The notes beneath the pieces were generated by a model. That model saw only the letters and a program-made list of their open reading frames with translations. It searched no databases and had not been told where the DNA came from. Both the position numbers and the translations under genes were made by a program. Of a DNA stretch of 64,000 nucleotides, positions 1 to 64,000 are shown piece by piece. The DNA is from an uncultured Methanobrevibacter sp. (GTDB lineage: Archaea; Methanobacteriota; Methanobacteria; Methanobacteriales; Methanobacteriaceae): contig NZ_CADAJR010000005.1 in assembly GCF_902788255.1 (NCBI RefSeq), positions 1 to 64,000 on the forward strand. Direction: 5' to 3'. Within the stretch, counting starts at the first letter, position 1. The number at the start of each line of letters is the position of its first letter.

Positions 1-81
1 TGCGCGGGTATCGGCTCGAAAATATTAACATTCCACTCAACAAGGGGTATGTTAAAAAATCGAGAATCCCCAACTTCTTAA
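1..81 (+). CDS. tnpB: C-terminal tail of IS605-family TnpB (partial)
   Basis: The window opens inside an ORF in frame 1 that reads 26 codons to a TAA at 79-81 and ends in RESPTS. TnpB proteins often end in a similar short Glu-Ser/Ala-Pro tail. It is followed at once by a hairpin and TTCAA, as expected for the right end of an IS200/IS605 element, so the context supports TnpB more than the 26 residues do. TnpB is an RNA-guided nuclease and an ancestor of Cas12. The catalytic RuvC part lies outside the window, so whether the gene is intact cannot be judged. Confidence 0.55.
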   Translation, partial: CAGIGSKILTFHSTRGMLKNRESPTS

Positions 82-99
82 AAGTTGGCGGAAGTTCAA
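1..99 (+). mobile_element. Right end of an IS200/IS605-type element with omegaRNA-like 3' end
   Basis: The ORF tail is overlapped by a perfect 7-bp hairpin (70-76 pairs with 82-88, loop 77-81) and followed by AAGTTCAA ending at 99. In ISDra2-like elements the right end is a subterminal hairpin followed by a TTCAA-type cleavage site, and the same transcript forms the omegaRNA scaffold, with the guide taken from the flanking DNA. By that logic the guide would start at 100. The rest of the element lies to the left of the window. The DUF123 gene on the opposite strand runs into the junction, so the insertion sits at the very end of that gene. Confidence 0.6.
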
Positions 100-443
100 T
101 TTTAAAGTAATACAAATGACTGTCACATTCACAATCTGAGCATCCAAAGCCTTCGATATTGCTTGTTTTTGATGATATGTGCTGTGATAGTTCACATTCT
201 ATTTTCTTTTCTGATTCGTTGTAGATTATATCGGTGATTTCGGATTTTTTCAAAAGGTAGTCTACATGCCAATGCATCTTTTTTTTGTTGCTTAAATGTC
301 TTTTAAGCCTTGATTCAAGTCCGTTCATTGCTGAACCTACATAGACATAATATCCCTTTTTGAAATCTAGTCTTCCAAGTTTTCCAATTTTGATTTTTGT
401 TGTTTCATCATTTTTAATTACAAGACAGTAAACATCCCTTCAT
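100..443 (-). pseudogene. DUF123 GIY-YIG-like protein, frameshifted at the start and interrupted by an IS at the 3' end
   Basis: Read on the minus strand, the frame gives VYCLVIKND, KGYYVYVGSAMNGLESRLKRH, then HWHVDYLL, ECELSQHI and a Cys pair GFGCSDCECDSHLYYF. This is the archaeal DUF123 family, a small GIY-YIG-fold protein of unknown nuclease role. The natural start (ATG at 443-441, then Lys) is one base out of frame with the body. Removing one G from the GGG at 438-436 would give M-K-D-V-Y-C-L. At the other end, family sequence stops near 100 at the TTCAA junction of the IS element, and the frame then runs open to the window edge. The gene is probably non-functional, or carries one sequencing error plus a nearly harmless C-terminal insertion. 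Confidence 0.7.
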
Positions 444-594
444 GGTAATCATTGTATTTTTTGCATTCAATTAATAATTTTAATTGGTGATGTTAAATAA
501 TTATCAGTTTTGGCATAATTGATGATTATATCAATCGTTGATTCAATTATTTGCCATCAAAAATTTTATTAGTTTTTTAAATCTAAATTATATT

Positions 595-1008
595 ATGATT
601 TTCAAACTTAAAAGCAAGGGTCATAAAAATGTCACATCCCTTCACAAGTCAACATTTGAAGTAACTAAGGATGCTGAAATCGGACCTACTGCAGATTGTA
701 TTATCGGCACTGGTGCCGATCAATCCATGCTGAACTTTCCAGAGGAGTTTAAAGAAAAGATAGCTGATTCAAATACTAAAATAACTGTAATTTTGGACAC
801 TGAAAATGGTCATGATGAAATCAATGGTTTCGGTCATGAAAACTTGACTCTGACCCATCCGACTGACATCGTGTGCCGTACCAGTGATTTTACATGTTCA
901 CGTACATTGATGATTAGGGCGGACAAGGCAGCACGTGATTTGGATAAGGATCTGATTGAAGATTTAAAAAATGAAAAGATTATGGAAGTCACCATAAAAT
1001 TGGCCTAA
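595..1008 (+). CDS. DUF371 family protein
   Basis: A protein of 137 residues starting at the ATG at 595. The longer frame from 538 begins in non-conserved AT-rich sequence, and the family pattern starts right after 595. It has the DUF371 pattern of methanogens: GHKNVTSLHKSTFEVTKD, then CIIGTGADQSM, LPEEF-like NFPEEFKEKI and a C-terminal MIRADKAARDLD stretch. The family is archaeal and its function is unknown. There are no membrane segments and no signal peptide. No clear ribosome-binding site precedes the start, so a leaderless or very short-leader mRNA is likely. It stands alone between a divergent DUF123 gene and a tRNA gene. Confidence 0.8.
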   Translation: MIFKLKSKGHKNVTSLHKSTFEVTKDAEIGPTADCIIGTGADQSMLNFPEEFKEKIADSNTKITVILDTENGHDEINGFGHENLTLTHPTDIVCRTSDFTCSRTLMIRADKAARDLDKDLIEDLKNEKIMEVTIKLA

Positions 1009-1018
1009 AATAGTTAAG

Positions 1019-1028
1019 TTTATATAAG
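1019..1028 (+). promoter_or_regulatory. TATA box for tRNA-Leu
   Basis: TTTATATAAG lies about 40 bases upstream of the tRNA 5' end, the usual place for an archaeal TATA box serving a stable RNA. It follows the DUF371 stop codon directly. Confidence 0.6.
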
Positions 1029-1067
1029 TTAAAAAATATAATCATTAATAACTACTTTTGTTTTTAT

Positions 1068-1154
<87 letters not shown>

Positions 1155-1214
1155 TTTATATAAATTTTTTTTTAGAAATAATTTTTATATTCCATAACTC
1201 AATAATATATTATT

Positions 1215-2789
1215 ATGAATCAATTTGCTCGGAAATTTTTTAAAAATAACCTAATTTTATTCGCATCGATTTTTCTAGTGATAATGACACTTTCAGCAGT
1301 TAGCGCTAATGAAAATGGCACAGATGAATCTAATGGCACTGACATTCCATGTTTTAATGAACTGTCAGATAAAATCAACCATACTGAGGACACAATTACA
1401 TTAGATTCAGATTATGAATATAAAAACGGCACAGATAAGGAAATAGTCATTTCCAAGCCTGTGACAATAGACGGTGCAGGACACACAATCGATGCTAAGA
1501 AGTCATCAAGAATATTCAACGTAACAGCGGACAATGTTGTTATAAAGAACATTCGATTTGTCAATGGAAACGCCTTGGGAAACTATTTCAGGTCTGATGT
1601 CGGAGGCGGCGCCATTTACTGGAGCGGTGCAAACGGCATTTTGGAAAACTGCACATTCATCAACAACACAGGCAGGGGAATCGAGGATGATCCCTTCGAC
1701 AAGGAAGAAACCATAGTCAATGAGGACGGTTCCATAATTCACATTTATCGCGTAAGACCTATGGGAGCTCGTATCAATCAGGGAGGAGCTATACTATGGG
1801 CAGGTGATGGGGGAACCGTTGCAAATTGCAGCTTCAACAACAATGATGTCGGTTATCCCAATGGTGGCGGTGCAATCTCCTGGAGAGGTAATGACGGTAA
1901 GATTATAGGCTCTTCATTTGTGGACAATGGAGGATGGACAGGTTCAGCCGTTGAATGGAGAGGCGCAAACGGATTTATATTTTCATCAAAATTCATGAAC
2001 TGGGGCATAAGCGACAATGGAATTTTCTGGGCAGGTGAAAACGGAACCATTAGAAATTCAATTTTAATGTCTCCTGATGGGAGAAGGGTTGTTAACAGTT
2101 ATTCAGACAGTTTGGATGCAAATTATAACTATTGGGGAGATTCAATCAATAATCCCGATCAATATCTAAAGCCTGATGATGTCCAATACTGGTATGTGAG
2201 TGCAGATAATGTGTCTGACTTTGATGACTTGGAGCTGAACAGTTCATTCGTATTGGTGAAAAGCACCGAAAGGCCTTTTGAAAAAATCATCTCAAAGAAT
2301 TTGGAAGTTTACTACAACTCCAACGGCAAGTTCAGGATTCAGGTTTATGACAAGCATGGGAAGTTGGCGATTTTTGAGGATGTTAAATTTTATATCAACA
2401 ACCATGAATATTACGCCATGACTGATGATAATGGAATTGCAACATTAAAGATCAAAGAAAAGCCTGGAAAATACACAGTCTTTTCACAGTGCGGTGATGT
2501 CATTGTCAAAAACAAGATTACAGTCAAAAGCGTATTGATAACTAAAAACTTATCAAAAAAGGTTAAGAAATCCGCTAAATTCAAGGTTAAAGTGTTAAAC
2601 TCCAAGGGAAAAGCCTATAAAAATCAAGTTGTCAAAATCAAGTTCAAGGGCAAGACCTATAAAATCAAAACAAACAAAATGGGTATTGCAACATTCAAGG
2701 TTTCAAAAAAATTGAAGGTCGGAAAATATATCATCAAGACAACTTATAATGGCTTAACAAATTCAAATAAAATTGTAGTTAAAAAATAA
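1215..2789 (+). CDS. Adhesin-like protein with right-handed beta-helix and C-terminal Ig-like domain
   Basis: A secreted protein of 524 residues. Residues 1-31 form a signal peptide: basic start, a hydrophobic run, then a cleavage region near LSAVSAN. Residues 60-320 carry parallel beta-helix repeats of the type IxNCxFxNN with GGAIxWxG turns. The motif NYNYWGDSINNP near 305 is common in Methanobrevibacter adhesin-like proteins and closes the helix. Residues 365-440 and 441-524 are two Ig-like (Big-type) domains rich in Lys. No C-terminal membrane anchor is visible, so attachment to the cell wall would have to be non-covalent through the basic Ig part. The likely role is cell-surface contact with host, substrate or partner cells, inferred from family and genus. 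Confidence 0.85.
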   Translation: MNQFARKFFKNNLILFASIFLVIMTLSAVSANENGTDESNGTDIPCFNELSDKINHTEDTITLDSDYEYKNGTDKEIVISKPVTIDGAGHTIDAKKSSRIFNVTADNVVIKNIRFVNGNALGNYFRSDVGGGAIYWSGANGILENCTFINNTGRGIEDDPFDKEETIVNEDGSIIHIYRVRPMGARINQGGAILWAGDGGTVANCSFNNNDVGYPNGGGAISWRGNDGKIIGSSFVDNGGWTGSAVEWRGANGFIFSSKFMNWGISDNGIFWAGENGTIRNSILMSPDGRRVVNSYSDSLDANYNYWGDSINNPDQYLKPDDVQYWYVSADNVSDFDDLELNSSFVLVKSTERPFEKIISKNLEVYYNSNGKFRIQVYDKHGKLAIFEDVKFYINNHEYYAMTDDNGIATLKIKEKPGKYTVFSQCGDVIVKNKITVKSVLITKNLSKKVKKSAKFKVKVLNSKGKAYKNQVVKIKFKGKTYKIKTNKMGIATFKVSKKLKVGKYIIKTTYNGLTNSNKIVVKK

Positions 2790-2815
2790 CTACTTTTATC
2801 CTCTTTTTTTTCAAA
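2775..2815 (+). terminator. Stop-codon-overlapping hairpin terminator of the small adhesin
   Basis: GTAGTTA (2775-2781) pairs perfectly with TAACTAC (2787-2793) around a five-A loop, and a T-rich tract follows to about 2815. The right arm contains the TAA stop at 2787-2789, so the last codons of the gene form the stem. Confidence 0.65.
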
Positions 2816-2883
2816 TTAATAATTATTTATTTATAACATCTAAACCAAAGATTATATTAATAAACTATTTATGGTGATAATTT

Positions 2884-3735
2884 ATGAAAGCTGTAATTCC
2901 AGCAGCAGGTTTCGGAACAAGATTCTTGCCTGCTACTAAAGCGCAACCTAAGGAAATGTTGCCAGTTTATGATAAACCAACAATCCAATACGTTATTGAA
3001 GAGGCAGTTGCTTCAGGAATTGACGATATCTTGATTGTGACTGGTAGAAACAAAAGATCAATTGAAGACCATTTCGACAAATCTTTTGAACTTGAACAGA
3101 CTCTGCAAAGTGCGGGAAAAGATGACCGTTTAAGACAAGTGCGCGCCATTACTGATTTGGCGGATATTTGTTATGTAAGACAAAAAGAGCAAAAAGGGCT
3201 TGGAGATGCAATTTACTGTGCTAAAAAGCATATAGGTGGAGAGCCATTTGCTGTGCTTTTAGGAGATTCAATTACAAAAGGACCGGTTCCTTGTACCAAA
3301 CAGTTGATGGATGTTTATGAAAAGTATGAAGCATCAGCAATTTCCCTTGAAGAGGTTCCAAGAGAAAAGGTTGAAAGATATGGAATCATTAAAGGAAATG
3401 AGGTAGAAAATAACGTTTACAATATTGAAAAACTTGTTGAAAAACCGCTGGCTCATCAGGCTCCATCCAACCTTGCCATAATGGGTCGTTATGTATTGAC
3501 ACCGGATATTTTCGACAAAATCGATGAAACTGTTCCTGGTGTGGGAGGAGAAATCCAGCTGACCGATGCATTGTCCAAATTGGATTCCATTTATGGTGTG
3601 ACATTTGAAGGAAAAACCTATGACATCGGTAACAGGTTTGAATGGCTTAAAACCTCAATTGAATTTGCAATGGATGATCCTGAATCTAAAGATGACCTAA
3701 TTGAGTACATGAAGGAAATGATTAGAGAAGCCTAG
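2884..3735 (+). CDS. galU: UTP--glucose-1-phosphate uridylyltransferase
   Basis: A 283-residue protein that makes UDP-glucose from UTP and glucose 1-phosphate. The nucleotidyltransferase signature AAGFGTRFLPATKAQPKEML at residues 7-26 binds the nucleotide. KGLGDAIYCAKKHI and LLGDS (metal-binding Asp) follow, and VEKP and GGEIQLTDAL are typical of GalU. The length matches the family (about 280-300). The start is supported by GGTGATAA just upstream and a TATA-like element near 2850. UDP-glucose feeds cell-wall and glycoprotein sugar synthesis, together with the galE gene at 53.6 kb. Confidence 0.93.
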   Translation: MKAVIPAAGFGTRFLPATKAQPKEMLPVYDKPTIQYVIEEAVASGIDDILIVTGRNKRSIEDHFDKSFELEQTLQSAGKDDRLRQVRAITDLADICYVRQKEQKGLGDAIYCAKKHIGGEPFAVLLGDSITKGPVPCTKQLMDVYEKYEASAISLEEVPREKVERYGIIKGNEVENNVYNIEKLVEKPLAHQAPSNLAIMGRYVLTPDIFDKIDETVPGVGGEIQLTDALSKLDSIYGVTFEGKTYDIGNRFEWLKTSIEFAMDDPESKDDLIEYMKEMIREA

Positions 3736-3829
3736 ATGGAAACTCAAGGAATATTGGTATCCTGGCTGTAGAACGGTGGAGGATGCTGTGAAAACCTCTG
3801 GAAAACCAATGTGGTCATAAGACGATAAT

Positions 3830-5053
3830 ATGCAATACAGAATAATCAAAAAAACAGGCGATGAGGTCTCTTCCCTGGGTTATGGTGCAATGAGACTGCC
3901 TTTGAAGAACGGAAAGATTGACAGACAAAAGGCTTCCGAACTTATTTATCATGCAATTGATAATGGGGTCAATTTTATAGACACCGCATATCTCTATGGG
4001 GATAGCGAGAAGTTTTTAGGTGAGATACTGCAGGGTGAGTACAGAGATAAGGTTAAGATATGTACCAAACTTCCTTCAATTCATGTTAGAAAGTATGAGG
4101 ATATGGAATACTTTCTGGATGAACAGCTGAAAAGACTTCAAACCGACTGTATAGATTATTACCTTGTTCATTCCGTTGATTTGAAAACCGTCAACAAACT
4201 GCTCAAGAAAGGCTTGATTGAATTTTTAAACAAGGCCAAAAGTGAGGGCAAGGTCAAGCATGTAGGATTTTCATATCATGGTGTCAAGGAGGAATTTGAC
4301 CTTCTCATTGACGGTTATGATTGGGATGTTGTAATGGTGCAGTACAACTATTTTGATGAAAATGTTCAGGCAAGCGTTGAAGGCATTGAATATGCAGCTT
4401 CAAAGGGCATGGGTGTTTTTGTAATGGAGCCTTTAAAGGGCGGAATTCTTGCAGGAAAAATGCCTAAGGAAGCTGAAGAAATATTTGCCAAAGCGGATTC
4501 AAATAAAACAACTGCACAATGGGCAATGCAATGGGTTTTGAACAACCGAAATGTCAGCTGTGTCTTTTCGGGGATGAATTCCATGGACCAGTTGGATGAC
4601 AATTTGGCCGTTGCCGATACAACCTCTCCGATGTCAATGACATTTGAGGAACTGGAAACTGTTGAACTGGTTAAAAGGGTCATGAAAAATGCCTTGAAAA
4701 TCAACTGTTCGACCTGCGGATACTGCATGCCATGCCCTCGTGGTGTAAATATTCCGGAATGCTTAAAGATTTACAATGAAAAGTATTTGTTTGACCATAA
4801 GGGTTTTATAAATGAATCATTCATGGATTATTACCAGTATGTCGGAGGAATTATGGGTAAGGCAGGAAATGCCGGTTTGTGCAATGGATGTGGAAAGTGC
4901 CTTAGAAAATGTCCACAGAAACTGGATATAATTTCCGAGCTTAAGAAGGTCAAAAAGGAATTTGAATTGCCTGGTTTGAAATATATTCTGCCTGTTGCAA
5001 AGTCAATTGGAATTCCTGCATATTCATATATTGTAAAGCTTTTAAATCGTTGA
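3830..5053 (+). CDS. Aldo/keto reductase with two C-terminal 4Fe-4S sites
   Basis: A 407-residue protein. The N-terminal two thirds form an aldo/keto reductase TIM barrel: LGYGAMRLPL at 19-28, the catalytic Asp and Tyr in FIDTAYLYG, Lys in KICTKLPS and His in YYLVHSVD. The C-terminal part adds CSTCGYCMPC (CxxCxxCxxC) and CNGCGKCLRKCP, both ferredoxin-like cluster sites. This is the oxidoreductase family common in anaerobes, whose physiological substrate is not known. The clusters suggest electron exchange with ferredoxin rather than NADPH alone. It lies 95 bases after galU; no hairpin separates them, so they may share a transcript. Confidence 0.85.
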   Translation: MQYRIIKKTGDEVSSLGYGAMRLPLKNGKIDRQKASELIYHAIDNGVNFIDTAYLYGDSEKFLGEILQGEYRDKVKICTKLPSIHVRKYEDMEYFLDEQLKRLQTDCIDYYLVHSVDLKTVNKLLKKGLIEFLNKAKSEGKVKHVGFSYHGVKEEFDLLIDGYDWDVVMVQYNYFDENVQASVEGIEYAASKGMGVFVMEPLKGGILAGKMPKEAEEIFAKADSNKTTAQWAMQWVLNNRNVSCVFSGMNSMDQLDDNLAVADTTSPMSMTFEELETVELVKRVMKNALKINCSTCGYCMPCPRGVNIPECLKIYNEKYLFDHKGFINESFMDYYQYVGGIMGKAGNAGLCNGCGKCLRKCPQKLDIISELKKVKKEFELPGLKYILPVAKSIGIPAYSYIVKLLNR

Positions 5054-5108
5054 AATTAATAAGTAAAAATTATATGCTTCAAAAAAATAATATTTATTTG
5101 GTGAAAAA

Positions 5109-5318
5109 ATGAAATTGGAAGAATTAATAGCACCGTGTCCAAAATGCGGTTCAAAAGATAAGGTAGCTCACAGAAAAATGTTAGACAATCACAGGGCTCA
5201 TGCGGAAATGGACACTGTTAAATGTGAAGAATGCGGATACATATTCTTCGTAAATGAAAATATGGATCCTGATGAGAAAAAACAACTATTAAATGAACTA
5301 AACAAGATACACGGTTAA
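5109..5318 (+). CDS. Small CxxC protein, TIGR04165-like partner/substrate of radical SAM enzyme
   Basis: A 69-residue protein with APCPKCGSK (Cys 10 and 13) and VKCEECGY (Cys 39 and 42), plus a central stretch rich in His, Lys and Met. Four Cys in two CxxC pairs would make a zinc ribbon. The length and the position, with its stop one base before a radical SAM/SPASM gene, match the methanogen-specific family TIGR04165, which is described as the predicted target of a partner radical SAM enzyme. The assignment to that family is from memory. An alternative reading is a plain zinc-ribbon accessory protein. The RBS is GGTG 6 bases before the ATG. Confidence 0.7.
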   Translation: MKLEELIAPCPKCGSKDKVAHRKMLDNHRAHAEMDTVKCEECGYIFFVNENMDPDEKKQLLNELNKIHG

Positions 5319-5319
5319 A

Positions 5320-6444
5320 ATGACATTTCATGTAATGATTATCCCTACACTTAATTGTCCATCAAATTGTAAATATTGTTGGGGATCTGAAAATAAGAAA
5401 GAAATGATGGATTTTGAAATAATAGATCAAATTGTTGAATGGTTAAGTGATTTTAGAGATGATAAGGTTCACTTCACTTTCCACGGTGGGGAACCTCTCC
5501 TTGCAGGTTATGACTTTTATAAATATTCCCTGGAAAAATTATCAACATTGGAAAATCTGGAAGGGTTTTCACTTCAAAGCAACATCTGGCTTTTAACAGA
5601 GGAGATGATTGACCTCTTTTTGGAGTATGGTGTTGTTGTAAGTACAAGTATCGACGGACCAAAGGAAATCAACGATTATCAGAGGGGAGTAGGTTATTTC
5701 GACAAGACAATGAAGAATTATGAACTCGCTAAAAGCAAGGGACTAATCATTAATTTTGTTTTAACTGTAACTGATTATTCAAAGGATTTCTCCGATGAAT
5801 TGTATGAATTCTTTAAGGGAGAAAAGATGAACCTGAAAATCCATGCTGCATTGCCTTCACTTAGAGGGGATAATGCCGATCCGTGGGCACTTGACCAGGA
5901 AGAGCATGGAAAGCTCCTCATAGAATGGCTGGATAAATACCTATATGATTTGGATAAGTTTACAATCATGGATCTGGACCATATCTGCAAATCTTCCCTG
6001 AGAAGACGTGGAACATTATGTACCTTTGCAGACTGTATTGGAACAACTTTGGCTGTAGGCTCAGACGGTTCGATATATCCTTGTTACCGTTTTGTTGGAA
6101 TGCCTGAATATGTATTGGGTAATGTCGCAACCAATCCTAGTTTTGATGATTTAAAACAGTCTGATGCATGGGCAAAACTCATGGAATTCAGAGAATATGT
6201 TGATGAAAACTGCAAAAAATGCAGGTATGTCAAATATTGCGAAGGAGGCTGTCCTTATAATGCAATTGTTGCATATCAGACTCCGCAGGCGGTTGACCCT
6301 CAATGTACCGCTTATAAGATGATTTTCGGTGAGGTTTCCAAAAGGATGAATAAGGAATTTGCAAAATCCGCATTTGGTATGGGTGCGCCTGCTGCCAGAA
6401 AAGAGGGAGACCCGTTCAGCATTATGGATTTGGCAATGAAATGA
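5320..6444 (+). CDS. Radical SAM/SPASM peptide-modifying enzyme (TIGR04083-like)
   Basis: A 374-residue protein. The radical SAM cluster motif CPSNCKYC (Cys 13, 17, 20) lies at the N-terminus and is followed by FHGGEPLL, the SAM-binding glycine-rich motif. The C-terminal SPASM/twitch region has CTFADC with GSIYPCYRF, then CKKCRYVKYCEGGCPYN and a final DPQC, enough Cys for two auxiliary 4Fe-4S clusters. SPASM enzymes modify peptides or proteins (thioethers, C-C links, epimerisation) or act as anaerobic sulfatase maturases; no sulfatase is nearby. The gene starts one base after the 69-residue CxxC protein, so translation is probably coupled, and the peptide is the obvious substrate candidate. 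Confidence 0.85.
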   Translation: MTFHVMIIPTLNCPSNCKYCWGSENKKEMMDFEIIDQIVEWLSDFRDDKVHFTFHGGEPLLAGYDFYKYSLEKLSTLENLEGFSLQSNIWLLTEEMIDLFLEYGVVVSTSIDGPKEINDYQRGVGYFDKTMKNYELAKSKGLIINFVLTVTDYSKDFSDELYEFFKGEKMNLKIHAALPSLRGDNADPWALDQEEHGKLLIEWLDKYLYDLDKFTIMDLDHICKSSLRRRGTLCTFADCIGTTLAVGSDGSIYPCYRFVGMPEYVLGNVATNPSFDDLKQSDAWAKLMEFREYVDENCKKCRYVKYCEGGCPYNAIVAYQTPQAVDPQCTAYKMIFGEVSKRMNKEFAKSAFGMGAPAARKEGDPFSIMDLAMK

Positions 6445-6459
6445 TTAAATTGTGATATT

Positions 6460-6585
6460 ATGATTTGTGATGACTGTGAACATTTGGAATTTAGAAACAA
6501 ATACAAAATAATCTGTAAGATGCATGATGGGCTACTGTTGGATGTCAAACAGTGTATGAATTTCAAACCTTCTAAAAAAGAATAG
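6460..6585 (+). CDS. 41-residue Cys-containing peptide after the radical SAM gene
   Basis: The ATG at 6460 opens a 41-codon frame that begins MICDDCEHLEFRNKY and ends FKPSKKE. Cys lie at positions 3, 6, 19 and 32, a CxxC-x12-C-x12-C spacing. It starts 15 bases after the radical SAM stop codon and its TAG stop lies inside the stem of a terminator hairpin, so it looks like the last gene of the unit. It has no signal peptide. It resembles small metal-binding proteins; whether it is a second substrate, a cluster or zinc carrier, or unrelated cannot be told from sequence. It was found by reading the gap and could be missed by length cut-offs. Confidence 0.65.
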   Translation: MICDDCEHLEFRNKYKIICKMHDGLLLDVKQCMNFKPSKKE

Positions 6586-6609
6586 TTTTGCTATTCTATC
6601 TTTTTTTTA
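6577..6609 (+). terminator. Hairpin terminator ending the radical SAM unit
   Basis: GAATAG pairs with CTATTC around TTTTG, then TATCTTTTTTTT. The left arm contains the TAG stop of the 41-residue peptide. Confidence 0.75.
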
Positions 6610-6648
6610 TAATTTTTTTTTACAGCTATTTTTTTTAAAATTTTTTTC

Positions 6649-6762
6649 AGTAATACTGAGTATATAAATGAATTCAAAAAAAGTAATAAAATTTATATGC
6701 TATTTTTTACATATGATATAATAGTAATACTGAGTATTTAAATAAATTAAAAAAAAGTAATA
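6649..6762 (+). repeat. Duplicated 40-bp promoter element (37/40 identical) before the P-type ATPase
   Basis: The 40 bases at 6649-6688 recur at 6723-6762 with three mismatches, 74 bases apart. Each copy begins AGTAATACTGAGTAT, which contains the palindrome AATACT-G-AGTATT (imperfect at the end in copy 1), runs into a TATA-like TATATAAAT or TATTTAAAT, and ends AAAAGTAATA. A third TATA-like AAATTTATATG lies between them. The layout fits tandem promoters or paired operators for a metal-responsive repressor. Which regulator binds is not visible. Confidence 0.65.
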
Positions 6763-6801
6763 CTTTCCATTCTAAAATAATTATCAAAAGAAGGTGTAAA
6801 T

Positions 6802-8850
6802 GTGATTGATGAAATAACCGATTTTCTGTTTGGCTTGAAAATGACTATTCTCTCAGGTATATTTCTATTGATTGCTGTAATATTTATGATATTTGGAATT
6901 AACACTCCTGTTTACTTAAATCCTGCATGGGGAACAGTAATTATAAGTGGAATTCCAATGTTACTTCTTGCAATGACAAGACTGATCCGTGAAAAATGGA
7001 TTTCATCTGCGCTACTGATTGCAATTGCAATGGTGGCGTCACTTTTTATAGGTGAAATATTTGCCGCAGGTGAAGTTGCATGGATTATGGCATTAGGTGC
7101 CCTTTTGGAGGACTGGACAGTTGAAAGGGCTAAAAAAGGTTTAAGAAATTTAATTAATTTGACTCCACAAACCGGAAGAAGGATTGTGGATGGTGTAGAA
7201 GAAATCGTTCCGGTAGATGATATAAAAATAGGAGATACATTAAGAATCCTTCCAGGTGAAAACGTACCTGTCGACGGTGAGATAGTTAAGGGTACAACAT
7301 CTCTTGACCAGTCAATCATGACTGGTGAATCATTGCCAATAGATAAGGAAGTGGGTGATGATGTATTTTGTGGAACAATGAACATGTACGGAGCTATTGA
7401 CATTAAGGCAACCAGTTTAGATGAAAACTCTTCACTTCAAAAGCTGATTGATCTTGTAAAGGCCGCTGATGAAAAGCAGGCTCCAACCCAAAGGATTGCC
7501 GATAAATGGGCAACATGGTTGGTTCCAGTTGCATTGATTATTGCAATTGCTGCATGGTTGATTACTGGAAATATTGAGCGTGGAGTGACCGTTCTGGTTG
7601 TATTCTGTCCATGTGCATTGATTCTTGCAACACCAACTGCAATCATGGCTGCAATCGGTCAGGCAACAAAATATGGGGTACTGATTAAGTCAGGTGAGGC
7701 CCTGGAGACACTGGGTGGACTTAATACTATAGTGTTTGATAAGACTGGAACATTAACTTACGGTAATTTAGAAGTTTCTGATGTTATCTCTTTAAAAGAT
7801 GATTTGACTGAAGTTGACTTGCTTAAACTCACAGCATCCTGTGAAAAGTTAAGTGAACATCCATTGGCTAAAGCTGTTGTTAATAATGCAAAAGAACTTA
7901 AAATAGATATTGAAGAACCAAAAGATTTTAAGATGTATCCTGGAAAGGGTGTTTCATGTAAAAATTCTTATGGTCAGATATATGCAGGTAACTCCAAATT
8001 TATCAAAGAAAATAATATTGAAGTAAATGTTGATGACAGTTTAAGTCAACTGAAAAACGAAGGTAAAGCTTCAATAATCGTTGCATTAGATGGTGAGGTT
8101 GTTGGATTGATCGGATTATCTGATGTGATACGTGAAGATTCCAAAAGCATGATTGAAAGTTTACATGAATTGGGAACTGACTGTATATTGCTCACAGGAG
8201 ATAACCCAGAAACTGCTAATTACTTCGCTTCCCAGGTTGGAATAAGCAAGGTTCACGGTAACCTGCTGCCACAGGAAAAACTCGACTGGATTGAAAAACT
8301 CAAAAATGAAGACAAGCAGGTATGTATGATTGGTGATGGTGTTAATGATGCACCAGCTCTTAAAACAGCCAATGTGAGTGTTGCAATGGGATCTATGGGA
8401 AGTGATGTGGCAATTGAAGCTGCAGACATTGCGCTTTTAGGTGACGATATCGGAAAAATACCTTACCTTAAAAAATTATCAAACTCAACATTGTTTACAA
8501 TTAAGGCGAACATTGCAATGTCAATGACAATCAATGCGGTTGCAATAATATGTTCAGTGCTCGGATTATTGAATCCGGTTACAGGAGCTATTGTGCATAA
8601 TGCAGGATCTTGTCTGGTTGTATTGAATGCGGCTTTGCTGTATGACAGACATTTCGACGATTCAATCAAAAAAATAGACTCACAGAATGTTGAACATTCC
8701 CACTATCATTTCCACAATGACGGTGAGCATTCCCATTCTCATGAGGGTATAACCATTTTGGATGAAATTGAAACAGAAAATGGAATCAAGCATATGCACG
8801 CACATAAGCATGAATTGAACAGACAAAGTTGTGAACCATATCACAACTAA
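6802..8850 (+). CDS. Heavy-metal P1B-type ATPase with His-rich C-terminus
   Basis: A 682-residue membrane pump. It has the P-type hallmarks: TGES actuator motif, CPC metal site in a membrane helix (Cys 269 and 271), phosphorylated Asp in DKTGT (Asp 313), the HP motif SEHPLAKAV, and GDGVNDAPAL. The last membrane pair carries NPVTGAIVHNAGS. The CPC site means a soft transition metal (Cu, Zn, Cd, Co or Mn class); the HN-x-GS helix is not the classic CopA or ZntA form, so the ion is left open. There is no N-terminal HMA domain. Instead the C-terminus carries about 13 His in HSHYHFHNDGEHSHSHEG and later HMHAHKH, a likely metal-sensing or buffering tail. The start is GTG with AAGGTG 5-6 bases upstream. 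A duplicated promoter element precedes it. Confidence 0.88.
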   Translation: MIDEITDFLFGLKMTILSGIFLLIAVIFMIFGINTPVYLNPAWGTVIISGIPMLLLAMTRLIREKWISSALLIAIAMVASLFIGEIFAAGEVAWIMALGALLEDWTVERAKKGLRNLINLTPQTGRRIVDGVEEIVPVDDIKIGDTLRILPGENVPVDGEIVKGTTSLDQSIMTGESLPIDKEVGDDVFCGTMNMYGAIDIKATSLDENSSLQKLIDLVKAADEKQAPTQRIADKWATWLVPVALIIAIAAWLITGNIERGVTVLVVFCPCALILATPTAIMAAIGQATKYGVLIKSGEALETLGGLNTIVFDKTGTLTYGNLEVSDVISLKDDLTEVDLLKLTASCEKLSEHPLAKAVVNNAKELKIDIEEPKDFKMYPGKGVSCKNSYGQIYAGNSKFIKENNIEVNVDDSLSQLKNEGKASIIVALDGEVVGLIGLSDVIREDSKSMIESLHELGTDCILLTGDNPETANYFASQVGISKVHGNLLPQEKLDWIEKLKNEDKQVCMIGDGVNDAPALKTANVSVAMGSMGSDVAIEAADIALLGDDIGKIPYLKKLSNSTLFTIKANIAMSMTINAVAIICSVLGLLNPVTGAIVHNAGSCLVVLNAALLYDRHFDDSIKKIDSQNVEHSHYHFHNDGEHSHSHEGITILDEIETENGIKHMHAHKHELNRQSCEPYHN

Positions 8851-8866
8851 TTCTTTTCTTTTTTTG
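8827..8866 (+). terminator. Hairpin terminator inside the last codons of the P-type ATPase
   Basis: AGTTGTGA (8827-8834) pairs perfectly with TCACAACT (8841-8848) around ACCATA. The stem lies within the coding region just before the TAA at 8848-8850 and is followed by TTCTTTTCTTTTTTTG. Confidence 0.7.
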
Positions 8867-8945
8867 TAAATTTTATTTTACTTATTTTTTTAAAATATCC
8901 AAATTCTTAAATATTTAATTGAATAATCTTATTGTAGGTATTAAC

Positions 8946-9935
8946 ATGAATGACAAAATTATCTTAGGACTTCCAAAAGGAAGTTTAAATAACGTTAAAA
9001 GAGGAAATACTCATCAATTGTTCGTTGATGCTGGTTATGAAGTAAAAGGTTATGAGCCTGGTGATGAATCATATGAAATCACTATTGAAAATGACGATGA
9101 AATCGTAGCATTTCTGACTCGTCCGCAATCCACTCCCGTTGAGTTGAACAGGGGAATGGTTGATATTGCTATTGTTGGTGAAGACTGGGTTAAAGAGGAA
9201 TCAGTTTTAAGGAAAACCAGCACTGTTAAAATTGGGGATTTGGATTATGGTAAGACCCGTTTGATTGTTGCCGTTCCAAACGACTCTCCATATAACAGCC
9301 TGTCAGAATTCTTTGATGCTAACCGTGATAGAAAAACTCCTATATTGTGCTTTACTGAGTATCCAAACTTGACAAGAAAACATATAATGGAAAATGAGGT
9401 ATATAAAGAAATCTATGGGGATTCCGTGCCATTCGTACAGGTCAGAGGTCTGACTGACGGTGATAATGAGATGGTGCAGGTTATCAACTCCGATGGTGCC
9501 ACTGAGGTGTATATTGCGAAGGGCGCTGATTTGATTGTTGATAATACCCAAACCGGAAGCAGTCTTAAAAAGGCAGGTCTGAAGGAACTTGAAACAATTC
9601 TTCATTCTTCAGCAGGTCTTTACGCCGGTGTCAGCTGCACAGGTGAAAAGCTTGAAAAGGCTAAAATGATTTATGAACAGCTTTTGGGTGCAATAACTGC
9701 TAAAAAATATTTTGATGTAAAATTCAACATTGCAAATTCCAAAATTGAAGAGGTATCCAATTATCTTATTGGCAACAAGCTTTGTGCAGATGAGCCTACC
9801 ATCACTCCGGGTTCTGATTTTTCACAGATCAATGTTTTAATTCCTAAGGCAAAGTTCCCTGAAATGGTTGATGCAATTAAAGGCTTTGATGCAACTTCAA
9901 TTATCAGAAATGATTTAAAACAGTTGATTGAATAA
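8946..9935 (+). CDS. hisG: ATP phosphoribosyltransferase, long form
   Basis: A 329-residue enzyme for the first step of histidine synthesis (ATP + PRPP). It begins [14 protein letters not shown], the usual HisG start, so the ATG at 8946 is preferred to upstream codons at 8919. [11 protein letters not shown]-like and the PRPP-region sequence [16 protein letters not shown] are present. The C-terminal 75 residues form the ACT-like regulatory domain of the long form, which binds histidine for feedback inhibition. It is monocistronic here, and the rest of the his pathway is not in the window. Confidence 0.93.
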
Positions 9936-10049
9936 TCATTTCACTTTTTTTTATTTTTTTAGATGTTAAATTATCATGATTTATCATTAAATTTATAAGG
10001 CATATTTGACATAAATAGATTATTATATTAAATGGATGGGGAGAAGATC

Positions 10050-10952
10050 ATGTTAACATCTGTTCAAAAAGAAATATTACAAACCCTGATTAACTTATAT
10101 CAATCCTCAAATGGTAAGTCTATTAAGGGTGAAGACATTGCGGAAGTTATGAATAGAAATCCGGGAACTATCCGTAATCAAATGCAAGCTTTAAGGAGTT
10201 TAAGTTTAGTTAAAGGGGTACCGGGCCCTCGTGGAGGATATAAACCTACTATTGAAGCATATCATTCATTAAACATTTCAGTCTCAGATGATGATTCATA
10301 TGTGCCGATTTATAAAAACGGTAAAAGAATCGAGGATGTTTCTGTTGCTAAAATCGAATTCACCAGTATCCCTCAACCTACTGAGTGTGAAGCAGCCATT
10401 AAGGTTTTAGGAAGTATCAAGGACTTGAATTTAGGTGATGAGGTTAGAATAGGTCCTACTCCAGTTAACAATTTGGGAGTAATGGGCACTATTGTAGGTA
10501 GGGACGATATGGACAATATCCTTTTGGTAGATACCAAAACTATAAGAAGTATTCCAAAACAGACTGTGGGAGACATTGCAAGCCGTGATGTAATCTCATT
10601 TTCAATGGACTGTTCCGTTAAGGAAGCTGCTCGGAAATTGGCCAAACTGGAAATTGATGGTGCTCCAGTTATGAAAGATGGAAAAATTGTAGGAGTATTT
10701 ACCTTAACCGATCTGGTCAATGCGATAGCTGAAGATAAGGAAAATGAAACTGTTGGAGAGCTGATGTCAACTAATGTCGTCATTGTAAATGAGGATTTAA
10801 AGATAGCCAATGCAATTGAGGTAATGCTTAAAAAATCAATTTCAAGACTTATTATAGCAGACAACAATCAAACATTACTTGGAATTGTAACAAGAACAGA
10901 TTTAATTGACAGCATAACAAATTTAAAACAATTCCCAATTATTACAAAATAA
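10050..10952 (+). CDS. HTH plus CBS-pair protein (putative transcriptional regulator)
   Basis: A 300-residue protein starting at the ATG at 10050, six bases after GGGGAG; an in-frame ATG at 10032 is the alternative. Residues 1-75 form a winged helix: VQKEILQTLINLYQ, IKGEDIAEVMNRNPGTIRNQMQALRSL, GGYKPT. A middle segment (about 90-175) of the DUF293 type follows. Residues 180-300 hold two CBS motifs (VKEAARKLAKLEIDGAPVMKDG and IANAIEVMLKKSISRLIIADNN), which usually bind adenosyl nucleotides. It is probably a nucleotide-sensing regulator; the targets are unknown. It lies 8 bases before dys and is likely co-transcribed with it. Confidence 0.82.
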   Translation: MLTSVQKEILQTLINLYQSSNGKSIKGEDIAEVMNRNPGTIRNQMQALRSLSLVKGVPGPRGGYKPTIEAYHSLNISVSDDDSYVPIYKNGKRIEDVSVAKIEFTSIPQPTECEAAIKVLGSIKDLNLGDEVRIGPTPVNNLGVMGTIVGRDDMDNILLVDTKTIRSIPKQTVGDIASRDVISFSMDCSVKEAARKLAKLEIDGAPVMKDGKIVGVFTLTDLVNAIAEDKENETVGELMSTNVVIVNEDLKIANAIEVMLKKSISRLIIADNNQTLLGIVTRTDLIDSITNLKQFPIITK

Positions 10953-10960
10953 GTGATTCA

Positions 10961-11881
10961 ATGAAAGTTAACCAAATTGATGTTACTGAAGACATGAAAA
11001 TAATTGATTTAATCAATCAATTTGATAATTCAGGTGTTTTGGGTGCAGGTAGAGTAGGAAGAGCCTGCAATATTTTAACTGAAATGATAAAAGATGAGGA
11101 CATGAAGGTATTCATGAGCCTGGGCGGTCCTTTAATACCTGGAGGAATGAGGAATATAGTGTCCCAAATGATTAAAAAAGGTCATGTTGATTTAATCATA
11201 TCAAGCGGTGCAAACATTACACATGATTTGCTTGAGGCTTTTGGAGGATCCCATTATCGCCATGAAGGAAAGGATGATGAGGAGTTAAATGAAGAGGGAA
11301 TCGGAAGAATTGCCGATATCAATGTCGGTTCTGATGATTTTACAATATTTGAAAGTGAGATAACAAAGATTTTTGAAAAGATTGCCTCTGAAAGGTCACA
11401 TATTTCCATTCAGGAATTATTATATGAAGTCGGACTTATGATTGATGATGAAAATTCATTTGTTGCAAATGCCGCCCGTAATGGGGTGCCTATTTTTGCT
11501 CCGGGGCTCATTGATTCAATGATGGGTCTGCAGTTGTGGATATTCAATCAGGATCATGATTTTGTAGTCGATGCCGTTGCGGACATGCACTATCTCTCAG
11601 ACATCGTATTTGAAGCCGAAAAGGTTGGAGCAATCCTTTTGGGAGGCGGCCTCACAAAACACTACACTCTTGCGTCCAATGTTATTAAGGGCGGTTTGGA
11701 TGCGGCCATTCAAATTACAATGGACAGGCCTGAAGCGGGCAGTTTGGGTGGCGCACCTCTTGAAGAGGCAAAGTCATGGGCTAAGGCAAGATGCGGATCA
11801 AGTCTTGCAAGCGTTGTAGGGGATGTTACTGTTATATTCCCATTGATTTATGCGGCTTGTCTGGATAAAATTAGTGATTAG
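10961..11881 (+). CDS. dys: Deoxyhypusine synthase
   Basis: A 306-residue enzyme that transfers the aminobutyl group of spermidine to a lysine of translation factor aIF5A. Family motifs include GRVGRACNI, MSLGGPLIPGGMRNIV, LIISSGANITHDLLEA, the NAD site region VPIFAPGLIDSMMG, GGGLTKHYTL and EAKSWAKAR, which holds the catalytic Lys. The length is normal. It lies 8 bases after the CBS regulator. Its transcription ends at a hairpin that also serves the opposite-strand DUF5654 gene. Confidence 0.93.
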   Translation: MKVNQIDVTEDMKIIDLINQFDNSGVLGAGRVGRACNILTEMIKDEDMKVFMSLGGPLIPGGMRNIVSQMIKKGHVDLIISSGANITHDLLEAFGGSHYRHEGKDDEELNEEGIGRIADINVGSDDFTIFESEITKIFEKIASERSHISIQELLYEVGLMIDDENSFVANAARNGVPIFAPGLIDSMMGLQLWIFNQDHDFVVDAVADMHYLSDIVFEAEKVGAILLGGGLTKHYTLASNVIKGGLDAAIQITMDRPEAGSLGGAPLEEAKSWAKARCGSSLASVVGDVTVIFPLIYAACLDKISD

Positions 11882-11949
11882 TATATTATTTTTTAAATTT
11901 TATATGAATTTAAGCTGTTTTTAAAAATTAATTAAAAAAAGAAGTTAAA

Positions 11950-11979
11950 AAAGGAATTTTAAATTCCTTTTTGTTTTTT
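11950..11979. terminator. Bidirectional hairpin terminator between dys and DUF5654
   Basis: AAAGGAATTT and AAATTCCTTT form a nearly continuous inverted repeat with T-runs on the plus side and A-runs on the other, so it can end transcripts from both strands. Confidence 0.7.
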
Positions 11980-11981
11980 GT

Positions 11982-12224
11982 TTATTCGGTTTCAATACCC
12001 ATTCTACCAGCAATTCTTGCGATGAGTACAGTAACGATAACTGCAATGATTGTTACTATGATAGCGTAGGTGAATAAACTTGATAAAGCACTTCCAGTTC
12101 CAATAGTTTATTCAATTAAAGCTTGGATTGCACTGTTCCATGCTTCACCTGCAACGAACGCAAATGCGGTTGTGATTAATGCTAAAATAGTTTCCATAAT
12201 CATTTTTGTCACTTCATTTGCCAT
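11982..12224 (-). pseudogene. DUF5654-like small membrane protein with internal stop
   Basis: Read from the ATG at 12224 (GGAGG eleven bases upstream), the frame gives MANEVTKMIMETILALITTAFAFVAGEAW and so on to codon 38, then TAA at 12110-12108, then continues in the same frame TIGTGSALSSLFTYAIIV to ARIAGRMGIETE and a normal stop at 11982. Both halves contain a membrane helix and together have the size (about 80 residues) and layout of archaeal DUF5654 proteins. A single base (AAA, CAA or GAA to TAA) explains the break. It may be a true nonsense mutation or a sequence error. Function of the family is unknown. Confidence 0.7.
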
Positions 12225-12311
12225 GCTTTTTCCTCCGTTTAGTTAATTTGTTCAATGATAATAAGAACAATAATATTTTTATATCTTTTTATTAAAAAAA
12301 CTTTACTTTTA

Positions 12312-12956
12312 TTAAAGAGATTTAATCAAATTTTCACATGCAAGTTGTGGGTCTTCCGCTTCATATATGCTTCGTCCAACAATTATCGCATTTGAAATCT
12401 CTAAGGTTTTTCTGCCGTCCCCACCCTGTTTTCCAACACCTGGAGATATAATGTATGCATCTTTTCCAACAATGTTTCTGATATCTGACAGACGATCAAG
12501 CCTTGTTGCCGGAGCAACATAGTTTTTGATTCCCATTTCAACTCCCATTTCAGCTATTGCATCAGCATTCTTTTGCAGAAACATTTTTGCTCCTGGATGG
12601 GACATTTCTGTAAGTAAAAATAGCTCTTTACCGTATTTGTTTGCCATATCAAGGCATGCCTGAACGCTGTCACTACCAACAAAACCATGACAGATTATTG
12701 CATCTGCTCCCGCCTTGAAGGTTTCTTCACATATTTTTGAGTTGGTTGCATCAATGTCCGCTACCTTAAAGTCACAAATTACCTTAAATCCAAATTTATC
12801 CTTTAGCTTGTTGATTATTTCGAGACCTTCCGCAAGTGCTAGGGGATATCCTATCTTTATTGTGTCAATGTAATCTTTAATTGAGTCACAAATTTCGACG
12901 GCTTCACCTTCGCTCATGACATCGAGGGCCAAAATTAAGTTATTTTTTATATTCAT
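12312..12956 (-). CDS. pyrF: Orotidine 5'-phosphate decarboxylase
   Basis: A 214-residue TIM-barrel enzyme that makes UMP from OMP. The catalytic set DFKVADIDATN (the D-x-K-x-x-D pattern) is at about residues 61-71. LALDVMSEGEAVEI opens the barrel, and the phosphate-binding end SPGVGKQGGDGRK with NAIIVGRSIYEA closes it. The length is that of the short archaeal form. It is divergent from the cbiMNQO operon across a 197-base spacer. Confidence 0.93.
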   Translation of the reverse strand: MNIKNNLILALDVMSEGEAVEICDSIKDYIDTIKIGYPLALAEGLEIINKLKDKFGFKVICDFKVADIDATNSKICEETFKAGADAIICHGFVGSDSVQACLDMANKYGKELFLLTEMSHPGAKMFLQKNADAIAEMGVEMGIKNYVAPATRLDRLSDIRNIVGKDAYIISPGVGKQGGDGRKTLEISNAIIVGRSIYEAEDPQLACENLIKSL

Positions 12957-13153
12957 ATAATCTCCATCATTTATTTTTTACATAAAATTTTTAGGTTTGC
13001 CTAATTAAATAGTATTACTTTTTCCTATACATTTATATGTAATAACTAATATAATAACATTATCAATAAAACTTTATTAAATTTTAATTTAAATTTAAAT
13101 TTTTATTGAGTAATTAATCAAATCTTTTTGATATAATTTGGAGGAAAAAATTT
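12957..13153. promoter_or_regulatory. Divergent promoter region pyrF / cbiMNQO with inverted AGTATTAC repeat
   Basis: The spacer is AT-rich. AGTATTAC at 13011-13018 and GTAATAACT at 13039-13047 form an imperfect inverted repeat that brackets the TATA-like ACATTTATATG. This position fits an operator controlling the cobalt transporter. The spacing differs from the classical NikR site, so no regulator is named. A GGAGG at 13140-13144 is the ribosome-binding site of cbiM. Confidence 0.5.
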
Positions 13154-13819
13154 ATGCATATTATGGAAGGATATTTGCCATTGAACTGGTGTATCATATG
13201 GTTTGTCGTTGCAATCATAGTGGTGGCCTTTGGTATTTATCAGATCAAAAAAATCGTAGATGAAACCCCTGAATCAAAAGCATTACTTGCTGTAAGTGGG
13301 GCATTCATGTTTGTATTGTCATCTTTGAAATTACCTTCTGTTACTGGAAGTTGTTCACACCCTTGTGGTAACGGATTAGGTGCAGCACTCTTCGGTCCTG
13401 CTGTAACTGCAGTACTCGCAGCTATTGTACTTATTTTCCAAGCATTATTACTTGCTCACGGTGGATTAACCACTTTAGGAGCAAACATTGTTTCAATGGG
13501 TATTGTAGGACCTGTTATTGGTTGGGTTGTATACAAAGGATTAACTAAAGCTGGTATTTCATCAACTATTGCTGTTTTCTTTGCAGCATTTTTAGGTGAT
13601 TTATTAACTTACGTTGCTACCTCATTCCAATTAGCTTTAGCATTCCCTGCTCCAACATTTGGTGCATCATTGACTAACTTCTTAGTTATCTTTGCAATAA
13701 CTCAGATCCCATTAGCTGTTGGTGAAGGTATTTTAACTGTAATTATATGGGACAGATTAAAAGAATACAAACCAAAATTGTTAGATAAACTTGGTGCATT
13801 AGCTCCAAATGAAGCATAA
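13154..13819 (+). CDS. cbiM: Cobalt ECF transporter substrate-specific protein CbiM
   Basis: A 221-residue membrane protein, the substrate-binding S component of a cobalt energy-coupling-factor transporter. It begins [13 protein letters not shown]. The N-terminal His2 is part of the metal site in CbiM/NikM, so an exact start matters, and GGAGG supports the ATG at 13154. The motif [21 protein letters not shown] is diagnostic. About six to seven membrane helices. The presence of cbiN downstream points to cobalt rather than nickel. Cobalt is needed for the corrinoid in methyl-H4MPT:CoM methyltransferase. Confidence 0.9.
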
Positions 13820-13829
13820 GGTGATAAAT

Positions 13830-14117
13830 ATGAAAACATCAACATTAATTATTTTAGCGGTAGTTTGTATTATTATCTTCATTGCACCATTAATAATGTT
13901 CAGTGGTCATGGAGAAGATGACGGATACTTTGGAGGTTCAGATGATGCAGCTAGTGAAGCTATCGAAGCAACCAATTTCAAACCATGGTTTGCATCAATA
14001 TGGGAACCACCAAGCGGTGAAATCGAAAGTTTATTATTCGCTCTTCAAGCAGCTATAGGAGCAATCATCATTGGTTACTTCTTCGGTTACTGGAGAGGCC
14101 AAGGTAAGGAAGAATAA
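13830..14117 (+). CDS. cbiN: Cobalt transport protein CbiN
   Basis: A 95-residue protein starting at the ATG at 13830, preceded by AGGTGATAA. It has two membrane helices, one near the N-terminus (LIILAVVCIIIFIAPLIM) and one near the C-terminus (AAIGAIIIGYFFGYW), around an extracytoplasmic loop with FKPWFASIWEPPSGEIESLLFALQ, the CbiN signature. CbiN assists metal loading of CbiM. It starts 10 bases after the cbiM stop. Confidence 0.88.
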   Translation: MKTSTLIILAVVCIIIFIAPLIMFSGHGEDDGYFGGSDDAASEAIEATNFKPWFASIWEPPSGEIESLLFALQAAIGAIIIGYFFGYWRGQGKEE

Positions 14118-14157
14118 TTAATCTTCTTTATTTTTTCTATTTTTTTTAGTGATTTAT

Positions 14158-14850
14158 ATGAAATTTGATATGGATTATATAGCGCATCACAATGCATTAA
14201 CGGAATCAAATCCTTATTTTAAATTGTTTGTAACAATATTTTTGTTAATTCTAACATTGGCTCTTGATAATCTGTATTTTGATATTTTCATCTTTGTTGC
14301 AATGTCTATTGTAATTTTAGCAATAGCTAAAATCAATTTTCGTTCCTATTTGAAATTCTTGTCAATTCCTATGACTTTTGTTGTACTGACATGTATTTTT
14401 TTAATATTCTTCTTCGGTAAGGGAGAAGTAATATATGAAACCGGAATATTCGGTATAGTGGTTACAACCGATTCACTTCACTATGGTGTTTACACATTCT
14501 TCAGAGTTGTCGGATGTTTGCCTTTATTGGGTTTTCTAGCACTAACAACACCGATTGCAAGGATTTTAAATTGTCTGAGAAATTTAAAAGTGCCAAAGAT
14601 AGTAATAGAAATTGCGCTTTTGATGTACAATTCAATATTCATATTCCTTAATGAAATTGACACAATGCAGAAGGCGCAGGAAACTAGATTAGGTTATCAT
14701 TCTTATTGGAATTCATTTAAATCATTGGGAGCACTTGCAAGTACAATATTTTTACGTTCTCTTGATAAAAGTGATACATTACAACATTCCTTAGATGCTC
14801 GAGGATACACAGGTGAATTGCCTATATATGAACCAAGAAAAAGGGAGTAA
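14158..14850 (+). CDS. cbiQ: Cobalt ECF transporter T component CbiQ
   Basis: A 230-residue membrane protein starting at the ATG at 14158 (MKFDMDYIAHHN). It couples the S component to the ATPase. Several helices at about 25-110 are followed by the cytoplasmic T-component signatures around ETRLGYHS and SLDARGYTGELP, the Ala-Arg-Gly motif that contacts the ATPase. The length is usual for CbiQ. Confidence 0.88.
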   Translation: MKFDMDYIAHHNALTESNPYFKLFVTIFLLILTLALDNLYFDIFIFVAMSIVILAIAKINFRSYLKFLSIPMTFVVLTCIFLIFFFGKGEVIYETGIFGIVVTTDSLHYGVYTFFRVVGCLPLLGFLALTTPIARILNCLRNLKVPKIVIEIALLMYNSIFIFLNEIDTMQKAQETRLGYHSYWNSFKSLGALASTIFLRSLDKSDTLQHSLDARGYTGELPIYEPRKRE

Positions 14851-14855
14851 TTATT

Positions 14856-15689
14856 ATGTTAGAGGTAAGAAATTTAAAATATTCATATAATTCTGATTAT
14901 CAAGCACTAAAAGGAGTAAGTTTAAAAGTTGAAAAGGGTGAAATGGTTTCACTTTTGGGAAAGAACGGTGCAGGTAAGTCAACATTGTTCCTACACTTGA
15001 ATGGTATCTATGAACCTGATGAAGGACAGGTCTTTATCGATGGAGAGGAGTTAAAATATGACAAGAAGTCATTGCTTAAATTCAGACAGAAAGTTGGAAT
15101 AGTTTTCCAAAATCCTGATGATCAGATTTTCGCTCCAACCGTTGAGGAAGATGTTGCCTTCGGTCCTTTGAATTTGGGACTTTCCATGGAAGAGGTTCAG
15201 GACAGAGTTGAGGAAGCTCTGGAACGTGTCGGAATGAGCGGTTTTGAGAAAAAAGCACCTCATCATTTAAGTGGAGGTCAAAAGAAAAGAGTTGCAATTG
15301 CAGGAATTTTAGCAATGAAACCTGAAATAATGGTTCTTGATGAACCTACAGCAGGTCTTGACCCACAAGGGGTTACTAATCTGACCAAACTTCTAAAAGA
15401 ACTGAATGATGAAGGAATTACAATTATCATCTCAACTCACGAGGTTGATCTGGTGCCTAACTATGCAAGAAAGGTCTTTGTTTTGGTGGACGGCCAATTG
15501 ATTGCTGAAGGTACTCCTAAAGAGATTTTCGCTCAACCTGAAATTTTAAAACAAGCTAATCTGAAAGTGCCTATTGTTACAGAATTATTCCAAAAACTCG
15601 AAGCTGATGGCTTTGATATGGGTGGAGATTATCCGTTAACAATTGATGAGGCAAGGGATAAGTTTTTAGAACTTGCCGGTAAAAACTAA
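14856..15689 (+). CDS. cbiO: Cobalt ECF transporter ATPase CbiO
   Basis: A 277-residue ABC ATPase that powers the CbiMNQ complex. Walker A GKNGAGKST at about 36-44, Q-loop FQNPDDQIFAPTVEEDVAFGP, signature LSGGQKKR, Walker B MVLDEPTAGLD and the switch His in STHEVD are all intact. It is the last gene of the operon, five bases after cbiQ, and is followed by a T-run. Confidence 0.92.
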   Translation: MLEVRNLKYSYNSDYQALKGVSLKVEKGEMVSLLGKNGAGKSTLFLHLNGIYEPDEGQVFIDGEELKYDKKSLLKFRQKVGIVFQNPDDQIFAPTVEEDVAFGPLNLGLSMEEVQDRVEEALERVGMSGFEKKAPHHLSGGQKKRVAIAGILAMKPEIMVLDEPTAGLDPQGVTNLTKLLKELNDEGITIIISTHEVDLVPNYARKVFVLVDGQLIAEGTPKEIFAQPEILKQANLKVPIVTELFQKLEADGFDMGGDYPLTIDEARDKFLELAGKN

Positions 15690-15731
15690 TTTTTTTTTAA
15701 TTCGAAAATTTTTCATAAATATAAATCACAA

Positions 15732-15753
15732 AGTATTACTCTCAGTAATAACT
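15732..15753. promoter_or_regulatory. AGTATTACT-CTC-AGTAATAACT palindrome upstream of riboflavin synthase
   Basis: Two inverted half-sites separated by three bases lie about 70-90 bases before the ribC start, between two AT-rich TATA-like stretches. The half-site is the same octamer as at the P-type ATPase and cbi promoters. It may be a repressor site or a general promoter element. Confidence 0.45.
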
Positions 15754-15814
15754 AATAATACTTAATTATTTTTCAACTAACTTTTTATATTTTAAAAAAC
15801 ATATTTTTTTTTAA

Positions 15815-16285
<471 letters not shown>

Positions 16286-16296
16286 TTAGGTGCAAT

Positions 16297-17001
16297 ATGG
16301 AATTTGAAATTACAAAAGAGGATAAGCAGGATACATTTGTTATTCTCCCGGCATACAATGAGGCAACAAGAATCCAGCCGGTTATTGAAGAAATTGCTCG
16401 TCAAGGATATAATCTAATCATAGTGAATGATGGGTCATCAGACAATACTATGGATGTCATAAAAGACTCAAAAAGGAAATATCCGGACAATATTCATATA
16501 TTTTCTCTTATGATAAACAGAGGTGTGGGTGTTGCAACACAGACAGGTTTCGATGCTGTTTTCAAGTTCAATCCGAAATATGTTGTCAGCATGGATTCAG
16601 ATGGTCAGCACTCCCCGGAGGACTTGGACAATGTAATAACTCCATTGGTTAAAGGTGATGCCCAAGCGGTGATTGGTGTAAGGCCATTGAAAGACATGCC
16701 GTTTACAAGAAACTTTGCAAACTGGGTTATGAACCTTCTGACTAGAATATTTTATGGAGCTAAAGTAAGTGACTCACAGACCGGTTTCAGGGCAATCACT
16801 CTTGAAGCTCTAAGAAAAATTGATATCAATGCGAGAGGATATCTCATCTCATCAGAATTCATACGTGAAGTCCATGACAATAATATTCCATTTGCCGAAG
16901 TTCCAATTAAAACAATTTACACTCCAGAAACACAGGCTAAGGGAACAAATTCCAAAGAGGCATTAAAGATTTTAATTCAAATGATTAGACATCAGTTTTA
17001 G
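16297..17001 (+). CDS. GT2 family glycosyltransferase (polyprenyl-phosphate sugar synthase type)
   Basis: A 234-residue GT-A enzyme: VILPAYNEATRIQPVIEEI, IVNDGSSDNTMDV, the metal-binding MDSDGQHSPED and the acceptor-side SDSQTGFRAITLEAL. This pattern is that of dolichyl-phosphate mannose/glucose synthases, which charge a lipid carrier for protein or envelope glycosylation. There is no C-terminal membrane anchor; the DUF2304 protein 9 bases downstream may supply the membrane link. AGGTGCA precedes the ATG. Confidence 0.88.
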   Translation: MEFEITKEDKQDTFVILPAYNEATRIQPVIEEIARQGYNLIIVNDGSSDNTMDVIKDSKRKYPDNIHIFSLMINRGVGVATQTGFDAVFKFNPKYVVSMDSDGQHSPEDLDNVITPLVKGDAQAVIGVRPLKDMPFTRNFANWVMNLLTRIFYGAKVSDSQTGFRAITLEALRKIDINARGYLISSEFIREVHDNNIPFAEVPIKTIYTPETQAKGTNSKEALKILIQMIRHQF

Positions 17002-17009
17002 GTGATTAA

Positions 17010-17360
17010 ATGTTATTATATTCAGTATTATTCCCAATAATATCCATATTGGCTATCTTATGGTTCTTTTACAGGTACCTAAGAGAGAAACAGTCCTTGA
17101 TAACAGTAATCCTATGGACAGTATTGTGGATATTCGTTATCATATTTTCAATCTTCCCAAATGCTAGTGAACACTTTGCGGAATTGTTCGGTATAACCCG
17201 TGGATTGGATTTCATCATTATTGTAGTGTTTTTAGTCTTATTCTACATAATATTTGCATTATTTAATAGAATTGATATATTGCAGGATGAAATCAACAAG
17301 ATAGTTAAGGAAACCGCTATCAACAATGAGATAACTCTTGATGATGAAGAGGAAGAATAA
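17010..17360 (+). CDS. DUF2304 membrane protein
   Basis: A 116-residue protein with three hydrophobic helices (about 3-22, 30-50 and 67-90) and an acidic, coiled-coil-prone tail that ends DDEEEE. DUF2304 proteins commonly sit beside dolichyl-phosphate sugar synthases, as here, and are thought to anchor or assist them. Its last base is shared with the start of the next gene (overlapping AATG junction at 17360), so coupled translation is likely. Confidence 0.85.
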   Translation: MLLYSVLFPIISILAILWFFYRYLREKQSLITVILWTVLWIFVIIFSIFPNASEHFAELFGITRGLDFIIIVVFLVLFYIIFALFNRIDILQDEINKIVKETAINNEITLDDEEEE

Positions 17361-18031
17361 TGCTTTATTTTAGAGGATGCACCGCAAGAGAAAAACAGCC
17401 ATCTATTCAAGATGCAACTGAGAAATTACTGAATCTTGCAGGTGTCGATTATCATATTTTGGAAGATGAGTCATGTTGCGGTTCAGTCTTGCTTAGAACA
17501 GGATTTCTAAATGATGCTGAAGAGTTAATTAAAAAAAATAGTGAAGTTTTTAAGGATGAAACCGTTTTAACTTCCTGTGCAGGTTGTTATAAGACTCTTA
17601 AGGAGGATTATGAAAACATTGATGTTATGCATGTCTCACAACTGCTAAGGCAATTAATTGCTGAAGGTAAACTTGACTTTTCAAAAAAGGATTTCAATGT
17701 CACATATCACGATTCATGTCATTTGGGAAGGCACATGGAGATATTTGACGATCCGAGAAGTGTCATTGAAAGCGTGGCGGATATTGTTGAGATGGAAAAT
17801 AATCGCGAAAACAGCTTATGTTGCGGAGCGGGTGGTGGAGTGAAATCAGCTTATCCTGAAATTGCAGATGAACTGGCCAAGTCAAGAATTGGCCAGGCTA
17901 AAGATACCGGTTGTGAAATTTTGATTACCGCTTGTCCGTTTTGTAAGCTTAATCTGGAAAATGATGATTTGGAAGTTCTGGATTTGACCGAATTTCTAGT
18001 GAAATATGGTGGTTTGGATGAAGAAAAGTGA
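17360..18031 (+). CDS. Cys-rich-domain redox protein (HdrB/GlpC/LutA-like)
   Basis: A 223-residue protein with two CCG-type domains: DESCCGSVLLRTG with SCAGCYKTL in the first, and HDSCHLGRH with SLCCGAGGGVKS and ACPFCKLNL in the second. In HdrB these motifs bind non-cubane 4Fe-4S clusters; in LutA/GlpC they belong to lactate or glycerol-phosphate oxidation. It overlaps the following LutB-like gene by 14 bases, so the two form a complex in all likelihood. It is shorter than HdrB (about 290) and has no HdrC partner here, so a heterodisulfide reductase role is not favoured. Confidence 0.75.
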   Translation: MLYFRGCTAREKQPSIQDATEKLLNLAGVDYHILEDESCCGSVLLRTGFLNDAEELIKKNSEVFKDETVLTSCAGCYKTLKEDYENIDVMHVSQLLRQLIAEGKLDFSKKDFNVTYHDSCHLGRHMEIFDDPRSVIESVADIVEMENNRENSLCCGAGGGVKSAYPEIADELAKSRIGQAKDTGCEILITACPFCKLNLENDDLEVLDLTEFLVKYGGLDEEK

Positions 18032-19220
18032 ACTTGAAACAATGAGAAAATCATTCAATACAGTCAAGAGCAGATCAGACTCCATTAAGGAATCCCCTTC
18101 CACTAAAAGACTAGTCAAAAGGGTTCGTGAAATCAAGAAATTCTCAATTGAAAACAAGGATGAGTTGATAAATCAGCTATTGGAATCATTTTCACGCAAT
18201 GATATTGAATGCAAAATGGCCGATAATTCTTTTGAAGCTTTAAAAATTATTGACGGGTTGCTTGATGAGTTTGGCGCCTCAGTTGTTGCAAAGGCAAAAT
18301 CAAATACCTTGGGTGAAATAGACCTTAAGAATCACTTAAAAGAAAAAGGAATTGATGTTGTTGAAACTGACCTTGGAGATAGGATACTGCAGCTTAAAAA
18401 GGTTGACAACAAACCTGTTCATCCGACAGGTCCCGCTTCACATCTTAATGTTTCAAACATCACCGACATTGTAAATGAGTCCCTTGACGTAAATGTTGAT
18501 CCCGTGCCTCGGGAAATAATGGAAGTTGTAAGAAAAGACGTTCTGGACCGGCTAAAATATGCGAATGTAGGTATAAGTGGAGCCAATGCGATAGCATCTG
18601 AAGAGGGGTCATGCGTGATGGTTCACAATGAAGGAAACATTTCAATTGTTTCACTAAAGGACCTGCATATCATTGTAGCGGGAATTGACAAGATTGTACC
18701 TACATTGGAGGATGCAATCTCCGTTTCAAAGCTTGAAACCATTTTTGCAACAGGTAACTATGTAACATCATATATGAATGTAATATCCGGACCTTCAAAG
18801 ACAGCAGATATTGAGAAAAAACTTCTCAAAAACATGTATGGTGCCGAAAGGGTGGTCGTCATACTGTTGGATAATGGCAGAAGCGAGGCAATCGATGAAT
18901 GCCTTTACTGCATAGGCTGCGGAAACTGTTTAATCAATTGTCCGGTTTATAATGCGGTAGGTAATGAATTCGGCTTCAACAACTACTTGGGGGGACGTGG
19001 GGTTGCTATGTCAAAGTTCATTGAAGATGATGAGACATGTTTCAACTCAGGATTGTACATGTGCACCCTTTGTGGGCTGTGCACTCTCAATTGTCCTTTA
19101 AGCATTCCCACTAATGATATACTGGAAAACATGAGAAAATTATCCACTGATGCTGGATTTTACCCTAAGGCACATGGTAAAATCAGAGATAATGTTTCTA
19201 AAAATAATTCTCCCTTTTAA
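18018..19220 (+). CDS. LUD-domain iron-sulfur protein (LutB-like)
   Basis: A 400-residue protein starting at the ATG at 18018 (GGTGG just upstream); the in-frame ATG at 18006 lies earlier in the overlapping gene. Residues 30-270 form a LUD domain (NTLGEIDLKNHLKEKGIDVVETDLGD, GISGANAIASEEGSCVMVHNEGN). The C-terminal part has CLYCIGCGNCLINCPVY and CTLCGLCTLNCPLS, two 4Fe-4S ferredoxin sites. LutB takes electrons in lactate oxidation with LutA and LutC. Methanogens of this group do not grow on lactate, so the natural donor is uncertain. It forms a two-gene redox unit with the preceding Cys-rich protein. Confidence 0.78.
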   Translation: MKKSELETMRKSFNTVKSRSDSIKESPSTKRLVKRVREIKKFSIENKDELINQLLESFSRNDIECKMADNSFEALKIIDGLLDEFGASVVAKAKSNTLGEIDLKNHLKEKGIDVVETDLGDRILQLKKVDNKPVHPTGPASHLNVSNITDIVNESLDVNVDPVPREIMEVVRKDVLDRLKYANVGISGANAIASEEGSCVMVHNEGNISIVSLKDLHIIVAGIDKIVPTLEDAISVSKLETIFATGNYVTSYMNVISGPSKTADIEKKLLKNMYGAERVVVILLDNGRSEAIDECLYCIGCGNCLINCPVYNAVGNEFGFNNYLGGRGVAMSKFIEDDETCFNSGLYMCTLCGLCTLNCPLSIPTNDILENMRKLSTDAGFYPKAHGKIRDNVSKNNSPF

Positions 19221-19520
19221 TTTTCTCTTTTAATTTTTTAATTTTTTTTTTAACTTTGTTTATAAAAGTAATGGGTAGAGTATATTTTTTTTAATTTTAT
19301 TTGTGAATGTTATAATTTTTTATTTAGTTAATAATATTTTACTTAACTGTTTATATTTAATGTAAAATTTTTTTAACTGGTTATGTTTTTATAATAAATT
19401 ATTATAAATTGTGTAAACTTATATAAGTGATGACCTATTAATATAACAGTGAATATATTTAATGCCGATGTATATTCATTTTGTAATATAATTAACTGGA
19501 CCAGGGGGTGAAAATCGAAA
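19221..19520 (+). promoter_or_regulatory. Promoter and leader of the giant adhesin
   Basis: There is no gene in these 300 bases. A TATA-like ACTTATATAAG near 19418-19428 would put a start near 19455. The region then holds TGAATATA (19450-19457) and TATATTCA (19471-19478), a perfect 8-bp inverted repeat in or at the front of the leader. CCAGGGGGTGAAAA before the ATG at 19521 provides a G-rich ribosome-binding site. Upstream, TAACTGGTTATG and TAACTGTTTATA are near repeats. Everything else is low-complexity A+T. Confidence 0.5.
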
Positions 19521-22500
19521 ATGAACGGCAAAAAGTTTATCGTGATAATGGCTATTTTTATTATTATATGCTCAGTTCAAGCGATTACGGCTATTGAAGA
19601 CAATAATTTGACACTAACTGAAATTCAGATTGATGAAAAGGCAACAGCAGATTCTTTGGAAGTTTCAGTTGTTGATGCTTCAGACAATTTGACAAGTGTT
19701 CCGCAAAAAGAAATGGTTAAGGAACAGCCTCCTAAACAGCAAAGTAATATAATCAATGATGATTGCCTAGAAGATGTTGAAAATGATGATTCACAGGCTT
19801 TGCTCAAGTCAAGTCCTCAGTACTTGCAGGCAAGCAGTAATGAAGATGTATTAGGTGCTATAACTCCTGGAATATTTATCTACGGAGTCGATTATGATAC
19901 TGACTATGCTAATGTTGATAATGTCCCATTGGAGAGGCTTTTCAAGTCAATCTTTTATGGAATAAGGGATTACATTCAAAAAGAGGAAGTTCAAAAAGGT
20001 AAAACCCCAACAACCGAGTGGAAAGTATTTTTAAATAATAAAACTTTCACAGGAGGCTATGGGGATGCTGGAAACGGTACTATTCAGACAGGTTATGCAT
20101 CAGATGGTTCTCGTGTTAATTATCTTGCTTTCAACGGTTTGGGAGGTTTCAATGGTGCACAAAATATCAAACTCGTAATACATTTGTATGGTGGAGCAAA
20201 TGAATCCGATACCAGTAAATCAACACTGGATTTAAAGGATTATGGTGCTAGCTATGCACTTATAGACTTCAGCACTCCAAATTCTTCAATAACTGGCATT
20301 AATTTCAAAAACTTCAATGTCAATGATCACACTGCGACTAAGTATGAAAGTATAACAACTCCATTTATCAAATTAGGTGACGAAACTAATCCAAGTTACA
20401 AGCCTGAGGATTTAATCAAGGACTGTACTTTTGAAAACATCACTCTTAATCCGAACCAACCATTATATGAAGTTGGTGTAATCAAAGATTATGACATTAT
20501 TGCAGATTATTACTCTAGCTATATAAACGTTGATGAGGTTCCTTTAGATAGGCTTTTTAAAAGTTTATACTGGGGTCTTTATCAAACATATATCCAAAAT
20601 AAGGCTGTAAAAGTTAGAGAATGGAATGTATTTTTGCATAATAAGACATACACTGGAAATTACGGAATGGGAAGTATTGGTTCAATCAGTACTGGTTATA
20701 AAAGCAGTGGTGAGCGTGCACAATATTTCACATTAAGAGGTTTGGAAGATTTTGAGATAACCATTCATTTATATGGCGGTTCTACCAAAACTGATGGGCT
20801 AACTTCAACCGTAGATCTATCCAATTATGGTGCAGATTACAGATTTATGGATTTAAGTGGAGGTGACTCATCCATTACCGGTTTGAAAGTTGTTAACTAT
20901 AATGCAACCGAAAACTATCCAAATCCTGATACAGGAGTTTCATTTATTGTTGTAGGTGATGAAAAGACTCCAAACTATAAGTCTAAATTGATTAATTGTA
21001 CTTTGGAAAACATTACATTAAATCCTAAGCAGACCATTATTAGAATGGCTTTCCAATCAAATCCGCAAAACAGCACTGAAGTTATCTATTCAGGAGGACT
21101 TGTGGAAAATTGTACATTTAAATATAATTCTGCTTCTCAATTGCTTGCAATTAGCGGTGCTGTATCCGATTCAAAACACAGTGATGAAGGTCCAATCTTT
21201 TACGGATTCAACGCTACCAATAATGTATTCATTGGTAATGTTGGTAATGCTGACTATAGTTCAACTTTAAAATCACTGGGTTTCTGTTTCAAAATATGGA
21301 ATGAAGCGACAAATGTTACTTTACATCGCAACACTTTCATAAACAATACCAATGCGGTACACGGTGCAGCATATTGTATCATCGGATTTAACGTGACAAT
21401 TACCAACAACTACATTGAAGGCAACCAGGCGGTTTACGGTGCGGGTATTGAGGCTCACAACGGTAATATTACCATTATAGATTCAATATTTGTTAATAAT
21501 GTTGCAAGCGGAAACCATTCCCAAAATTCTTATCGTGATGGTAGTGGTGCAGCTATTGCACTTCTTGGAAGTAACAATTACATACTTAATTGTACATTCA
21601 TTAACAACACTGCACATGGTCATGCCGGTGCAATCGATATTGTAGGTGGATTCAAGACATTGCCTGACGGTACCAGATATTATCTGGTTGCAAACAACAC
21701 CATAATCGAAAATTCAAGATTTTTCAACAATCTTGCTATGGATTATGCCGGTGGAGTTCATATTAACGGTACAAACACTAAAATTGATAACTGTACATTT
21801 AAATTGAACAATGCTTCCAATGCTGGTGCTGTTAAGTTGATTGGTGAAAATGTTACCATAGTCAACTCAACTTTTGATAGCAATTATGCTATTCAAGGTG
21901 GTGCAGGTTATATTGAAGGAGCGAACGCACATATTTACGAATCACTGTTCATTAATAATAATGCAACTCACATGTTAGATAAGGTTAGACCTAATGCTAC
22001 CATGATTGCTGCAGGTGGTGCACTATATATTATTGGTAGTTTCGCTAATGTGACTAACAATACATTCATTAACAATAGTGCTAACCGTTTAGGCAGTAGT
22101 GGTATAGTTGAAGGTTTTGGTGGTGCATTATACATTGATGGTAAAAACATTACATTCACTCTTGATGATTTCGTTAACAACAAAGCTATTCTTGGTGGTG
22201 CATGTTATATTAACGGTAATGGTATTTCAGCATCTACATTAAACTACACTGATAATGATGCTATGCAAGGTGGTGCATTATATATTATTGGTAATGATGT
22301 AACTATAGGTAATTCCACATTCCATAATAATACTGCAACACGCAACATGGCAAACATTAACACTACTGGTATGGAAAATACTAAAATTGTTGGTGGTGCA
22401 GTAGATATTGTAGGTTATAATACCAAAATCCAAGACAATACATTTGTTAAAAATTATGCTATTAATGGTGATGGTGGATCTATTGCTATTGATGGTAATT

Positions 22501-25500
22501 TGGCCGATATTATAAACAATACCTTTAGGAAAAATGAGGCAATTCATGGTGGTGCAATATACATTGAAAGTGTAAGTACAAACTCTACTATAGACACTGC
22601 TAACTTCACTGAAAACAAGGCACTTACCGGAGGAGCAATTTTCATTAGGGGAAGTAACACAAATATTGGTAATGCAAATTTCACTAATAACAATGTAACC
22701 AAAGGATTGTCCTTTGTTTTGGACAGCAGATATCATAACATTAACTGTGCCGGTGGTGCTATTGGTGTTGTAGGTAACAATACATTAATCTACAATGCAA
22801 CATTCAACAAGAACACTGCAGTAGGTACAAGAAATGAAAGTTATGGTGGTGCTATTGCGATTCAGGGATTCAACACAACCCTTGACGGTACAGGTTTTAC
22901 AAATAACCAGGCTATCATTGGTGGAGCGTTATACTTCTCAGGTACATTGAATGATGTAAATCACACTGAATTTACAAACAACAGTGCAATTCAGGGAGGA
23001 GCAATCTATATTGCAAATTCCGATGCGACATTCGGTCATTCAAGATTCTACAACAACTCCGCTACTCATGAATTGAGATTCAATTTGGAAACTGAAAGAT
23101 TGAAAAACATGACTACAATCGGTGGAGCAATCTATATTCCTGGTAACAGTATTTATGTGCTGGAATCTGAGTTTATTAACAATACTGCACATGGTCAATT
23201 CAAGAATGGTGGTTTAGGTGGAGCTATTGCTGTAAATGGTTCTAACGACTACATAATCAACTCAACATTCGAAGGCAATCATGCGATTAAGGGTGGAGCA
23301 TTCTACCTTGAAGGTGACGATACAAATATTATTGGATCTAACTTCACTAACAATCGTGCGGTTATCGGTGGTGTTGGTTACATTGACGGTGTGGACAGTT
23401 TGGTTGATAAATCACAGTTCAAGGACAATTACGCTACTCATGACGGATTAAGATTTGAGGTTAATGACGATTTGAAAAAGATTCCTACAACCGCAGGTGC
23501 AATTAACATCATCGGTGAACACATCAATATATCTTCAAGCAACTTCGTCAACAATAAGGCTGTTGCAACTCACAAAGATGACAGTATTGGTGCAGGTGCT
23601 ATATATGTAGAAGGTAATAATGCAACAATTTTCAATTCTACATTCGATCAAAACACTGCACTCAAAGGTGGTGCAATATTCATTGTCGTAAACAATACCA
23701 ATGTTTATGAATGTAATTTCACAAACAACTCCGCTTTCAACTTTACCAACATGCAAGGTTTGGGTGGAGCTATATATCTGGAAAATGCAACAGACAGTGA
23801 ATTTGTCAAATGTAATTTCAATGACAACACCGCTTCTGTAAACGGTGGTGCAATAGACTGGCACGAAGGATGTGTTGACGGTGCAATTGATGAATGTTCC
23901 TTTACCGACAACAGTGCGGCATCCAATGGTGGAGCATTGTTCTGGTTTGGAGAAGGAGGAATAATTAAAAACTCCAATTTCACAAACAATAGGGCTAACG
24001 GAACAGTTTCATGTGTAATGGGCAATTCCGGTGACGGAGGTGCTATCATGTGGACAGGTTCCAACGGTACTGTTGACAACTGTATATTTACTGATAATTA
24101 TGCAAAAGCTCACGGTGGTGCAGTATACTTACGTGCAGTGCCTGGACGTGCAGATTGTTACAACAATTCATTCATTAACAGTAAATTTGAAAACAACCGT
24201 GCAGACATTGACGGTGGAGCAATTCACTTCAACGACGGTGCTGATTTAGGAAATATCAAGTCTTCCTCATTCACAAACAACTCCGCTAAAAACAACGGTG
24301 GTGCTGTATGCTGGAACGCTCATGATGGATCAATAATTGATTCAAACTTCACTGAAAACACCGCTTCAAACGGTGGTGCAGTATATTTACAGGATTCATC
24401 TCTTGGTGAGGATTTAAACTTGTTCATCAAGGATTCATACTTTGAGAAAAACACTGCTGTAAATGATGGTGGTGCTATTAACTGGAATGATGGTAAATCA
24501 TTACACATATCAACCAGTGAATTTGTAAACAACACTGCAAAACGTGGAGGAGCAGCATTCGTTAAAGGTGAAAGCGCTGATGTGATTTCAACTTCAAACT
24601 TCACATACAATGAAGCTGTTCTTGGTGGAGCTGTATACTTGAACGGTCCAAATAATGGAATCGACAATTCAAACTTCAATTATAATTATGCGGTTCAAGG
24701 TGGAGCAATCTATATCGATTCTAACGGAAATAAGATTTCCACTTCTAACTTCAATTATAATAATGCGACATATGATATAAGAGTTACCAAAGGTGATGAT
24801 TACAAAACCAAAGGTGGAGCAATCTATATTGCGGGTGAAAACAATGTTGTGGAAAAATCAAAATTCTATAACAACACTGCAGTTGCTACAAACGAGTCAA
24901 CTAGAATCATCCAAACAACTCCTGGAATTTTAGGAGCTTATCTTGAAGTTACCGGTGTTGATGATGACGGACTTGGTGGAGCAATCTATATTGATGGAAA
25001 CAACAATAAGATCAACTCCGATGAGTTTGACTATAATGTGGCACGTAACGGTTCTGCAATATACAATAATGCATCAGGCACTTCATTCAATGGCGGATTA
25101 TTCATTAAAAACCAGGCATGGTCTTACGTATTGGAAGTAAATGCAACTCCGAATAAGGTTTATCACGGGGATGACATTCCAATCAACGTGTACAATTATG
25201 TTGCTGGGGACAATATCCTAAACGCAATATACAATGCTAAAGGTGTTAATGACGTTACATTTAATGATGTCGGATACGTTATAGACGATGACGCTTCAAA
25301 AATAAGAAGAACTCCTGCTGTAGACACTAATCCTGTTTTAGGAGCTCAGGAAGGCAAATTGTATCAGGATTCACGTGAAAGATACATGCCTATTGTAATC
25401 GAATTTGTTAATAATAAGAATCGTGAAACTATCCTTACAAAAACAGTTCTCACTGATTTGTACGGTAATCACTCATTCAAGTTGACAGGTGATGATTCAC

Positions 25501-27488
25501 TTAAATTGACACCGGGTAATTACACAGTTAGAGCACATCATCCAGAAGACAGGAACTATAAGTATATCATTACTGTCAATGAATTTGAAATCATTCCAAA
25601 AGTTGTTCTGGATGTTAAGAAAGTAGCAGATGACAATGATTACGGACTTGGAGATATCATTACATTCACTATTACCGTAACCAACAACGGCCCTTCCAAT
25701 GCTACAAACGTCATTGTAAATGATACTCTTCCACAAGGGTTAACATTGATTGAAGGCGATTTAAATCATAAAATTTATTTATTGGAAGTAGGTAAATCCT
25801 ATAACTTCACAGTTAAGGCAAGAGCAGACCGTGAAGGTTACTTCACAAATGTTGCTTCTGCAAATTGTGATGAAAACAAGACTGTTGTTAAGGCTAATGT
25901 GACTGTAGGCGTATTCAATCCTGATTTGAAAATCACTAAAAAGACCAATGAGTCTGTTGCACTCTTGCACGACTTAGTGAACTTCACAATCACTGTCCTA
26001 AACCATGGAATCAGAAATGCTACAAATGTTGTAATCACTGATGCATTGGATACTGATGCATTCAGACTTGTAAACTCAAGCAAAGGTGTTACACAGGAAG
26101 GTAACAAACTAATCTGGAAAGTTGATAGATTAGACTGCAATAAGTCATATTCCGTATGGATTGTTGTTGAAACATTGCGTACAGGTACCTTTAACAATAC
26201 CGCTACAGTAAACTGTAGTGAAGAGGGTACAATTAAAAAGAGCAATGTAACCGTAAAAGTATATCATCCTGATTTAAACGTTACTAAAGTTGCAATCGAT
26301 GAGATAGCATATACTGGTAAAACAGCCAGATTCAACATAACTGTTCAAAACATTGGTGACATGGATCTCACTGGAGTATCTGTTGAGGAAATTATTCCTG
26401 ATGGTTTAACATACGACAGTTTCATCGGTCCTAAGTGGACCAAGGACGGAAACAAATTCCGTTATAATGGTTCTTTAGGTGTTGGTGAAAATGCGTCATT
26501 CATTGTTATTGTAAAACCTACAAGATCAGGTAATTTCACAAACAAGGTAGTTGTAAGTGCGGACAATGTAACAAATCATAATGCTACAGCATCTGTACGT
26601 GTATACACTCCAAGTTTAGAGGTTCGTGAAATATCTAATGATCCTGAAGTTATCCTTGGTGAGACTGTGACTTTCACAGTTGTTGTAACCAATGACGGAG
26701 ACTGCGTATTGGGTGAAGTTTATGTGGACAACAATTTCCCTAATGGTTTAGTTTACACTGGATTTACCGGTGAAAATTGGACCAAAAAAGGCAATAGGTT
26801 TGTTTATACAGGTGAACTGAAACCTGGAGAATCCATTAACTATACTTTACAATTCAATACAGTTAAAGGAGGTAAACAGGTGCCTTCAGTGGTTGCAGGT
26901 TCAAATCTAACCAGCAATGACACTGCAAAGGCACGCTCAAGCAATGTTACAAATGTGCTTGTACCTGAAATTACCGTTAAAAAAGTTTCCGATAAAAAAA
27001 CAGTTAAAGTGGGTGACTTAGTGACATTTACTATAACTGTAACAAACACTGGCGATTGCAAACTCGGCAACGTATTTGTTGTTGATGAAATCCCAGATGG
27101 ACTGGAATTTATATCTTTCAGCGGTAATGGATGGAGCAAATCTGGTGATAAATACACTTATGATGGCAGTTTAAATCCTGGAGAATCCATAACATTAACT
27201 ATCATATGCAAAGCTCTCGAAGCAGGCAGAGTTACTAATGTTGCGGTAGCCGGATCTAATCTGACAGGTAATGTAAGTGACAGTGCTGTTGTTGAAATTA
27301 CAGAAGAAAAAACTCCTGATTCACACAATGACACTAAACCTCATAATGATGACACTCCAACTCCTATACATAAGGATGATAAAAAACCAATAAAGGCAGT
27401 TATCAACGATAAGGCTACTGGTAATCCTATATTGATGTTGATACTAGTTATTCTAGTATTGATACCTTTAAGAAGACGTAAACAATAA
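19521..27488 (+). CDS. Giant adhesin-like protein with beta-helix repeats and five DUF11 domains
   Basis: A 2655-residue surface protein. Residues 1-25 are a signal peptide (KKFIVIMAIFIIICSVQAITA). Residues 115-320 and 323-500 are two diverged copies of one domain (VDNVPLERLFKSIFYG and VDEVPLDRLFKSLYWG; then WKVFLNNKTFTG and WNVFLHNKTYTG; then IHLYGG in both). Residues about 540-1880 carry dozens of beta-helix turns of the form GGAIYI-x-GNN and NSTFxNNxA. Residues 2027-2590 hold five DUF11-type repeats, each opening like VKKV-x-VGDxVTFTITVTNxG. A Thr/Pro/His/Asp linker and a final hydrophobic helix ending LRRRKQ anchor it in the membrane. It is very rich in Asn, Thr and Gly with many N-glycosylation sequons. 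The likely role is long-reach adhesion. Confidence 0.88.
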   Translation: MNGKKFIVIMAIFIIICSVQAITAIEDNNLTLTEIQIDEKATADSLEVSVVDASDNLTSVPQKEMVKEQPPKQQSNIINDDCLEDVENDDSQALLKSSPQYLQASSNEDVLGAITPGIFIYGVDYDTDYANVDNVPLERLFKSIFYGIRDYIQKEEVQKGKTPTTEWKVFLNNKTFTGGYGDAGNGTIQTGYASDGSRVNYLAFNGLGGFNGAQNIKLVIHLYGGANESDTSKSTLDLKDYGASYALIDFSTPNSSITGINFKNFNVNDHTATKYESITTPFIKLGDETNPSYKPEDLIKDCTFENITLNPNQPLYEVGVIKDYDIIADYYSSYINVDEVPLDRLFKSLYWGLYQTYIQNKAVKVREWNVFLHNKTYTGNYGMGSIGSISTGYKSSGERAQYFTLRGLEDFEITIHLYGGSTKTDGLTSTVDLSNYGADYRFMDLSGGDSSITGLKVVNYNATENYPNPDTGVSFIVVGDEKTPNYKSKLINCTLENITLNPKQTIIRMAFQSNPQNSTEVIYSGGLVENCTFKYNSASQLLAISGAVSDSKHSDEGPIFYGFNATNNVFIGNVGNADYSSTLKSLGFCFKIWNEATNVTLHRNTFINNTNAVHGAAYCIIGFNVTITNNYIEGNQAVYGAGIEAHNGNITIIDSIFVNNVASGNHSQNSYRDGSGAAIALLGSNNYILNCTFINNTAHGHAGAIDIVGGFKTLPDGTRYYLVANNTIIENSRFFNNLAMDYAGGVHINGTNTKIDNCTFKLNNASNAGAVKLIGENVTIVNSTFDSNYAIQGGAGYIEGANAHIYESLFINNNATHMLDKVRPNATMIAAGGALYIIGSFANVTNNTFINNSANRLGSSGIVEGFGGALYIDGKNITFTLDDFVNNKAILGGACYINGNGISASTLNYTDNDAMQGGALYIIGNDVTIGNSTFHNNTATRNMANINTTGMENTKIVGGAVDIVGYNTKIQDNTFVKNYAINGDGGSIAIDGNLADIINNTFRKNEAIHGGAIYIESVSTNSTIDTANFTENKALTGGAIFIRGSNTNIGNANFTNNNVTKGLSFVLDSRYHNINCAGGAIGVVGNNTLIYNATFNKNTAVGTRNESYGGAIAIQGFNTTLDGTGFTNNQAIIGGALYFSGTLNDVNHTEFTNNSAIQGGAIYIANSDATFGHSRFYNNSATHELRFNLETERLKNMTTIGGAIYIPGNSIYVLESEFINNTAHGQFKNGGLGGAIAVNGSNDYIINSTFEGNHAIKGGAFYLEGDDTNIIGSNFTNNRAVIGGVGYIDGVDSLVDKSQFKDNYATHDGLRFEVNDDLKKIPTTAGAINIIGEHINISSSNFVNNKAVATHKDDSIGAGAIYVEGNNATIFNSTFDQNTALKGGAIFIVVNNTNVYECNFTNNSAFNFTNMQGLGGAIYLENATDSEFVKCNFNDNTASVNGGAIDWHEGCVDGAIDECSFTDNSAASNGGALFWFGEGGIIKNSNFTNNRANGTVSCVMGNSGDGGAIMWTGSNGTVDNCIFTDNYAKAHGGAVYLRAVPGRADCYNNSFINSKFENNRADIDGGAIHFNDGADLGNIKSSSFTNNSAKNNGGAVCWNAHDGSIIDSNFTENTASNGGAVYLQDSSLGEDLNLFIKDSYFEKNTAVNDGGAINWNDGKSLHISTSEFVNNTAKRGGAAFVKGESADVISTSNFTYNEAVLGGAVYLNGPNNGIDNSNFNYNYAVQGGAIYIDSNGNKISTSNFNYNNATYDIRVTKGDDYKTKGGAIYIAGENNVVEKSKFYNNTAVATNESTRIIQTTPGILGAYLEVTGVDDDGLGGAIYIDGNNNKINSDEFDYNVARNGSAIYNNASGTSFNGGLFIKNQAWSYVLEVNATPNKVYHGDDIPINVYNYVAGDNILNAIYNAKGVNDVTFNDVGYVIDDDASKIRRTPAVDTNPVLGAQEGKLYQDSRERYMPIVIEFVNNKNRETILTKTVLTDLYGNHSFKLTGDDSLKLTPGNYTVRAHHPEDRNYKYIITVNEFEIIPKVVLDVKKVADDNDYGLGDIITFTITVTNNGPSNATNVIVNDTLPQGLTLIEGDLNHKIYLLEVGKSYNFTVKARADREGYFTNVASANCDENKTVVKANVTVGVFNPDLKITKKTNESVALLHDLVNFTITVLNHGIRNATNVVITDALDTDAFRLVNSSKGVTQEGNKLIWKVDRLDCNKSYSVWIVVETLRTGTFNNTATVNCSEEGTIKKSNVTVKVYHPDLNVTKVAIDEIAYTGKTARFNITVQNIGDMDLTGVSVEEIIPDGLTYDSFIGPKWTKDGNKFRYNGSLGVGENASFIVIVKPTRSGNFTNKVVVSADNVTNHNATASVRVYTPSLEVREISNDPEVILGETVTFTVVVTNDGDCVLGEVYVDNNFPNGLVYTGFTGENWTKKGNRFVYTGELKPGESINYTLQFNTVKGGKQVPSVVAGSNLTSNDTAKARSSNVTNVLVPEITVKKVSDKKTVKVGDLVTFTITVTNTGDCKLGNVFVVDEIPDGLEFISFSGNGWSKSGDKYTYDGSLNPGESITLTIICKALEAGRVTNVAVAGSNLTGNVSDSAVVEITEEKTPDSHNDTKPHNDDTPTPIHKDDKKPIKAVINDKATGNPILMLILVILVLIPLRRRKQ

Positions 27489-27500
27489 AATTTAAATTTA

Positions 27501-27524
27501 GGGTGTTAAACACCCATTTTTTTC
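27501..27524 (+). terminator. Hairpin terminator after the giant adhesin
   Basis: GGGTGT-TAA-ACACCC followed by ATTTTTTTC, starting 13 bases after the stop codon. Perfect 6-bp GC-rich stem. Confidence 0.8.
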
Positions 27525-27629
27525 TACTTTTTTTATAAATTTCAAGTCGAAATTTAAAGATACATTTTTTTAAAATCAAATATTATTTTACTGAAAAATT
27601 TAAATAATTTCATTAAATAATAATTAATT

Positions 27630-28514
27630 ATGAACAATAAGGAATTTTCTGATTTCATTACGCTTCCAAGAACTTTTGAGAAATATCGATGGTACAAGCC
27701 AATATTGGTATTTATAATAGGCTTAATTCTAATGTTAATATTTCAGGTGGTTGTTGAGGAGACTTTTAGCGGCTTATTTGGTGAGGCATTTATAAACAAC
27801 TTGATTAATGGAGGATATGAAGTTTTAAATAATCCATTAGCAGAATTCTTTTCTGATTTGGGGGTCATTATAATAATACCTGCATTGTATATTGCTTCTA
27901 AAATCGTTAAGGACAGACCATTTTCCTCTTATATATCTACAAGTGGGAAATGGAACTTTAAGCTATATCTTAAGGCTTTAGTGATTCCATTAGTTTTATT
28001 TATAATTTTTAGTGCAATTACTGCTGCCATTACTGGCCCTGAAGGAACTTTCAAACTTTCACTGCCATATTTGATTGTAATTTTTGTTTTTCTTCCTCTC
28101 CAATGTATTGCAGAGGAATTTGCATTTCGTGGATTGGTCATGCAAACATTCGGATCATGGTTCAAAATACCAATTGTTGCAATAATTCTTCAATCTGTCA
28201 TATTCACAATAGCTCATGGATACAATACTTTGGGATTGATTGAAATTTTCATTTCTGGATTGATTTTCGGGTTTTTCACCTGGAAAACTAATGGGTTGGA
28301 AGTGAGTTCCGCATTGCATACTGCGAATAATTTTTCAGTTAGTCTGTTTGTGATGTTGGGAATCATAACACCTACCTCATCACCTCAATTGTGGGAAACT
28401 GTTGCATCAATTATCTTTTTAATATTATTGGCCATAATTATGTATTACGTCGGCAATAAGACTGACTGGTACGGTGAAGTTCAAGAACAGGCGAATTCGC
28501 TTTTTTCAAAATGA
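27630..28514 (+). CDS. CPBP family intramembrane glutamic endopeptidase
   Basis: A 294-residue membrane protein with about eight helices. The CPBP (Abi/CAAX) active-site motifs are complete: EEFAFRG, FTIAHGYNT and LHTANNF. Such proteases process prenylated proteins, bacteriocin-like peptides or membrane anchors; in archaea the substrates are mostly unknown. It sits between two secreted surface proteins, which makes a role in maturing or releasing anchored proteins possible, but nothing in the sequence proves it. It has its own AT-rich promoter. Confidence 0.85.
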   Translation: MNNKEFSDFITLPRTFEKYRWYKPILVFIIGLILMLIFQVVVEETFSGLFGEAFINNLINGGYEVLNNPLAEFFSDLGVIIIIPALYIASKIVKDRPFSSYISTSGKWNFKLYLKALVIPLVLFIIFSAITAAITGPEGTFKLSLPYLIVIFVFLPLQCIAEEFAFRGLVMQTFGSWFKIPIVAIILQSVIFTIAHGYNTLGLIEIFISGLIFGFFTWKTNGLEVSSALHTANNFSVSLFVMLGIITPTSSPQLWETVASIIFLILLAIIMYYVGNKTDWYGEVQEQANSLFSK

Positions 28515-28966
28515 ATTTTCATTGCTTTTCGGATATGGTCCTATGGTAAACAAGCAGTAATGTTAAAATTATTGTTAAATGGGGAATTACCTTTCCCTTC
28601 TTTTTTTAACGTATTTGAATGAATTTAATACGATAAATTGGATTTGAGTATATGATTAATGTGAATCTAATTAATTAAACTCTGAATGATGTGTTGAAAT
28701 TAACATTATTCCTAATAGTATGACCAATCCCTTCTGATAAATGTTAAAATAATATTGCATTAATTGTATTTATTCCATTAATTTTTTATCAATATGGTAA
28801 TTTTTTTTAAAAACATTGAAAATAATTCAAATATTAAATAATCACTGTAAAATTGATTATACTATTCTTTTTAAAGATATATTTTATTTTTTGCCGATTT
28901 GGTGCTAAAAACAATAGTTTTAAATATGTTTGTGGACATAATATGATATATTTGTTTGGTGGTAAC
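28515..28966. other. Gene-free spacer with one terminator-like hairpin
   Basis: There is no convincing ORF. GGGGAATTACCTTTCCC near 28580-28596 can form a short stem and is followed by TTCTTTTTTTAA, a plausible terminator for the CPBP gene. The rest is A+T-rich. The frame of the next gene extends left to 28853, but its ATG at 28967 has GGTGG just upstream and is followed directly by a signal peptide, so the upstream part is treated as leader. Confidence 0.5.
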
Positions 28967-31741
28967 ATGTATACTAAGTATTACAGAATTATGTTTATTC
29001 TGATTATAGTTTTCTCAATAGTCATGTCTATTACCTCTATTTCAGCATTAAATGATAATTCTACAATATTTGCAAATACTGATAATGATGATTGGGGTTT
29101 AATGGATAGTGGTGCTAATAACACTATATTGGTAAATGATGAAGAAGATGAAAGTACTGATGATGATTCAAATTCATCTGATGCTAACAATACGTATAAG
29201 TTAGAAGATGATGGTAGAAGTGTTATAAATGAGAGTTCATATTTAATTGAATATGACACCCTTAAAAAATCATATTCCATGGATCAAACTGATTTTAATG
29301 TTAAAGTTTATACTAACACTTATTTTAATGGTATTTTATATAAGGAGCCTTTATCTGGATTTTATATAAAAATTAATGTATATTCTGGAAATAAGGTTAA
29401 TACTTATGCTATGACTACCAATAGCAATGGTGTTGCTGCTTTCAAAATTTCAAGTTTGGATGTTGGAGTTCATAAAGTTGAGATTTATGATAAAAGCAGT
29501 CTTAAAGCTACATCAAGTATAAACATTGTTAAAACAAAATTCACTGTTTTAACTCAAAGCGGAGTAGTTTCATATAAAAAGAGTGAGTGTCTTGAAATAA
29601 TGATTGTTGATAATTATAATTATCCTATTAAAAATTTCAGGTTTAAAATTAAAGTTTATACGGGCAAGAAATATAAATTATACACTCGTCAAACAGACTC
29701 TAAGGGTATTGCTAAATTCAACACAAGGAAATTATCCTTAGGTGTGCATAAAATTGTTGTAACAGTTAATAATAAAAATTATTGCTTTGATAAAACTGTT
29801 AAGATTCATGTAGTTAAACATGCTTCTTCAACAAAGGTTCGTGCAAATGATGTTACAGTCAAATATAAAAAAGAAAGTTACTTTAATGTAAAAGTTTTAA
29901 GCAATTTAAATAAACCGGTTTCAAACCTTACACTTAAAGTCATTACACAATCACATAATAAGCATAAAACATACAATATTAAAACAGACGAGGATGGAAT
30001 TGCCAAGTTAAACACTAAAAAATTATCTGTTGGCACTCACAGGGTTACAATCAAGTCTAATGCTGCCAAACATAAATTTGTTAAACAATCCAAGATTATT
30101 GTTAAAAAGTCAAAATCTGAGGCTCCATTATTAAAAGACCTTAAATATTATCAAAAAAATGGAGAGTACTATGCAGAGATATCATGGCATTCTGAAAAAA
30201 ATGTGAAATATCAGATTTTAAAAAAACAGAACAATAAATTTTCTGTAGTGGGCACTAAAGTTGCAAACTCAAATAAATGCTCTTTTCGTGAAAAAGTTGA
30301 TGGAATTAAAAATGCTCTCTACACCGTTCGAGAAGTTCACGGTAAATCTTTCGGACCCTATGATAAAACCGGAATAAGACTATTGGGAGGAACACAGGTT
30401 TGTGTTCATTTTAAAAATACAAAAGCAACAATTAAATGGGCTAAAGTGGAAGGTGCAACTAAATACAGCATATACAGAAAAGTGGGTTCCGGTAATTTTA
30501 AATCCATTGCAATAGTTGATTCTAACACATTGGGATATAACGATTATTATTATAAATCTACGTCCGAAATGTCCTCCATGTTAAAAGATAAGTATTATAT
30601 TGATCCTATGAAAAATACAGTTACTTATAATGTTCGGGCTTTAAAATATACTTATAATCATGACAATAAGAAAATCAGTTACGGTATGATGAGTGAGGAT
30701 GGGGAATGTAATCTGGTTCCGCCTACAATTATATCTTTTAAAAAAAATGTGATAAAGTGGGCTACTGTTCCTAATGCAAAAGGTTATTTGATACTGGAGA
30801 AAAATTCCTCTGACTGGAAAATCATAGGACAATGCGAAAGTAAATCTGCCTCATCACAATCATTTAAATTAAATAATTTTAATTCTAATTTATATTATTC
30901 AGTACAGGCATATTCTGTTAAAAACAACAAACAGGTCTTATCTGATTACGAAAAAGGTTTTACTTTAAAATATTGCTCCGAAAATACTACCAATCAAAGA
31001 ATATTGTTTATTGGTGACAGTATATTGTATGGTAGAGGTGATAAGTATTCCATTCCGAATAGGGTGGAACAGATGCTTGGATGTGTTTATTATAATCCTT
31101 CAGTTCCAGCTGGAACTTATACTAAAAATAACTATGAAAATAAATGTAGTATTTCAACAGAAATTGTTTATAAGCTATATAATGGCGAAATTCCATATGG
31201 GGCTGAAAAATTTAATCACATTACTAACAGTATTGGTGAAAGCAATACAAAACTGGAAGATTACAATATTATAGTCTTAGGAGCCGGAACAAATGATTAT
31301 TCATATAGTATGCAATTAGGCTCTGCTGACAGTAGGGATATATGTACTTTTAATGGTGCAATATTTCATATTTTAGAAAAAATTGAAAAGGCAAGTAAAA
31401 ATCGTGTTTTAAAAGGTGAAGAACCTATAAAAGTAGTTTTCATGGATTTTTTTTATTCAGGTCGTTTGCATCTAGGTACTAAAATTGAAAACAGGGACAC
31501 TACTCTGAATAAACTTGGTTTAACATTAACTGCTTATCAGAACGCTTTAAATCTACAGTATAAAAAATGGTCTTCTAAGTCCAGTTACTTGTCATTTTAT
31601 AAATTCAAAACAAGAAGTTATAATTTAGTAAATGGTAATAACTGTGAGTACACTACCAAGGATAATTTACATCCTACATTGTTTTATAATGTGCAGTATG
31701 CTAATGAATTAGTTAAATTTTTGTATAATACTGTAATTTAG
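28967..31741 (+). CDS. Secreted Ig-repeat protein with C-terminal SGNH hydrolase domain
   Basis: A 924-residue protein. Residues 1-28 are a signal peptide (YRIMFILIIVFSIVMSITSISA), then an acidic Asp/Ser-rich linker. Three Ig-like repeats follow at about 85-385, each with a hallmark such as TDSKGIAKFNTRKLSLGVHK. Residues about 385-670 have fibronectin-III-like strands (ATIKWAKVEGATKYSIYRK). Residues 678-924 form an SGNH/GDSL hydrolase: block I FIGDSILYGRG, block III-like GAGTND, and the catalytic DxxH in KDNLHPT. It may remove O-acetyl or other esters from wall or host glycans. There is no membrane anchor at the C-terminus. No adhesin beta-helix is present. Confidence 0.8.
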   Translation: MYTKYYRIMFILIIVFSIVMSITSISALNDNSTIFANTDNDDWGLMDSGANNTILVNDEEDESTDDDSNSSDANNTYKLEDDGRSVINESSYLIEYDTLKKSYSMDQTDFNVKVYTNTYFNGILYKEPLSGFYIKINVYSGNKVNTYAMTTNSNGVAAFKISSLDVGVHKVEIYDKSSLKATSSINIVKTKFTVLTQSGVVSYKKSECLEIMIVDNYNYPIKNFRFKIKVYTGKKYKLYTRQTDSKGIAKFNTRKLSLGVHKIVVTVNNKNYCFDKTVKIHVVKHASSTKVRANDVTVKYKKESYFNVKVLSNLNKPVSNLTLKVITQSHNKHKTYNIKTDEDGIAKLNTKKLSVGTHRVTIKSNAAKHKFVKQSKIIVKKSKSEAPLLKDLKYYQKNGEYYAEISWHSEKNVKYQILKKQNNKFSVVGTKVANSNKCSFREKVDGIKNALYTVREVHGKSFGPYDKTGIRLLGGTQVCVHFKNTKATIKWAKVEGATKYSIYRKVGSGNFKSIAIVDSNTLGYNDYYYKSTSEMSSMLKDKYYIDPMKNTVTYNVRALKYTYNHDNKKISYGMMSEDGECNLVPPTIISFKKNVIKWATVPNAKGYLILEKNSSDWKIIGQCESKSASSQSFKLNNFNSNLYYSVQAYSVKNNKQVLSDYEKGFTLKYCSENTTNQRILFIGDSILYGRGDKYSIPNRVEQMLGCVYYNPSVPAGTYTKNNYENKCSISTEIVYKLYNGEIPYGAEKFNHITNSIGESNTKLEDYNIIVLGAGTNDYSYSMQLGSADSRDICTFNGAIFHILEKIEKASKNRVLKGEEPIKVVFMDFFYSGRLHLGTKIENRDTTLNKLGLTLTAYQNALNLQYKKWSSKSSYLSFYKFKTRSYNLVNGNNCEYTTKDNLHPTLFYNVQYANELVKFLYNTVI

Positions 31742-32142
31742 GATTTTAACACATCCATCACCATGTTAAAATTTGAAAAAAATCAAATTTTGAAAGTGCC
31801 ATTTTAATTTAAGTGGCACTGAATTTAATGTATGGTTTCGATTTGTCTTGCTCATTTAATAAATCATATTTTTAATTATTTTTATCATACTTTTAATAAT
31901 GTGAGTGTTGTCCTATTTAGTATATACATGTATCATATTTTTTTCTAAATTTCATGAAATTACTAATGTAGTTCTCCCAAGAATAAGGGCTAAAATCACA
32001 AAATTTGATTTTACAATTTAATATTTTTTTAAAATATTTTTTTATAATTTATTTTGATATTTTCATCTAAAACATTAGTTTTATAAATAATAAAAAAGTA
32101 ATATTATTATATTATAAAATTATATTTTATTGGAGGAAATAC
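31742..32142. other. Gene-free spacer with two tandem hairpins
   Basis: AAAATTTGA (31768-31776) pairs with TCAAATTTT (31783-31791), then AGTGCCA (31795-31801) pairs with TGGCACT (31814-31820). Both stems are perfect. They lie 27-80 bases after the SGNH gene stop, without a long U-run, so they may be an mRNA 3' end structure or a small RNA. Further on is only A+T-rich sequence, with AAAAAAGTAATATTATTATATTA near 32089-32111 as the likely mfnB promoter and GGAGG before the mfnB ATG. Confidence 0.5.
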
Positions 32143-32856
32143 ATGCTTCTATTAATAAGTCCTATAAATCGAGAAGAAGCTCTAGAATCAATTGAAGGTG
32201 GAGCAGATATTGTTGATGTGAAAAATCCTAAAGAAGGTTCTCTAGGTGCTAATTTCCCTTGGGTAATCAAAGAGATTAGGGAATTGACCCCAGAAGACAA
32301 ACTTGTCAGTGCAACCTTGGGAGATGTGCCATACAAACCAGGTACAGTTTCACTTGCAGCAATGGGAGCTCACGTTTCCGGAGCTGACTACATTAAAGTT
32401 GGATTATATGGAACAAAAGACCATGATGAAGCTGTTGAAGTCATGGAAAACGTTGTAAAAACAGTTAAAGATATTAGTGAAGATACAATTATTGTAGCTG
32501 CAGGTTACGCTGATGCACACCGTGTAGGTGCGGTTGACCCTATGGAAATACCAAAAGTTGCAAAAGACGCAGGATGCGACCTTGCAATGCTTGACACTGC
32601 AGTTAAAGACGGTCACACATTATTCGATTATTTAGATTTAGACAAGTTAAAAGAATTCGTAGACGAAGCTCACGGATACGGCTTGATGACTGCACTTGCA
32701 GGATCAGTTAAAAAAGACCAATTAAAACCATTGCATGATATCGGATGTGATGTTGTTGGTATTAGAGGGGCTGCCTGTGTAGGTGGAGACAGAAACACTG
32801 GTAAAATCCACCATACTGCTGTAGCTGAGCTAAAAGAATTAATCAATTCATTCTAA
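32143..32856 (+). CDS. mfnB: (5-formylfuran-3-yl)methyl phosphate synthase
   Basis: A 237-residue TIM-barrel enzyme that condenses two glyceraldehyde 3-phosphates into the furan precursor of methanofuran, the first C1 carrier of methanogenesis. The sequence [38 protein letters not shown] is diagnostic. Catalytic lysines of the family lie in VDVKNPKEG and YIKVGL. The length equals the known enzymes (about 235). The start has GGAGGAA 5 bases upstream. guaB follows after 14 bases, so they are probably one transcript. Confidence 0.92.
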
Positions 32857-32870
32857 TTTAGGTGTTATTT

Positions 32871-34355
32871 ATGTCATTTTCAAAAAAAGTTCAAGAAGCA
32901 AGAATGTCATACACATTTGATGACTTTCTCCTGACCCCTAATGCAAGTTATGTTGAACCAAAAGACATTGATACTAAAATTGAATTAGGTAAGGGAATCA
33001 AATTAAACATTCCAGTCTTAAGTGCTGCAATGGATACCGTAACAGAAGCGGATCTTGCAATTGCAATGGCACAGGAAGGTGGAATAGGTGTAATACACAG
33101 AAACATCACACTTGAAAGACAAGTTGAAGAAATTAAAAAGGTCAAAAACGCTGAAGACTTGACCATTCGTGATGTTGTAACTATTTCTCAGGATTCTACA
33201 GTTGCTGAAGCTGAAGACATCATGCGTCATGAGCTCATCAGCGGATTGCCTGTTGTTGATGGTGATGAAATCCTTGGTATCATCTCTAAAAGGGATATCA
33301 GACCATTCTTAAAAAATGAGCCAGCTACCGCAATCAAGGATATAATGACCTCAGATGTCGTGACAGTTGAGGAAGGAGTTTCAGCTGAAGAGGCATTGAA
33401 TACTGCATATGACAACAAGGTTGAAAGATTGCCTGTTGTTCGTGACGGCAAACTGGTCGGAATCATTACTATTAAAGATATACTTAATCAGGCACAGTAT
33501 CCTAATGCCGCAAGAGACAAGGACGGTAACTTTTTGGTTGCAGCCGCATGCGGACCATTCGATTTGGACAGGGCAATGGCACTTGATCAGGCCGGTGCTG
33601 ACATTATTTCAATTGACTGTGCTCATGCACACAACATGAACGTTGTAAAATTCACTGAAACCATTAAGGATAACATTGATGCTGAATTGTGTGTAGGTAA
33701 CATTGCAACCGCTGAAGCAGCAGAAGACTTAATCTCAATGGGTGTAGATGCGCTTAAAGTAGGTATCGGTCCGGGTTCAATGTGTACTACCCGTATCGTT
33801 GCAGGTGTCGGTGTGCCACAGCTTACAGCAATTTCAGATGTTGCAGATGCTGCAGCTGATTCAGGCATTCCGGTCATTGCTGACGGTGGTATCAGATACT
33901 CCGGTGATGTTGCAAAAGCTATTGGTGCAGGTGCAGATGCTGTAATGCTCGGTAACTTACTTGCAGCTTCCCTTGAAGCTCCTGGTGACATCGTTGTCAT
34001 GAACGGTAAACAATACAAAAAATACCGTGGAATGGGTTCAATGGGTGCAATGACCAGTGAGTTTGACGGTGGAGCAGACAGATACTTCCAAGGTCAAAAA
34101 AGTAAAATGAACCACACCAAATATGTTCCTGAAGGAATTGAAGGTGCTGTACCATACAAAGGAACAGTTGCTGAGATTCTCTTCCAATTGGTTGGTGGTT
34201 TAAAATCATCCATGGGTTACTGTGGTGCAAAAGATATTGCTGCAATGCAGGAAAAAGCTAATTTCGTTAGAATCACAAGCAGCGGTATTAAGGAATCACA
34301 CCCTCATGACCTGTTGATTACTAATGAAAGTCCTAATTATCCAACACTCGACTAG
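32871..34355 (+). CDS. guaB: IMP dehydrogenase
   Basis: A 494-residue enzyme (IMP to XMP, NAD-dependent), the committed step of GMP synthesis. The ATG at 32871 follows AGGTG at 32860-32864; a GTG three codons earlier overlaps the RBS and is rejected. Barrel start TFDDFLLTPNASYV, two CBS motifs at about 95-205, active-site loop GIGPGSMCTTRIVAGVGVPQ with catalytic Cys, IADGGIRYSGD and the flap region with KYRGMGSMGAM are intact. The last codons form one arm of its terminator. Confidence 0.95.
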   Translation: MSFSKKVQEARMSYTFDDFLLTPNASYVEPKDIDTKIELGKGIKLNIPVLSAAMDTVTEADLAIAMAQEGGIGVIHRNITLERQVEEIKKVKNAEDLTIRDVVTISQDSTVAEAEDIMRHELISGLPVVDGDEILGIISKRDIRPFLKNEPATAIKDIMTSDVVTVEEGVSAEEALNTAYDNKVERLPVVRDGKLVGIITIKDILNQAQYPNAARDKDGNFLVAAACGPFDLDRAMALDQAGADIISIDCAHAHNMNVVKFTETIKDNIDAELCVGNIATAEAAEDLISMGVDALKVGIGPGSMCTTRIVAGVGVPQLTAISDVADAAADSGIPVIADGGIRYSGDVAKAIGAGADAVMLGNLLAASLEAPGDIVVMNGKQYKKYRGMGSMGAMTSEFDGGADRYFQGQKSKMNHTKYVPEGIEGAVPYKGTVAEILFQLVGGLKSSMGYCGAKDIAAMQEKANFVRITSSGIKESHPHDLLITNESPNYPTLD

Positions 34356-34378
34356 TTGGATAATATCTTAAATTTTTT
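34336..34378 (+). terminator. guaB terminator built into its C-terminal codons
   Basis: ATTATCCAAC (34336-34345) pairs perfectly over 10 bp with GTTGGATAAT (34355-34364), spanning the TAG stop at 34353-34355, then ATCTTAAATTTTTTTG. Confidence 0.8.
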
Positions 34379-34574
34379 TGATGGGAATTTGAAATTGACA
34401 AAATGATTTATAGGTAAATATTTTCTCATCAAAAAGTAATTTTTTACTTAAAATGCTTATTTTAAGCAAACCTTTAAATATTAGTTAATCTTATATTATA
34501 TTATTAGATAATTTTATGATTATTTTAGATAATCAATTTATTTTAAATTTTAATTATTACGGAGAGAATAAAAA

Positions 34575-34844
34575 ATGGCAAGAACTAAAAAAGTGGGTAT
34601 TACAGGAAGGTTCGGTGCAAGATACGGAAGAAAAGCTAAAAGATCTGTTAAAATCATTGAAGAAAACATGAAAAAAAATCATGTTTGTCCTAAATGTGAT
34701 AGACCATACGTAAAAAGACAAGCTGCTGGAATTTGGAAATGCAGAAAATGTGGTGCAGTATTCACTGGAGGAGCATACGTTCCTGAAACTCCAATGGCAA
34801 AATCTGCAGCACGTAGTATTAGAGATATTAGAGTGGAGGAATAG
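34575..34844 (+). CDS. rpl37ae: 50S ribosomal protein L37Ae (eL43)
   Basis: An 89-residue zinc-ribbon ribosomal protein: [19 protein letters not shown], then [23 protein letters not shown] (two CxxC pairs) and [11 protein letters not shown]. First gene of the conserved operon with rpo12. Promoter CCTTTAAATATTA lies near 34470; GGAGAG precedes the ATG. Confidence 0.95.
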
Positions 34845-34847
34845 GCC

Positions 34848-34979
34848 TTGTACAGGTGTCCACGTTGTGGAGCAGAAGTAGACCATAAAAGCTACATGGA
34901 AAATAAATGTCCTAAGTGCAGATATAGGATTTTATTTAAAAATGTTCCAGAAACTACTAGAATTATAAAAGCAAGATAA
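34848..34979 (+). CDS. rpo12: DNA-directed RNA polymerase subunit Rpo12 (RpoP)
   Basis: A 43-residue zinc-binding subunit of archaeal RNA polymerase, homologous to eukaryotic Rpb12/Rpc10. The sequence YRCPRCGAEVDHKSYMENKC, then PKCRYRILFK and TRIIKAR, is unmistakable. The start is TTG at 34848, three bases after the L37Ae stop; no ATG or GTG is available that keeps the family N-terminus. It is easily missed because of its size and rare start codon. GGAGGA in the end of L37Ae serves as the RBS. Confidence 0.93.
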   Translation: MYRCPRCGAEVDHKSYMENKCPKCRYRILFKNVPETTRIIKAR

Positions 34980-34999
34980 TTTCTTTTGCTTTTACTAAA
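34967..34999 (+). terminator. Hairpin across the rpo12 stop codon
   Basis: AAAAGCAA (34967-34974) pairs with TTGCTTTT (34986-34993); the TAA at 34977-34979 is in the loop. A T-rich stretch follows. It may attenuate read-through into the Brix gene rather than end the operon. Confidence 0.5.
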
Positions 35000-35021
35000 T
35001 TTTTTACTATTTTTGATTTAA

Positions 35022-35507
35022 ATGTTAATTTCAACTTCTAGAAAACCTTCCCAGAAAACTAGAAAGTTCTGTAAGAATCTGGCTCGTGTAACTGATTCAA
35101 CCTCTGTCAACAGGGGTAAGATGAATATGCGTGAGCTTTTGTTGAAGGCTTTGGAAGTTGATGAATACAACTTAGCTGTTGTTAATGAGATTAAGGGAAA
35201 TCCAAGCAGGATTTCTTTCTATTCTAATAAAGGAGAATTATTGTTAACAATTCTTATTGGAGTAACTTTGGATAATGAAAAGACTAACATTGCTCCATCC
35301 CAATTGAAAATAGTGTCTGAAGTTGAAAGTCTTAATGTTTTAAGCGATATTTTGGACTTGGATTTAGTGGATAATGCTGAAGATAATTATATCTTGATTT
35401 CCGAAAGTGACGATTCACCGGCTAGAATTCATTTCATAAACAAATTTGGAGAGAAACTTAACTTCCAGATTAATGTCAAAAAGATTTTAGAGGTTACAAA
35501 TGATTGA
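35022..35507 (+). CDS. Brix domain (Imp4-like) ribosome biogenesis protein
   Basis: A 161-residue protein of the archaeal Brix family: SRKPSQKTRKFCKNLARVTDSTSVNRGKMNMREL at the start is the conserved Imp4-type entry, and the later SPARIHFINKFGEKLNFQI fits the family's end. Eukaryotic Imp4 acts with the U3 snoRNP in 18S rRNA processing; the archaeal protein is thought to have a related rRNA role. It overlaps the pcc1 gene by 8 bases. Confidence 0.87.
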   Translation: MLISTSRKPSQKTRKFCKNLARVTDSTSVNRGKMNMRELLLKALEVDEYNLAVVNEIKGNPSRISFYSNKGELLLTILIGVTLDNEKTNIAPSQLKIVSEVESLNVLSDILDLDLVDNAEDNYILISESDDSPARIHFINKFGEKLNFQINVKKILEVTND

Positions 35508-35766
35508 TGAAAGTCCTCTAGAACGTGTCAAAAGTAATATTGTTGTTGAATTTGAATCTGACAGCCAGGCTAAAATCATTTATGAATCTATTCTTTTGGA
35601 ATTTGAGACTGCTCCCGATTTTAGATCATCCATGACAATCGATTTGGATGGATCTGATATAACTATCAATATTGATGCGGAAGACTCTACTTCATTCAGG
35701 GCTTCTGTAAACTCTGCAATCAAGTGGATTAAACTAGCATTGGAAATAAATAACTTAACAAACTAA
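35500..35766 (+). CDS. pcc1: KEOPS complex subunit Pcc1
   Basis: An 88-residue protein. It has the Pcc1 fold signature: [21 protein letters not shown], the [16 protein letters not shown] strand pair, and [22 protein letters not shown]. Pcc1 dimerises the KEOPS complex that installs t6A on tRNA. Its place between Brix and prefoldin beta is a conserved archaeal order. Start overlaps the end of the Brix gene. Confidence 0.85.
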
Positions 35767-35797
35767 CGTTTATATAATAATTATATTAGGTGATAAT

Positions 35798-36145
35798 ATG
35801 GAGATTCCTGAAAATATTCAAGAACAATTAAATCAGTTTCAACAATTACAACAACAAGCTCAAGCTGTAACCATGCAGATTCAAAACGTTGAAGTGCAGG
35901 TTCAAGAAACTGAAAAAGCTTTAGAAGAACTCAAAAAAACCGATGAAAATACTGATGTATTCAAACAAGCTGGTACCCTGCTCATCAAAGTTGATTACAA
36001 AGAAGCTTTAGATGAAATGGAAGACAAATTAGAAACTCTTCAGTTAAGAAAACAAACCATGGCTCGTCAAGAAGAAAGAGTTATGAAAAAACTCGAAGAA
36101 ATGCAAGCTACTATCCAAGCTGCTATGAATGGTATGGGCCAATAG
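35798..36145 (+). CDS. pfdB: Prefoldin subunit beta
   Basis: A 115-residue protein made of two long coiled-coil helices (about 5-45 and 70-110) around a short beta hairpin with [20 protein letters not shown], the prefoldin beta signature. It forms an alpha2-beta4 hexamer that hands unfolded proteins to the thermosome. RBS AGGTGATA is placed ideally. Confidence 0.93.
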
Positions 36146-36179
36146 GCTTAATACTTTTCTTTTCTTTTTTTAGATTTTC

Positions 36180-36464
36180 ATGTCAAAACTTAAAATATTA
36201 TCTCAGGATGACCTGGCAACCATTTCTGATGCTTTCGGTGAAATTCTTGAGGGCGAAATTTCTAAAGCTCTTCCGTCCAAGGAAATTGAAGATTTGGATT
36301 TAGACATTCTTTTAAACTATGAGAACAAACAGTTAGATGTTGATGTTGATGTTGGGGTTCTTTTTGATGAATTGTCAGAGATTACTCAAGATCAAGTTGC
36401 CCAGGCTATTGATGAAGCCTATGTGAAGTTTGATTCATACATTGATGATAATTTCAGGGTTTAA
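36180..36464 (+). CDS. DUF3194 family protein
   Basis: A 94-residue acidic protein that begins with SKLKILSQDDLATISDAFGE and has LDIDILLNYENKQLDVDVDVG-type repeats of Asp and Val. DUF3194 occurs directly after prefoldin beta in many archaea, as here, and its function is unknown. It closes the translation/transcription operon; a T-run follows the stop. Confidence 0.8.
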   Translation: MSKLKILSQDDLATISDAFGEILEGEISKALPSKEIEDLDLDILLNYENKQLDVDVDVGVLFDELSEITQDQVAQAIDEAYVKFDSYIDDNFRV

Positions 36465-36574
36465 TTATTTTTTTTAACTTTTTTAGTAATACTAATTATA
36501 TATTTTATATTAATTAAAGTAATACTTTTTATTAAAAAAGTATTTATATTAGTAAGTGCAACCTTTAATTATGG

Positions 36575-36657
36575 GTTTGAAGTAATCTCAATAGCTTAGC
36601 AAATTAGGACAAACACGTAATACTATCTTTCATATTCCCTCTTCAATTACTTCAAAC
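36575..36657 (+). ncRNA. Candidate structured small RNA closed by a 12-bp helix
   Basis: GTTTGAAGTAAT (36575-36586) and ATTACTTCAAAC (36646-36657) are perfectly complementary and enclose 59 bases; two more G-U pairs can extend the helix outward. A TATA-like TATTTATATT lies at 36541-36550, about 25 bases before the expected 5' end, and a T-rich tract follows the helix. There is no ORF. It is not a tRNA (no T-loop) and does not match the SRP or RNase P cores as far as I can see. Strand is inferred from the promoter. Confidence 0.5.
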
Positions 36658-36908
36658 TTCATCTTTTCTTATTTTTTTCAATTTAACTTTATCAAACAAG
36701 TTTTATTAATTTTAACAAATTTATACTTGCCTAAAAATTGTAGTTTTACATTTTTGAAAAATGTTTATTTATTTGTCAATATTTGGTATATTTTAATTAT
36801 ACTAAGTTTATTATTTTATTATTATATTAAATTCTATTCATTCAAGTTTACTTTAATTTTTCTAAAATATAGTAACCTTTATATACTATGCAAAATAACT
36901 TAATTATA

Positions 36909-37018
36909 GAGGTTCATAACACGACAGTTATAACCATATAAATTGATCATTATTTTTATATACTCGAGAGGGGCTGAAAAACACGTTAGTTCCTCTCACC
37001 TCCTTAAGTTTTTAATAC
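36909..37018 (+). ncRNA. Candidate two-hairpin RNA (or hisA-like leader) ending in an anti-SD-like tail
   Basis: A TATA box CCTTTATATACT at about 36877-36888 predicts a start near 36910. Hairpin 1: GGTTcATAAC (36911-36920) with GTTATAACC (36927-36935), one bulged C. Hairpin 2: a continuous 12-bp stem of 36966-36977 with 36986-36997 including four G-U pairs, loop AAAACACG. Directly after it comes TCACCTCCTT, the same sequence as the 3' end of archaeal 16S rRNA, then a T-run. It is either an independent RNA or the leader of the gene at 37041. Confidence 0.5.
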
Positions 37019-37040
37019 TAGTTTTTTCTAATTTTATATT

Positions 37041-37730
37041 ATGATTAAAAAAATTCCTGTCATAGATTTAAAACAACACCAGGCAGTAAGTGGAAAATCT
37101 GGAATGAGGGACACTTACCAACCGTTAAACACAGTTTTTGCATCATCTGCAAATCCCGTTGAAATTGCACAGGGACTGAGGCTGAACGGTGCCGATGAGA
37201 TGTATATAGCAGACCTTGACTTGATAGAATCCAACGGCCACAACATCAATGACATAAAAATGGTAAACACAGTCATTCCCGTCATGTTTGATGGTGGAGT
37301 CAAAAACTGCGAGTCATTCGAGTTTTTCCTGGACTATGCATACAAGATAATCATTCCAACAGAGACCCTTGAAAGCATTGAGGAAATGGAAAAGATCTTT
37401 GAAAAGTATCCAAAGGAAAGGATTGTAGTAAGTGTTGATACCAAAAACAACGAATTGCTTTCAAAAAACTTCGACATGACCTTGTCCGAATTTAAGGAAG
37501 TTCTGATTAGGCTGGACCCGAATGAAATCATTCTTTTAGACATTACGGGTGTAGGTACCGAAAAGGGCTACAATGAGTATCTGCTTAATGAATTTGAAGA
37601 GCTTAAGGATAAGTTAATCATTGCTGGTGGGTTGAATAAGGATTCATTAAGTGAATTGGAATCAATCGGTATAAAAAAAGTATTGATAGGAACTAGTCTT
37701 CATTCAGGAGAAGTGAAACTCCTAGACTAG
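37041..37730 (+). CDS. HisA/HisF-related TIM-barrel protein
   Basis: A 229-residue protein of the archaeal hisA/hisF-related family (TIGR00734 type). It opens IPVIDLKQHQAVSGKSGMRDTYQPL, resembling HisA but with a different substrate loop, and keeps barrel motifs VMFDGGVKN, VSVDTKN and LIIAGGLNKDSLSEL with GTSLHSGEV. Members are linked to C1-carrier (methanopterin-type) synthesis rather than histidine in several genomes; for this protein the reaction is not established. A structured RNA candidate lies directly upstream. Its last 9 bases overlap a small antisense membrane gene. Confidence 0.75.
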   Translation: MIKKIPVIDLKQHQAVSGKSGMRDTYQPLNTVFASSANPVEIAQGLRLNGADEMYIADLDLIESNGHNINDIKMVNTVIPVMFDGGVKNCESFEFFLDYAYKIIIPTETLESIEEMEKIFEKYPKERIVVSVDTKNNELLSKNFDMTLSEFKEVLIRLDPNEIILLDITGVGTEKGYNEYLLNEFEELKDKLIIAGGLNKDSLSELESIGIKKVLIGTSLHSGEVKLLD

Positions 37731-37901
37731 AACACTTAAAACTGCATATGGGAATGCACATGCTATAACAAATAATGCTATTCCGAGACATAATTTCGGA
37801 GTATTATCTTCTAGGGATCCGGAAATAATCAACACAAATGAGAAAAATCCGAATATGACTGGAAGAATATGAGAAAATATTGTAGTTCCAACTATTGCCA
37901 T
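37722..37901 (-). CDS. Small membrane protein, 59 residues
   Basis: The minus strand from the ATG at 37901 encodes MAIVGTTIFSHILPVIFGFF and continues with two clear helices (about 4-27 and 36-58) split by a short polar loop SGSLEDNTPK. It is upstream-adjacent to and divergent from the CDF gene and its 3' end overlaps the hisA-like gene by 9 bases. GTGATATAAA lies before the start. No family is recognised. The even hydrophobic pattern and position make it more likely a gene than chance. Confidence 0.6.
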   Translation of the reverse strand: MAIVGTTIFSHILPVIFGFFSFVLIISGSLEDNTPKLCLGIALFVIACAFPYAVLSVLV

Positions 37902-38010
37902 TTTATATCACTATTATATTATTATTTTTTTAATTATATAAATCTAACTTTAATTTAGGTAGTAATTGATTAAATAACTTTTTTATAGTCTTTTGTTTAA
38001 ATATAACAAT

Positions 38011-38859
38011 ATGAGAATAGACACACACCACCATCATAAGAAAGCTGGTGAAAATTTGGCATTTGTATTTTTTATGAACCTCGCATTCAACATAATTGTT
38101 ATAGTGGGGGCGCTTGCAACAAACAGTATGGCCATACTTGCCGATTTCATCCATGATGCCGCAGACACCATTTCAATTGCAATTGCATGGATACTGGAGA
38201 AGGTTTCACAGAAGGACTCCTCAGACAAGTATTCCTATGGCTATCAGAGGTTTTCAATACTTGGTGCTGTGATAATATCTGTTTTTGTAATATTCATGGC
38301 GTTCGTGATACTGTCAGAGGCAATCCCGAGACTCTTTGCGCCTGAAGGTGTCGATGCGGGTGGAATGCTTGTGGTGGCAATTGTCGGATTGATATTCAAA
38401 TCCCTTTCTGTTTACAGGCTACACAAAGGGGAAACATTCAATGAAAAGGCGATATTTTTCCATCAGCTTGGAGATATCTTCGAATGGCTTACCATTCTTG
38501 TTTTAAGCATAATTTTGATATTGTGGGGAGACATTCCATATCTCGATGCCCTGGTTTCAATAGGTATTGCGTTCTGGCTTATATTCAATCTTGGACGCAA
38601 CCTGATCAAGTCCATTCAGGTTCTCCTTCAAAAGACCCCTGACAATTTTGATGTTGATGAGTTTAAAGACTCTGTTGTCGCCATCGATGGTGTTGACCAT
38701 ATCGATGATTTTCATGTATGGTCACTTGACGGCATTGATTCAGTTGCAACACTTAAAGTTGCAATCGAAAGGTGGGATATGCAGGCAAAAATCAAAGAAG
38801 AGATTTATAGCATTTCATCCAAATATCATATTGTTGACATAACTATAGAATTTGACTAA
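38011..38859 (+). CDS. Cation diffusion facilitator (CDF) metal transporter
   Basis: A 282-residue antiporter for divalent metals. It has six helices; helix II holds SMAILADFIHDAADT, with the Asp-x3-Asp metal site as HDAAD, and helix V has the IFEWLTILVL/DALVSIGIAFWLI region. An N-terminal HHHH stretch and a C-terminal cytoplasmic ferredoxin-like domain (VDHIDDFHVWSLDGIDSVATLKV) can sense metal. The HD-type helix II is common in zinc exporters. The ATG at 38011 is chosen; a TTG six codons earlier is unlikely. Confidence 0.88.
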   Translation: MRIDTHHHHKKAGENLAFVFFMNLAFNIIVIVGALATNSMAILADFIHDAADTISIAIAWILEKVSQKDSSDKYSYGYQRFSILGAVIISVFVIFMAFVILSEAIPRLFAPEGVDAGGMLVVAIVGLIFKSLSVYRLHKGETFNEKAIFFHQLGDIFEWLTILVLSIILILWGDIPYLDALVSIGIAFWLIFNLGRNLIKSIQVLLQKTPDNFDVDEFKDSVVAIDGVDHIDDFHVWSLDGIDSVATLKVAIERWDMQAKIKEEIYSISSKYHIVDITIEFD

Positions 38860-38875
38860 TTAATTGTTGATTATC

Positions 38876-39685
38876 ATGACTCTTGTTGTAATTGGACCTG
38901 TAACAAAAGATTTGATTGTTATTGGAGATGAAAAATCTCAAAAGGTAGGTGGTGCGACTTATTATCAGAGTTTTGTCTTTGATAAGTTCTACAATGATTA
39001 CCTGGCAATAGTGAACTGTTCGGATGAGACTTTGGTGGATGATTTTCCGGATTTAAGTAAGGTCCGAGTAATCAAAAAGGATGATACTCATTTTTTCATA
39101 AATAAATATCCATTTAAGGATAATTTGGATGTTAGGCAGCAGTTGAGCAATTTTGCAGATATTCCTATTTTACCATCTGATTTGGAAGGAATATTGCCTG
39201 ATAAAATCGATGGATTTGTGATAAATCCATTAAACAGACATGATTTTCCACTTGAGACACTTGAATATCTGAAAGGTTTTGACGTTCCCATATTCCTGTC
39301 AATCCAGGGTTTTCTGAGACTTCCTGACAGGCAAGTAAATGAAAATTATGCTATTAAATTAGATAACTTTGACATATTGCCTAACATTTTATCGTATGTT
39401 GATGCAATTTTTTTAGATGAGAGCGAAGCAAACCTCATCGGTGAGGATGTTCATGTGGATGAAATGGTCATAACCAATGGAAGTCAGGGATCCAGAATTG
39501 TGGGTGCGAGTGAAACTAGAATTGATGCGGTGCCATGTGACAATGTAGTAGACACCACAGGTTGTGGGGACACGTATATGGCGGCTTATATCTCTAAACG
39601 GCTGCTTGAAAATTCAGTTAAAAAATCAGGGGATTTCGCTTCAAAAATTGCCGCAGAAAAGTTAAAAAATTTTGGACATTTCTGA
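38876..39685 (+). CDS. PfkB family carbohydrate/nucleoside kinase
   Basis: A 269-residue kinase starting at the ATG at 38876, right after the CDF gene. The PfkB signature VVDTTGCGDTYMAAYISKRL (catalytic Asp in GCGD) is present, as is an N-terminal substrate strand GPVTKDLIVIGDEKSQKVGGATYYQ. The lid is reduced, as in the smaller archaeal members. The substrate could be a sugar or a nucleoside and cannot be read from sequence. Confidence 0.83.
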   Translation: MTLVVIGPVTKDLIVIGDEKSQKVGGATYYQSFVFDKFYNDYLAIVNCSDETLVDDFPDLSKVRVIKKDDTHFFINKYPFKDNLDVRQQLSNFADIPILPSDLEGILPDKIDGFVINPLNRHDFPLETLEYLKGFDVPIFLSIQGFLRLPDRQVNENYAIKLDNFDILPNILSYVDAIFLDESEANLIGEDVHVDEMVITNGSQGSRIVGASETRIDAVPCDNVVDTTGCGDTYMAAYISKRLLENSVKKSGDFASKIAAEKLKNFGHF

Positions 39686-39959
39686 TGTTATTTTCATTTC
39701 ATTCAAAAATTTGCCAATCTCCTATTTGGAAACAACACTATAAATAATGGTTAAATATTGATTTTCATAATATTTTTTAACGATTATTCTTTCAGTTTTG
39801 ATTTTTCAATCACTATCCAAAACTAACTATTTTTTAAGTCAGTTCTAAAATTTCACTGAAAAATACCGCTTTTATTGACTTTTAGAAAACTTTATTAATT
39901 AATATGATTATAATTATATATGCATTTTGAATTTTTTTTAAACACTACAAAGGGTCATC
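39686..39959 (+). promoter_or_regulatory. A+T-rich spacer with promoter of the giant helicase
   Basis: There is no ORF. ATAATTATATATGCA near 39910-39924 is the best TATA box, followed by a short leader and AAGGGTCATC before the ATG. No repeats or attachment sites were seen. Confidence 0.45.
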
Positions 39960-42900
39960 ATGTTAAACAAATCATCAAATATAATCGAAAGGGAATTTAA
40001 GAATCTACGTAAGGAGCTATTGGATTTAACATTAAGAAATCAACTTCTTAACTTTAAATCAAGAGCTAAAACCATCACAATAGTAAATCAATCTCCTATT
40101 AACCTTTTTCAGACATTGGTTCTTCAGGAAAACAAGATGTATTTCGTGGCCAACAAAAAGGATAAAAAGGAGGACAAGTCATCAGTATGGGATCATATTC
40201 CATTTGACTTTTCCAAGTTTTCAGAAGGAGACAAGAAGTTAGCTACCGATTTGACCCCAAAGGAGCTTCAAAAAAGATTATATTACATTAACAACCAAGC
40301 AAAGACAATGCTGCAGGAGCAGGGTTACAACATCTTATACCTGGCCATTGGATTTTTGGAATGGAAGGACAAGTCCAAGCCGAAACAGAAAAATAAGGCT
40401 CCGTTGGTATTGATTCCGGTTTCCATGGAAAGGAAAAAGGTTGGTGAATCATTCAACCTTGAATGGACCGGAGAGGATATTCAAACCAACATTTCACTTA
40501 AGGCAAAGCTTCTTGAGGGAGGTATTGAACTTCCTGATTTCGAATTCAAGAAGTATGGTGAAGTCATTGATCATTATCTTGCCAGTGTCAAAATGGCAGT
40601 GTCCCGTATGGATGGATGGACAGTCAATGATAATGTGGCATTGGGATTTTTCAGTTTTACCAAATTCGTCATGTATAATGACCTGAACCCTGAGGCATGG
40701 GAAGAAAATGTGGATCTGACCAAAAATGAATTGATTCAGGCAATTTTCAATCCTGCCAAAAACGACCAGGAGGCATTCAGGGAAGAGGATATCGATGCCA
40801 GGTTGGAATATCAGAACATGTATCAGGTTCTGGATGCAGATTCATCACAGATTGCGGCAATACAAGACGTAAAGGCTGGCCGTAACCTGGTTGTTGAAGG
40901 ACCGCCTGGAACAGGTAAATCACAGACAATCGTAAACCTTATTGCGGAATTGCTGGCTGAAGGCAAATCAGTTTTATTCGTATCAGAAAAGATGGCCGCA
41001 CTGGATGTTGTAAAGGACAGACTGACCGGTGTAGGTCTGGGTAAGTTCGTTCTTGAACTACATTCACATAAGACAAGACGTAAAAAGTTTCTAAAGGATT
41101 TGCAAAAGGCAACAAATGTCAGGGCACAGGAGCCTTTAAACATTGACCAGACAATCCGTAAACTCGAAACATTGAGAAGGCAGTTGGATGACTATTCTCA
41201 AATCATTCACAAACCTGTATTTGCAGTAAACCTGTCAGCATTCCAATTGTATGGAATGAAGGAATCAGCTGATGATCATTTTGCACGTAAAGGTACCATA
41301 ATGCCTTTGGTAAGGTTTGAAAATCCGGAAAGTGTAACTCTAAAAGATCTTGACGACATGAAGATAGCCCTTGAGAATCTGGCGGAGCTCTATCAGACCA
41401 TTTCAAAGGAAAACCCTTGGAGCAAATGTGCGCCGAAAAGTCTGTTGCCTGCTGATTTAAGGGAAATTGAGATGCTCATCAATGATACACTGCTTGCATT
41501 GGACAATTTCCTTGTCGAACGTGGAAGGGTATATGACATCTATGGAATCAAGAAGCCCGATACACTCAATGAATTCCAGAATTCATTGTCTGCATTTGAA
41601 ATCATCAAATCACAGAATGCCGAGCTGATTGATGGAAGCATACTCAAATCAGGGGCATGGGAAGGAAACAATGATGATGCATTCAGACTGATTCAGGAGC
41701 TTGAAAAATACCAGAGGTATGCCGTTGCGCTGACCAAATTCAATCAGAGCATATTTCAGGCTGATATAGACAGACTGATATATGAATTGCAGCATCTGTC
41801 AACCAAAAAGTTCCGTTTCTTTAACAATAAACAGCATATTGAACTTGTTGAGAGATTTTATGCAGTTCCAGTTCCAAACAGCATTGACGAAATCATAAGG
41901 GACCTGCAGGAAGCGAAAGTTGTAATCAACATCAGAAAAACCCTGGAGGCCAACAATGCTTTAGGTCAGAAATACTATGGAGGTTACTGGCATTTGAATG
42001 CAAATCCTAATGATTTAAAAGCCATTGCCCGTTGGATGAATGAATTCACTGCACTTGTGCGTGAAGGAACATTCTCACAAAATACAATTGATTTGATGAG
42101 CAAGGATTTATTTGACATTAAGCCTGAAAGGGATTTGGCTGATTATATTGATTCAGGTGAGCAATTCGTAAGGGTTCTTTCAAGATTAAAGGATAAGTTA
42201 AATCCAAGAAGCAAGTTGATTTTTAAAAGGGAAACTGGTGATGTGCCATTTGAAGCATGGAAGGAACAGTTGTATAATTGGAGAGGACAGCTATCAAGTC
42301 TTCATTTATGGTCACAATACCTTAATACCAAAAATGCATTACAAAGCTCCAATGCAAAGATGTTTGTTGACTCAATTGAGAAAAGAAACATCAAAAAATA
42401 TGACATTGAGGCATTGGTTGAAGGAAACTTCGCTGATTCATTATTAAATATATTATTTGTTGAAAACCAGGAACTGGCAACATTCGTTGGTGAACTTCAT
42501 GAAAACCGTATACGTGAATTCAAGGATTTGGACAAGAAGATTTTAACCCTGAACCGTAAAAGGATTTACCACAAGCTTAACAGCAACATTCCAAAGATAT
42601 TCGGAGGTACTGAAAATCCTCAGGCTAAAATCCTTGCCGGTGAATTTACAAGAAAAAGCGGACACATGCCAGTTAGAAAACTCCTGGAAAAAGCCGGAGG
42701 TATGATAAAACAAATCAAACCTTGTTTTATGATGTCTCCACTGTCAATTGCACAATACCTTGATCCGACAAATGAGGAATTGCAATTTGATGTGGTTATT
42801 TTTGACGAAGCAAGTCAGGTAAAACCGGAAGATGCACTCGGTGCATTCATGAGGGGTAAAACCGCAGTGGTTATGGGAGATACACAACAATTGCCTCCAA

Positions 42901-45900
42901 CATCATTTTTCGACCAGATGTCGGATGCGGACAGTGATGAGGAAGAGGCGACCTCTCTGGATATGGAAAGTATTCTGCATTTGTGTAAGCTATCATTTCC
43001 GGTTAAAATGCTTAAATGGCACTACCGTTCACGCCATGAATCATTGATTACAGTTTCAAACCGTGAATTCTATGACGATGACTTGCTGGTTTATCCTTCA
43101 CCTTCACATTCAGATCCGGAACTCGGATTGAAATTCCGCTACAATCCTAATACTCAATACCTCAGAGGAGCATCATCCAAAAACCCTCTAGAGGCAAAGG
43201 ATGTTGTGGAAGAGATATTCAATCACTTTGAAAAATATGGTGACACCAAGAGTCTTGGTGTTGGAACATTTTCCGTTGCACAGAAAAACGCCATTCTCGA
43301 AGAGCTGGAAGTAAAACGTAAGGAACATCCTGAATATGAACCTTTATTCTCTGAAAATAAGGAAGAACGTTTCTTCGTTAAAAACCTTGAAACAATACAG
43401 GGGGATGAAAGGGATGTTATCCTAATCAGTGTGGGTTACGGTTATGACCAGGACGGTAAGATGTCACTTAACTTCGGACCATTAAACCAGGACGGTGGGG
43501 AAAGAAGGCTAAACGTACTGATTACTCGTGCAAGGGAAAAATGTGTAGTATTCTCAAACTTTAAAGCTTATGATATGAATCTAACAGCGAACCCTCCTTA
43601 TGGGGTCAAATCCTTAAGAGAGTTTTTAGAATATGCGGAAAACTTGACCCTTGGAACTCATAGTGCTGATGAAACTCCAAAAGAGCCGTTTGAAGATGCC
43701 ATTGCAAGCTTTTTGGAGGAAAATGGTTATACTGTTGACAGACAAATCGGTTGTGCAGGATTCAGGGTGGACTTGGCTATTGTTGATGATGAAAATCCTG
43801 GAAAGTATATTTTGGGAATCACAACTGATGGAAAAATGTATGCATCCAGTAAGGTTGCACGTGACAGGGACAGGTTACGTGAACAGGTATTGACAGGACT
43901 TGGATGGAAATTATATCACTTATGGTCAACCGACTGGTACAGAAACCGTGATTTGGGCCGTAAGAAATTGCTCGATTTTGTTGAAAATTCAATCCGTGAA
44001 ACCCGTGAAGAGGAAAGGCGCAGGTCAGAAGAGGAAAAAAGGCTGGCTGAAAAGAGAAGACTGGAAGCCGAAAAGAAAGCTGAAGAATTGCGCATAGCTC
44101 GTGAAAAAGAAGAAGCTGAAAGAAAGGCAAAAGAAGAAGCTGAAGCTCAAGAGGAAATGAATCCTGAAGATATAGGTCCTGCAGACTTTGTTGAAGTTGA
44201 AAAGGTTGATGATGGGGATGTTTTAGAAAAACCTATTGATGTCAGTGAACTTGACCCTGATGAATTCTTCAAGGAAGTCAATGCTGAAGAGGAAAAAACT
44301 CCCGAACCGGCAATGAATGAGGGCAAATCTGAATTTGTTGAGGTTGAGATTCCTAAGGAAAGCAAGGATTATTCTGCTGAGGAAGCTCCTTCAGAGTTTG
44401 TTGAAGATGACAGATCCGATGAAATCATTGAAGAAATTAATTCAAAAGAACAATCTAATGTTGTAAATGATGCTGAACCTCACGATGTGTCAGATAAGCC
44501 TGCCGGTCTTGAAGTTGAAAAGGAAACAGTTGAGACTCCTGAAGTGCCAGATGAAGCTGAAACTCATGATAATATTGCTGATACTCAAGAAGAGGTCAGT
44601 GAAGTTGAAAGTCCAGATGATGCTGAAGTATGGGAAGCACAAGAAAAAGATTCTTTAAAAGATGAAGATGCTGAAGTATGGGAATCTGATGAAGGTGTAT
44701 CTCCAGAGGATAATGCGGAAGTCTGGGAAGATGAAAATGATTATGCTGATGAAGAGCAGCACCAATCTGTAAAAGATAAAATCAAATCAATCTTTACTCA
44801 CAAGCACTCTGATGAAGAGGGAGGTTCTTCCCTGTTGGGCGGTCTGAAATTCACTAAGGATTTAGGTGAAAATTCAGATTTGAAAGATGAGTTTGAAGAG
44901 AAGTTAAATGACATTGAACCTGAAGATGACACTGTTGATTTGGGTTCCGATGACGGTTATATTTATGTTGATCACAGCAATGATGAAGTAATTGAAGATG
45001 AAGTTGAAGATGAACCTTCAAAAGTCACATTTAATAAAAAAATAGATGATCCTATTGTTGAGGAATTTGATGAGGATTCCTCATTCGATGAAGAGGCTGT
45101 TGAAGAGCCTGTTTATGAGGATATTGATGACAAATCATCTGTTGAGGAATCATTTGAGAAAGAGGTTGTAAAAGAACCTGTTAGGAATAAGCCTTCTCCT
45201 AAAAAAGAGGTTGTAAAAGAACCTGTTTATGAAGATGTTGATGATAATTACTCATCTGATGATGAAATAGTTAATGAACCCGCTCAAGAAGAGGTTAAAA
45301 AACCTGTTGAGGATGAATTTGTTGATTTGGGTCCTGATGAGGATTATATTTATGTTGACCACAGCAATGATGAGACTGTAGACAAAGAGTCATGCTCTGA
45401 TGAAAAACCTGTTGAGGATGAATTTGTTGATTTGGGTCCTGATGAGGATTATATTTATGTTGACCACGGCAATGATGAGACTGCAGACAATGATGATGCA
45501 GATTCCAAAGAAGATGCTTCTGAAGACACTAATAATGATGATGATGCGGAAATTTCAGATGAAATCGTCCAAAATAAACATAGAAGGAACAGTTTCGTTA
45601 GATCCATTATTTCTGATGTTGTTGCAGGCGAAACCAGATTAAAGCCTGAAGAGATTAAAACAGTCAGGGGCGAAATTATGGATGAGGAGGAAGAACCTCT
45701 GCACAAGCCCGCTCCTAAGGATGATTTGGTGGTTGAAGCTGAAATAGTTAATGATGATAATTCGAATGTTTCCGATGATTACCTACCTGATTGGGAAAAA
45801 GAAGATTCTAATGAGGAATGGAATATATTCAATGATAATCTGCCAGATTTGGAAAATGATAACGAGGATGTTTCAGACATCGTTGATGAGGCCAAAAAGG

Positions 45901-47186
45901 ATTATCTCGATGAGACCTTTGACAATATAGAATTCGATGCTGACAGGAAAGTATTTGATTTGGAGGATGATGAACCTATTGAAGATATTCAAACTAACGA
46001 TTCAAATATGAACATTCAAACTCAAAACATTCAAGATAATGAAGCCGATATTGAAGATAATCAAGGTACTGTTAAAACTGATAATGAAGACAATGCTGAA
46101 TCTACCAGTGACGGCGTAACTTACTATGAAGGTTCAAATGATGTGACAAGCAAGCTCAGGAAAAACAATTTCTACTATGATGATGAAAAGCCAAGGTCAG
46201 TGAAAGATTCCATAAGAGGAATTAAAAAGGATATGAGATATATCAACAAGTCCCTTAAGGAAATTGAAAATCCTACTCATATCGATTATGTTTCAGTTGT
46301 TGACAGAACTGAGGAGTATGATCCTGCCGATTACTTGAACATGCCGAGCGATGACGATTCCGATAAAATCATCCAAAGGGAAGAGGAATTGACATTTGCA
46401 GAAAAAGAGGAAATGAGAATCAAAAGGGAAATGGAAAGCGGTTCTCTTCAAAAAGAAGTGGAAAATGAGGAAGAGGTAATTGTGCCTGTTCATCAGCAAT
46501 TTGTAAAAGAGGAGCTGAAAGACCAGGCCCTTGAAGACATAATCCAATCTGCAAATGATGATTATAAGCAAATCGAAAAGGAAAGGCACAGGCAGGATAA
46601 CCAGTTAAGGGCATACGATAACCATAAGTTGCCTGGTAAAAAGAAACTTGAAGACAATATTGTAAATTATGTACAGTCAACCGATATTGGACTTGCATCC
46701 TCTGATGACTTGTACAACAAGCCATTGGATACCGTATCAGATTCCGTTAAAATGATTGTTGATATTGAAGGTCCGATACATGTAAGTGAAGTCACAAAAA
46801 GAATTAAGGACAGCTGCAATATCAAACGTGCAGGGGCTAATCTGAAAAGAACAGTCAATGCTGCCGTTACAAATGCAGAAAACAAGGGAGATATAATCAA
46901 GATAGGTGACTTTTTATATGATGCGTCAAACAATGATGTTTTAATCAGAAGAAGGGACAAGCCTAACATAGATTTGATTTCAGATGAGGAGATAGCAAAA
47001 AGTATCGAGCTTGTGCTGACCTACAACCAGAACATTACCACAAAGCAGATTGCCAAGGAAACTTCACGCAACTTCGGTTTCAGATCAACATCCAAAAAGA
47101 CAGCTTCAAGAATAAACAGTGTTTTAGATTTGATGATTGCAAACAACAGGGTCAAAATTGAAAATGACATTGTTGAGTTAAAATAG
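39960..47186 (+). CDS. Giant DUF4011 superfamily I helicase with endonuclease and DUF3320 domains
   Basis: A 2408-residue protein. In order: DUF4011 (about 10-250, opening FKNLRKELLDLTLRNQLLNFKSRAK); SF1 helicase with Walker A GPPGTGKS (314-321), DEAS box (949-952), YRSRHESLI (about 1024) and RRLNVLITRAREK (about 1185); a Vsr/MTES_1575-type nuclease domain (about 1243-1330, FRVDLAIVDDENPGKYILGI, RDRDRLREQVLTGLGW); a charged coiled coil (1346-1400); an acidic, repeat-bearing linker to about 2070; then DUF3320-type winged-helix modules (about 2255-2408, VDIEGPIHVSEVTKRIKD). In the family the nuclease usually reads GIECDG; here it is GITTDG (Thr 1288). Relatives occur in defence systems (Mokosh-like) and as lone DNA-processing enzymes. 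It is 8 bases upstream of uvrC. Confidence 0.85.
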   Translation: MLNKSSNIIEREFKNLRKELLDLTLRNQLLNFKSRAKTITIVNQSPINLFQTLVLQENKMYFVANKKDKKEDKSSVWDHIPFDFSKFSEGDKKLATDLTPKELQKRLYYINNQAKTMLQEQGYNILYLAIGFLEWKDKSKPKQKNKAPLVLIPVSMERKKVGESFNLEWTGEDIQTNISLKAKLLEGGIELPDFEFKKYGEVIDHYLASVKMAVSRMDGWTVNDNVALGFFSFTKFVMYNDLNPEAWEENVDLTKNELIQAIFNPAKNDQEAFREEDIDARLEYQNMYQVLDADSSQIAAIQDVKAGRNLVVEGPPGTGKSQTIVNLIAELLAEGKSVLFVSEKMAALDVVKDRLTGVGLGKFVLELHSHKTRRKKFLKDLQKATNVRAQEPLNIDQTIRKLETLRRQLDDYSQIIHKPVFAVNLSAFQLYGMKESADDHFARKGTIMPLVRFENPESVTLKDLDDMKIALENLAELYQTISKENPWSKCAPKSLLPADLREIEMLINDTLLALDNFLVERGRVYDIYGIKKPDTLNEFQNSLSAFEIIKSQNAELIDGSILKSGAWEGNNDDAFRLIQELEKYQRYAVALTKFNQSIFQADIDRLIYELQHLSTKKFRFFNNKQHIELVERFYAVPVPNSIDEIIRDLQEAKVVINIRKTLEANNALGQKYYGGYWHLNANPNDLKAIARWMNEFTALVREGTFSQNTIDLMSKDLFDIKPERDLADYIDSGEQFVRVLSRLKDKLNPRSKLIFKRETGDVPFEAWKEQLYNWRGQLSSLHLWSQYLNTKNALQSSNAKMFVDSIEKRNIKKYDIEALVEGNFADSLLNILFVENQELATFVGELHENRIREFKDLDKKILTLNRKRIYHKLNSNIPKIFGGTENPQAKILAGEFTRKSGHMPVRKLLEKAGGMIKQIKPCFMMSPLSIAQYLDPTNEELQFDVVIFDEASQVKPEDALGAFMRGKTAVVMGDTQQLPPTSFFDQMSDADSDEEEATSLDMESILHLCKLSFPVKMLKWHYRSRHESLITVSNREFYDDDLLVYPSPSHSDPELGLKFRYNPNTQYLRGASSKNPLEAKDVVEEIFNHFEKYGDTKSLGVGTFSVAQKNAILEELEVKRKEHPEYEPLFSENKEERFFVKNLETIQGDERDVILISVGYGYDQDGKMSLNFGPLNQDGGERRLNVLITRAREKCVVFSNFKAYDMNLTANPPYGVKSLREFLEYAENLTLGTHSADETPKEPFEDAIASFLEENGYTVDRQIGCAGFRVDLAIVDDENPGKYILGITTDGKMYASSKVARDRDRLREQVLTGLGWKLYHLWSTDWYRNRDLGRKKLLDFVENSIRETREEERRRSEEEKRLAEKRRLEAEKKAEELRIAREKEEAERKAKEEAEAQEEMNPEDIGPADFVEVEKVDDGDVLEKPIDVSELDPDEFFKEVNAEEEKTPEPAMNEGKSEFVEVEIPKESKDYSAEEAPSEFVEDDRSDEIIEEINSKEQSNVVNDAEPHDVSDKPAGLEVEKETVETPEVPDEAETHDNIADTQEEVSEVESPDDAEVWEAQEKDSLKDEDAEVWESDEGVSPEDNAEVWEDENDYADEEQHQSVKDKIKSIFTHKHSDEEGGSSLLGGLKFTKDLGENSDLKDEFEEKLNDIEPEDDTVDLGSDDGYIYVDHSNDEVIEDEVEDEPSKVTFNKKIDDPIVEEFDEDSSFDEEAVEEPVYEDIDDKSSVEESFEKEVVKEPVRNKPSPKKEVVKEPVYEDVDDNYSSDDEIVNEPAQEEVKKPVEDEFVDLGPDEDYIYVDHSNDETVDKESCSDEKPVEDEFVDLGPDEDYIYVDHGNDETADNDDADSKEDASEDTNNDDDAEISDEIVQNKHRRNSFVRSIISDVVAGETRLKPEEIKTVRGEIMDEEEEPLHKPAPKDDLVVEAEIVNDDNSNVSDDYLPDWEKEDSNEEWNIFNDNLPDLENDNEDVSDIVDEAKKDYLDETFDNIEFDADRKVFDLEDDEPIEDIQTNDSNMNIQTQNIQDNEADIEDNQGTVKTDNEDNAESTSDGVTYYEGSNDVTSKLRKNNFYYDDEKPRSVKDSIRGIKKDMRYINKSLKEIENPTHIDYVSVVDRTEEYDPADYLNMPSDDDSDKIIQREEELTFAEKEEMRIKREMESGSLQKEVENEEEVIVPVHQQFVKEELKDQALEDIIQSANDDYKQIEKERHRQDNQLRAYDNHKLPGKKKLEDNIVNYVQSTDIGLASSDDLYNKPLDTVSDSVKMIVDIEGPIHVSEVTKRIKDSCNIKRAGANLKRTVNAAVTNAENKGDIIKIGDFLYDASNNDVLIRRRDKPNIDLISDEEIAKSIELVLTYNQNITTKQIAKETSRNFGFRSTSKKTASRINSVLDLMIANNRVKIENDIVELK
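45303..45487 (+). repeat. Near-identical 105-bp tandem repeat in the acidic linker
   Basis: A 35-codon unit starting PVEDEFVDLGPDEDYIYVDH begins at 45303 and again at 45408. Over the first 83 bases the two copies differ at two positions. A diverged third copy (VDLGSDDGYIYVDHSNDE) lies near 44935-44995. AEVWE occurs three times at 44620-44730 and KEPVYED-type units recur near 45100-45240. Confidence 0.8.
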
Positions 47187-47194
47187 TGTGAATC

Positions 47195-48946
47195 ATGTCA
47201 ACAAAATTAAAATCTCCAGATAATCTGCCGAATAAGCCCGGTGTCTACATAATGCGCGATTCATCAGACACCATAATCTACATAGGAAAGGCAAAAAACC
47301 TTATAAAAAGGGTAAAATCTTATTTTAGGGAAAAGCTTGACAGGCCGAAGACTCAAATCTTAATGAGCCATTTCGACAGTCTTGAATATATTGTAACCAA
47401 CTCTGAAAAAGAGGCACTGATTCTGGAAGCCACATTGATTAAAAAGCATCGTCCCAGATATAACGTTCAGCTTAAGGACGATAAAAGGTATCCTTATGTA
47501 AAGATTACCAACGAGGAGTTTCCGAGATTGGTGATTACAAGAAACGTAACTAAAAATGGTATTTTTTACGGGCCGTTTACTGATGTCGGTTCTGTAAAGC
47601 AAACTGTCAAGTTTTTAAAGTCACTGTTTAAAATAAGGACCTGTCGCAATATGGATGGGCCATGTCTCAATGCACAGATTGACTTATGCTATGCCCCATG
47701 CGACGGAAGGATTACCAAGGAGGAATATTCCGAAATCATAAACAAGATTGACCTGTTTTTCCAGGGGAAATATTCCACAATCGTCAAAAACCTTAAAAGG
47801 GAAATGATGGATGCCGCAGCAAAGGAGCAATTTGAAAAGGCGGCCGTTATCAGGGACCAGATTGAATCCATAGAGGAGATTATGGAAAAGCAGTTCGTTG
47901 ATTTGGTCGATGATGACTTGGACCAGGATGTTATTGCAATCGCACCCGGTGAAAATGAGGTTGTCGTTATCATCATGCCGATTAGAAACGGAAAGATTGT
48001 CGGTCGTGACGACTTTTTGATGAGTGCCTCACAGTATGATTCATCATCTGAAATCATGTTTGCATTCATTCAGCAGTATTATGGTTATAACCGTCATGTT
48101 CCAAAGCAAATTCTTTTGGACGAAGAAATTGATGATAAACAATTGCTTGAGGATTGGTTAAGTGATTTGAGGGGAAACAAGGTAAAAATAAAAGTTCCTC
48201 AAAAGGGTGTTAAACTAAGGCTTGTAAGAATGGCCAAGAAAAATGCCGAAATCATCAAACATCAGAAGAAAAAGATGGAATCAGCACTGATAGAGCTTAA
48301 AAAATACCTTAAACTTGAAAAATTGCCTCGTGTAATTGAAGGATATGATATCAGTAACATTTCAGGTAAGTTTGCGGTAGGTTCAAAAGTGTCGTTCAAG
48401 GATGGAAAACCCAACAAAAAAATGTACAAACATTTCAAAATGGAAACTCCCGGTCCGAACGATTTTGCAATGATGGAGGAGCTTCTAACCCGCAGACTGA
48501 AAATGGTGGATCGTGACCCTGAGCCTGACCTGATAGTCATCGATGGGGGTAAGGGACAGCTTGGTATGGCATGCGGTGTTTTGGAGAAATTGAATCTTAC
48601 TCATATTCCAATCATTGGTCTTGCAAAGGAGTTTGAAGAGGTGTTCACACCTAACTCAAGACGTCCAATCATAATTCCTAAAAACAATAAGGCATTATAC
48701 CTGCTTCAGCAGGTGAGGGATGAATCTCACAGATTTGCAATAACCTATCATAGGAAGCTTCGCAGTAAAAATATTTCGGCCTCTTCACTGGACGATATCG
48801 CTGGTGTTGGTAAAAAAAGGAAGGTCGCTCTTTTAAAGGAATTTGGTAGTATTGATAATATAAAGAACGCATCAGTAGAGGAATTAGCCAAAATAAAGGG
48901 TATGAATCAAAAAACGGCTGAAAATGTCTATAATTATTATCACTAA
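47195..48946 (+). CDS. uvrC: Excinuclease ABC subunit C
   Basis: A 583-residue nuclease of nucleotide excision repair. The GIY-YIG domain (GVYIMRD, IIYIGKAKNLIKRVKSYF, about 16-50) makes the 3' cut. A UVR motif (KEQFEKAAVIRDQIESIEEI, about 205-225) binds UvrB. The RNase H-like domain (GYDISNISG, VIDGGKGQLG) makes the 5' cut, and a helix-hairpin-helix pair ends the protein (IAGVGKKRKVALLKEFG, IKGMNQKTAENV). The length is near normal. Methanobacteriales have a bacterial-type UvrABC. Only 8 bases separate it from the giant helicase gene, so the two are co-transcribed. Confidence 0.94.
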   Translation: MSTKLKSPDNLPNKPGVYIMRDSSDTIIYIGKAKNLIKRVKSYFREKLDRPKTQILMSHFDSLEYIVTNSEKEALILEATLIKKHRPRYNVQLKDDKRYPYVKITNEEFPRLVITRNVTKNGIFYGPFTDVGSVKQTVKFLKSLFKIRTCRNMDGPCLNAQIDLCYAPCDGRITKEEYSEIINKIDLFFQGKYSTIVKNLKREMMDAAAKEQFEKAAVIRDQIESIEEIMEKQFVDLVDDDLDQDVIAIAPGENEVVVIIMPIRNGKIVGRDDFLMSASQYDSSSEIMFAFIQQYYGYNRHVPKQILLDEEIDDKQLLEDWLSDLRGNKVKIKVPQKGVKLRLVRMAKKNAEIIKHQKKKMESALIELKKYLKLEKLPRVIEGYDISNISGKFAVGSKVSFKDGKPNKKMYKHFKMETPGPNDFAMMEELLTRRLKMVDRDPEPDLIVIDGGKGQLGMACGVLEKLNLTHIPIIGLAKEFEEVFTPNSRRPIIIPKNNKALYLLQQVRDESHRFAITYHRKLRSKNISASSLDDIAGVGKKRKVALLKEFGSIDNIKNASVEELAKIKGMNQKTAENVYNYYH

Positions 48947-49046
48947 CCTCTAATTATTTTTTACAAAAAAAGGCTTATTTTCCATTAACTTTAAATATGA
49001 GTTTTTTAATAATGATTTTATAACAGAAATTAAAAGGTTATGTTAT

Positions 49047-49589
49047 ATGGTAAAATGTCCACGGTGTGGGTATGAGAATTCGCCTAACGCCGTATATTGT
49101 GATAACTGTGCCTACTTGCTTTCAGACTCTGAAGGTAATAAAATTAATATGGTAAAGCGTGAAAGCAGTTGGAATATGGGCATAGGTAAAAAAATTGTAA
49201 TGGTATTGGGGATTATTGTAATAGGATATTTATTATTCTCCGCTGTTTATAATATCTCTCAACCGTCTGAACAAGAATCATTAAATGTAATTACTGATGA
49301 TGGAAGTCATCTACAAGCTTCTTCTTATCCATTTGATGCCAAAATAGCCTATAACGGCAGTTGGTATGCCGAAATGGGAGATCCTAATTATCTTGTAAAA
49401 GAGTCAGGTGAAGGCAAGGGACAGTATACTCTTGACTGTGCTGCCTGGGAAAGGGTTTCTATTGATGCTCAAAAGCAGGATTATGGTGAAGGTGAGCTTA
49501 AGGTTCAACTTATAAGAAATGGTGAGGTTGTAGCTGAAAATTCCACTACTGATCCGAATGGTAGAGTTGTAATAAATTACAATTATTAG
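49047..49589 (+). CDS. Zinc-ribbon membrane protein with extracytoplasmic domain
   Basis: A 180-residue protein. An N-terminal zinc ribbon (CPRCGYENSPNAVYCDNC, residues 4-21) is followed by one membrane helix (about 50-68, IVMVLGIIVIGYLLFSAVY) and an outer domain with YNGSWYAEMGDPNYLVKESG that resembles a small beta sandwich. Similar proteins are common in Methanobrevibacter; none has a known role. Its TAG stop overlaps the stop codon of the opposite-strand gene. Confidence 0.75.
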   Translation: MVKCPRCGYENSPNAVYCDNCAYLLSDSEGNKINMVKRESSWNMGIGKKIVMVLGIIVIGYLLFSAVYNISQPSEQESLNVITDDGSHLQASSYPFDAKIAYNGSWYAEMGDPNYLVKESGEGKGQYTLDCAAWERVSIDAQKQDYGEGELKVQLIRNGEVVAENSTTDPNGRVVINYNY

Positions 49590-49882
49590 ATTTCATTCAT
49601 TCTACTTTCTAAAAGTTCAATCAGTTCATCGGTTTTATATAGTCTGATTTCTTGAGAATCTTTATCCTTGAATATCTTGATAAAGTTGATAAGGTCATTA
49701 CATAGTTGGTCGTATTGGATACTTAGTGTGTTGAAGTTATTTAGTAGTCCAAATGCCTTTTCTTGGTCTAATTTAGGAGTATCTCTTAAAATTCTTTCCA
49801 TATTGGCAAAATGGGTTTCAATCATAATTTTTTCTTCTTCTAAAACATTCATGTATTCTTGAATTTTGTTTTCGCTAGCCAT
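49586..49882 (-). CDS. Small coiled-coil protein of unknown function
   Basis: A 98-residue protein from the ATG at 49882 (MASENKIQEYMNVLEEEKI). It is all-helical with heptad-like spacing throughout and no membrane segment or Cys. It converges on the zinc-ribbon gene with a 4-base overlap of stop codons. No family is recognised. Confidence 0.6.
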   Translation of the reverse strand: MASENKIQEYMNVLEEEKIMIETHFANMERILRDTPKLDQEKAFGLLNNFNTLSIQYDQLCNDLINFIKIFKDKDSQEIRLYKTDELIELLESRMNEI

Positions 49883-49967
49883 TTTTATCACTTGTTTTAA
49901 TATTAAATCTTAAGATATAAATAGTTTCAAATAGATACATTTCTATGAATAAATAGGGGCACAAATA

Positions 49968-51671
49968 ATGATTAAAGTTGAAAATGTAAGTAAAGATTAT
50001 GAATTAGATGACGGAACAAAAATCACAGCTCTTAAGGATGTCAGTTTTGAAGTTAAGGAGGGTGAAATACTTGGAATCATGGGAAAAAGTGGTTCGGGTA
50101 AGACTACTCTTTTAAGGGCATTGAGGGGAGTTGAACATATTGATGAAGGAAGCATCAGTGTGGGAAAAGTAAAAGTAACTTCCGAATCATCTCAATTTTA
50201 TTACAATGAACTTAAAAAAGAAACTGCAATTCATCTTCAAAGGTCTTTTGGATTATGGCCGGATACAGTACGTGAAAATGTTCTAAGGAAATTATATGCA
50301 AGAAGATACTTTGATGAAGGGGATACCAATTTCGAAGTTGCAGAAAGTGAATTTGGCCAGGAAGCCGATGAAATCCTTGAGATGGTTTCACTTACTCATA
50401 AAAAAGATCATTATGCATCCGTTTTAAGTGGTGGTGAAAAACAGAGACTCATTATAGCAAGACAACTTGCAAAACGTCCTAAAGCTTTACTTTTAGATGA
50501 ACCCGCTACTATGGCATGCCCCAAAACAAAACAGGAAATATTGGATGCGGTCAAAAAAATCAATGAAGAATTAAACATTACTATTATTATCGTTTCACAT
50601 TTGCCTGATGTTCAAAAATACCTGGCAGACAGAGTTATATTGCTTGAAGACGGTGAAATTACCGATGAAGGTTCTGCCAATGAAATCTGTGATAAATTCA
50701 TGGCTGATATGGATGATATTGTTGATATTCAAAACATATCAACCGATGAGGATGTAATTGAGGTCAAGGATGTCTATAAAAGATTCTATCTCCTGACCGG
50801 TGGAGAGGTTCTTCAGATTGAAGATATCAACTTCAAGGTTCAAAAGGAAAATATCCTAAGTATCATCGGACCTAGTGGAGCCGGTAAAACCGTTCTTTTA
50901 AGAATGATTGGAGGATTGGACGACCCTGATAAGGGTGAAGTCCTATACAATGTAGACGGCGAATGGGCAGACATTGACATTCCGGGCATGAACCGTATGA
51001 AAATACGTTCCAAATTAGGTTTCATGCATCAGGAATTTGCACTGACCCATTATGCAACTGTTCTAAATCAATTGGCAACAAGGCTGGGTTATAAAAATCA
51101 GGACATTGTTAAGGAGGCCAAAGAAAGGGCTGAAAGATTAGGTTTAAGTGATGAATTGCTTGATTCATTTTATCAGTTAACTGATTTGCCTGAAAGCGAA
51201 GCGAAAGACCGTCTTATGCAGGTGGGTTTGGATGCTGAAATCTTAAACGATTTGTTCCCTCGCTTCCCTGAAACCGCTACCAAAGAGGCAGTTGCGGATA
51301 TTTTTGAAAGCCTTGATTTGGACATGGATATTCTCTACAGGAAATCCTATGAATTGTCCGGTGGTCAGAAGGTACGTGTAATGCTTGCACTCATTCTGGT
51401 TTCAAGACCTAAATTCCTTCTTTTAGATGAACCGTTTGGAGATTTGGACCCTGTAACTTTAAGGGATGTTACAAATGCGCTTAAAACAATCTCCAAAGAC
51501 TATGGTATTACTATTGTCATGATTTCACACAACACTGACTTCATTAAGGAACTGTCAAACCGTGCTGTATTCATGGACGACGGCCATATAATTGACGACA
51601 GTGAAAACATTGATGAGATTGTTGACAATTTCATTGATTTCTGTCATGCCGATTATCTTAAAGGGGAATAG
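49968..51671 (+). CDS. atwA: Methyl-CoM reductase activation component A2 (tandem ABC ATPase)
   Basis: A 567-residue protein with two ABC ATPase domains and no membrane part. Domain 1: GKSGSGKT (about 41-48), LSGGEKQR, LLLDEPATMACPKTKQEIL. Domain 2: GPSGAGKT, LSGGQKVR, LLLDEPFGDLDP. The sequence after the first Walker B, including TIIIVSHLPDVQKYLADRVILLEDGEI, resembles component A2, the ATP-binding factor needed for reductive activation of methyl-coenzyme M reductase. Family members include paralogues whose role is less clear. UspA starts three bases after its stop codon. Confidence 0.75.
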   Translation: MIKVENVSKDYELDDGTKITALKDVSFEVKEGEILGIMGKSGSGKTTLLRALRGVEHIDEGSISVGKVKVTSESSQFYYNELKKETAIHLQRSFGLWPDTVRENVLRKLYARRYFDEGDTNFEVAESEFGQEADEILEMVSLTHKKDHYASVLSGGEKQRLIIARQLAKRPKALLLDEPATMACPKTKQEILDAVKKINEELNITIIIVSHLPDVQKYLADRVILLEDGEITDEGSANEICDKFMADMDDIVDIQNISTDEDVIEVKDVYKRFYLLTGGEVLQIEDINFKVQKENILSIIGPSGAGKTVLLRMIGGLDDPDKGEVLYNVDGEWADIDIPGMNRMKIRSKLGFMHQEFALTHYATVLNQLATRLGYKNQDIVKEAKERAERLGLSDELLDSFYQLTDLPESEAKDRLMQVGLDAEILNDLFPRFPETATKEAVADIFESLDLDMDILYRKSYELSGGQKVRVMLALILVSRPKFLLLDEPFGDLDPVTLRDVTNALKTISKDYGITIVMISHNTDFIKELSNRAVFMDDGHIIDDSENIDEIVDNFIDFCHADYLKGE

Positions 51672-51673
51672 GA

Positions 51674-52099
51674 ATGTTTGACGTTATTACAGTTCCCGTT
51701 GACGGATCAGACTATGGATTTGAGGCAGCAGACATTGCCATTGAGATAGCTCAAAAATTCGGTTCCAAGATTGCGGCAGTTCACGTTTTGGAGGAATTTT
51801 CATTCAACAGCTATGATTCCGAAGAGGATTCCGGTGATGAGATTTTAGCAAAGATTACCAAAAAGGCCGGTGAGGTAGGTGTTGAAGTTGTCGAACATCT
51901 TCTTACTGCTGACCCTTTAAGGGATATGAACTTCATTATCAAGCAGACTGGAGCTGATTTGGTTGTTATTCATGCTCATGGAGCAAATAACCATCGTTTT
52001 GTATCATTTGAAGAAAATGATGTCAGTGATACTCAAATCGGTTCTGTTTCTGAAAGACTCATTAGGACATGTGATGTCCCAGTATTATTGGTTAAATAA
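51674..52099 (+). CDS. UspA family universal stress protein
   Basis: A 141-residue alpha/beta protein: ITVPVDGSDYGFEAADIAIEIA, KIAAVHVLEEF, GADLVVIHAHGAN and a C-terminal SVSERLIRTCDVPVLLVK. The ATP-binding Gly-rich loop (G-2x-G-9x-G-S/T) is only partly kept, so nucleotide binding is uncertain. It is tightly coupled to the A2 gene and may act with it. Its stop codon lies in the terminator stem. Confidence 0.85.
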   Translation: MFDVITVPVDGSDYGFEAADIAIEIAQKFGSKIAAVHVLEEFSFNSYDSEEDSGDEILAKITKKAGEVGVEVVEHLLTADPLRDMNFIIKQTGADLVVIHAHGANNHRFVSFEENDVSDTQIGSVSERLIRTCDVPVLLVK

Positions 52100-52124
52100 T
52101 ACTTTAATCTTATTTTTTTTCTTA
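52081..52124 (+). terminator. Terminator overlapping the uspA stop codon
   Basis: AGTATTAT (52081-52088) pairs with ATAATACT (52096-52103), which includes the TAA at 52097-52099, followed by TTAATCTTATTTTTTTTC. Confidence 0.7.
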
Positions 52125-52220
52125 TTATTCTCATTTTAAAGGTTATTTTTAACTAAACCTTTAAATAAGATAAAATTCATATTATTCTTAACATAAATTT
52201 TTAAAAAAGGAGATATTTTT

Positions 52221-52388
52221 ATGATTGTGAAAGATTGGTGTTCATACTGCGGTGAATGCGCCGGAGTCTGTCCAAGAAATTTAATACAAGTAAGAGAATA
52301 CTCATTGGTATTCAATGATGATGACTGTAAAGATTGTGATACATGCATTAAAGCATGCCCTATTGATGCATTAGAAAAAGAGGACTGA
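52221..52388 (+). CDS. Small 2x(4Fe-4S) ferredoxin
   Basis: A 55-residue protein from the ATG at 52221 (AAGGAG seven bases upstream): WCSYCGECAGVCPRN and CKDCDTCIKACPIDAL are two CxxCxxCxxxCP cluster sites. It lies 5 bases before the geranylgeranyl reductase gene, so it is the likely electron donor for that enzyme. It is short enough to be missed by a length cut-off. Confidence 0.9.
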   Translation: MIVKDWCSYCGECAGVCPRNLIQVREYSLVFNDDDCKDCDTCIKACPIDALEKED

Positions 52389-52393
52389 TTAAT

Positions 52394-53572
52394 ATGATTG
52401 AAACTGATGTAATTGTAGTAGGTTCAGGACCTGCAGGTTCAAGCGCAGCAAAACACGCTGCATTAGGCGGAGCAAAAGTTATTTTAATGGATAAAAAATC
52501 CGAGATTGGTGCACCGAAAAGATGTGCTGAAGGAGTTTCAATCCAAGGTTTGGAAAAATTAGGAATTGAACCTTCCCCAAGATGGGTGACCCAGGAAATC
52601 GAAGGTGTTAGGTTACAAGCACCTGACGGAACCGATGTATGGTTAACAAAAGATGAAGTTCAATTACCTGAAGCAGGTTACATTCTTGAAAGAAAAGTCT
52701 TCGATAAGCACATGGCAATGGATGCAGCTAGAGCAGGTGCTGAAATCAAAATCAAAACATTGGTAACAGGCATTGAAAAAATCGATAACGGATACATCGT
52801 TGAAACTGAATGCATGGGAGAAAAAATCGATTACAAATGTAAAATTTTAATCGCAGCCGACGGTCCTGAAGGTCACGTTGCAAGATGGGCAGGACTCAGA
52901 CCTGCAGCAAAACCAAAAGAAATGGAATCCGGGGTACAGTACGAAATGTGTAACGTTGAATTTGAAAGACCTGGTGTAATCGAATTCTATTTCGGATCAT
53001 GCGCTCCTGGAGGATATGTATGGATCTTCCCTAAAGGTGACGACATTGCAAATGTAGGTTTAGCAATTTTACCTCACAAGGCTGAAAAAACAGCTAAAGA
53101 ATATTTGGATGACTTTGTTGCAAAATCACCTTACCTCAAAAACGCTCAGGCTGTTGAATTGAACGTAGGTGGGGACCCTGTTGGTGGAATGACCAAAAAA
53201 TTATACGATGACAACATCATGGTCGTTGGAGATGCAGCAGGACAGGTTAACCCGTTAACCGGTGGAGGAATCATCTCCGGTATGACCGGTGGAATGTGTG
53301 CAGGTCAGGTTGCAGCACAGGCAATCAAAGAGGACTGCTCCAAAAAATTCCTGAAACAATACGATAAAATGGCTCATGAAGAGCTTGACCATGAAATCAA
53401 AAGATACAAAAAAGTACAGGAATACTTGCTCACATTGTCTGATGATGAATTAGACAGCATTGCACACGCATTTGAAGGGGAAAGCTTTGAGAAAATTTCA
53501 ACAACTGAAATTGTACAGAAGTTAATCAAAATCTCTCCAAAAGCATTACTTAAATTAGGTAAATTTATCTAA
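52394..53572 (+). CDS. Digeranylgeranylglycerophospholipid reductase
   Basis: A 392-residue FAD enzyme that saturates the isoprenoid chains of archaeal membrane lipids. FAD-binding VVGSGPAGSSAAKHAALGG at the N-terminus, KRCAEGVS, the substrate-side sequence YEMCNVEFERPGVIEFYFGSCAPGGYVWIFPKG, and VGDAAGQVNPLTGGGIISGM are conserved in the archaeal GGR family. Length is usual. It forms a unit with the upstream ferredoxin. Confidence 0.92.
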   Translation: MIETDVIVVGSGPAGSSAAKHAALGGAKVILMDKKSEIGAPKRCAEGVSIQGLEKLGIEPSPRWVTQEIEGVRLQAPDGTDVWLTKDEVQLPEAGYILERKVFDKHMAMDAARAGAEIKIKTLVTGIEKIDNGYIVETECMGEKIDYKCKILIAADGPEGHVARWAGLRPAAKPKEMESGVQYEMCNVEFERPGVIEFYFGSCAPGGYVWIFPKGDDIANVGLAILPHKAEKTAKEYLDDFVAKSPYLKNAQAVELNVGGDPVGGMTKKLYDDNIMVVGDAAGQVNPLTGGGIISGMTGGMCAGQVAAQAIKEDCSKKFLKQYDKMAHEELDHEIKRYKKVQEYLLTLSDDELDSIAHAFEGESFEKISTTEIVQKLIKISPKALLKLGKFI

Positions 53573-53582
53573 GGTGTTTGAA

Positions 53583-54551
53583 TTGATTTTAGTTACTGGT
53601 GGAGCAGGCTACATTGGTTCCCATACCAATAAGGCCTTAAATAATGCGGGTTATGATACTGTTGTATTGGACAATCTGTCAAAGGGTTATGAAAACTTTG
53701 TCAAGTGGGGAACACTCGAAAACTATGATATTGGAAGCAGGGACCTTGGTGAAGTTTTTGAAAAATATGATATTGATGGTGTAATACACTTTGCGGGATT
53801 CATATCAGTAGCTGAATCAGTGGAAATGCCTCAAAAATATCTCAAAAACAATTATAAAAATACTCTAAACCTTTTAAAAGTGATGAGGGAATATAATGTT
53901 GACAAGTTTATATTCTCCTCAACTGCCGCTGTTTATGGAAACCCTGAGCAGATTCCAATCACTGAAGATTCAAACCTTAAACCAATCAATCCTTACGGAC
54001 ACTCAAAATGGTTGGTTGAAAAGGCACTTGAAAGGGAAGCTGCGAAAGGCGACTTCAATTATGTTGCCTTAAGATACTTCAATGCATCAGGATGTGACTT
54101 TGATGGTCAGATAGGTGAATTACATGATCCGGAAACCCATCTGATACCATTGATTCTTGATGCTGCCATCGGAAAGCGTGACTGCATCTACATCTATGGT
54201 GATGACTATGACACTCCTGACGGTACATGCATCAGGGACTACATTCACGTCAACGACCTTGCCGACGCGCATATCAGGGCATATGAATATCTCTGTAATG
54301 AACATGAATCCGATGTATTCAATTTGGGTAACGGACAGGGATTTTCAGTACGTGAAGTGATTGAGATGTGCAAGAAAGTCACAGGCAAGGACTTTGAGGT
54401 CAAGGTTGACGGACGCCGTGACGGGGATCCTGCAAGACTTGTTGCCGATTCCTCAAAAATCCATAACAAGCTTGGCTGGACTCCACAGTATGATTTAGAA
54501 CAGATTGTAGAGTCTGCCTGGAAGTGGCATCAAAAAATTAACGGAATTTAG
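53583..54551 (+). CDS. galE: UDP-glucose 4-epimerase
   Basis: A 322-residue short-chain dehydrogenase family enzyme (UDP-glucose to UDP-galactose). The TTG at 53583 is preferred because it gives the normal start MILVTGGAGYIGSH and has AAGGTG six bases upstream; a GTG at 53574 overlaps that RBS. NAD site TGGAGYIGSH, FSSTAAVYG with the catalytic Ser/Thr, and YGHSK with catalytic Tyr and Lys are present. It is downstream of the lipid reductase and feeds cell-wall galactose. Confidence 0.92.
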   Translation: MILVTGGAGYIGSHTNKALNNAGYDTVVLDNLSKGYENFVKWGTLENYDIGSRDLGEVFEKYDIDGVIHFAGFISVAESVEMPQKYLKNNYKNTLNLLKVMREYNVDKFIFSSTAAVYGNPEQIPITEDSNLKPINPYGHSKWLVEKALEREAAKGDFNYVALRYFNASGCDFDGQIGELHDPETHLIPLILDAAIGKRDCIYIYGDDYDTPDGTCIRDYIHVNDLADAHIRAYEYLCNEHESDVFNLGNGQGFSVREVIEMCKKVTGKDFEVKVDGRRDGDPARLVADSSKIHNKLGWTPQYDLEQIVESAWKWHQKINGI

Positions 54552-54554
54552 ATT

Positions 54555-55448
54555 ATGGAAAATGAAAGTCATGAATCCAAAATCGATGTTCGCATAATCG
54601 TAGGCGGTTTGGATATTGCACAGCTTGTATCAAAGGCTGTTAACAATATTCAACTTGAAAACGATTACAATATAATAGTTTCATCAATAATACCTACAGT
54701 TGAACTCAGCATCGTTAAAAAGGTTGCCAGTGGCGCTGACATTCTGCTCATTGGAGGATACGGCAATGATGAAACTTACAATATTCTATATAATGAATTA
54801 AAAACTGATTTTAACCATATCGGTCTTTTTGACTATAATAACATTATCATAGAGGATGAGTCAATTGATTTCAAGTTGGCGGAAAAGGAAATCCTCAATT
54901 CAATAATTAAATCAACCTTATCTTATTCTTTAAATTTAATTAACATTCATACCTTGGAAAATAAGCTTTTAAAGGTAACTCATAACTACAACAACCTTTT
55001 GGATGATTATAATCAGGTCCTCAAGGAACAGGAAGTCATTACCCGTGAAAACCAGGACCTGCGAGAAGACATTAATGAAGTCAAATCTGAGTTCCAGGCA
55101 TTTAAGCTGCGCTATGAGGATATCTATTCCAAGGAGATTCTGGAAATTTTTGATTTACATGAGCTGTGGCAGGACACCTTCCATCAGGAACTTGACGATG
55201 AGGAAAGGATTGTAATCGCTACAGACAGGTTCAGACCTGACAATATTCTAGTTGGACAGGGATATATTGCGGCCGAATCACACCAGAAGGCTGTTGAATG
55301 GCTGAACATTGTCAGAACTGCCTTGATATTTGTAGATGATAATAATGATGATTTGAAAAAGGAATTGAAATCCAGTGAAGAAAGCAAGCCTCCTGAAGTC
55401 ATTGAAGATTATGAAATTCCCAACAATTTTGAAAACTTCTGGGACTAA
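54555..55448 (+). CDS. Conserved hypothetical protein with central coiled coil
   Basis: A 297-residue protein 3 bases after galE. Residues 10-115 look like a Rossmann/receiver-type alpha/beta domain (VRIIVGGLDIAQLVSKAV, GADILLIGGYGND, HIGLFDYNNI). Residues 135-200 form a coiled coil (LENKLLKVTHNYNNLLDDYNQ and following). Residues 205-275 form a helical domain with LHELWQDTFHQELDDEER. The tail is acidic and Pro-containing. No signal peptide. No known family is recognised; a signalling or scaffold role is a guess. Confidence 0.65.
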   Translation: MENESHESKIDVRIIVGGLDIAQLVSKAVNNIQLENDYNIIVSSIIPTVELSIVKKVASGADILLIGGYGNDETYNILYNELKTDFNHIGLFDYNNIIIEDESIDFKLAEKEILNSIIKSTLSYSLNLINIHTLENKLLKVTHNYNNLLDDYNQVLKEQEVITRENQDLREDINEVKSEFQAFKLRYEDIYSKEILEIFDLHELWQDTFHQELDDEERIVIATDRFRPDNILVGQGYIAAESHQKAVEWLNIVRTALIFVDDNNDDLKKELKSSEESKPPEVIEDYEIPNNFENFWD

Positions 55449-55515
55449 AACATTAATTATTTTATACTAGTTTTACAAAAGTATTATTATACTATTTTAT
55501 AGGGAGTTATAGTAC

Positions 55516-56937
55516 ATGCAAGGTGAAATGGAAGACAAGTGTGGTATTGTTGGAATTCATTGCAATGATGATTCCAAGGATGTTGCATCATTTATTTATT
55601 ACTGTTTGTATGCTTTACAGCACAGAGGTCAGGAATCAGCAGGAATTGCTACTTTTAATAAAGATGTAGGTTTAAGCCATTACTGTGGAATGGGTTTGAT
55701 AACTGATGTGTTCGATAATGATCGAATTCAAAGTTTGCCTGGACATATGGCTATCGGTCATGTAAGATACTCAACCACAGGACAGTCCAAACTGGAAAAT
55801 TCACAGCCTTTTGTAACTGATTTTGGTGACGGATTTATTGCGATGGCTCATAACGGGGACATAGTCAACTCCGAAGAGTTAAGAAATCAACTCATTGATG
55901 AAGGATTTTATTTCAAATCCGATTCTGATTCTGAAGTAATATGTTATATGCTTAAAAAAGAGCACTATGACAATGGTAAAAATGTTTTGGAGGCAATTGA
56001 TGCAGTATGTGATAAACTTGTAGGATCATATGCTTTAACAATCTTGGTTGACGGCGAACTGTATGGTGTAAGGGATCCTATGGGAATTAAACCTCTTGCA
56101 ATTGCAGAAAAAGAGGGTGAATATATTTTAGCTTCAGAAACTGTGGCCTTTGACGTAATAAACGCTGATTATATTAGGGATGTTGTGCCTGGTGAAGTTG
56201 TTTGCTTTGAAAATGATGAAATTAACTCTCACATGTTAGAAAGTGCAGGAAAATGCAAGCTTTCACATTGTATGTTTGAATATGTTTACTTTGCAAGACC
56301 TGATAGTACAATTGACGGAATTAACGTTTATGAAACCAGGATAAACATTGGCCGTCAATTGCATGAGCTCTATCCGATTGATGCGGATGTTGTAATTCCG
56401 GTACCTGATTCATCAATTCCGGCCGCTATCGGTTATTCACGTGCTTCCGGTATACCTTACGGTGAAGGATTAATCAAAAACAGGTATGTTGGAAGGACAT
56501 TCATTATGCCAACCCAGGAAGAAAGGGAATTGGCAGTCAGACTTAAACTGAATCCTATAAAAAATGCCATCAAAGGCAAAAAGATAATTCTAATTGACGA
56601 CAGTATCGTTCGTGGAACCACTTCCAAACAATTGCTTGACCTTGTAAAAGAGGCTGAACCTGCTGAAATTCACTTTTTAGTTGGATGTCCTCCTGTAATG
56701 GCTCCTTGTTATTATGGTGTGGCTATGGCAACCAAGAAGGAACTGATTGCTGCCAACTATACTGTTGAGGAAATCAAGGAACAGTTGGATATTGATACCC
56801 TTGGATACATTACATTGCCTGCTTTGGTTGAGGCAATAGGCATGCCTGAAGAAAATCTATGTTTAGGCTGTTTGAATGAGGATTATCCAACCGAAATTCC
56901 TGAAGGACTTGAAGCCGAATCATACTATAAACCTTAG
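55516..56937 (+). CDS. purF: Amidophosphoribosyltransferase
   Basis: A 473-residue enzyme, first step of purine synthesis. The glutaminase nucleophile is the Cys of KCGIVGI, exposed after removal of a propeptide of 8 residues (start 55516, GGGAG nine bases upstream) or 4 (ATG at 55528). The PRPP site IILIDDSIVRGTTS and the C-terminal CLGC, part of the 4Fe-4S set of Bacillus-type enzymes, are present. The promoter contains AAAGTATTATTATAC. Confidence 0.94.
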   Translation: MQGEMEDKCGIVGIHCNDDSKDVASFIYYCLYALQHRGQESAGIATFNKDVGLSHYCGMGLITDVFDNDRIQSLPGHMAIGHVRYSTTGQSKLENSQPFVTDFGDGFIAMAHNGDIVNSEELRNQLIDEGFYFKSDSDSEVICYMLKKEHYDNGKNVLEAIDAVCDKLVGSYALTILVDGELYGVRDPMGIKPLAIAEKEGEYILASETVAFDVINADYIRDVVPGEVVCFENDEINSHMLESAGKCKLSHCMFEYVYFARPDSTIDGINVYETRINIGRQLHELYPIDADVVIPVPDSSIPAAIGYSRASGIPYGEGLIKNRYVGRTFIMPTQEERELAVRLKLNPIKNAIKGKKIILIDDSIVRGTTSKQLLDLVKEAEPAEIHFLVGCPPVMAPCYYGVAMATKKELIAANYTVEEIKEQLDIDTLGYITLPALVEAIGMPEENLCLGCLNEDYPTEIPEGLEAESYYKP

Positions 56938-56942
56938 ATATT

Positions 56943-58181
56943 ATGGTTGAACTGTTGGCTCCTGCCGGAAATTTCATCTCACTTAGAGCCGTTTTGGAAA
57001 ATGGTGCTGATGCGGTTTACTTTGGCCTTGATGACTATAACATGAGGGCCAATGCCAAAAACTTTTCATTGGATGATTTGGATGAAGTTTCAAGGACTGC
57101 AAAGGAATATGGAGCCAAAACCTATCTTGGAACCAACATCATTTTAAATGAACGTCTGGCTGACGGTCTGAAATCCAAACTTGAATCGATTTCTGCAGCT
57201 GAAATCGATGGACTTATTTTATCCGATATCGGACTTATTGAGGATACCGTTTCACATGGACTTGAGGCACATATAAGCGTTCAGGAAAACGTCACTAATT
57301 CCTACACTCTCAAGACCCTTAAAAAGCTCGGTGCAAAAAGGGCAATACTTTCAAGGGAACTGTCACTTGCCGAAGTCACTGAAATCACTGAAAAATCCCC
57401 GATTGAAACCGAAATATTCATTCATGGTGCAATCTGCATGGCGATTTCAGGAAGATGCTTTTTAAGCTATGGACTTTACGGCAGAAGTGCCAACTGTGGA
57501 GACTGCCTGCAGCCGTGCCGCAAGAACTGGACTCTGACATATGAGGAGGGCGAGGACAATGTCATTAACTTTTCTGATGTTGAGGATGAGCGATTCATCA
57601 TAACCGGAAGTGATGACGTAAGCTACAGGACCAACTTTTTCTCACCAAAGGACATGTGCATGATCGAATACATTCCGGAGCTTATAAAAAGTGGTGTTGC
57701 ATCATTCAAGATTGAGGGAAGGGCCAGAAGTCCGGACTATGGTGCAATGGTTACAGGAGTTTATCGTGAGGCCATTGACAGTTATATGGATGACCCTTTG
57801 AATTATGAGGTCAACCCAAAATGGATGGATGAACTGGGTAGTGTTTTCAACCGTGGATTTGACACCAATTTCTATTTCAACACTCCATTTGAGACAAGTG
57901 AGGATAACCAGTCAAAATACATCAAAAAGGATATCGGACAGGTTGTCAATTATTACAACAGGGTCAAGGCCGCTGAAATCAGGATATGGGATGATTTGAA
58001 AATCGGTGATAGGATCATGATTCAGGGAAAAACCACAGGTTCCATCACACATACCATCGATTCCATGCAGATTGAGGGCAAATCAGTTGAATCTGTTGAA
58101 AAGGGGTCCAATGTTGCTATAGCAATGCCTGATAAAGTTCGTGAAAATGACTTTATTTATAAACTAGTTGAAAGGAATTAG
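56943..58181 (+). CDS. Peptidase U32 family protein
   Basis: A 412-residue protein with the U32 signature EIFIHGAICMAISGRCFLS followed by GRSANCGDCLQPCRKNW (iron-sulfur-type Cys set). It has LLAPAGNFISLRAVLENGADAVYFG at the N-terminus. Bacterial homologues TrhP/RlhA hydroxylate tRNA or rRNA with prephenate-derived donors, so an RNA-modifying role is as likely as proteolysis. It follows purF after 5 bases. Confidence 0.85.
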   Translation: MVELLAPAGNFISLRAVLENGADAVYFGLDDYNMRANAKNFSLDDLDEVSRTAKEYGAKTYLGTNIILNERLADGLKSKLESISAAEIDGLILSDIGLIEDTVSHGLEAHISVQENVTNSYTLKTLKKLGAKRAILSRELSLAEVTEITEKSPIETEIFIHGAICMAISGRCFLSYGLYGRSANCGDCLQPCRKNWTLTYEEGEDNVINFSDVEDERFIITGSDDVSYRTNFFSPKDMCMIEYIPELIKSGVASFKIEGRARSPDYGAMVTGVYREAIDSYMDDPLNYEVNPKWMDELGSVFNRGFDTNFYFNTPFETSEDNQSKYIKKDIGQVVNYYNRVKAAEIRIWDDLKIGDRIMIQGKTTGSITHTIDSMQIEGKSVESVEKGSNVAIAMPDKVRENDFIYKLVERN

Positions 58182-58284
58182 AATTCACTTTTTTGAGATT
58201 CACTTAATTTTGAACAATATATTTTCAAAATATTAATAAATTCTAAAATTAATATATTAACTAATTGAATTTTGAGTACATATC

Positions 58285-59079
58285 ATGATTAAAAAAATAG
58301 CTATTTATGGAAAAGGCGGAATAGGAAAAAGTACCACTGTTGCTAACCTGTCTGCAGTATGGGCAAGTGAGGATTTGAACTGTCTTGTTATAGGCTGTGA
58401 CCCTAAGGCAGATACTACACGTACTTTATATGGTAAAAGAATCCCAACTGTTGTTAACACCCTAAAGGATAACAGATCACCTGAAAAGGAAGACCTTGTT
58501 TTTACAGGATTCAAGGGAATTCAATGTGTTGAAAGCGGAGGTCCGGAACCTGGTGTCGGATGTGCCGGCCGTGGTGTGATTGTTGCCATGAAACGTCTTG
58601 AGAATCTTGGTCTTTTTGATGATGATTTGGATGTTGTCGTCTATGATGTTTTGGGGGACGTTGTCTGTGGTGGATTTTCAGTGCCTTTGCGTGAAAAATA
58701 TGCTGATGAGGTATTGATTGTCACATCAGGTGAATATATGGCATTGTATGCTGCAAATAATATCGTTCGTGGTGTCAAAAAGCTTAAGGGTAATTTGAGC
58801 GGTATAGTATGCAACTGCAGAAATGTCGATAATGAGGAGCAGATTGTGCACGACTTTGCAGAAAAGATAGGCACACATGTTATTGGTACTATTCATAGAA
58901 GCAATTTGATTCAAGACGCTGAATTAGATGCAAAAACCGTTGTAGAAAAATACCCTGAAAGTGATGAAGCACAAGAATACCGTGACCTTGCTTCAAGCAT
59001 TATGGCTAATGAAAACATATCGACTCCCGAACCTATGGGAGATGAGGAATTCGAGGAATTCTTCAAATCATACATGTGA
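58285..59079 (+). CDS. cfbC: Ni-sirohydrochlorin a,c-diamide reductive cyclase, NifH-like ATPase
   Basis: A 264-residue NifH homologue for coenzyme F430 synthesis; with CfbD it reduces and cyclises the Ni-tetrapyrrole. P-loop GKGGIGKST (10-18), the cluster Cys in GPEPGVGCAGRG and in DVLGDVVCGGF, and the switch sequences are conserved. Its tail with PEPMGDEEFEEFF is family-specific and differs from nitrogenase NifH. It has its own promoter and overlaps or abuts ogt. Confidence 0.9.
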   Translation: MIKKIAIYGKGGIGKSTTVANLSAVWASEDLNCLVIGCDPKADTTRTLYGKRIPTVVNTLKDNRSPEKEDLVFTGFKGIQCVESGGPEPGVGCAGRGVIVAMKRLENLGLFDDDLDVVVYDVLGDVVCGGFSVPLREKYADEVLIVTSGEYMALYAANNIVRGVKKLKGNLSGIVCNCRNVDNEEQIVHDFAEKIGTHVIGTIHRSNLIQDAELDAKTVVEKYPESDEAQEYRDLASSIMANENISTPEPMGDEEFEEFFKSYM

Positions 59080-59081
59080 AA

Positions 59082-59570
59082 ATGTACTCATCAACTGCCT
59101 ATTCGTCACCTATAGGTGAGATTTTGATTGTAAGTGATGGTGAATCATTAAATGGAGTATGGTTTTTGGACCAGAAATATTTCACATCATCCATTTGTGA
59201 AGAGATTGTTCCAAATGATGATTTGCCTATTTTTTGTGATGTAATCAGATGGTTTGATGACTATTTTGAGGGCAAAAATCCTGAAATAGATTTCAAACTG
59301 AATCCCCACGGTTCCGAGTTCAGACAGAAGGTGTGGAGGATACTGCGTGAAATTCCATACGGCGAGTCAATGACCTACGGTGAGATTGCATCAAGAATTT
59401 CACCAATGATGTCTGCCCAGGCTGTCGGAGGTGCCGTCGGACACAACCCCATAGCAATCATAATTCCATGTCACCGTGTATTGGGCTCTAAAGGAAAATT
59501 GACAGGATATGCCGGGGGCATTGACCGTAAAATCAAACTTTTGGAATTGGAGAATATAGAATACAGGTGA
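59082..59570 (+). CDS. ogt: Methylated-DNA--protein-cysteine methyltransferase
   Basis: A 162-residue suicide repair protein for O6-alkylguanine. The active-site IIPCHRVLGSKGKLTGYAGG, the DNA-binding ALMTYGEIA-like SMTYGEIASRI and the Asn hinge GHNPIAI are all present. Start at the ATG at 59082 gives the usual MYSSTAYSSPIG; a GTG at 59076 overlaps the cfbC stop. Confidence 0.92.
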   Translation: MYSSTAYSSPIGEILIVSDGESLNGVWFLDQKYFTSSICEEIVPNDDLPIFCDVIRWFDDYFEGKNPEIDFKLNPHGSEFRQKVWRILREIPYGESMTYGEIASRISPMMSAQAVGGAVGHNPIAIIIPCHRVLGSKGKLTGYAGGIDRKIKLLELENIEYR

Positions 59571-59574
59571 TTTG

Positions 59575-59934
59575 ATGAGATTTAATTTTCTGCGTTTAAT
59601 TTCTTTTGCATCGCTTTTAGCATTGGTGTTGCTTTTGACTTTTTTTTCTAACCTGAATTCCCATGTCATAATCTCTGCTGCAGTGATAATGCTTTTCTTG
59701 ATGATATTTACATATATCTTCAAAATCGAGGGTTCAAGTTCCCTGAAAGTTGCGGTCATTCTTTCGGTTTTCATATTCCTTCCATTGTTCATTTTGGTTT
59801 ATCTGGGAATATTTGATGTTTTTCCGGGTCTTTTCGGATTTCTGGCATTGATTATTGTGGCCCTTGTTGGACTTTATTCAATAGTTACCATTGTCAGGCT
59901 GGATTATGTTGAACTGAAATGGGATGATGACTGA
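59575..59934 (+). CDS. Four-helix membrane protein of unknown function
   Basis: A 119-residue protein from the ATG at 59575 (AGGTGATTTG before it). Four hydrophobic segments at about 6-25, 29-48, 58-80 and 84-108, then a short acidic tail WDDD. No conserved motif is recognised. The start overlaps the RBS-bearing end of ogt by position only. Confidence 0.6.
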   Translation: MRFNFLRLISFASLLALVLLLTFFSNLNSHVIISAAVIMLFLMIFTYIFKIEGSSSLKVAVILSVFIFLPLFILVYLGIFDVFPGLFGFLALIIVALVGLYSIVTIVRLDYVELKWDDD

Positions 59935-59976
59935 TTTTGGTAAAGTTTTAAATTTTTTAAATACATAGTTAAATCA

Positions 59977-61146
59977 ATGAACGTTTCTGATGAAAAAATT
60001 TTTACGAAATCATTTTTCCTGGTATTTGGAGCATTGCTTTTTACCGCACTTGTAATGTATGCCCTGATGAGTACTGTTACGGAGTACGCCACATCAATGG
60101 GTTCAACCGCCACAGTTGCAGGACTTGTTTCTGGAATCTATATATTCGGAGGACTGTGCTCAAGGATATATTCCGGAAATGCGCTGGAGCGAATAGGGTG
60201 GAAAAGGACCGCAATGATATTCATGAGCATTCATTTTCTCTCATGTCTTTTGTATTTCATAGTAAACGATGTTACACTACTTTTAGTCGTTCGATTCATT
60301 CATGGTATAGGTTTTGGTGCTTCAGCCAATGCGATTGTAACTATAGCTTCCGATGTTCTTCCTAAAAGTCGTTTTGGTGAGGCATTCGGCTACTTTATGC
60401 TCGGCACTACAATTGCCGTTGGACTGGGACCCTATCTGAGCGGCATATTATATGACAGTGTCGGTTCTCAAGGTTGCTTTTTGGCTGCAGGCATCTTTTC
60501 AGCCCTTGCGTTGGTTTTCATATATTTTGTGGATGTCAGTGCTCATGATCCTGGAGTAAATCGTAAAGGTGAAATCATCGAGGACACATCCACAGGAATT
60601 GAAAAGGTCTTTGAAAGGGGTGCAATTCCAGTTTCCCTTTTCACCGCCTTGACAAGTCTGGGTTACGTTTCCATACTGTCTTTTTACAGGCTATATGCAG
60701 CTGAAGTAAATATGTCCGGCATTTTTTCATGGTTTTTCATAATATATTCAATCGTTCTTGTTGCCTCAAGGCCGATTGCCGGCAGAATTCAGGACACACA
60801 TGGGGACATGATAATCTGTGTGGTCGGAATCGTTGCCCAGTCAATGGGGCTTTTCCTGATAGCGTTTGCACCATCCGCTGTGACTGTTGTTGTCTGTGCG
60901 GTATGTGCAGCACTGGGATTCGGAACCCTTAACTCAGCATGCACAACAATCGTTACAAGAAACACTCCAGAAAACAGACGTTCCTATGCGGTCTCAACAT
61001 TTTTCATCTTCTGTGATGCGACAATGGGTTTCGGTCCGGCACTGCTTGGAAGCTTTGCTGTTAATGGCTATGCACCGATATACTACATCGCATCTCTGAT
61101 AACATTATTGGCTTTGCCGATTTGTGTATATTCCCTTAGAAAATAA
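59977..61146 (+). CDS. MFS transporter
   Basis: A 389-residue carrier with twelve membrane helices. It shows MFS marks: GLVSGIYIFGGLCSRIYSGNALERIGWKR between helices 2 and 3, and RFIHGIGFGASANAIVTIASDVLPKSRFGEAFGY. The second half repeats the pattern around SRPIAGRIQDTHGD. Family resemblance is to drug and small-molecule exporters; the substrate is unknown. Confidence 0.85.
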   Translation: MNVSDEKIFTKSFFLVFGALLFTALVMYALMSTVTEYATSMGSTATVAGLVSGIYIFGGLCSRIYSGNALERIGWKRTAMIFMSIHFLSCLLYFIVNDVTLLLVVRFIHGIGFGASANAIVTIASDVLPKSRFGEAFGYFMLGTTIAVGLGPYLSGILYDSVGSQGCFLAAGIFSALALVFIYFVDVSAHDPGVNRKGEIIEDTSTGIEKVFERGAIPVSLFTALTSLGYVSILSFYRLYAAEVNMSGIFSWFFIIYSIVLVASRPIAGRIQDTHGDMIICVVGIVAQSMGLFLIAFAPSAVTVVVCAVCAALGFGTLNSACTTIVTRNTPENRRSYAVSTFFIFCDATMGFGPALLGSFAVNGYAPIYYIASLITLLALPICVYSLRK

Positions 61147-61175
61147 TATCAAATTAATCGTACAAACTTGATAAT

Positions 61176-61688
61176 ATGGATTTGCCGTTGAATATAATTG
61201 TTGGAAATATAATTTCATTAATCGCAGGTATCTTTATCATTTTAAGCATGTGGGTTAATGATGAAAAGCAGGCATATAAGCACCAATTCCTGAATGCATT
61301 TATCCTGATGATTTCATCAGTGTTTTTCTTATCATGGACAGGTGTTACAACAATGGCCATTGCGGCATCACGTAATCTGATGGTTTATAAGGACAGATTG
61401 ACCTTCAGATGGACCATATTTTTTATAGTAATTTCCGTGGTGTTGGGTTTGGCGGTAAATACCATGGGATTTGTTGGACTTTTGCCGATTATAGCAATCG
61501 TTCAGATTACATTGTGCAACTATTATCTAAAATCAATCAAAACAATCAAGATAGGATTTATTGTAAACAGTGCGATTTATATAGTGTACTTTTTGGCGAT
61601 ACTTGATTTCTCATCAGCGGTCATAGAAAGCATCACCGCATTGGTTGGTGTGGTTGCGTTGATTAAATTGATTTTTAACAAAAATTAG
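61176..61688 (+). CDS. YgjV-type multi-helix membrane protein
   Basis: A 170-residue protein with about six hydrophobic helices and short loops. The sequence, including NDEKQAYKHQFLNAFILMISS and a later AASRNLMVYKDR, resembles the YgjV/inner-membrane family of unknown role. That assignment is weak. Confidence 0.5.
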   Translation: MDLPLNIIVGNIISLIAGIFIILSMWVNDEKQAYKHQFLNAFILMISSVFFLSWTGVTTMAIAASRNLMVYKDRLTFRWTIFFIVISVVLGLAVNTMGFVGLLPIIAIVQITLCNYYLKSIKTIKIGFIVNSAIYIVYFLAILDFSSAVIESITALVGVVALIKLIFNKN

Positions 61689-61756
61689 CTCATTTGTTAT
61701 ATTAATTCAAAAAATTAATAATATTCGAGTGACATATTTAAATATGAGGTATTCAA

Positions 61757-62401
61757 ATGAAGAAACTGGCAATCTTTGACTTTGACGGAACAGTAATGGA
61801 TTCCGTTCAGGACGTGTTCATACACCTGAATGAAGCTTTATCGATGCATGATTTTCCAATCCTTGGAAATGACCAGCTTGTAAAGTATCTTGGTGGAAAC
61901 ATTGATGAGATTGTTTCACTTGTTTTAAAAGATCAAAGCAGTCCCGAAAACATAAAGCTGGTAAAGGATACCTATTTAAAGATTTACTATTCATCAGAAA
62001 AGAAAAACACAGTTCCATTTCCAAAAAGTCATGAGATTTTGGAGAAACTGCAGGAAAAGGGTGTTGTTCTTGCAATCAATTCAAACAGATTCACTGATTC
62101 TATACAGACTTTTGTCGACAGGTTCTTTGATGACATTGACTTTTCATCAATTATGGGCCATGACTTTGCATATCCTTCAAAACCCGACCCATCTGGTGTC
62201 TGTGAGATAGTTAAAAAGGCCGGTGTCGAATTGGATGAAACACTCTATATTGGAGATTCCGGAACTGATATTCAAACTGCAAAGAATGCCGGTATTGATA
62301 TTGTGGTCGTCAGATGGGGATATGGTGATGAAAAGGACCTGGAAGATGACTATGTCCTTGAATGCATTGATGATTTTGATGATTTGGTGAAATATTTTTA
62401 A
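61757..62401 (+). CDS. HAD hydrolase, phosphoglycolate phosphatase-like
   Basis: A 214-residue HAD enzyme. Motif I FDFDGTVMDS (nucleophile Asp 8 region), motif II INSNRF, motif III Lys in YPSKPDP, motif IV YIGDSGTDIQTAKNAG. A helical cap lies between motifs I and II, as in phosphoglycolate phosphatases. The substrate is not certain. Promoter CATATTTAAATATG lies just before the start. Confidence 0.85.
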   Translation: MKKLAIFDFDGTVMDSVQDVFIHLNEALSMHDFPILGNDQLVKYLGGNIDEIVSLVLKDQSSPENIKLVKDTYLKIYYSSEKKNTVPFPKSHEILEKLQEKGVVLAINSNRFTDSIQTFVDRFFDDIDFSSIMGHDFAYPSKPDPSGVCEIVKKAGVELDETLYIGDSGTDIQTAKNAGIDIVVVRWGYGDEKDLEDDYVLECIDDFDDLVKYF

Positions 62402-62411
62402 AAAATAGTTA

Positions 62412-62431
62412 AGGGTTATAATTATAACCCT
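62412..62431. terminator. Perfect 20-base palindrome ending two convergent genes
   Basis: AGGGTTATAATTATAACCCT is its own reverse complement. It lies 11 bases after the HAD stop and contains the TAA of the minus-strand solute-binding gene (62424-62422). It probably stops transcripts from both sides. Confidence 0.65.
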
Positions 62432-63207
62432 ATTAATCCTTGTTCTATCTTGTAGTCGGAATAGTTTTGGGCTATCTTTTCAACGGTTCCATCCTTAAAC
62501 ATTTCATCTAAGGTCTTTTGGACTGCGTCCCTCAATTCGGTATTGCCGTTCTTGAATCCGATTCCGTATTTTTCAGAGGATACGTTTTCGGATAATATGT
62601 TAAAGTTGTGATATTTGGTGGCAATGTAATAATTTGCTAATGCGTGGTCTATAACCACTGCATCGCATATTCCGGATTCGAGATCCATCATTGCCACATT
62701 GTTGTTTTCAACTTCCAACAGACTATTCAGGGAATTTTTCAGTGTTGTGTTGTTGTTTATTGCACTAATTCCTGAACTTCCGGTTTGAATTTCCACATTT
62801 TTGCCTTTCAGGTCACTTAATGTGGTGATGTTTGAGTCTGAGTTTACCATTACTACCTGGACATTGTTGAAATATGGCTCTGTGAATAGGTATCTGTCTT
62901 CACGCCCGTCAATTGTAAACGCTCCCCATATACAGTCGATTTCACCGGAATTTACTTCAAACTCTTTACTGTTCCAGTAAATTAGTTCAGCTTCTTTCAG
63001 TGTCCAATTGTTTCTAGCACATATCTCTTTTGCAATTTCAATATCAAATCCTGCATTGTTTCCTGAATTGTCCTTATAGACGAATGGTGGACACACTGGA
63101 TTAAATCAGACCACCAATGTGGTATCGTTATTTTCTCCGGAGGAATTTGAATCATCTAAAAAGTCTAGAAATCCCGCAGTTGATGTGTTCATTATTAAAA
63201 ACAACAT
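62422..63207 (-). pseudogene. Amino-acid-type extracellular solute-binding protein with internal stop
   Basis: The minus strand from the ATG at 63207 (or TTG at 63210) gives a hydrophobic signal (MLFLIMNTSTAG), a Ser/Asp/Asn linker and TTLVV, then TGA at 63108-63106, then FNPVCPPFVYKDNSGNNAGFDIEIAKEI in the same frame to 62422. That is the normal start of a SBP_bac_3 domain, where TLVVGFNP would be expected, so GGA to TGA (one base) explains the break. The downstream 224 residues are intact. No permease or ATPase lies nearby. The signal sequence also lacks a normal Met-Lys-Lys start upstream. Confidence 0.75.
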
Positions 63208-63370
63208 CAATGTTAAAATCAGTAGTATCTTTTTATTATTTAATTATTTGTCAAATTATAATATTAAAAATTTCTCATTCATTTGACAAAAATCTGAACT
63301 CTGTAAACTTTTCTTCACATTTTGGTTTAAATCTAAATTGTTATATATTTTTAATAATATACAATTGATT

Positions 63371-63721
63371 ATGTTATTCGTACAATACCCTAAATGTTCA
63401 ACCTGCCGCAAGGCCAAAAAATGGTTGGACGAACACAATATCGAATATGATGAAAGGCATATTGTGGAAGATAATCCGCAGGCCGATGAACTAAAAGAAT
63501 GGTGGGAAAAATCTGATTTGCCACTTAAAAGGTTTTTCAACACCAGTGGAATGAAATACCGTGAATTGAAACTTAAGGACAAACTTCCTGATATGAATGA
63601 GGACGAACAGTTTGATTTGCTTGCAACTGACGGAATGCTTGTCAAAAGACCGATTGTAGTTGGCGATGACTTTGTTCTGGTAGGTTTCAAGGTCAAGGAA
63701 TGGGAAGAGACAATATTATAG
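63371..63721 (+). CDS. ArsC/Spx family protein
   Basis: A 116-residue thioredoxin-fold protein. It begins MLFVQYPKCSTCRKAKKWLDEHNI with the CxxC redox pair of ArsC/Spx, and RPIVVGDDFVLVGF is the family's conserved cis-Pro region. Arsenate reductase, Spx-like regulator and YffB-type proteins share this; no ars genes are nearby, so the name ArsC should not be read as proven function. Confidence 0.85.
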   Translation: MLFVQYPKCSTCRKAKKWLDEHNIEYDERHIVEDNPQADELKEWWEKSDLPLKRFFNTSGMKYRELKLKDKLPDMNEDEQFDLLATDGMLVKRPIVVGDDFVLVGFKVKEWEETIL

Positions 63722-63738
63722 TTCTGTTTGGTGTTCGC

Positions 63739-64000
63739 ATGGATGTTATGGAAATCATCAAAAGCAGAAAGAGCGTCAGGACATTCGACGGTGAGAAAAT
63801 CACCGATGAGGATAAGGAAAAACTAATAAACTACGCCAAAACGATTGAAAATCCATATGGAATTCCTGTTGAGTTCGTATTTATTGATTCATCCGTATGA
63901 CCTTTCAAGTCCGGTTATTGAAGGTGAAGACTTCTACATTGCAGCCAAGGTGCCACGTGTGGAGCACTGTGAGGAGGCATTCGGATATTCCTTTGAAAAG
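63739..64000 (+). pseudogene. Nitroreductase family protein, frameshifted (partial at window end)
   Basis: From the ATG at 63739, MEIIKSRKSVRTFDGEKI is the start of a nitroreductase-like protein (FMN-binding Arg-Ser-x-Arg). The frame meets TGA at 63898-63900 after FVFIDSSV. In another frame, YDLSSPVIEGEDFYIAAKV and VEHCEEAFGYSFEK continue the same family to the window edge. An indel near 63885-63895 accounts for this. It starts 17 bases after the ArsC/Spx gene. Confidence 0.72.

Follow-up and report, generated by a model that had tools for sequence, protein, structure and literature searches.

We have examined a three-gene cluster of Methanobrevibacter in which a known but uncharacterised pair of genes, encoding a zinc-ribbon-like protein of family TIGR04165 and a radical SAM/SPASM enzyme of family TIGR04083, is followed by a third gene. 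We observed that this third gene is a genuine protein-coding gene under clear purifying selection, that its distribution is limited to a single, mostly ruminant-associated clade within one of the 19 genera, and that it is dispensable within that clade, where an unrelated gene may replace it in the same slot. Relatives found elsewhere suggest that its product, designated C41, with 41 residues and four Cys, is a small accessory that binds Zn or an Fe-S cluster, and not a RiPP precursor with a leader. Our best guess for the pair itself is that the enzyme would modify the TIGR04165 ribbon in the cytoplasm.

The window (the whole 64,000-nt stretch of DNA analysed) carries the three genes on the plus strand, with the ORFs, spacing and Cys pattern that the sequence-only reading of this DNA had described. 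The 69-residue TIGR04165 protein (nucleotides 5109..5318) contains two CxxC motifs, C10-C13 and C39-C42, and its ORF stops at 5318, one base ahead of the ATG at 5320 of the 374-residue enzyme (5320..6444). The C41 ORF (6460..6585), with the Cys pattern C3-x2-C6-x12-C19-x12-C32, ends in a TAG (6583-6585). This codon forms part of the 5' arm of a hairpin that is predicted at 6579-6597 (fold energy -7.0 kcal/mol, z -2.5), and a T8 run comes after the hairpin, so that the stop codon does lie in an intrinsic-terminator-like element (6579..6608, plus strand, predicted fold), as had been claimed. At least two stop-codon bases are paired in the 5' arm of a similar predicted hairpin in 17 of the 27 C41 orthologs described below. 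Upstream, the gene for an aldo/keto reductase with a C-terminal 4Fe-4S domain (3830..5053, plus strand; Pfam PF00248 and Fer4_9) lies 55 bases from the TIGR04165 ORF, and the same neighbour is present in four genus-mates (L171-L174). The next gene downstream, behind the terminator, encodes a heavy-metal P-type ATPase (6802-8850), and a similar 682-residue gene follows in L173. Examination of the ORFs of the region, together with a family search of the flanking genes, revealed no transporter, exporter, protease or leader protease gene in the cluster, in agreement with the earlier reading. Elsewhere in the window, a 524-residue ORF (1215-2789) whose product is repetitive and rich in Asn and Gly, with a hydrophobic segment at the N terminus, appeared adhesin-like by eye.

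The assignment of the first two genes to the TIGR04165/TIGR04083 pair, which the sequence-only reading had made, was borne out by the NCBIfam models, against which both proteins scored far above the cut-offs and in the usual gene order. The 69-residue protein is a full member of TIGR04165 (methano_modCys; 87.7 bits, cut-off 60, model positions 1-50 of 50), and the 374-residue protein is a full member of TIGR04083 (rSAM_pep_methan; 589 bits, cut-off 300, model positions 1-375 of 376); the third gene is an addition that is in neither model. Among 18 diverse TIGR04165 members, residues C10, P11, C13, G14, D17, K18, C39, C42, G43 and F46 are invariant. In a second TIGR04165-like paralog (L163-L166, L136), an insert of ~10 residues or more separates the CxxC pairs, and the neighbouring genes are different.

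We surveyed the pair in 151 Methanobacteriales genomes, mostly metagenome assemblies, of which 90 were good; absence of the pair from incomplete genomes was left uninterpreted, because neighbouring genes disappear together at contig ends. TIGR04083 was found in 84, and TIGR04165 in 85, of the 90 good genomes, in each case in 19 of 19 genera, and the pair is by this measure near-universal in Methanobacteriales. A search of the open literature by the two family names returned no paper naming either. The genes are adjacent in most genera examined and unlinked in Methanosphaera-like genomes and some other genera. In the Methanosphaera-like genomes (L155-L158, L141, L153, L168), the enzyme gene is located 3' of an ABCE1-like gene, and TIGR04165 lies away from it in a run consisting of a SWIM-type protein, TIGR04165, a ferredoxin and a geranylgeranyl-reductase-like gene (all of these neighbours being named from sequence). 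Outside Methanobacteriales, TIGR04083 was not found in the only other genome examined from the same phylum, and Methanosarcina acetivorans has a TIGR04083 match and no TIGR04165 match.

The enzyme consists of Pfam domains PF04055 and PF13186, with a radical SAM CX3CX2C motif formed by C13, C17 and C20 and eight SPASM Cys (C234, C239, C255, C298, C301, C307, C311 and C329); all 11 of these cluster Cys are invariant among 84 orthologs. Its AlphaFold model (pLDDT 91) is nearest in the PDB to the anaerobic sulfatase maturase anSMEcpe (4k36-4k39; TM 0.80-0.82), followed by CteB and ChlB. The enzyme is a three-cluster SPASM protein with a predicted fold like that of anaerobic sulfatase maturase, and it resembles anSMEcpe also in size, in both sets of Cys and in having no N-terminal RRE, as concluded from the start of the radical SAM domain at residue 7. 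The two enzymes differ, however, at the position following the 'YPC' sequence, where Tyr256 is invariant in 84 of 84 orthologs and anSMEcpe has Asp (YPCD) at the aligned site. The Asp following YPC is the catalytic base in anSME, a role for which our literature search on the anSME base residue returned no support. The window enzyme also differs from anSMEcpe in having its own C-terminal tail (residues 368-374, IMDLAMK; 6421..6441, plus strand), which is conserved across Methanobacteriales with the consensus [FY][ST][IV]MD[IL]xMK in most members: M369 and D370 are found in 81, and K374 in all, of the 84 orthologs. Mean pLDDT values of ~60 for residues 351-360 and ~89-90 for residues 361-374 predict a poorly ordered linker and, past it, a confidently placed docked helix.

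The maturases of SCIFF and ranthipeptides (CteB, PDB 5wgg, and PapB) are likewise SPASM enzymes that adjoin Cys-containing small proteins, and the motif YPC[HY]xFVG is common to CteB and the window enzyme. In contrast to those systems, the window enzyme has no RRE, its neighbours are ribbon-like and have no leader, and its scores are far below the family cut-offs (for NF047865, the PapB-type ranthipeptide maturases, 121 bits against a cut-off of 340, E 5e-35).

That C41 is a real gene, and as the sequence-only reading supposed not a chance frame, can be seen from its orthologs, which are present in a further 26 genomes of the genus (27 with the window) and lie directly 3' of the enzyme gene wherever the latter is assembled; in G056 the contig stops short of that gene. 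C3, C6, C19 and C32 are invariant in 27 of 27, as are D4, R12, Y15, I17 and L26 to K30. Substitutions among the 27 orthologs are distributed over the three codon positions as 2616:1065:5225, and mean pN/pS is 0.175, compared with 0.083 for the enzyme in the same genomes. No NCBIfam model matched C41, which places it, as had been suggested, outside the described pair, and the best solved structural relative had an E value of only 1.1. Because the structure model of C41 is of low confidence (pLDDT 58), the proposed metal binding is argued from the Cys pattern. C41 has no leader of the RiPP kind, its first Cys being at position 3 in every one of the 27 orthologs. We rejected a read-through fusion of enzyme and C41, the two being in frame in the window and not in L063, and also kinship of C41 with TIGR04165, for which hhalign aligned 10 columns at a probability of 18%.

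Conservation of C41 across Methanobacteriales, which the sequence-only reading had proposed as a check, was not borne out. A profile search of the order revealed no further orthologs, and a scan of genome contigs gave 22 loci, all Methanobrevibacter, many from ruminant samples and one from M. millerae SIG13. In a tree of 84 enzyme sequences, made by a quick method and with 31 of its 80 inner branches open, the 25 rows with C41 all fall inside one group of 44 rows; by regular expressions and tblastn at the slot, 8 rows of this group have an RyR-like gene in place of C41 and 11 have neither. The RyR-like gene (93 residues), so named from a sub-threshold Pfam match (E 0.003-0.005), is at the same distance 3' of the enzyme in nine genomes (L177, L184-L187, L190, L193, L194 and G077:C167), the ninth of which, G077, is outside the tree. 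It is broken in two of them (G059 and G080), never occupies the slot together with C41, and has homologs elsewhere in genomes. In G042, a 19-nt exact match at the right place is the relic of a C41 gene beside an intact enzyme gene, and C41 has been lost at least once. The presence of C41 changes at least 10 times on the enzyme tree, 2 of these changes being forced by starred branches, and the number of losses is uncertain. We found no enzyme residues associated with the presence of C41 (the highest phi was 0.41, and shuffling gave a median maximum of 0.40), and a physical partnership between C41 and the enzyme is on that account not supported.

The nearest family to C41 in Pfam is DUF7140 (PF23601), of about 42 residues, which C41 matches weakly and over nearly its full length: the window protein scored 16 bits against a gathering score of 27, the best E among C41 members was 0.0011, and 12 of 26 matched at 0.1. 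DUF7140 matches in methionyl-tRNA synthetase-like proteins were set aside as unrelated Zn motifs. The weak DUF7140 search also led to small four-Cys cousin proteins, such as MDEKECYNCKHMEFDISLCTQYYCRFHEKLVKIDDRCDDW, and a profile built from three of these matches 27 genomes in two genera, Methanobrevibacter and a related genus, g9 (28 loci, L223-L250). In an hhalign comparison (E 1.7e-5, probability 79%), the four Cys of C41 all align with Cys of the cousins, which also share with C41 the elements Cys-x2-Cys-x2-[LM]-E, Cys-x2-H-E and Cys-x-[ND]-[FW]; they differ from C41 in having two residues more between the second and third shared Cys, and one extra Cys. When we judged by eye the ORFs of 80 residues or more that were listed around the 28 loci, over stretches of up to ~3 kb, no radical SAM enzyme was seen among those listed; many of the g9 cousins adjoin a mevalonate-kinase-like gene, and a motif script recovered the cousin sequence at 17 of the 28 loci. 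It is mainly because the cousins read in this way lie away from the enzyme gene that we view C41 as, probably, an autonomous four-Cys, metal-binding protein.

The explanation to which we give slightly less than an even chance, and around which we arrange the others, is that the TIGR04165 ribbon undergoes a radical modification inside the cell and that C41 is a clade-specific accessory. The TIGR04083 enzyme would covalently alter the TIGR04165 protein, its candidate substrate, by a radical-dependent reaction in the cytoplasm. Sulfatase maturases recognise their target directly, and the TIGR04165 protein might similarly be recognised with neither leader nor RRE. C41, as the last gene of the cluster and presumably part of one transcript, would fold around a single metal (Zn) or Fe-S site that has the four Cys as ligands, and may work alongside the enzyme in an accessory role, such as that of a redox partner or a metal/cluster handler; that C41 comes and goes while the enzyme stays fits such an accessory. 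Against the enzyme-substrate proposal are the unlinked genes in Methanosphaera-like and some other genera and the M. acetivorans enzyme with no TIGR04165 match; also, TIGR04165 looks like an ordinary zinc ribbon and could work unmodified.

Alternatively, C41 would be a passenger with no functional link to the enzyme, in an exchangeable slot for small genes at the cluster's 3' end. The contents of the slot (C41, the RyR-like gene with its two broken copies and its occurrences elsewhere, or nothing) and the decay of C41 next to an intact enzyme in G042 are consistent with this explanation, but C41 is kept in the slot in every genome with the enzyme assembled beside it, was found nowhere else in Methanobacteriales and is under purifying selection, and we consider a passenger somewhat unlikely. 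Unlikelier still, in our view, is that C41 is a second substrate, a role which the sequence-only reading had suggested next to that of a carrier; one or more of its Cys would then be cross-linked through a thioether or otherwise changed. Such a role is possible, given the constant position of C41 3' of the enzyme, its four invariant Cys, the occurrence of D or E four residues after C19 in 27 of 27 orthologs, which is the CX3D spacing of PapB (PMC10470005), and the place of PapB among the better family matches of the enzyme. However, C41 has no leader, no enzyme residue tracks its presence, more than 100 genomes that do not have C41 nevertheless conserve the enzyme, and cousins with the same Cys layout and Cys-x3-E spacing are located away from the enzyme gene; these observations favour the autonomous metal-binding protein, and the spacing may be due to chance, given the abundance of acidic residues in C41.

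The same spacing is the basis of a broader proposal, which we think distinctly improbable, that TIGR04083 modifies small four-Cys proteins generally in Methanobacteriales, cross-linking a Cys to the acidic residue four positions on and yielding cross-linked intracellular metal-site proteins in place of secreted peptides. Cys-x3-acidic sequences are present in TIGR04165 (C13-x3-D17), in C41 (C19-x3-[DE]23) and, as Cys-x3-E, in the cousins, and PapB cross-links a CX3D spacing (PMC10470005); we treat the likeness as a lead only, because it was noticed post hoc and because TIGR04165 and C41 are both rich in acidic residues. Least probable of all, and very much so, is a role of the enzyme in sulfatase maturation or on a target resembling a sulfatase, with the small neighbours unrelated to it; action on such a target was one of the outcomes by which the sequence-only reading was to be refuted. 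Although anSMEcpe provides the best solved relatives and fold matches, and the match to TIGR03942 (anaerobic sulfatase maturase) has an E value of 3.4e-50, the score of 171 bits is below the cut-off of 349, an invariant Tyr stands where anSMEcpe has Asp, and no PF00884 sulfatase was found in the genome of the window at E 1e-5.

The new elements in this work are the third gene and its cousins, the slot with its exchangeable contents, and the conserved tail of the enzyme with its predicted docking. Through C41 and its slot, close relatives differ naturally in gene presence or absence, and the tail is a concrete feature for mutation. The Methanobacteriales include major gut and rumen methane producers, and if it is true that the ribbon is modified, the pair would represent, in this order, a core modification of an intracellular protein.
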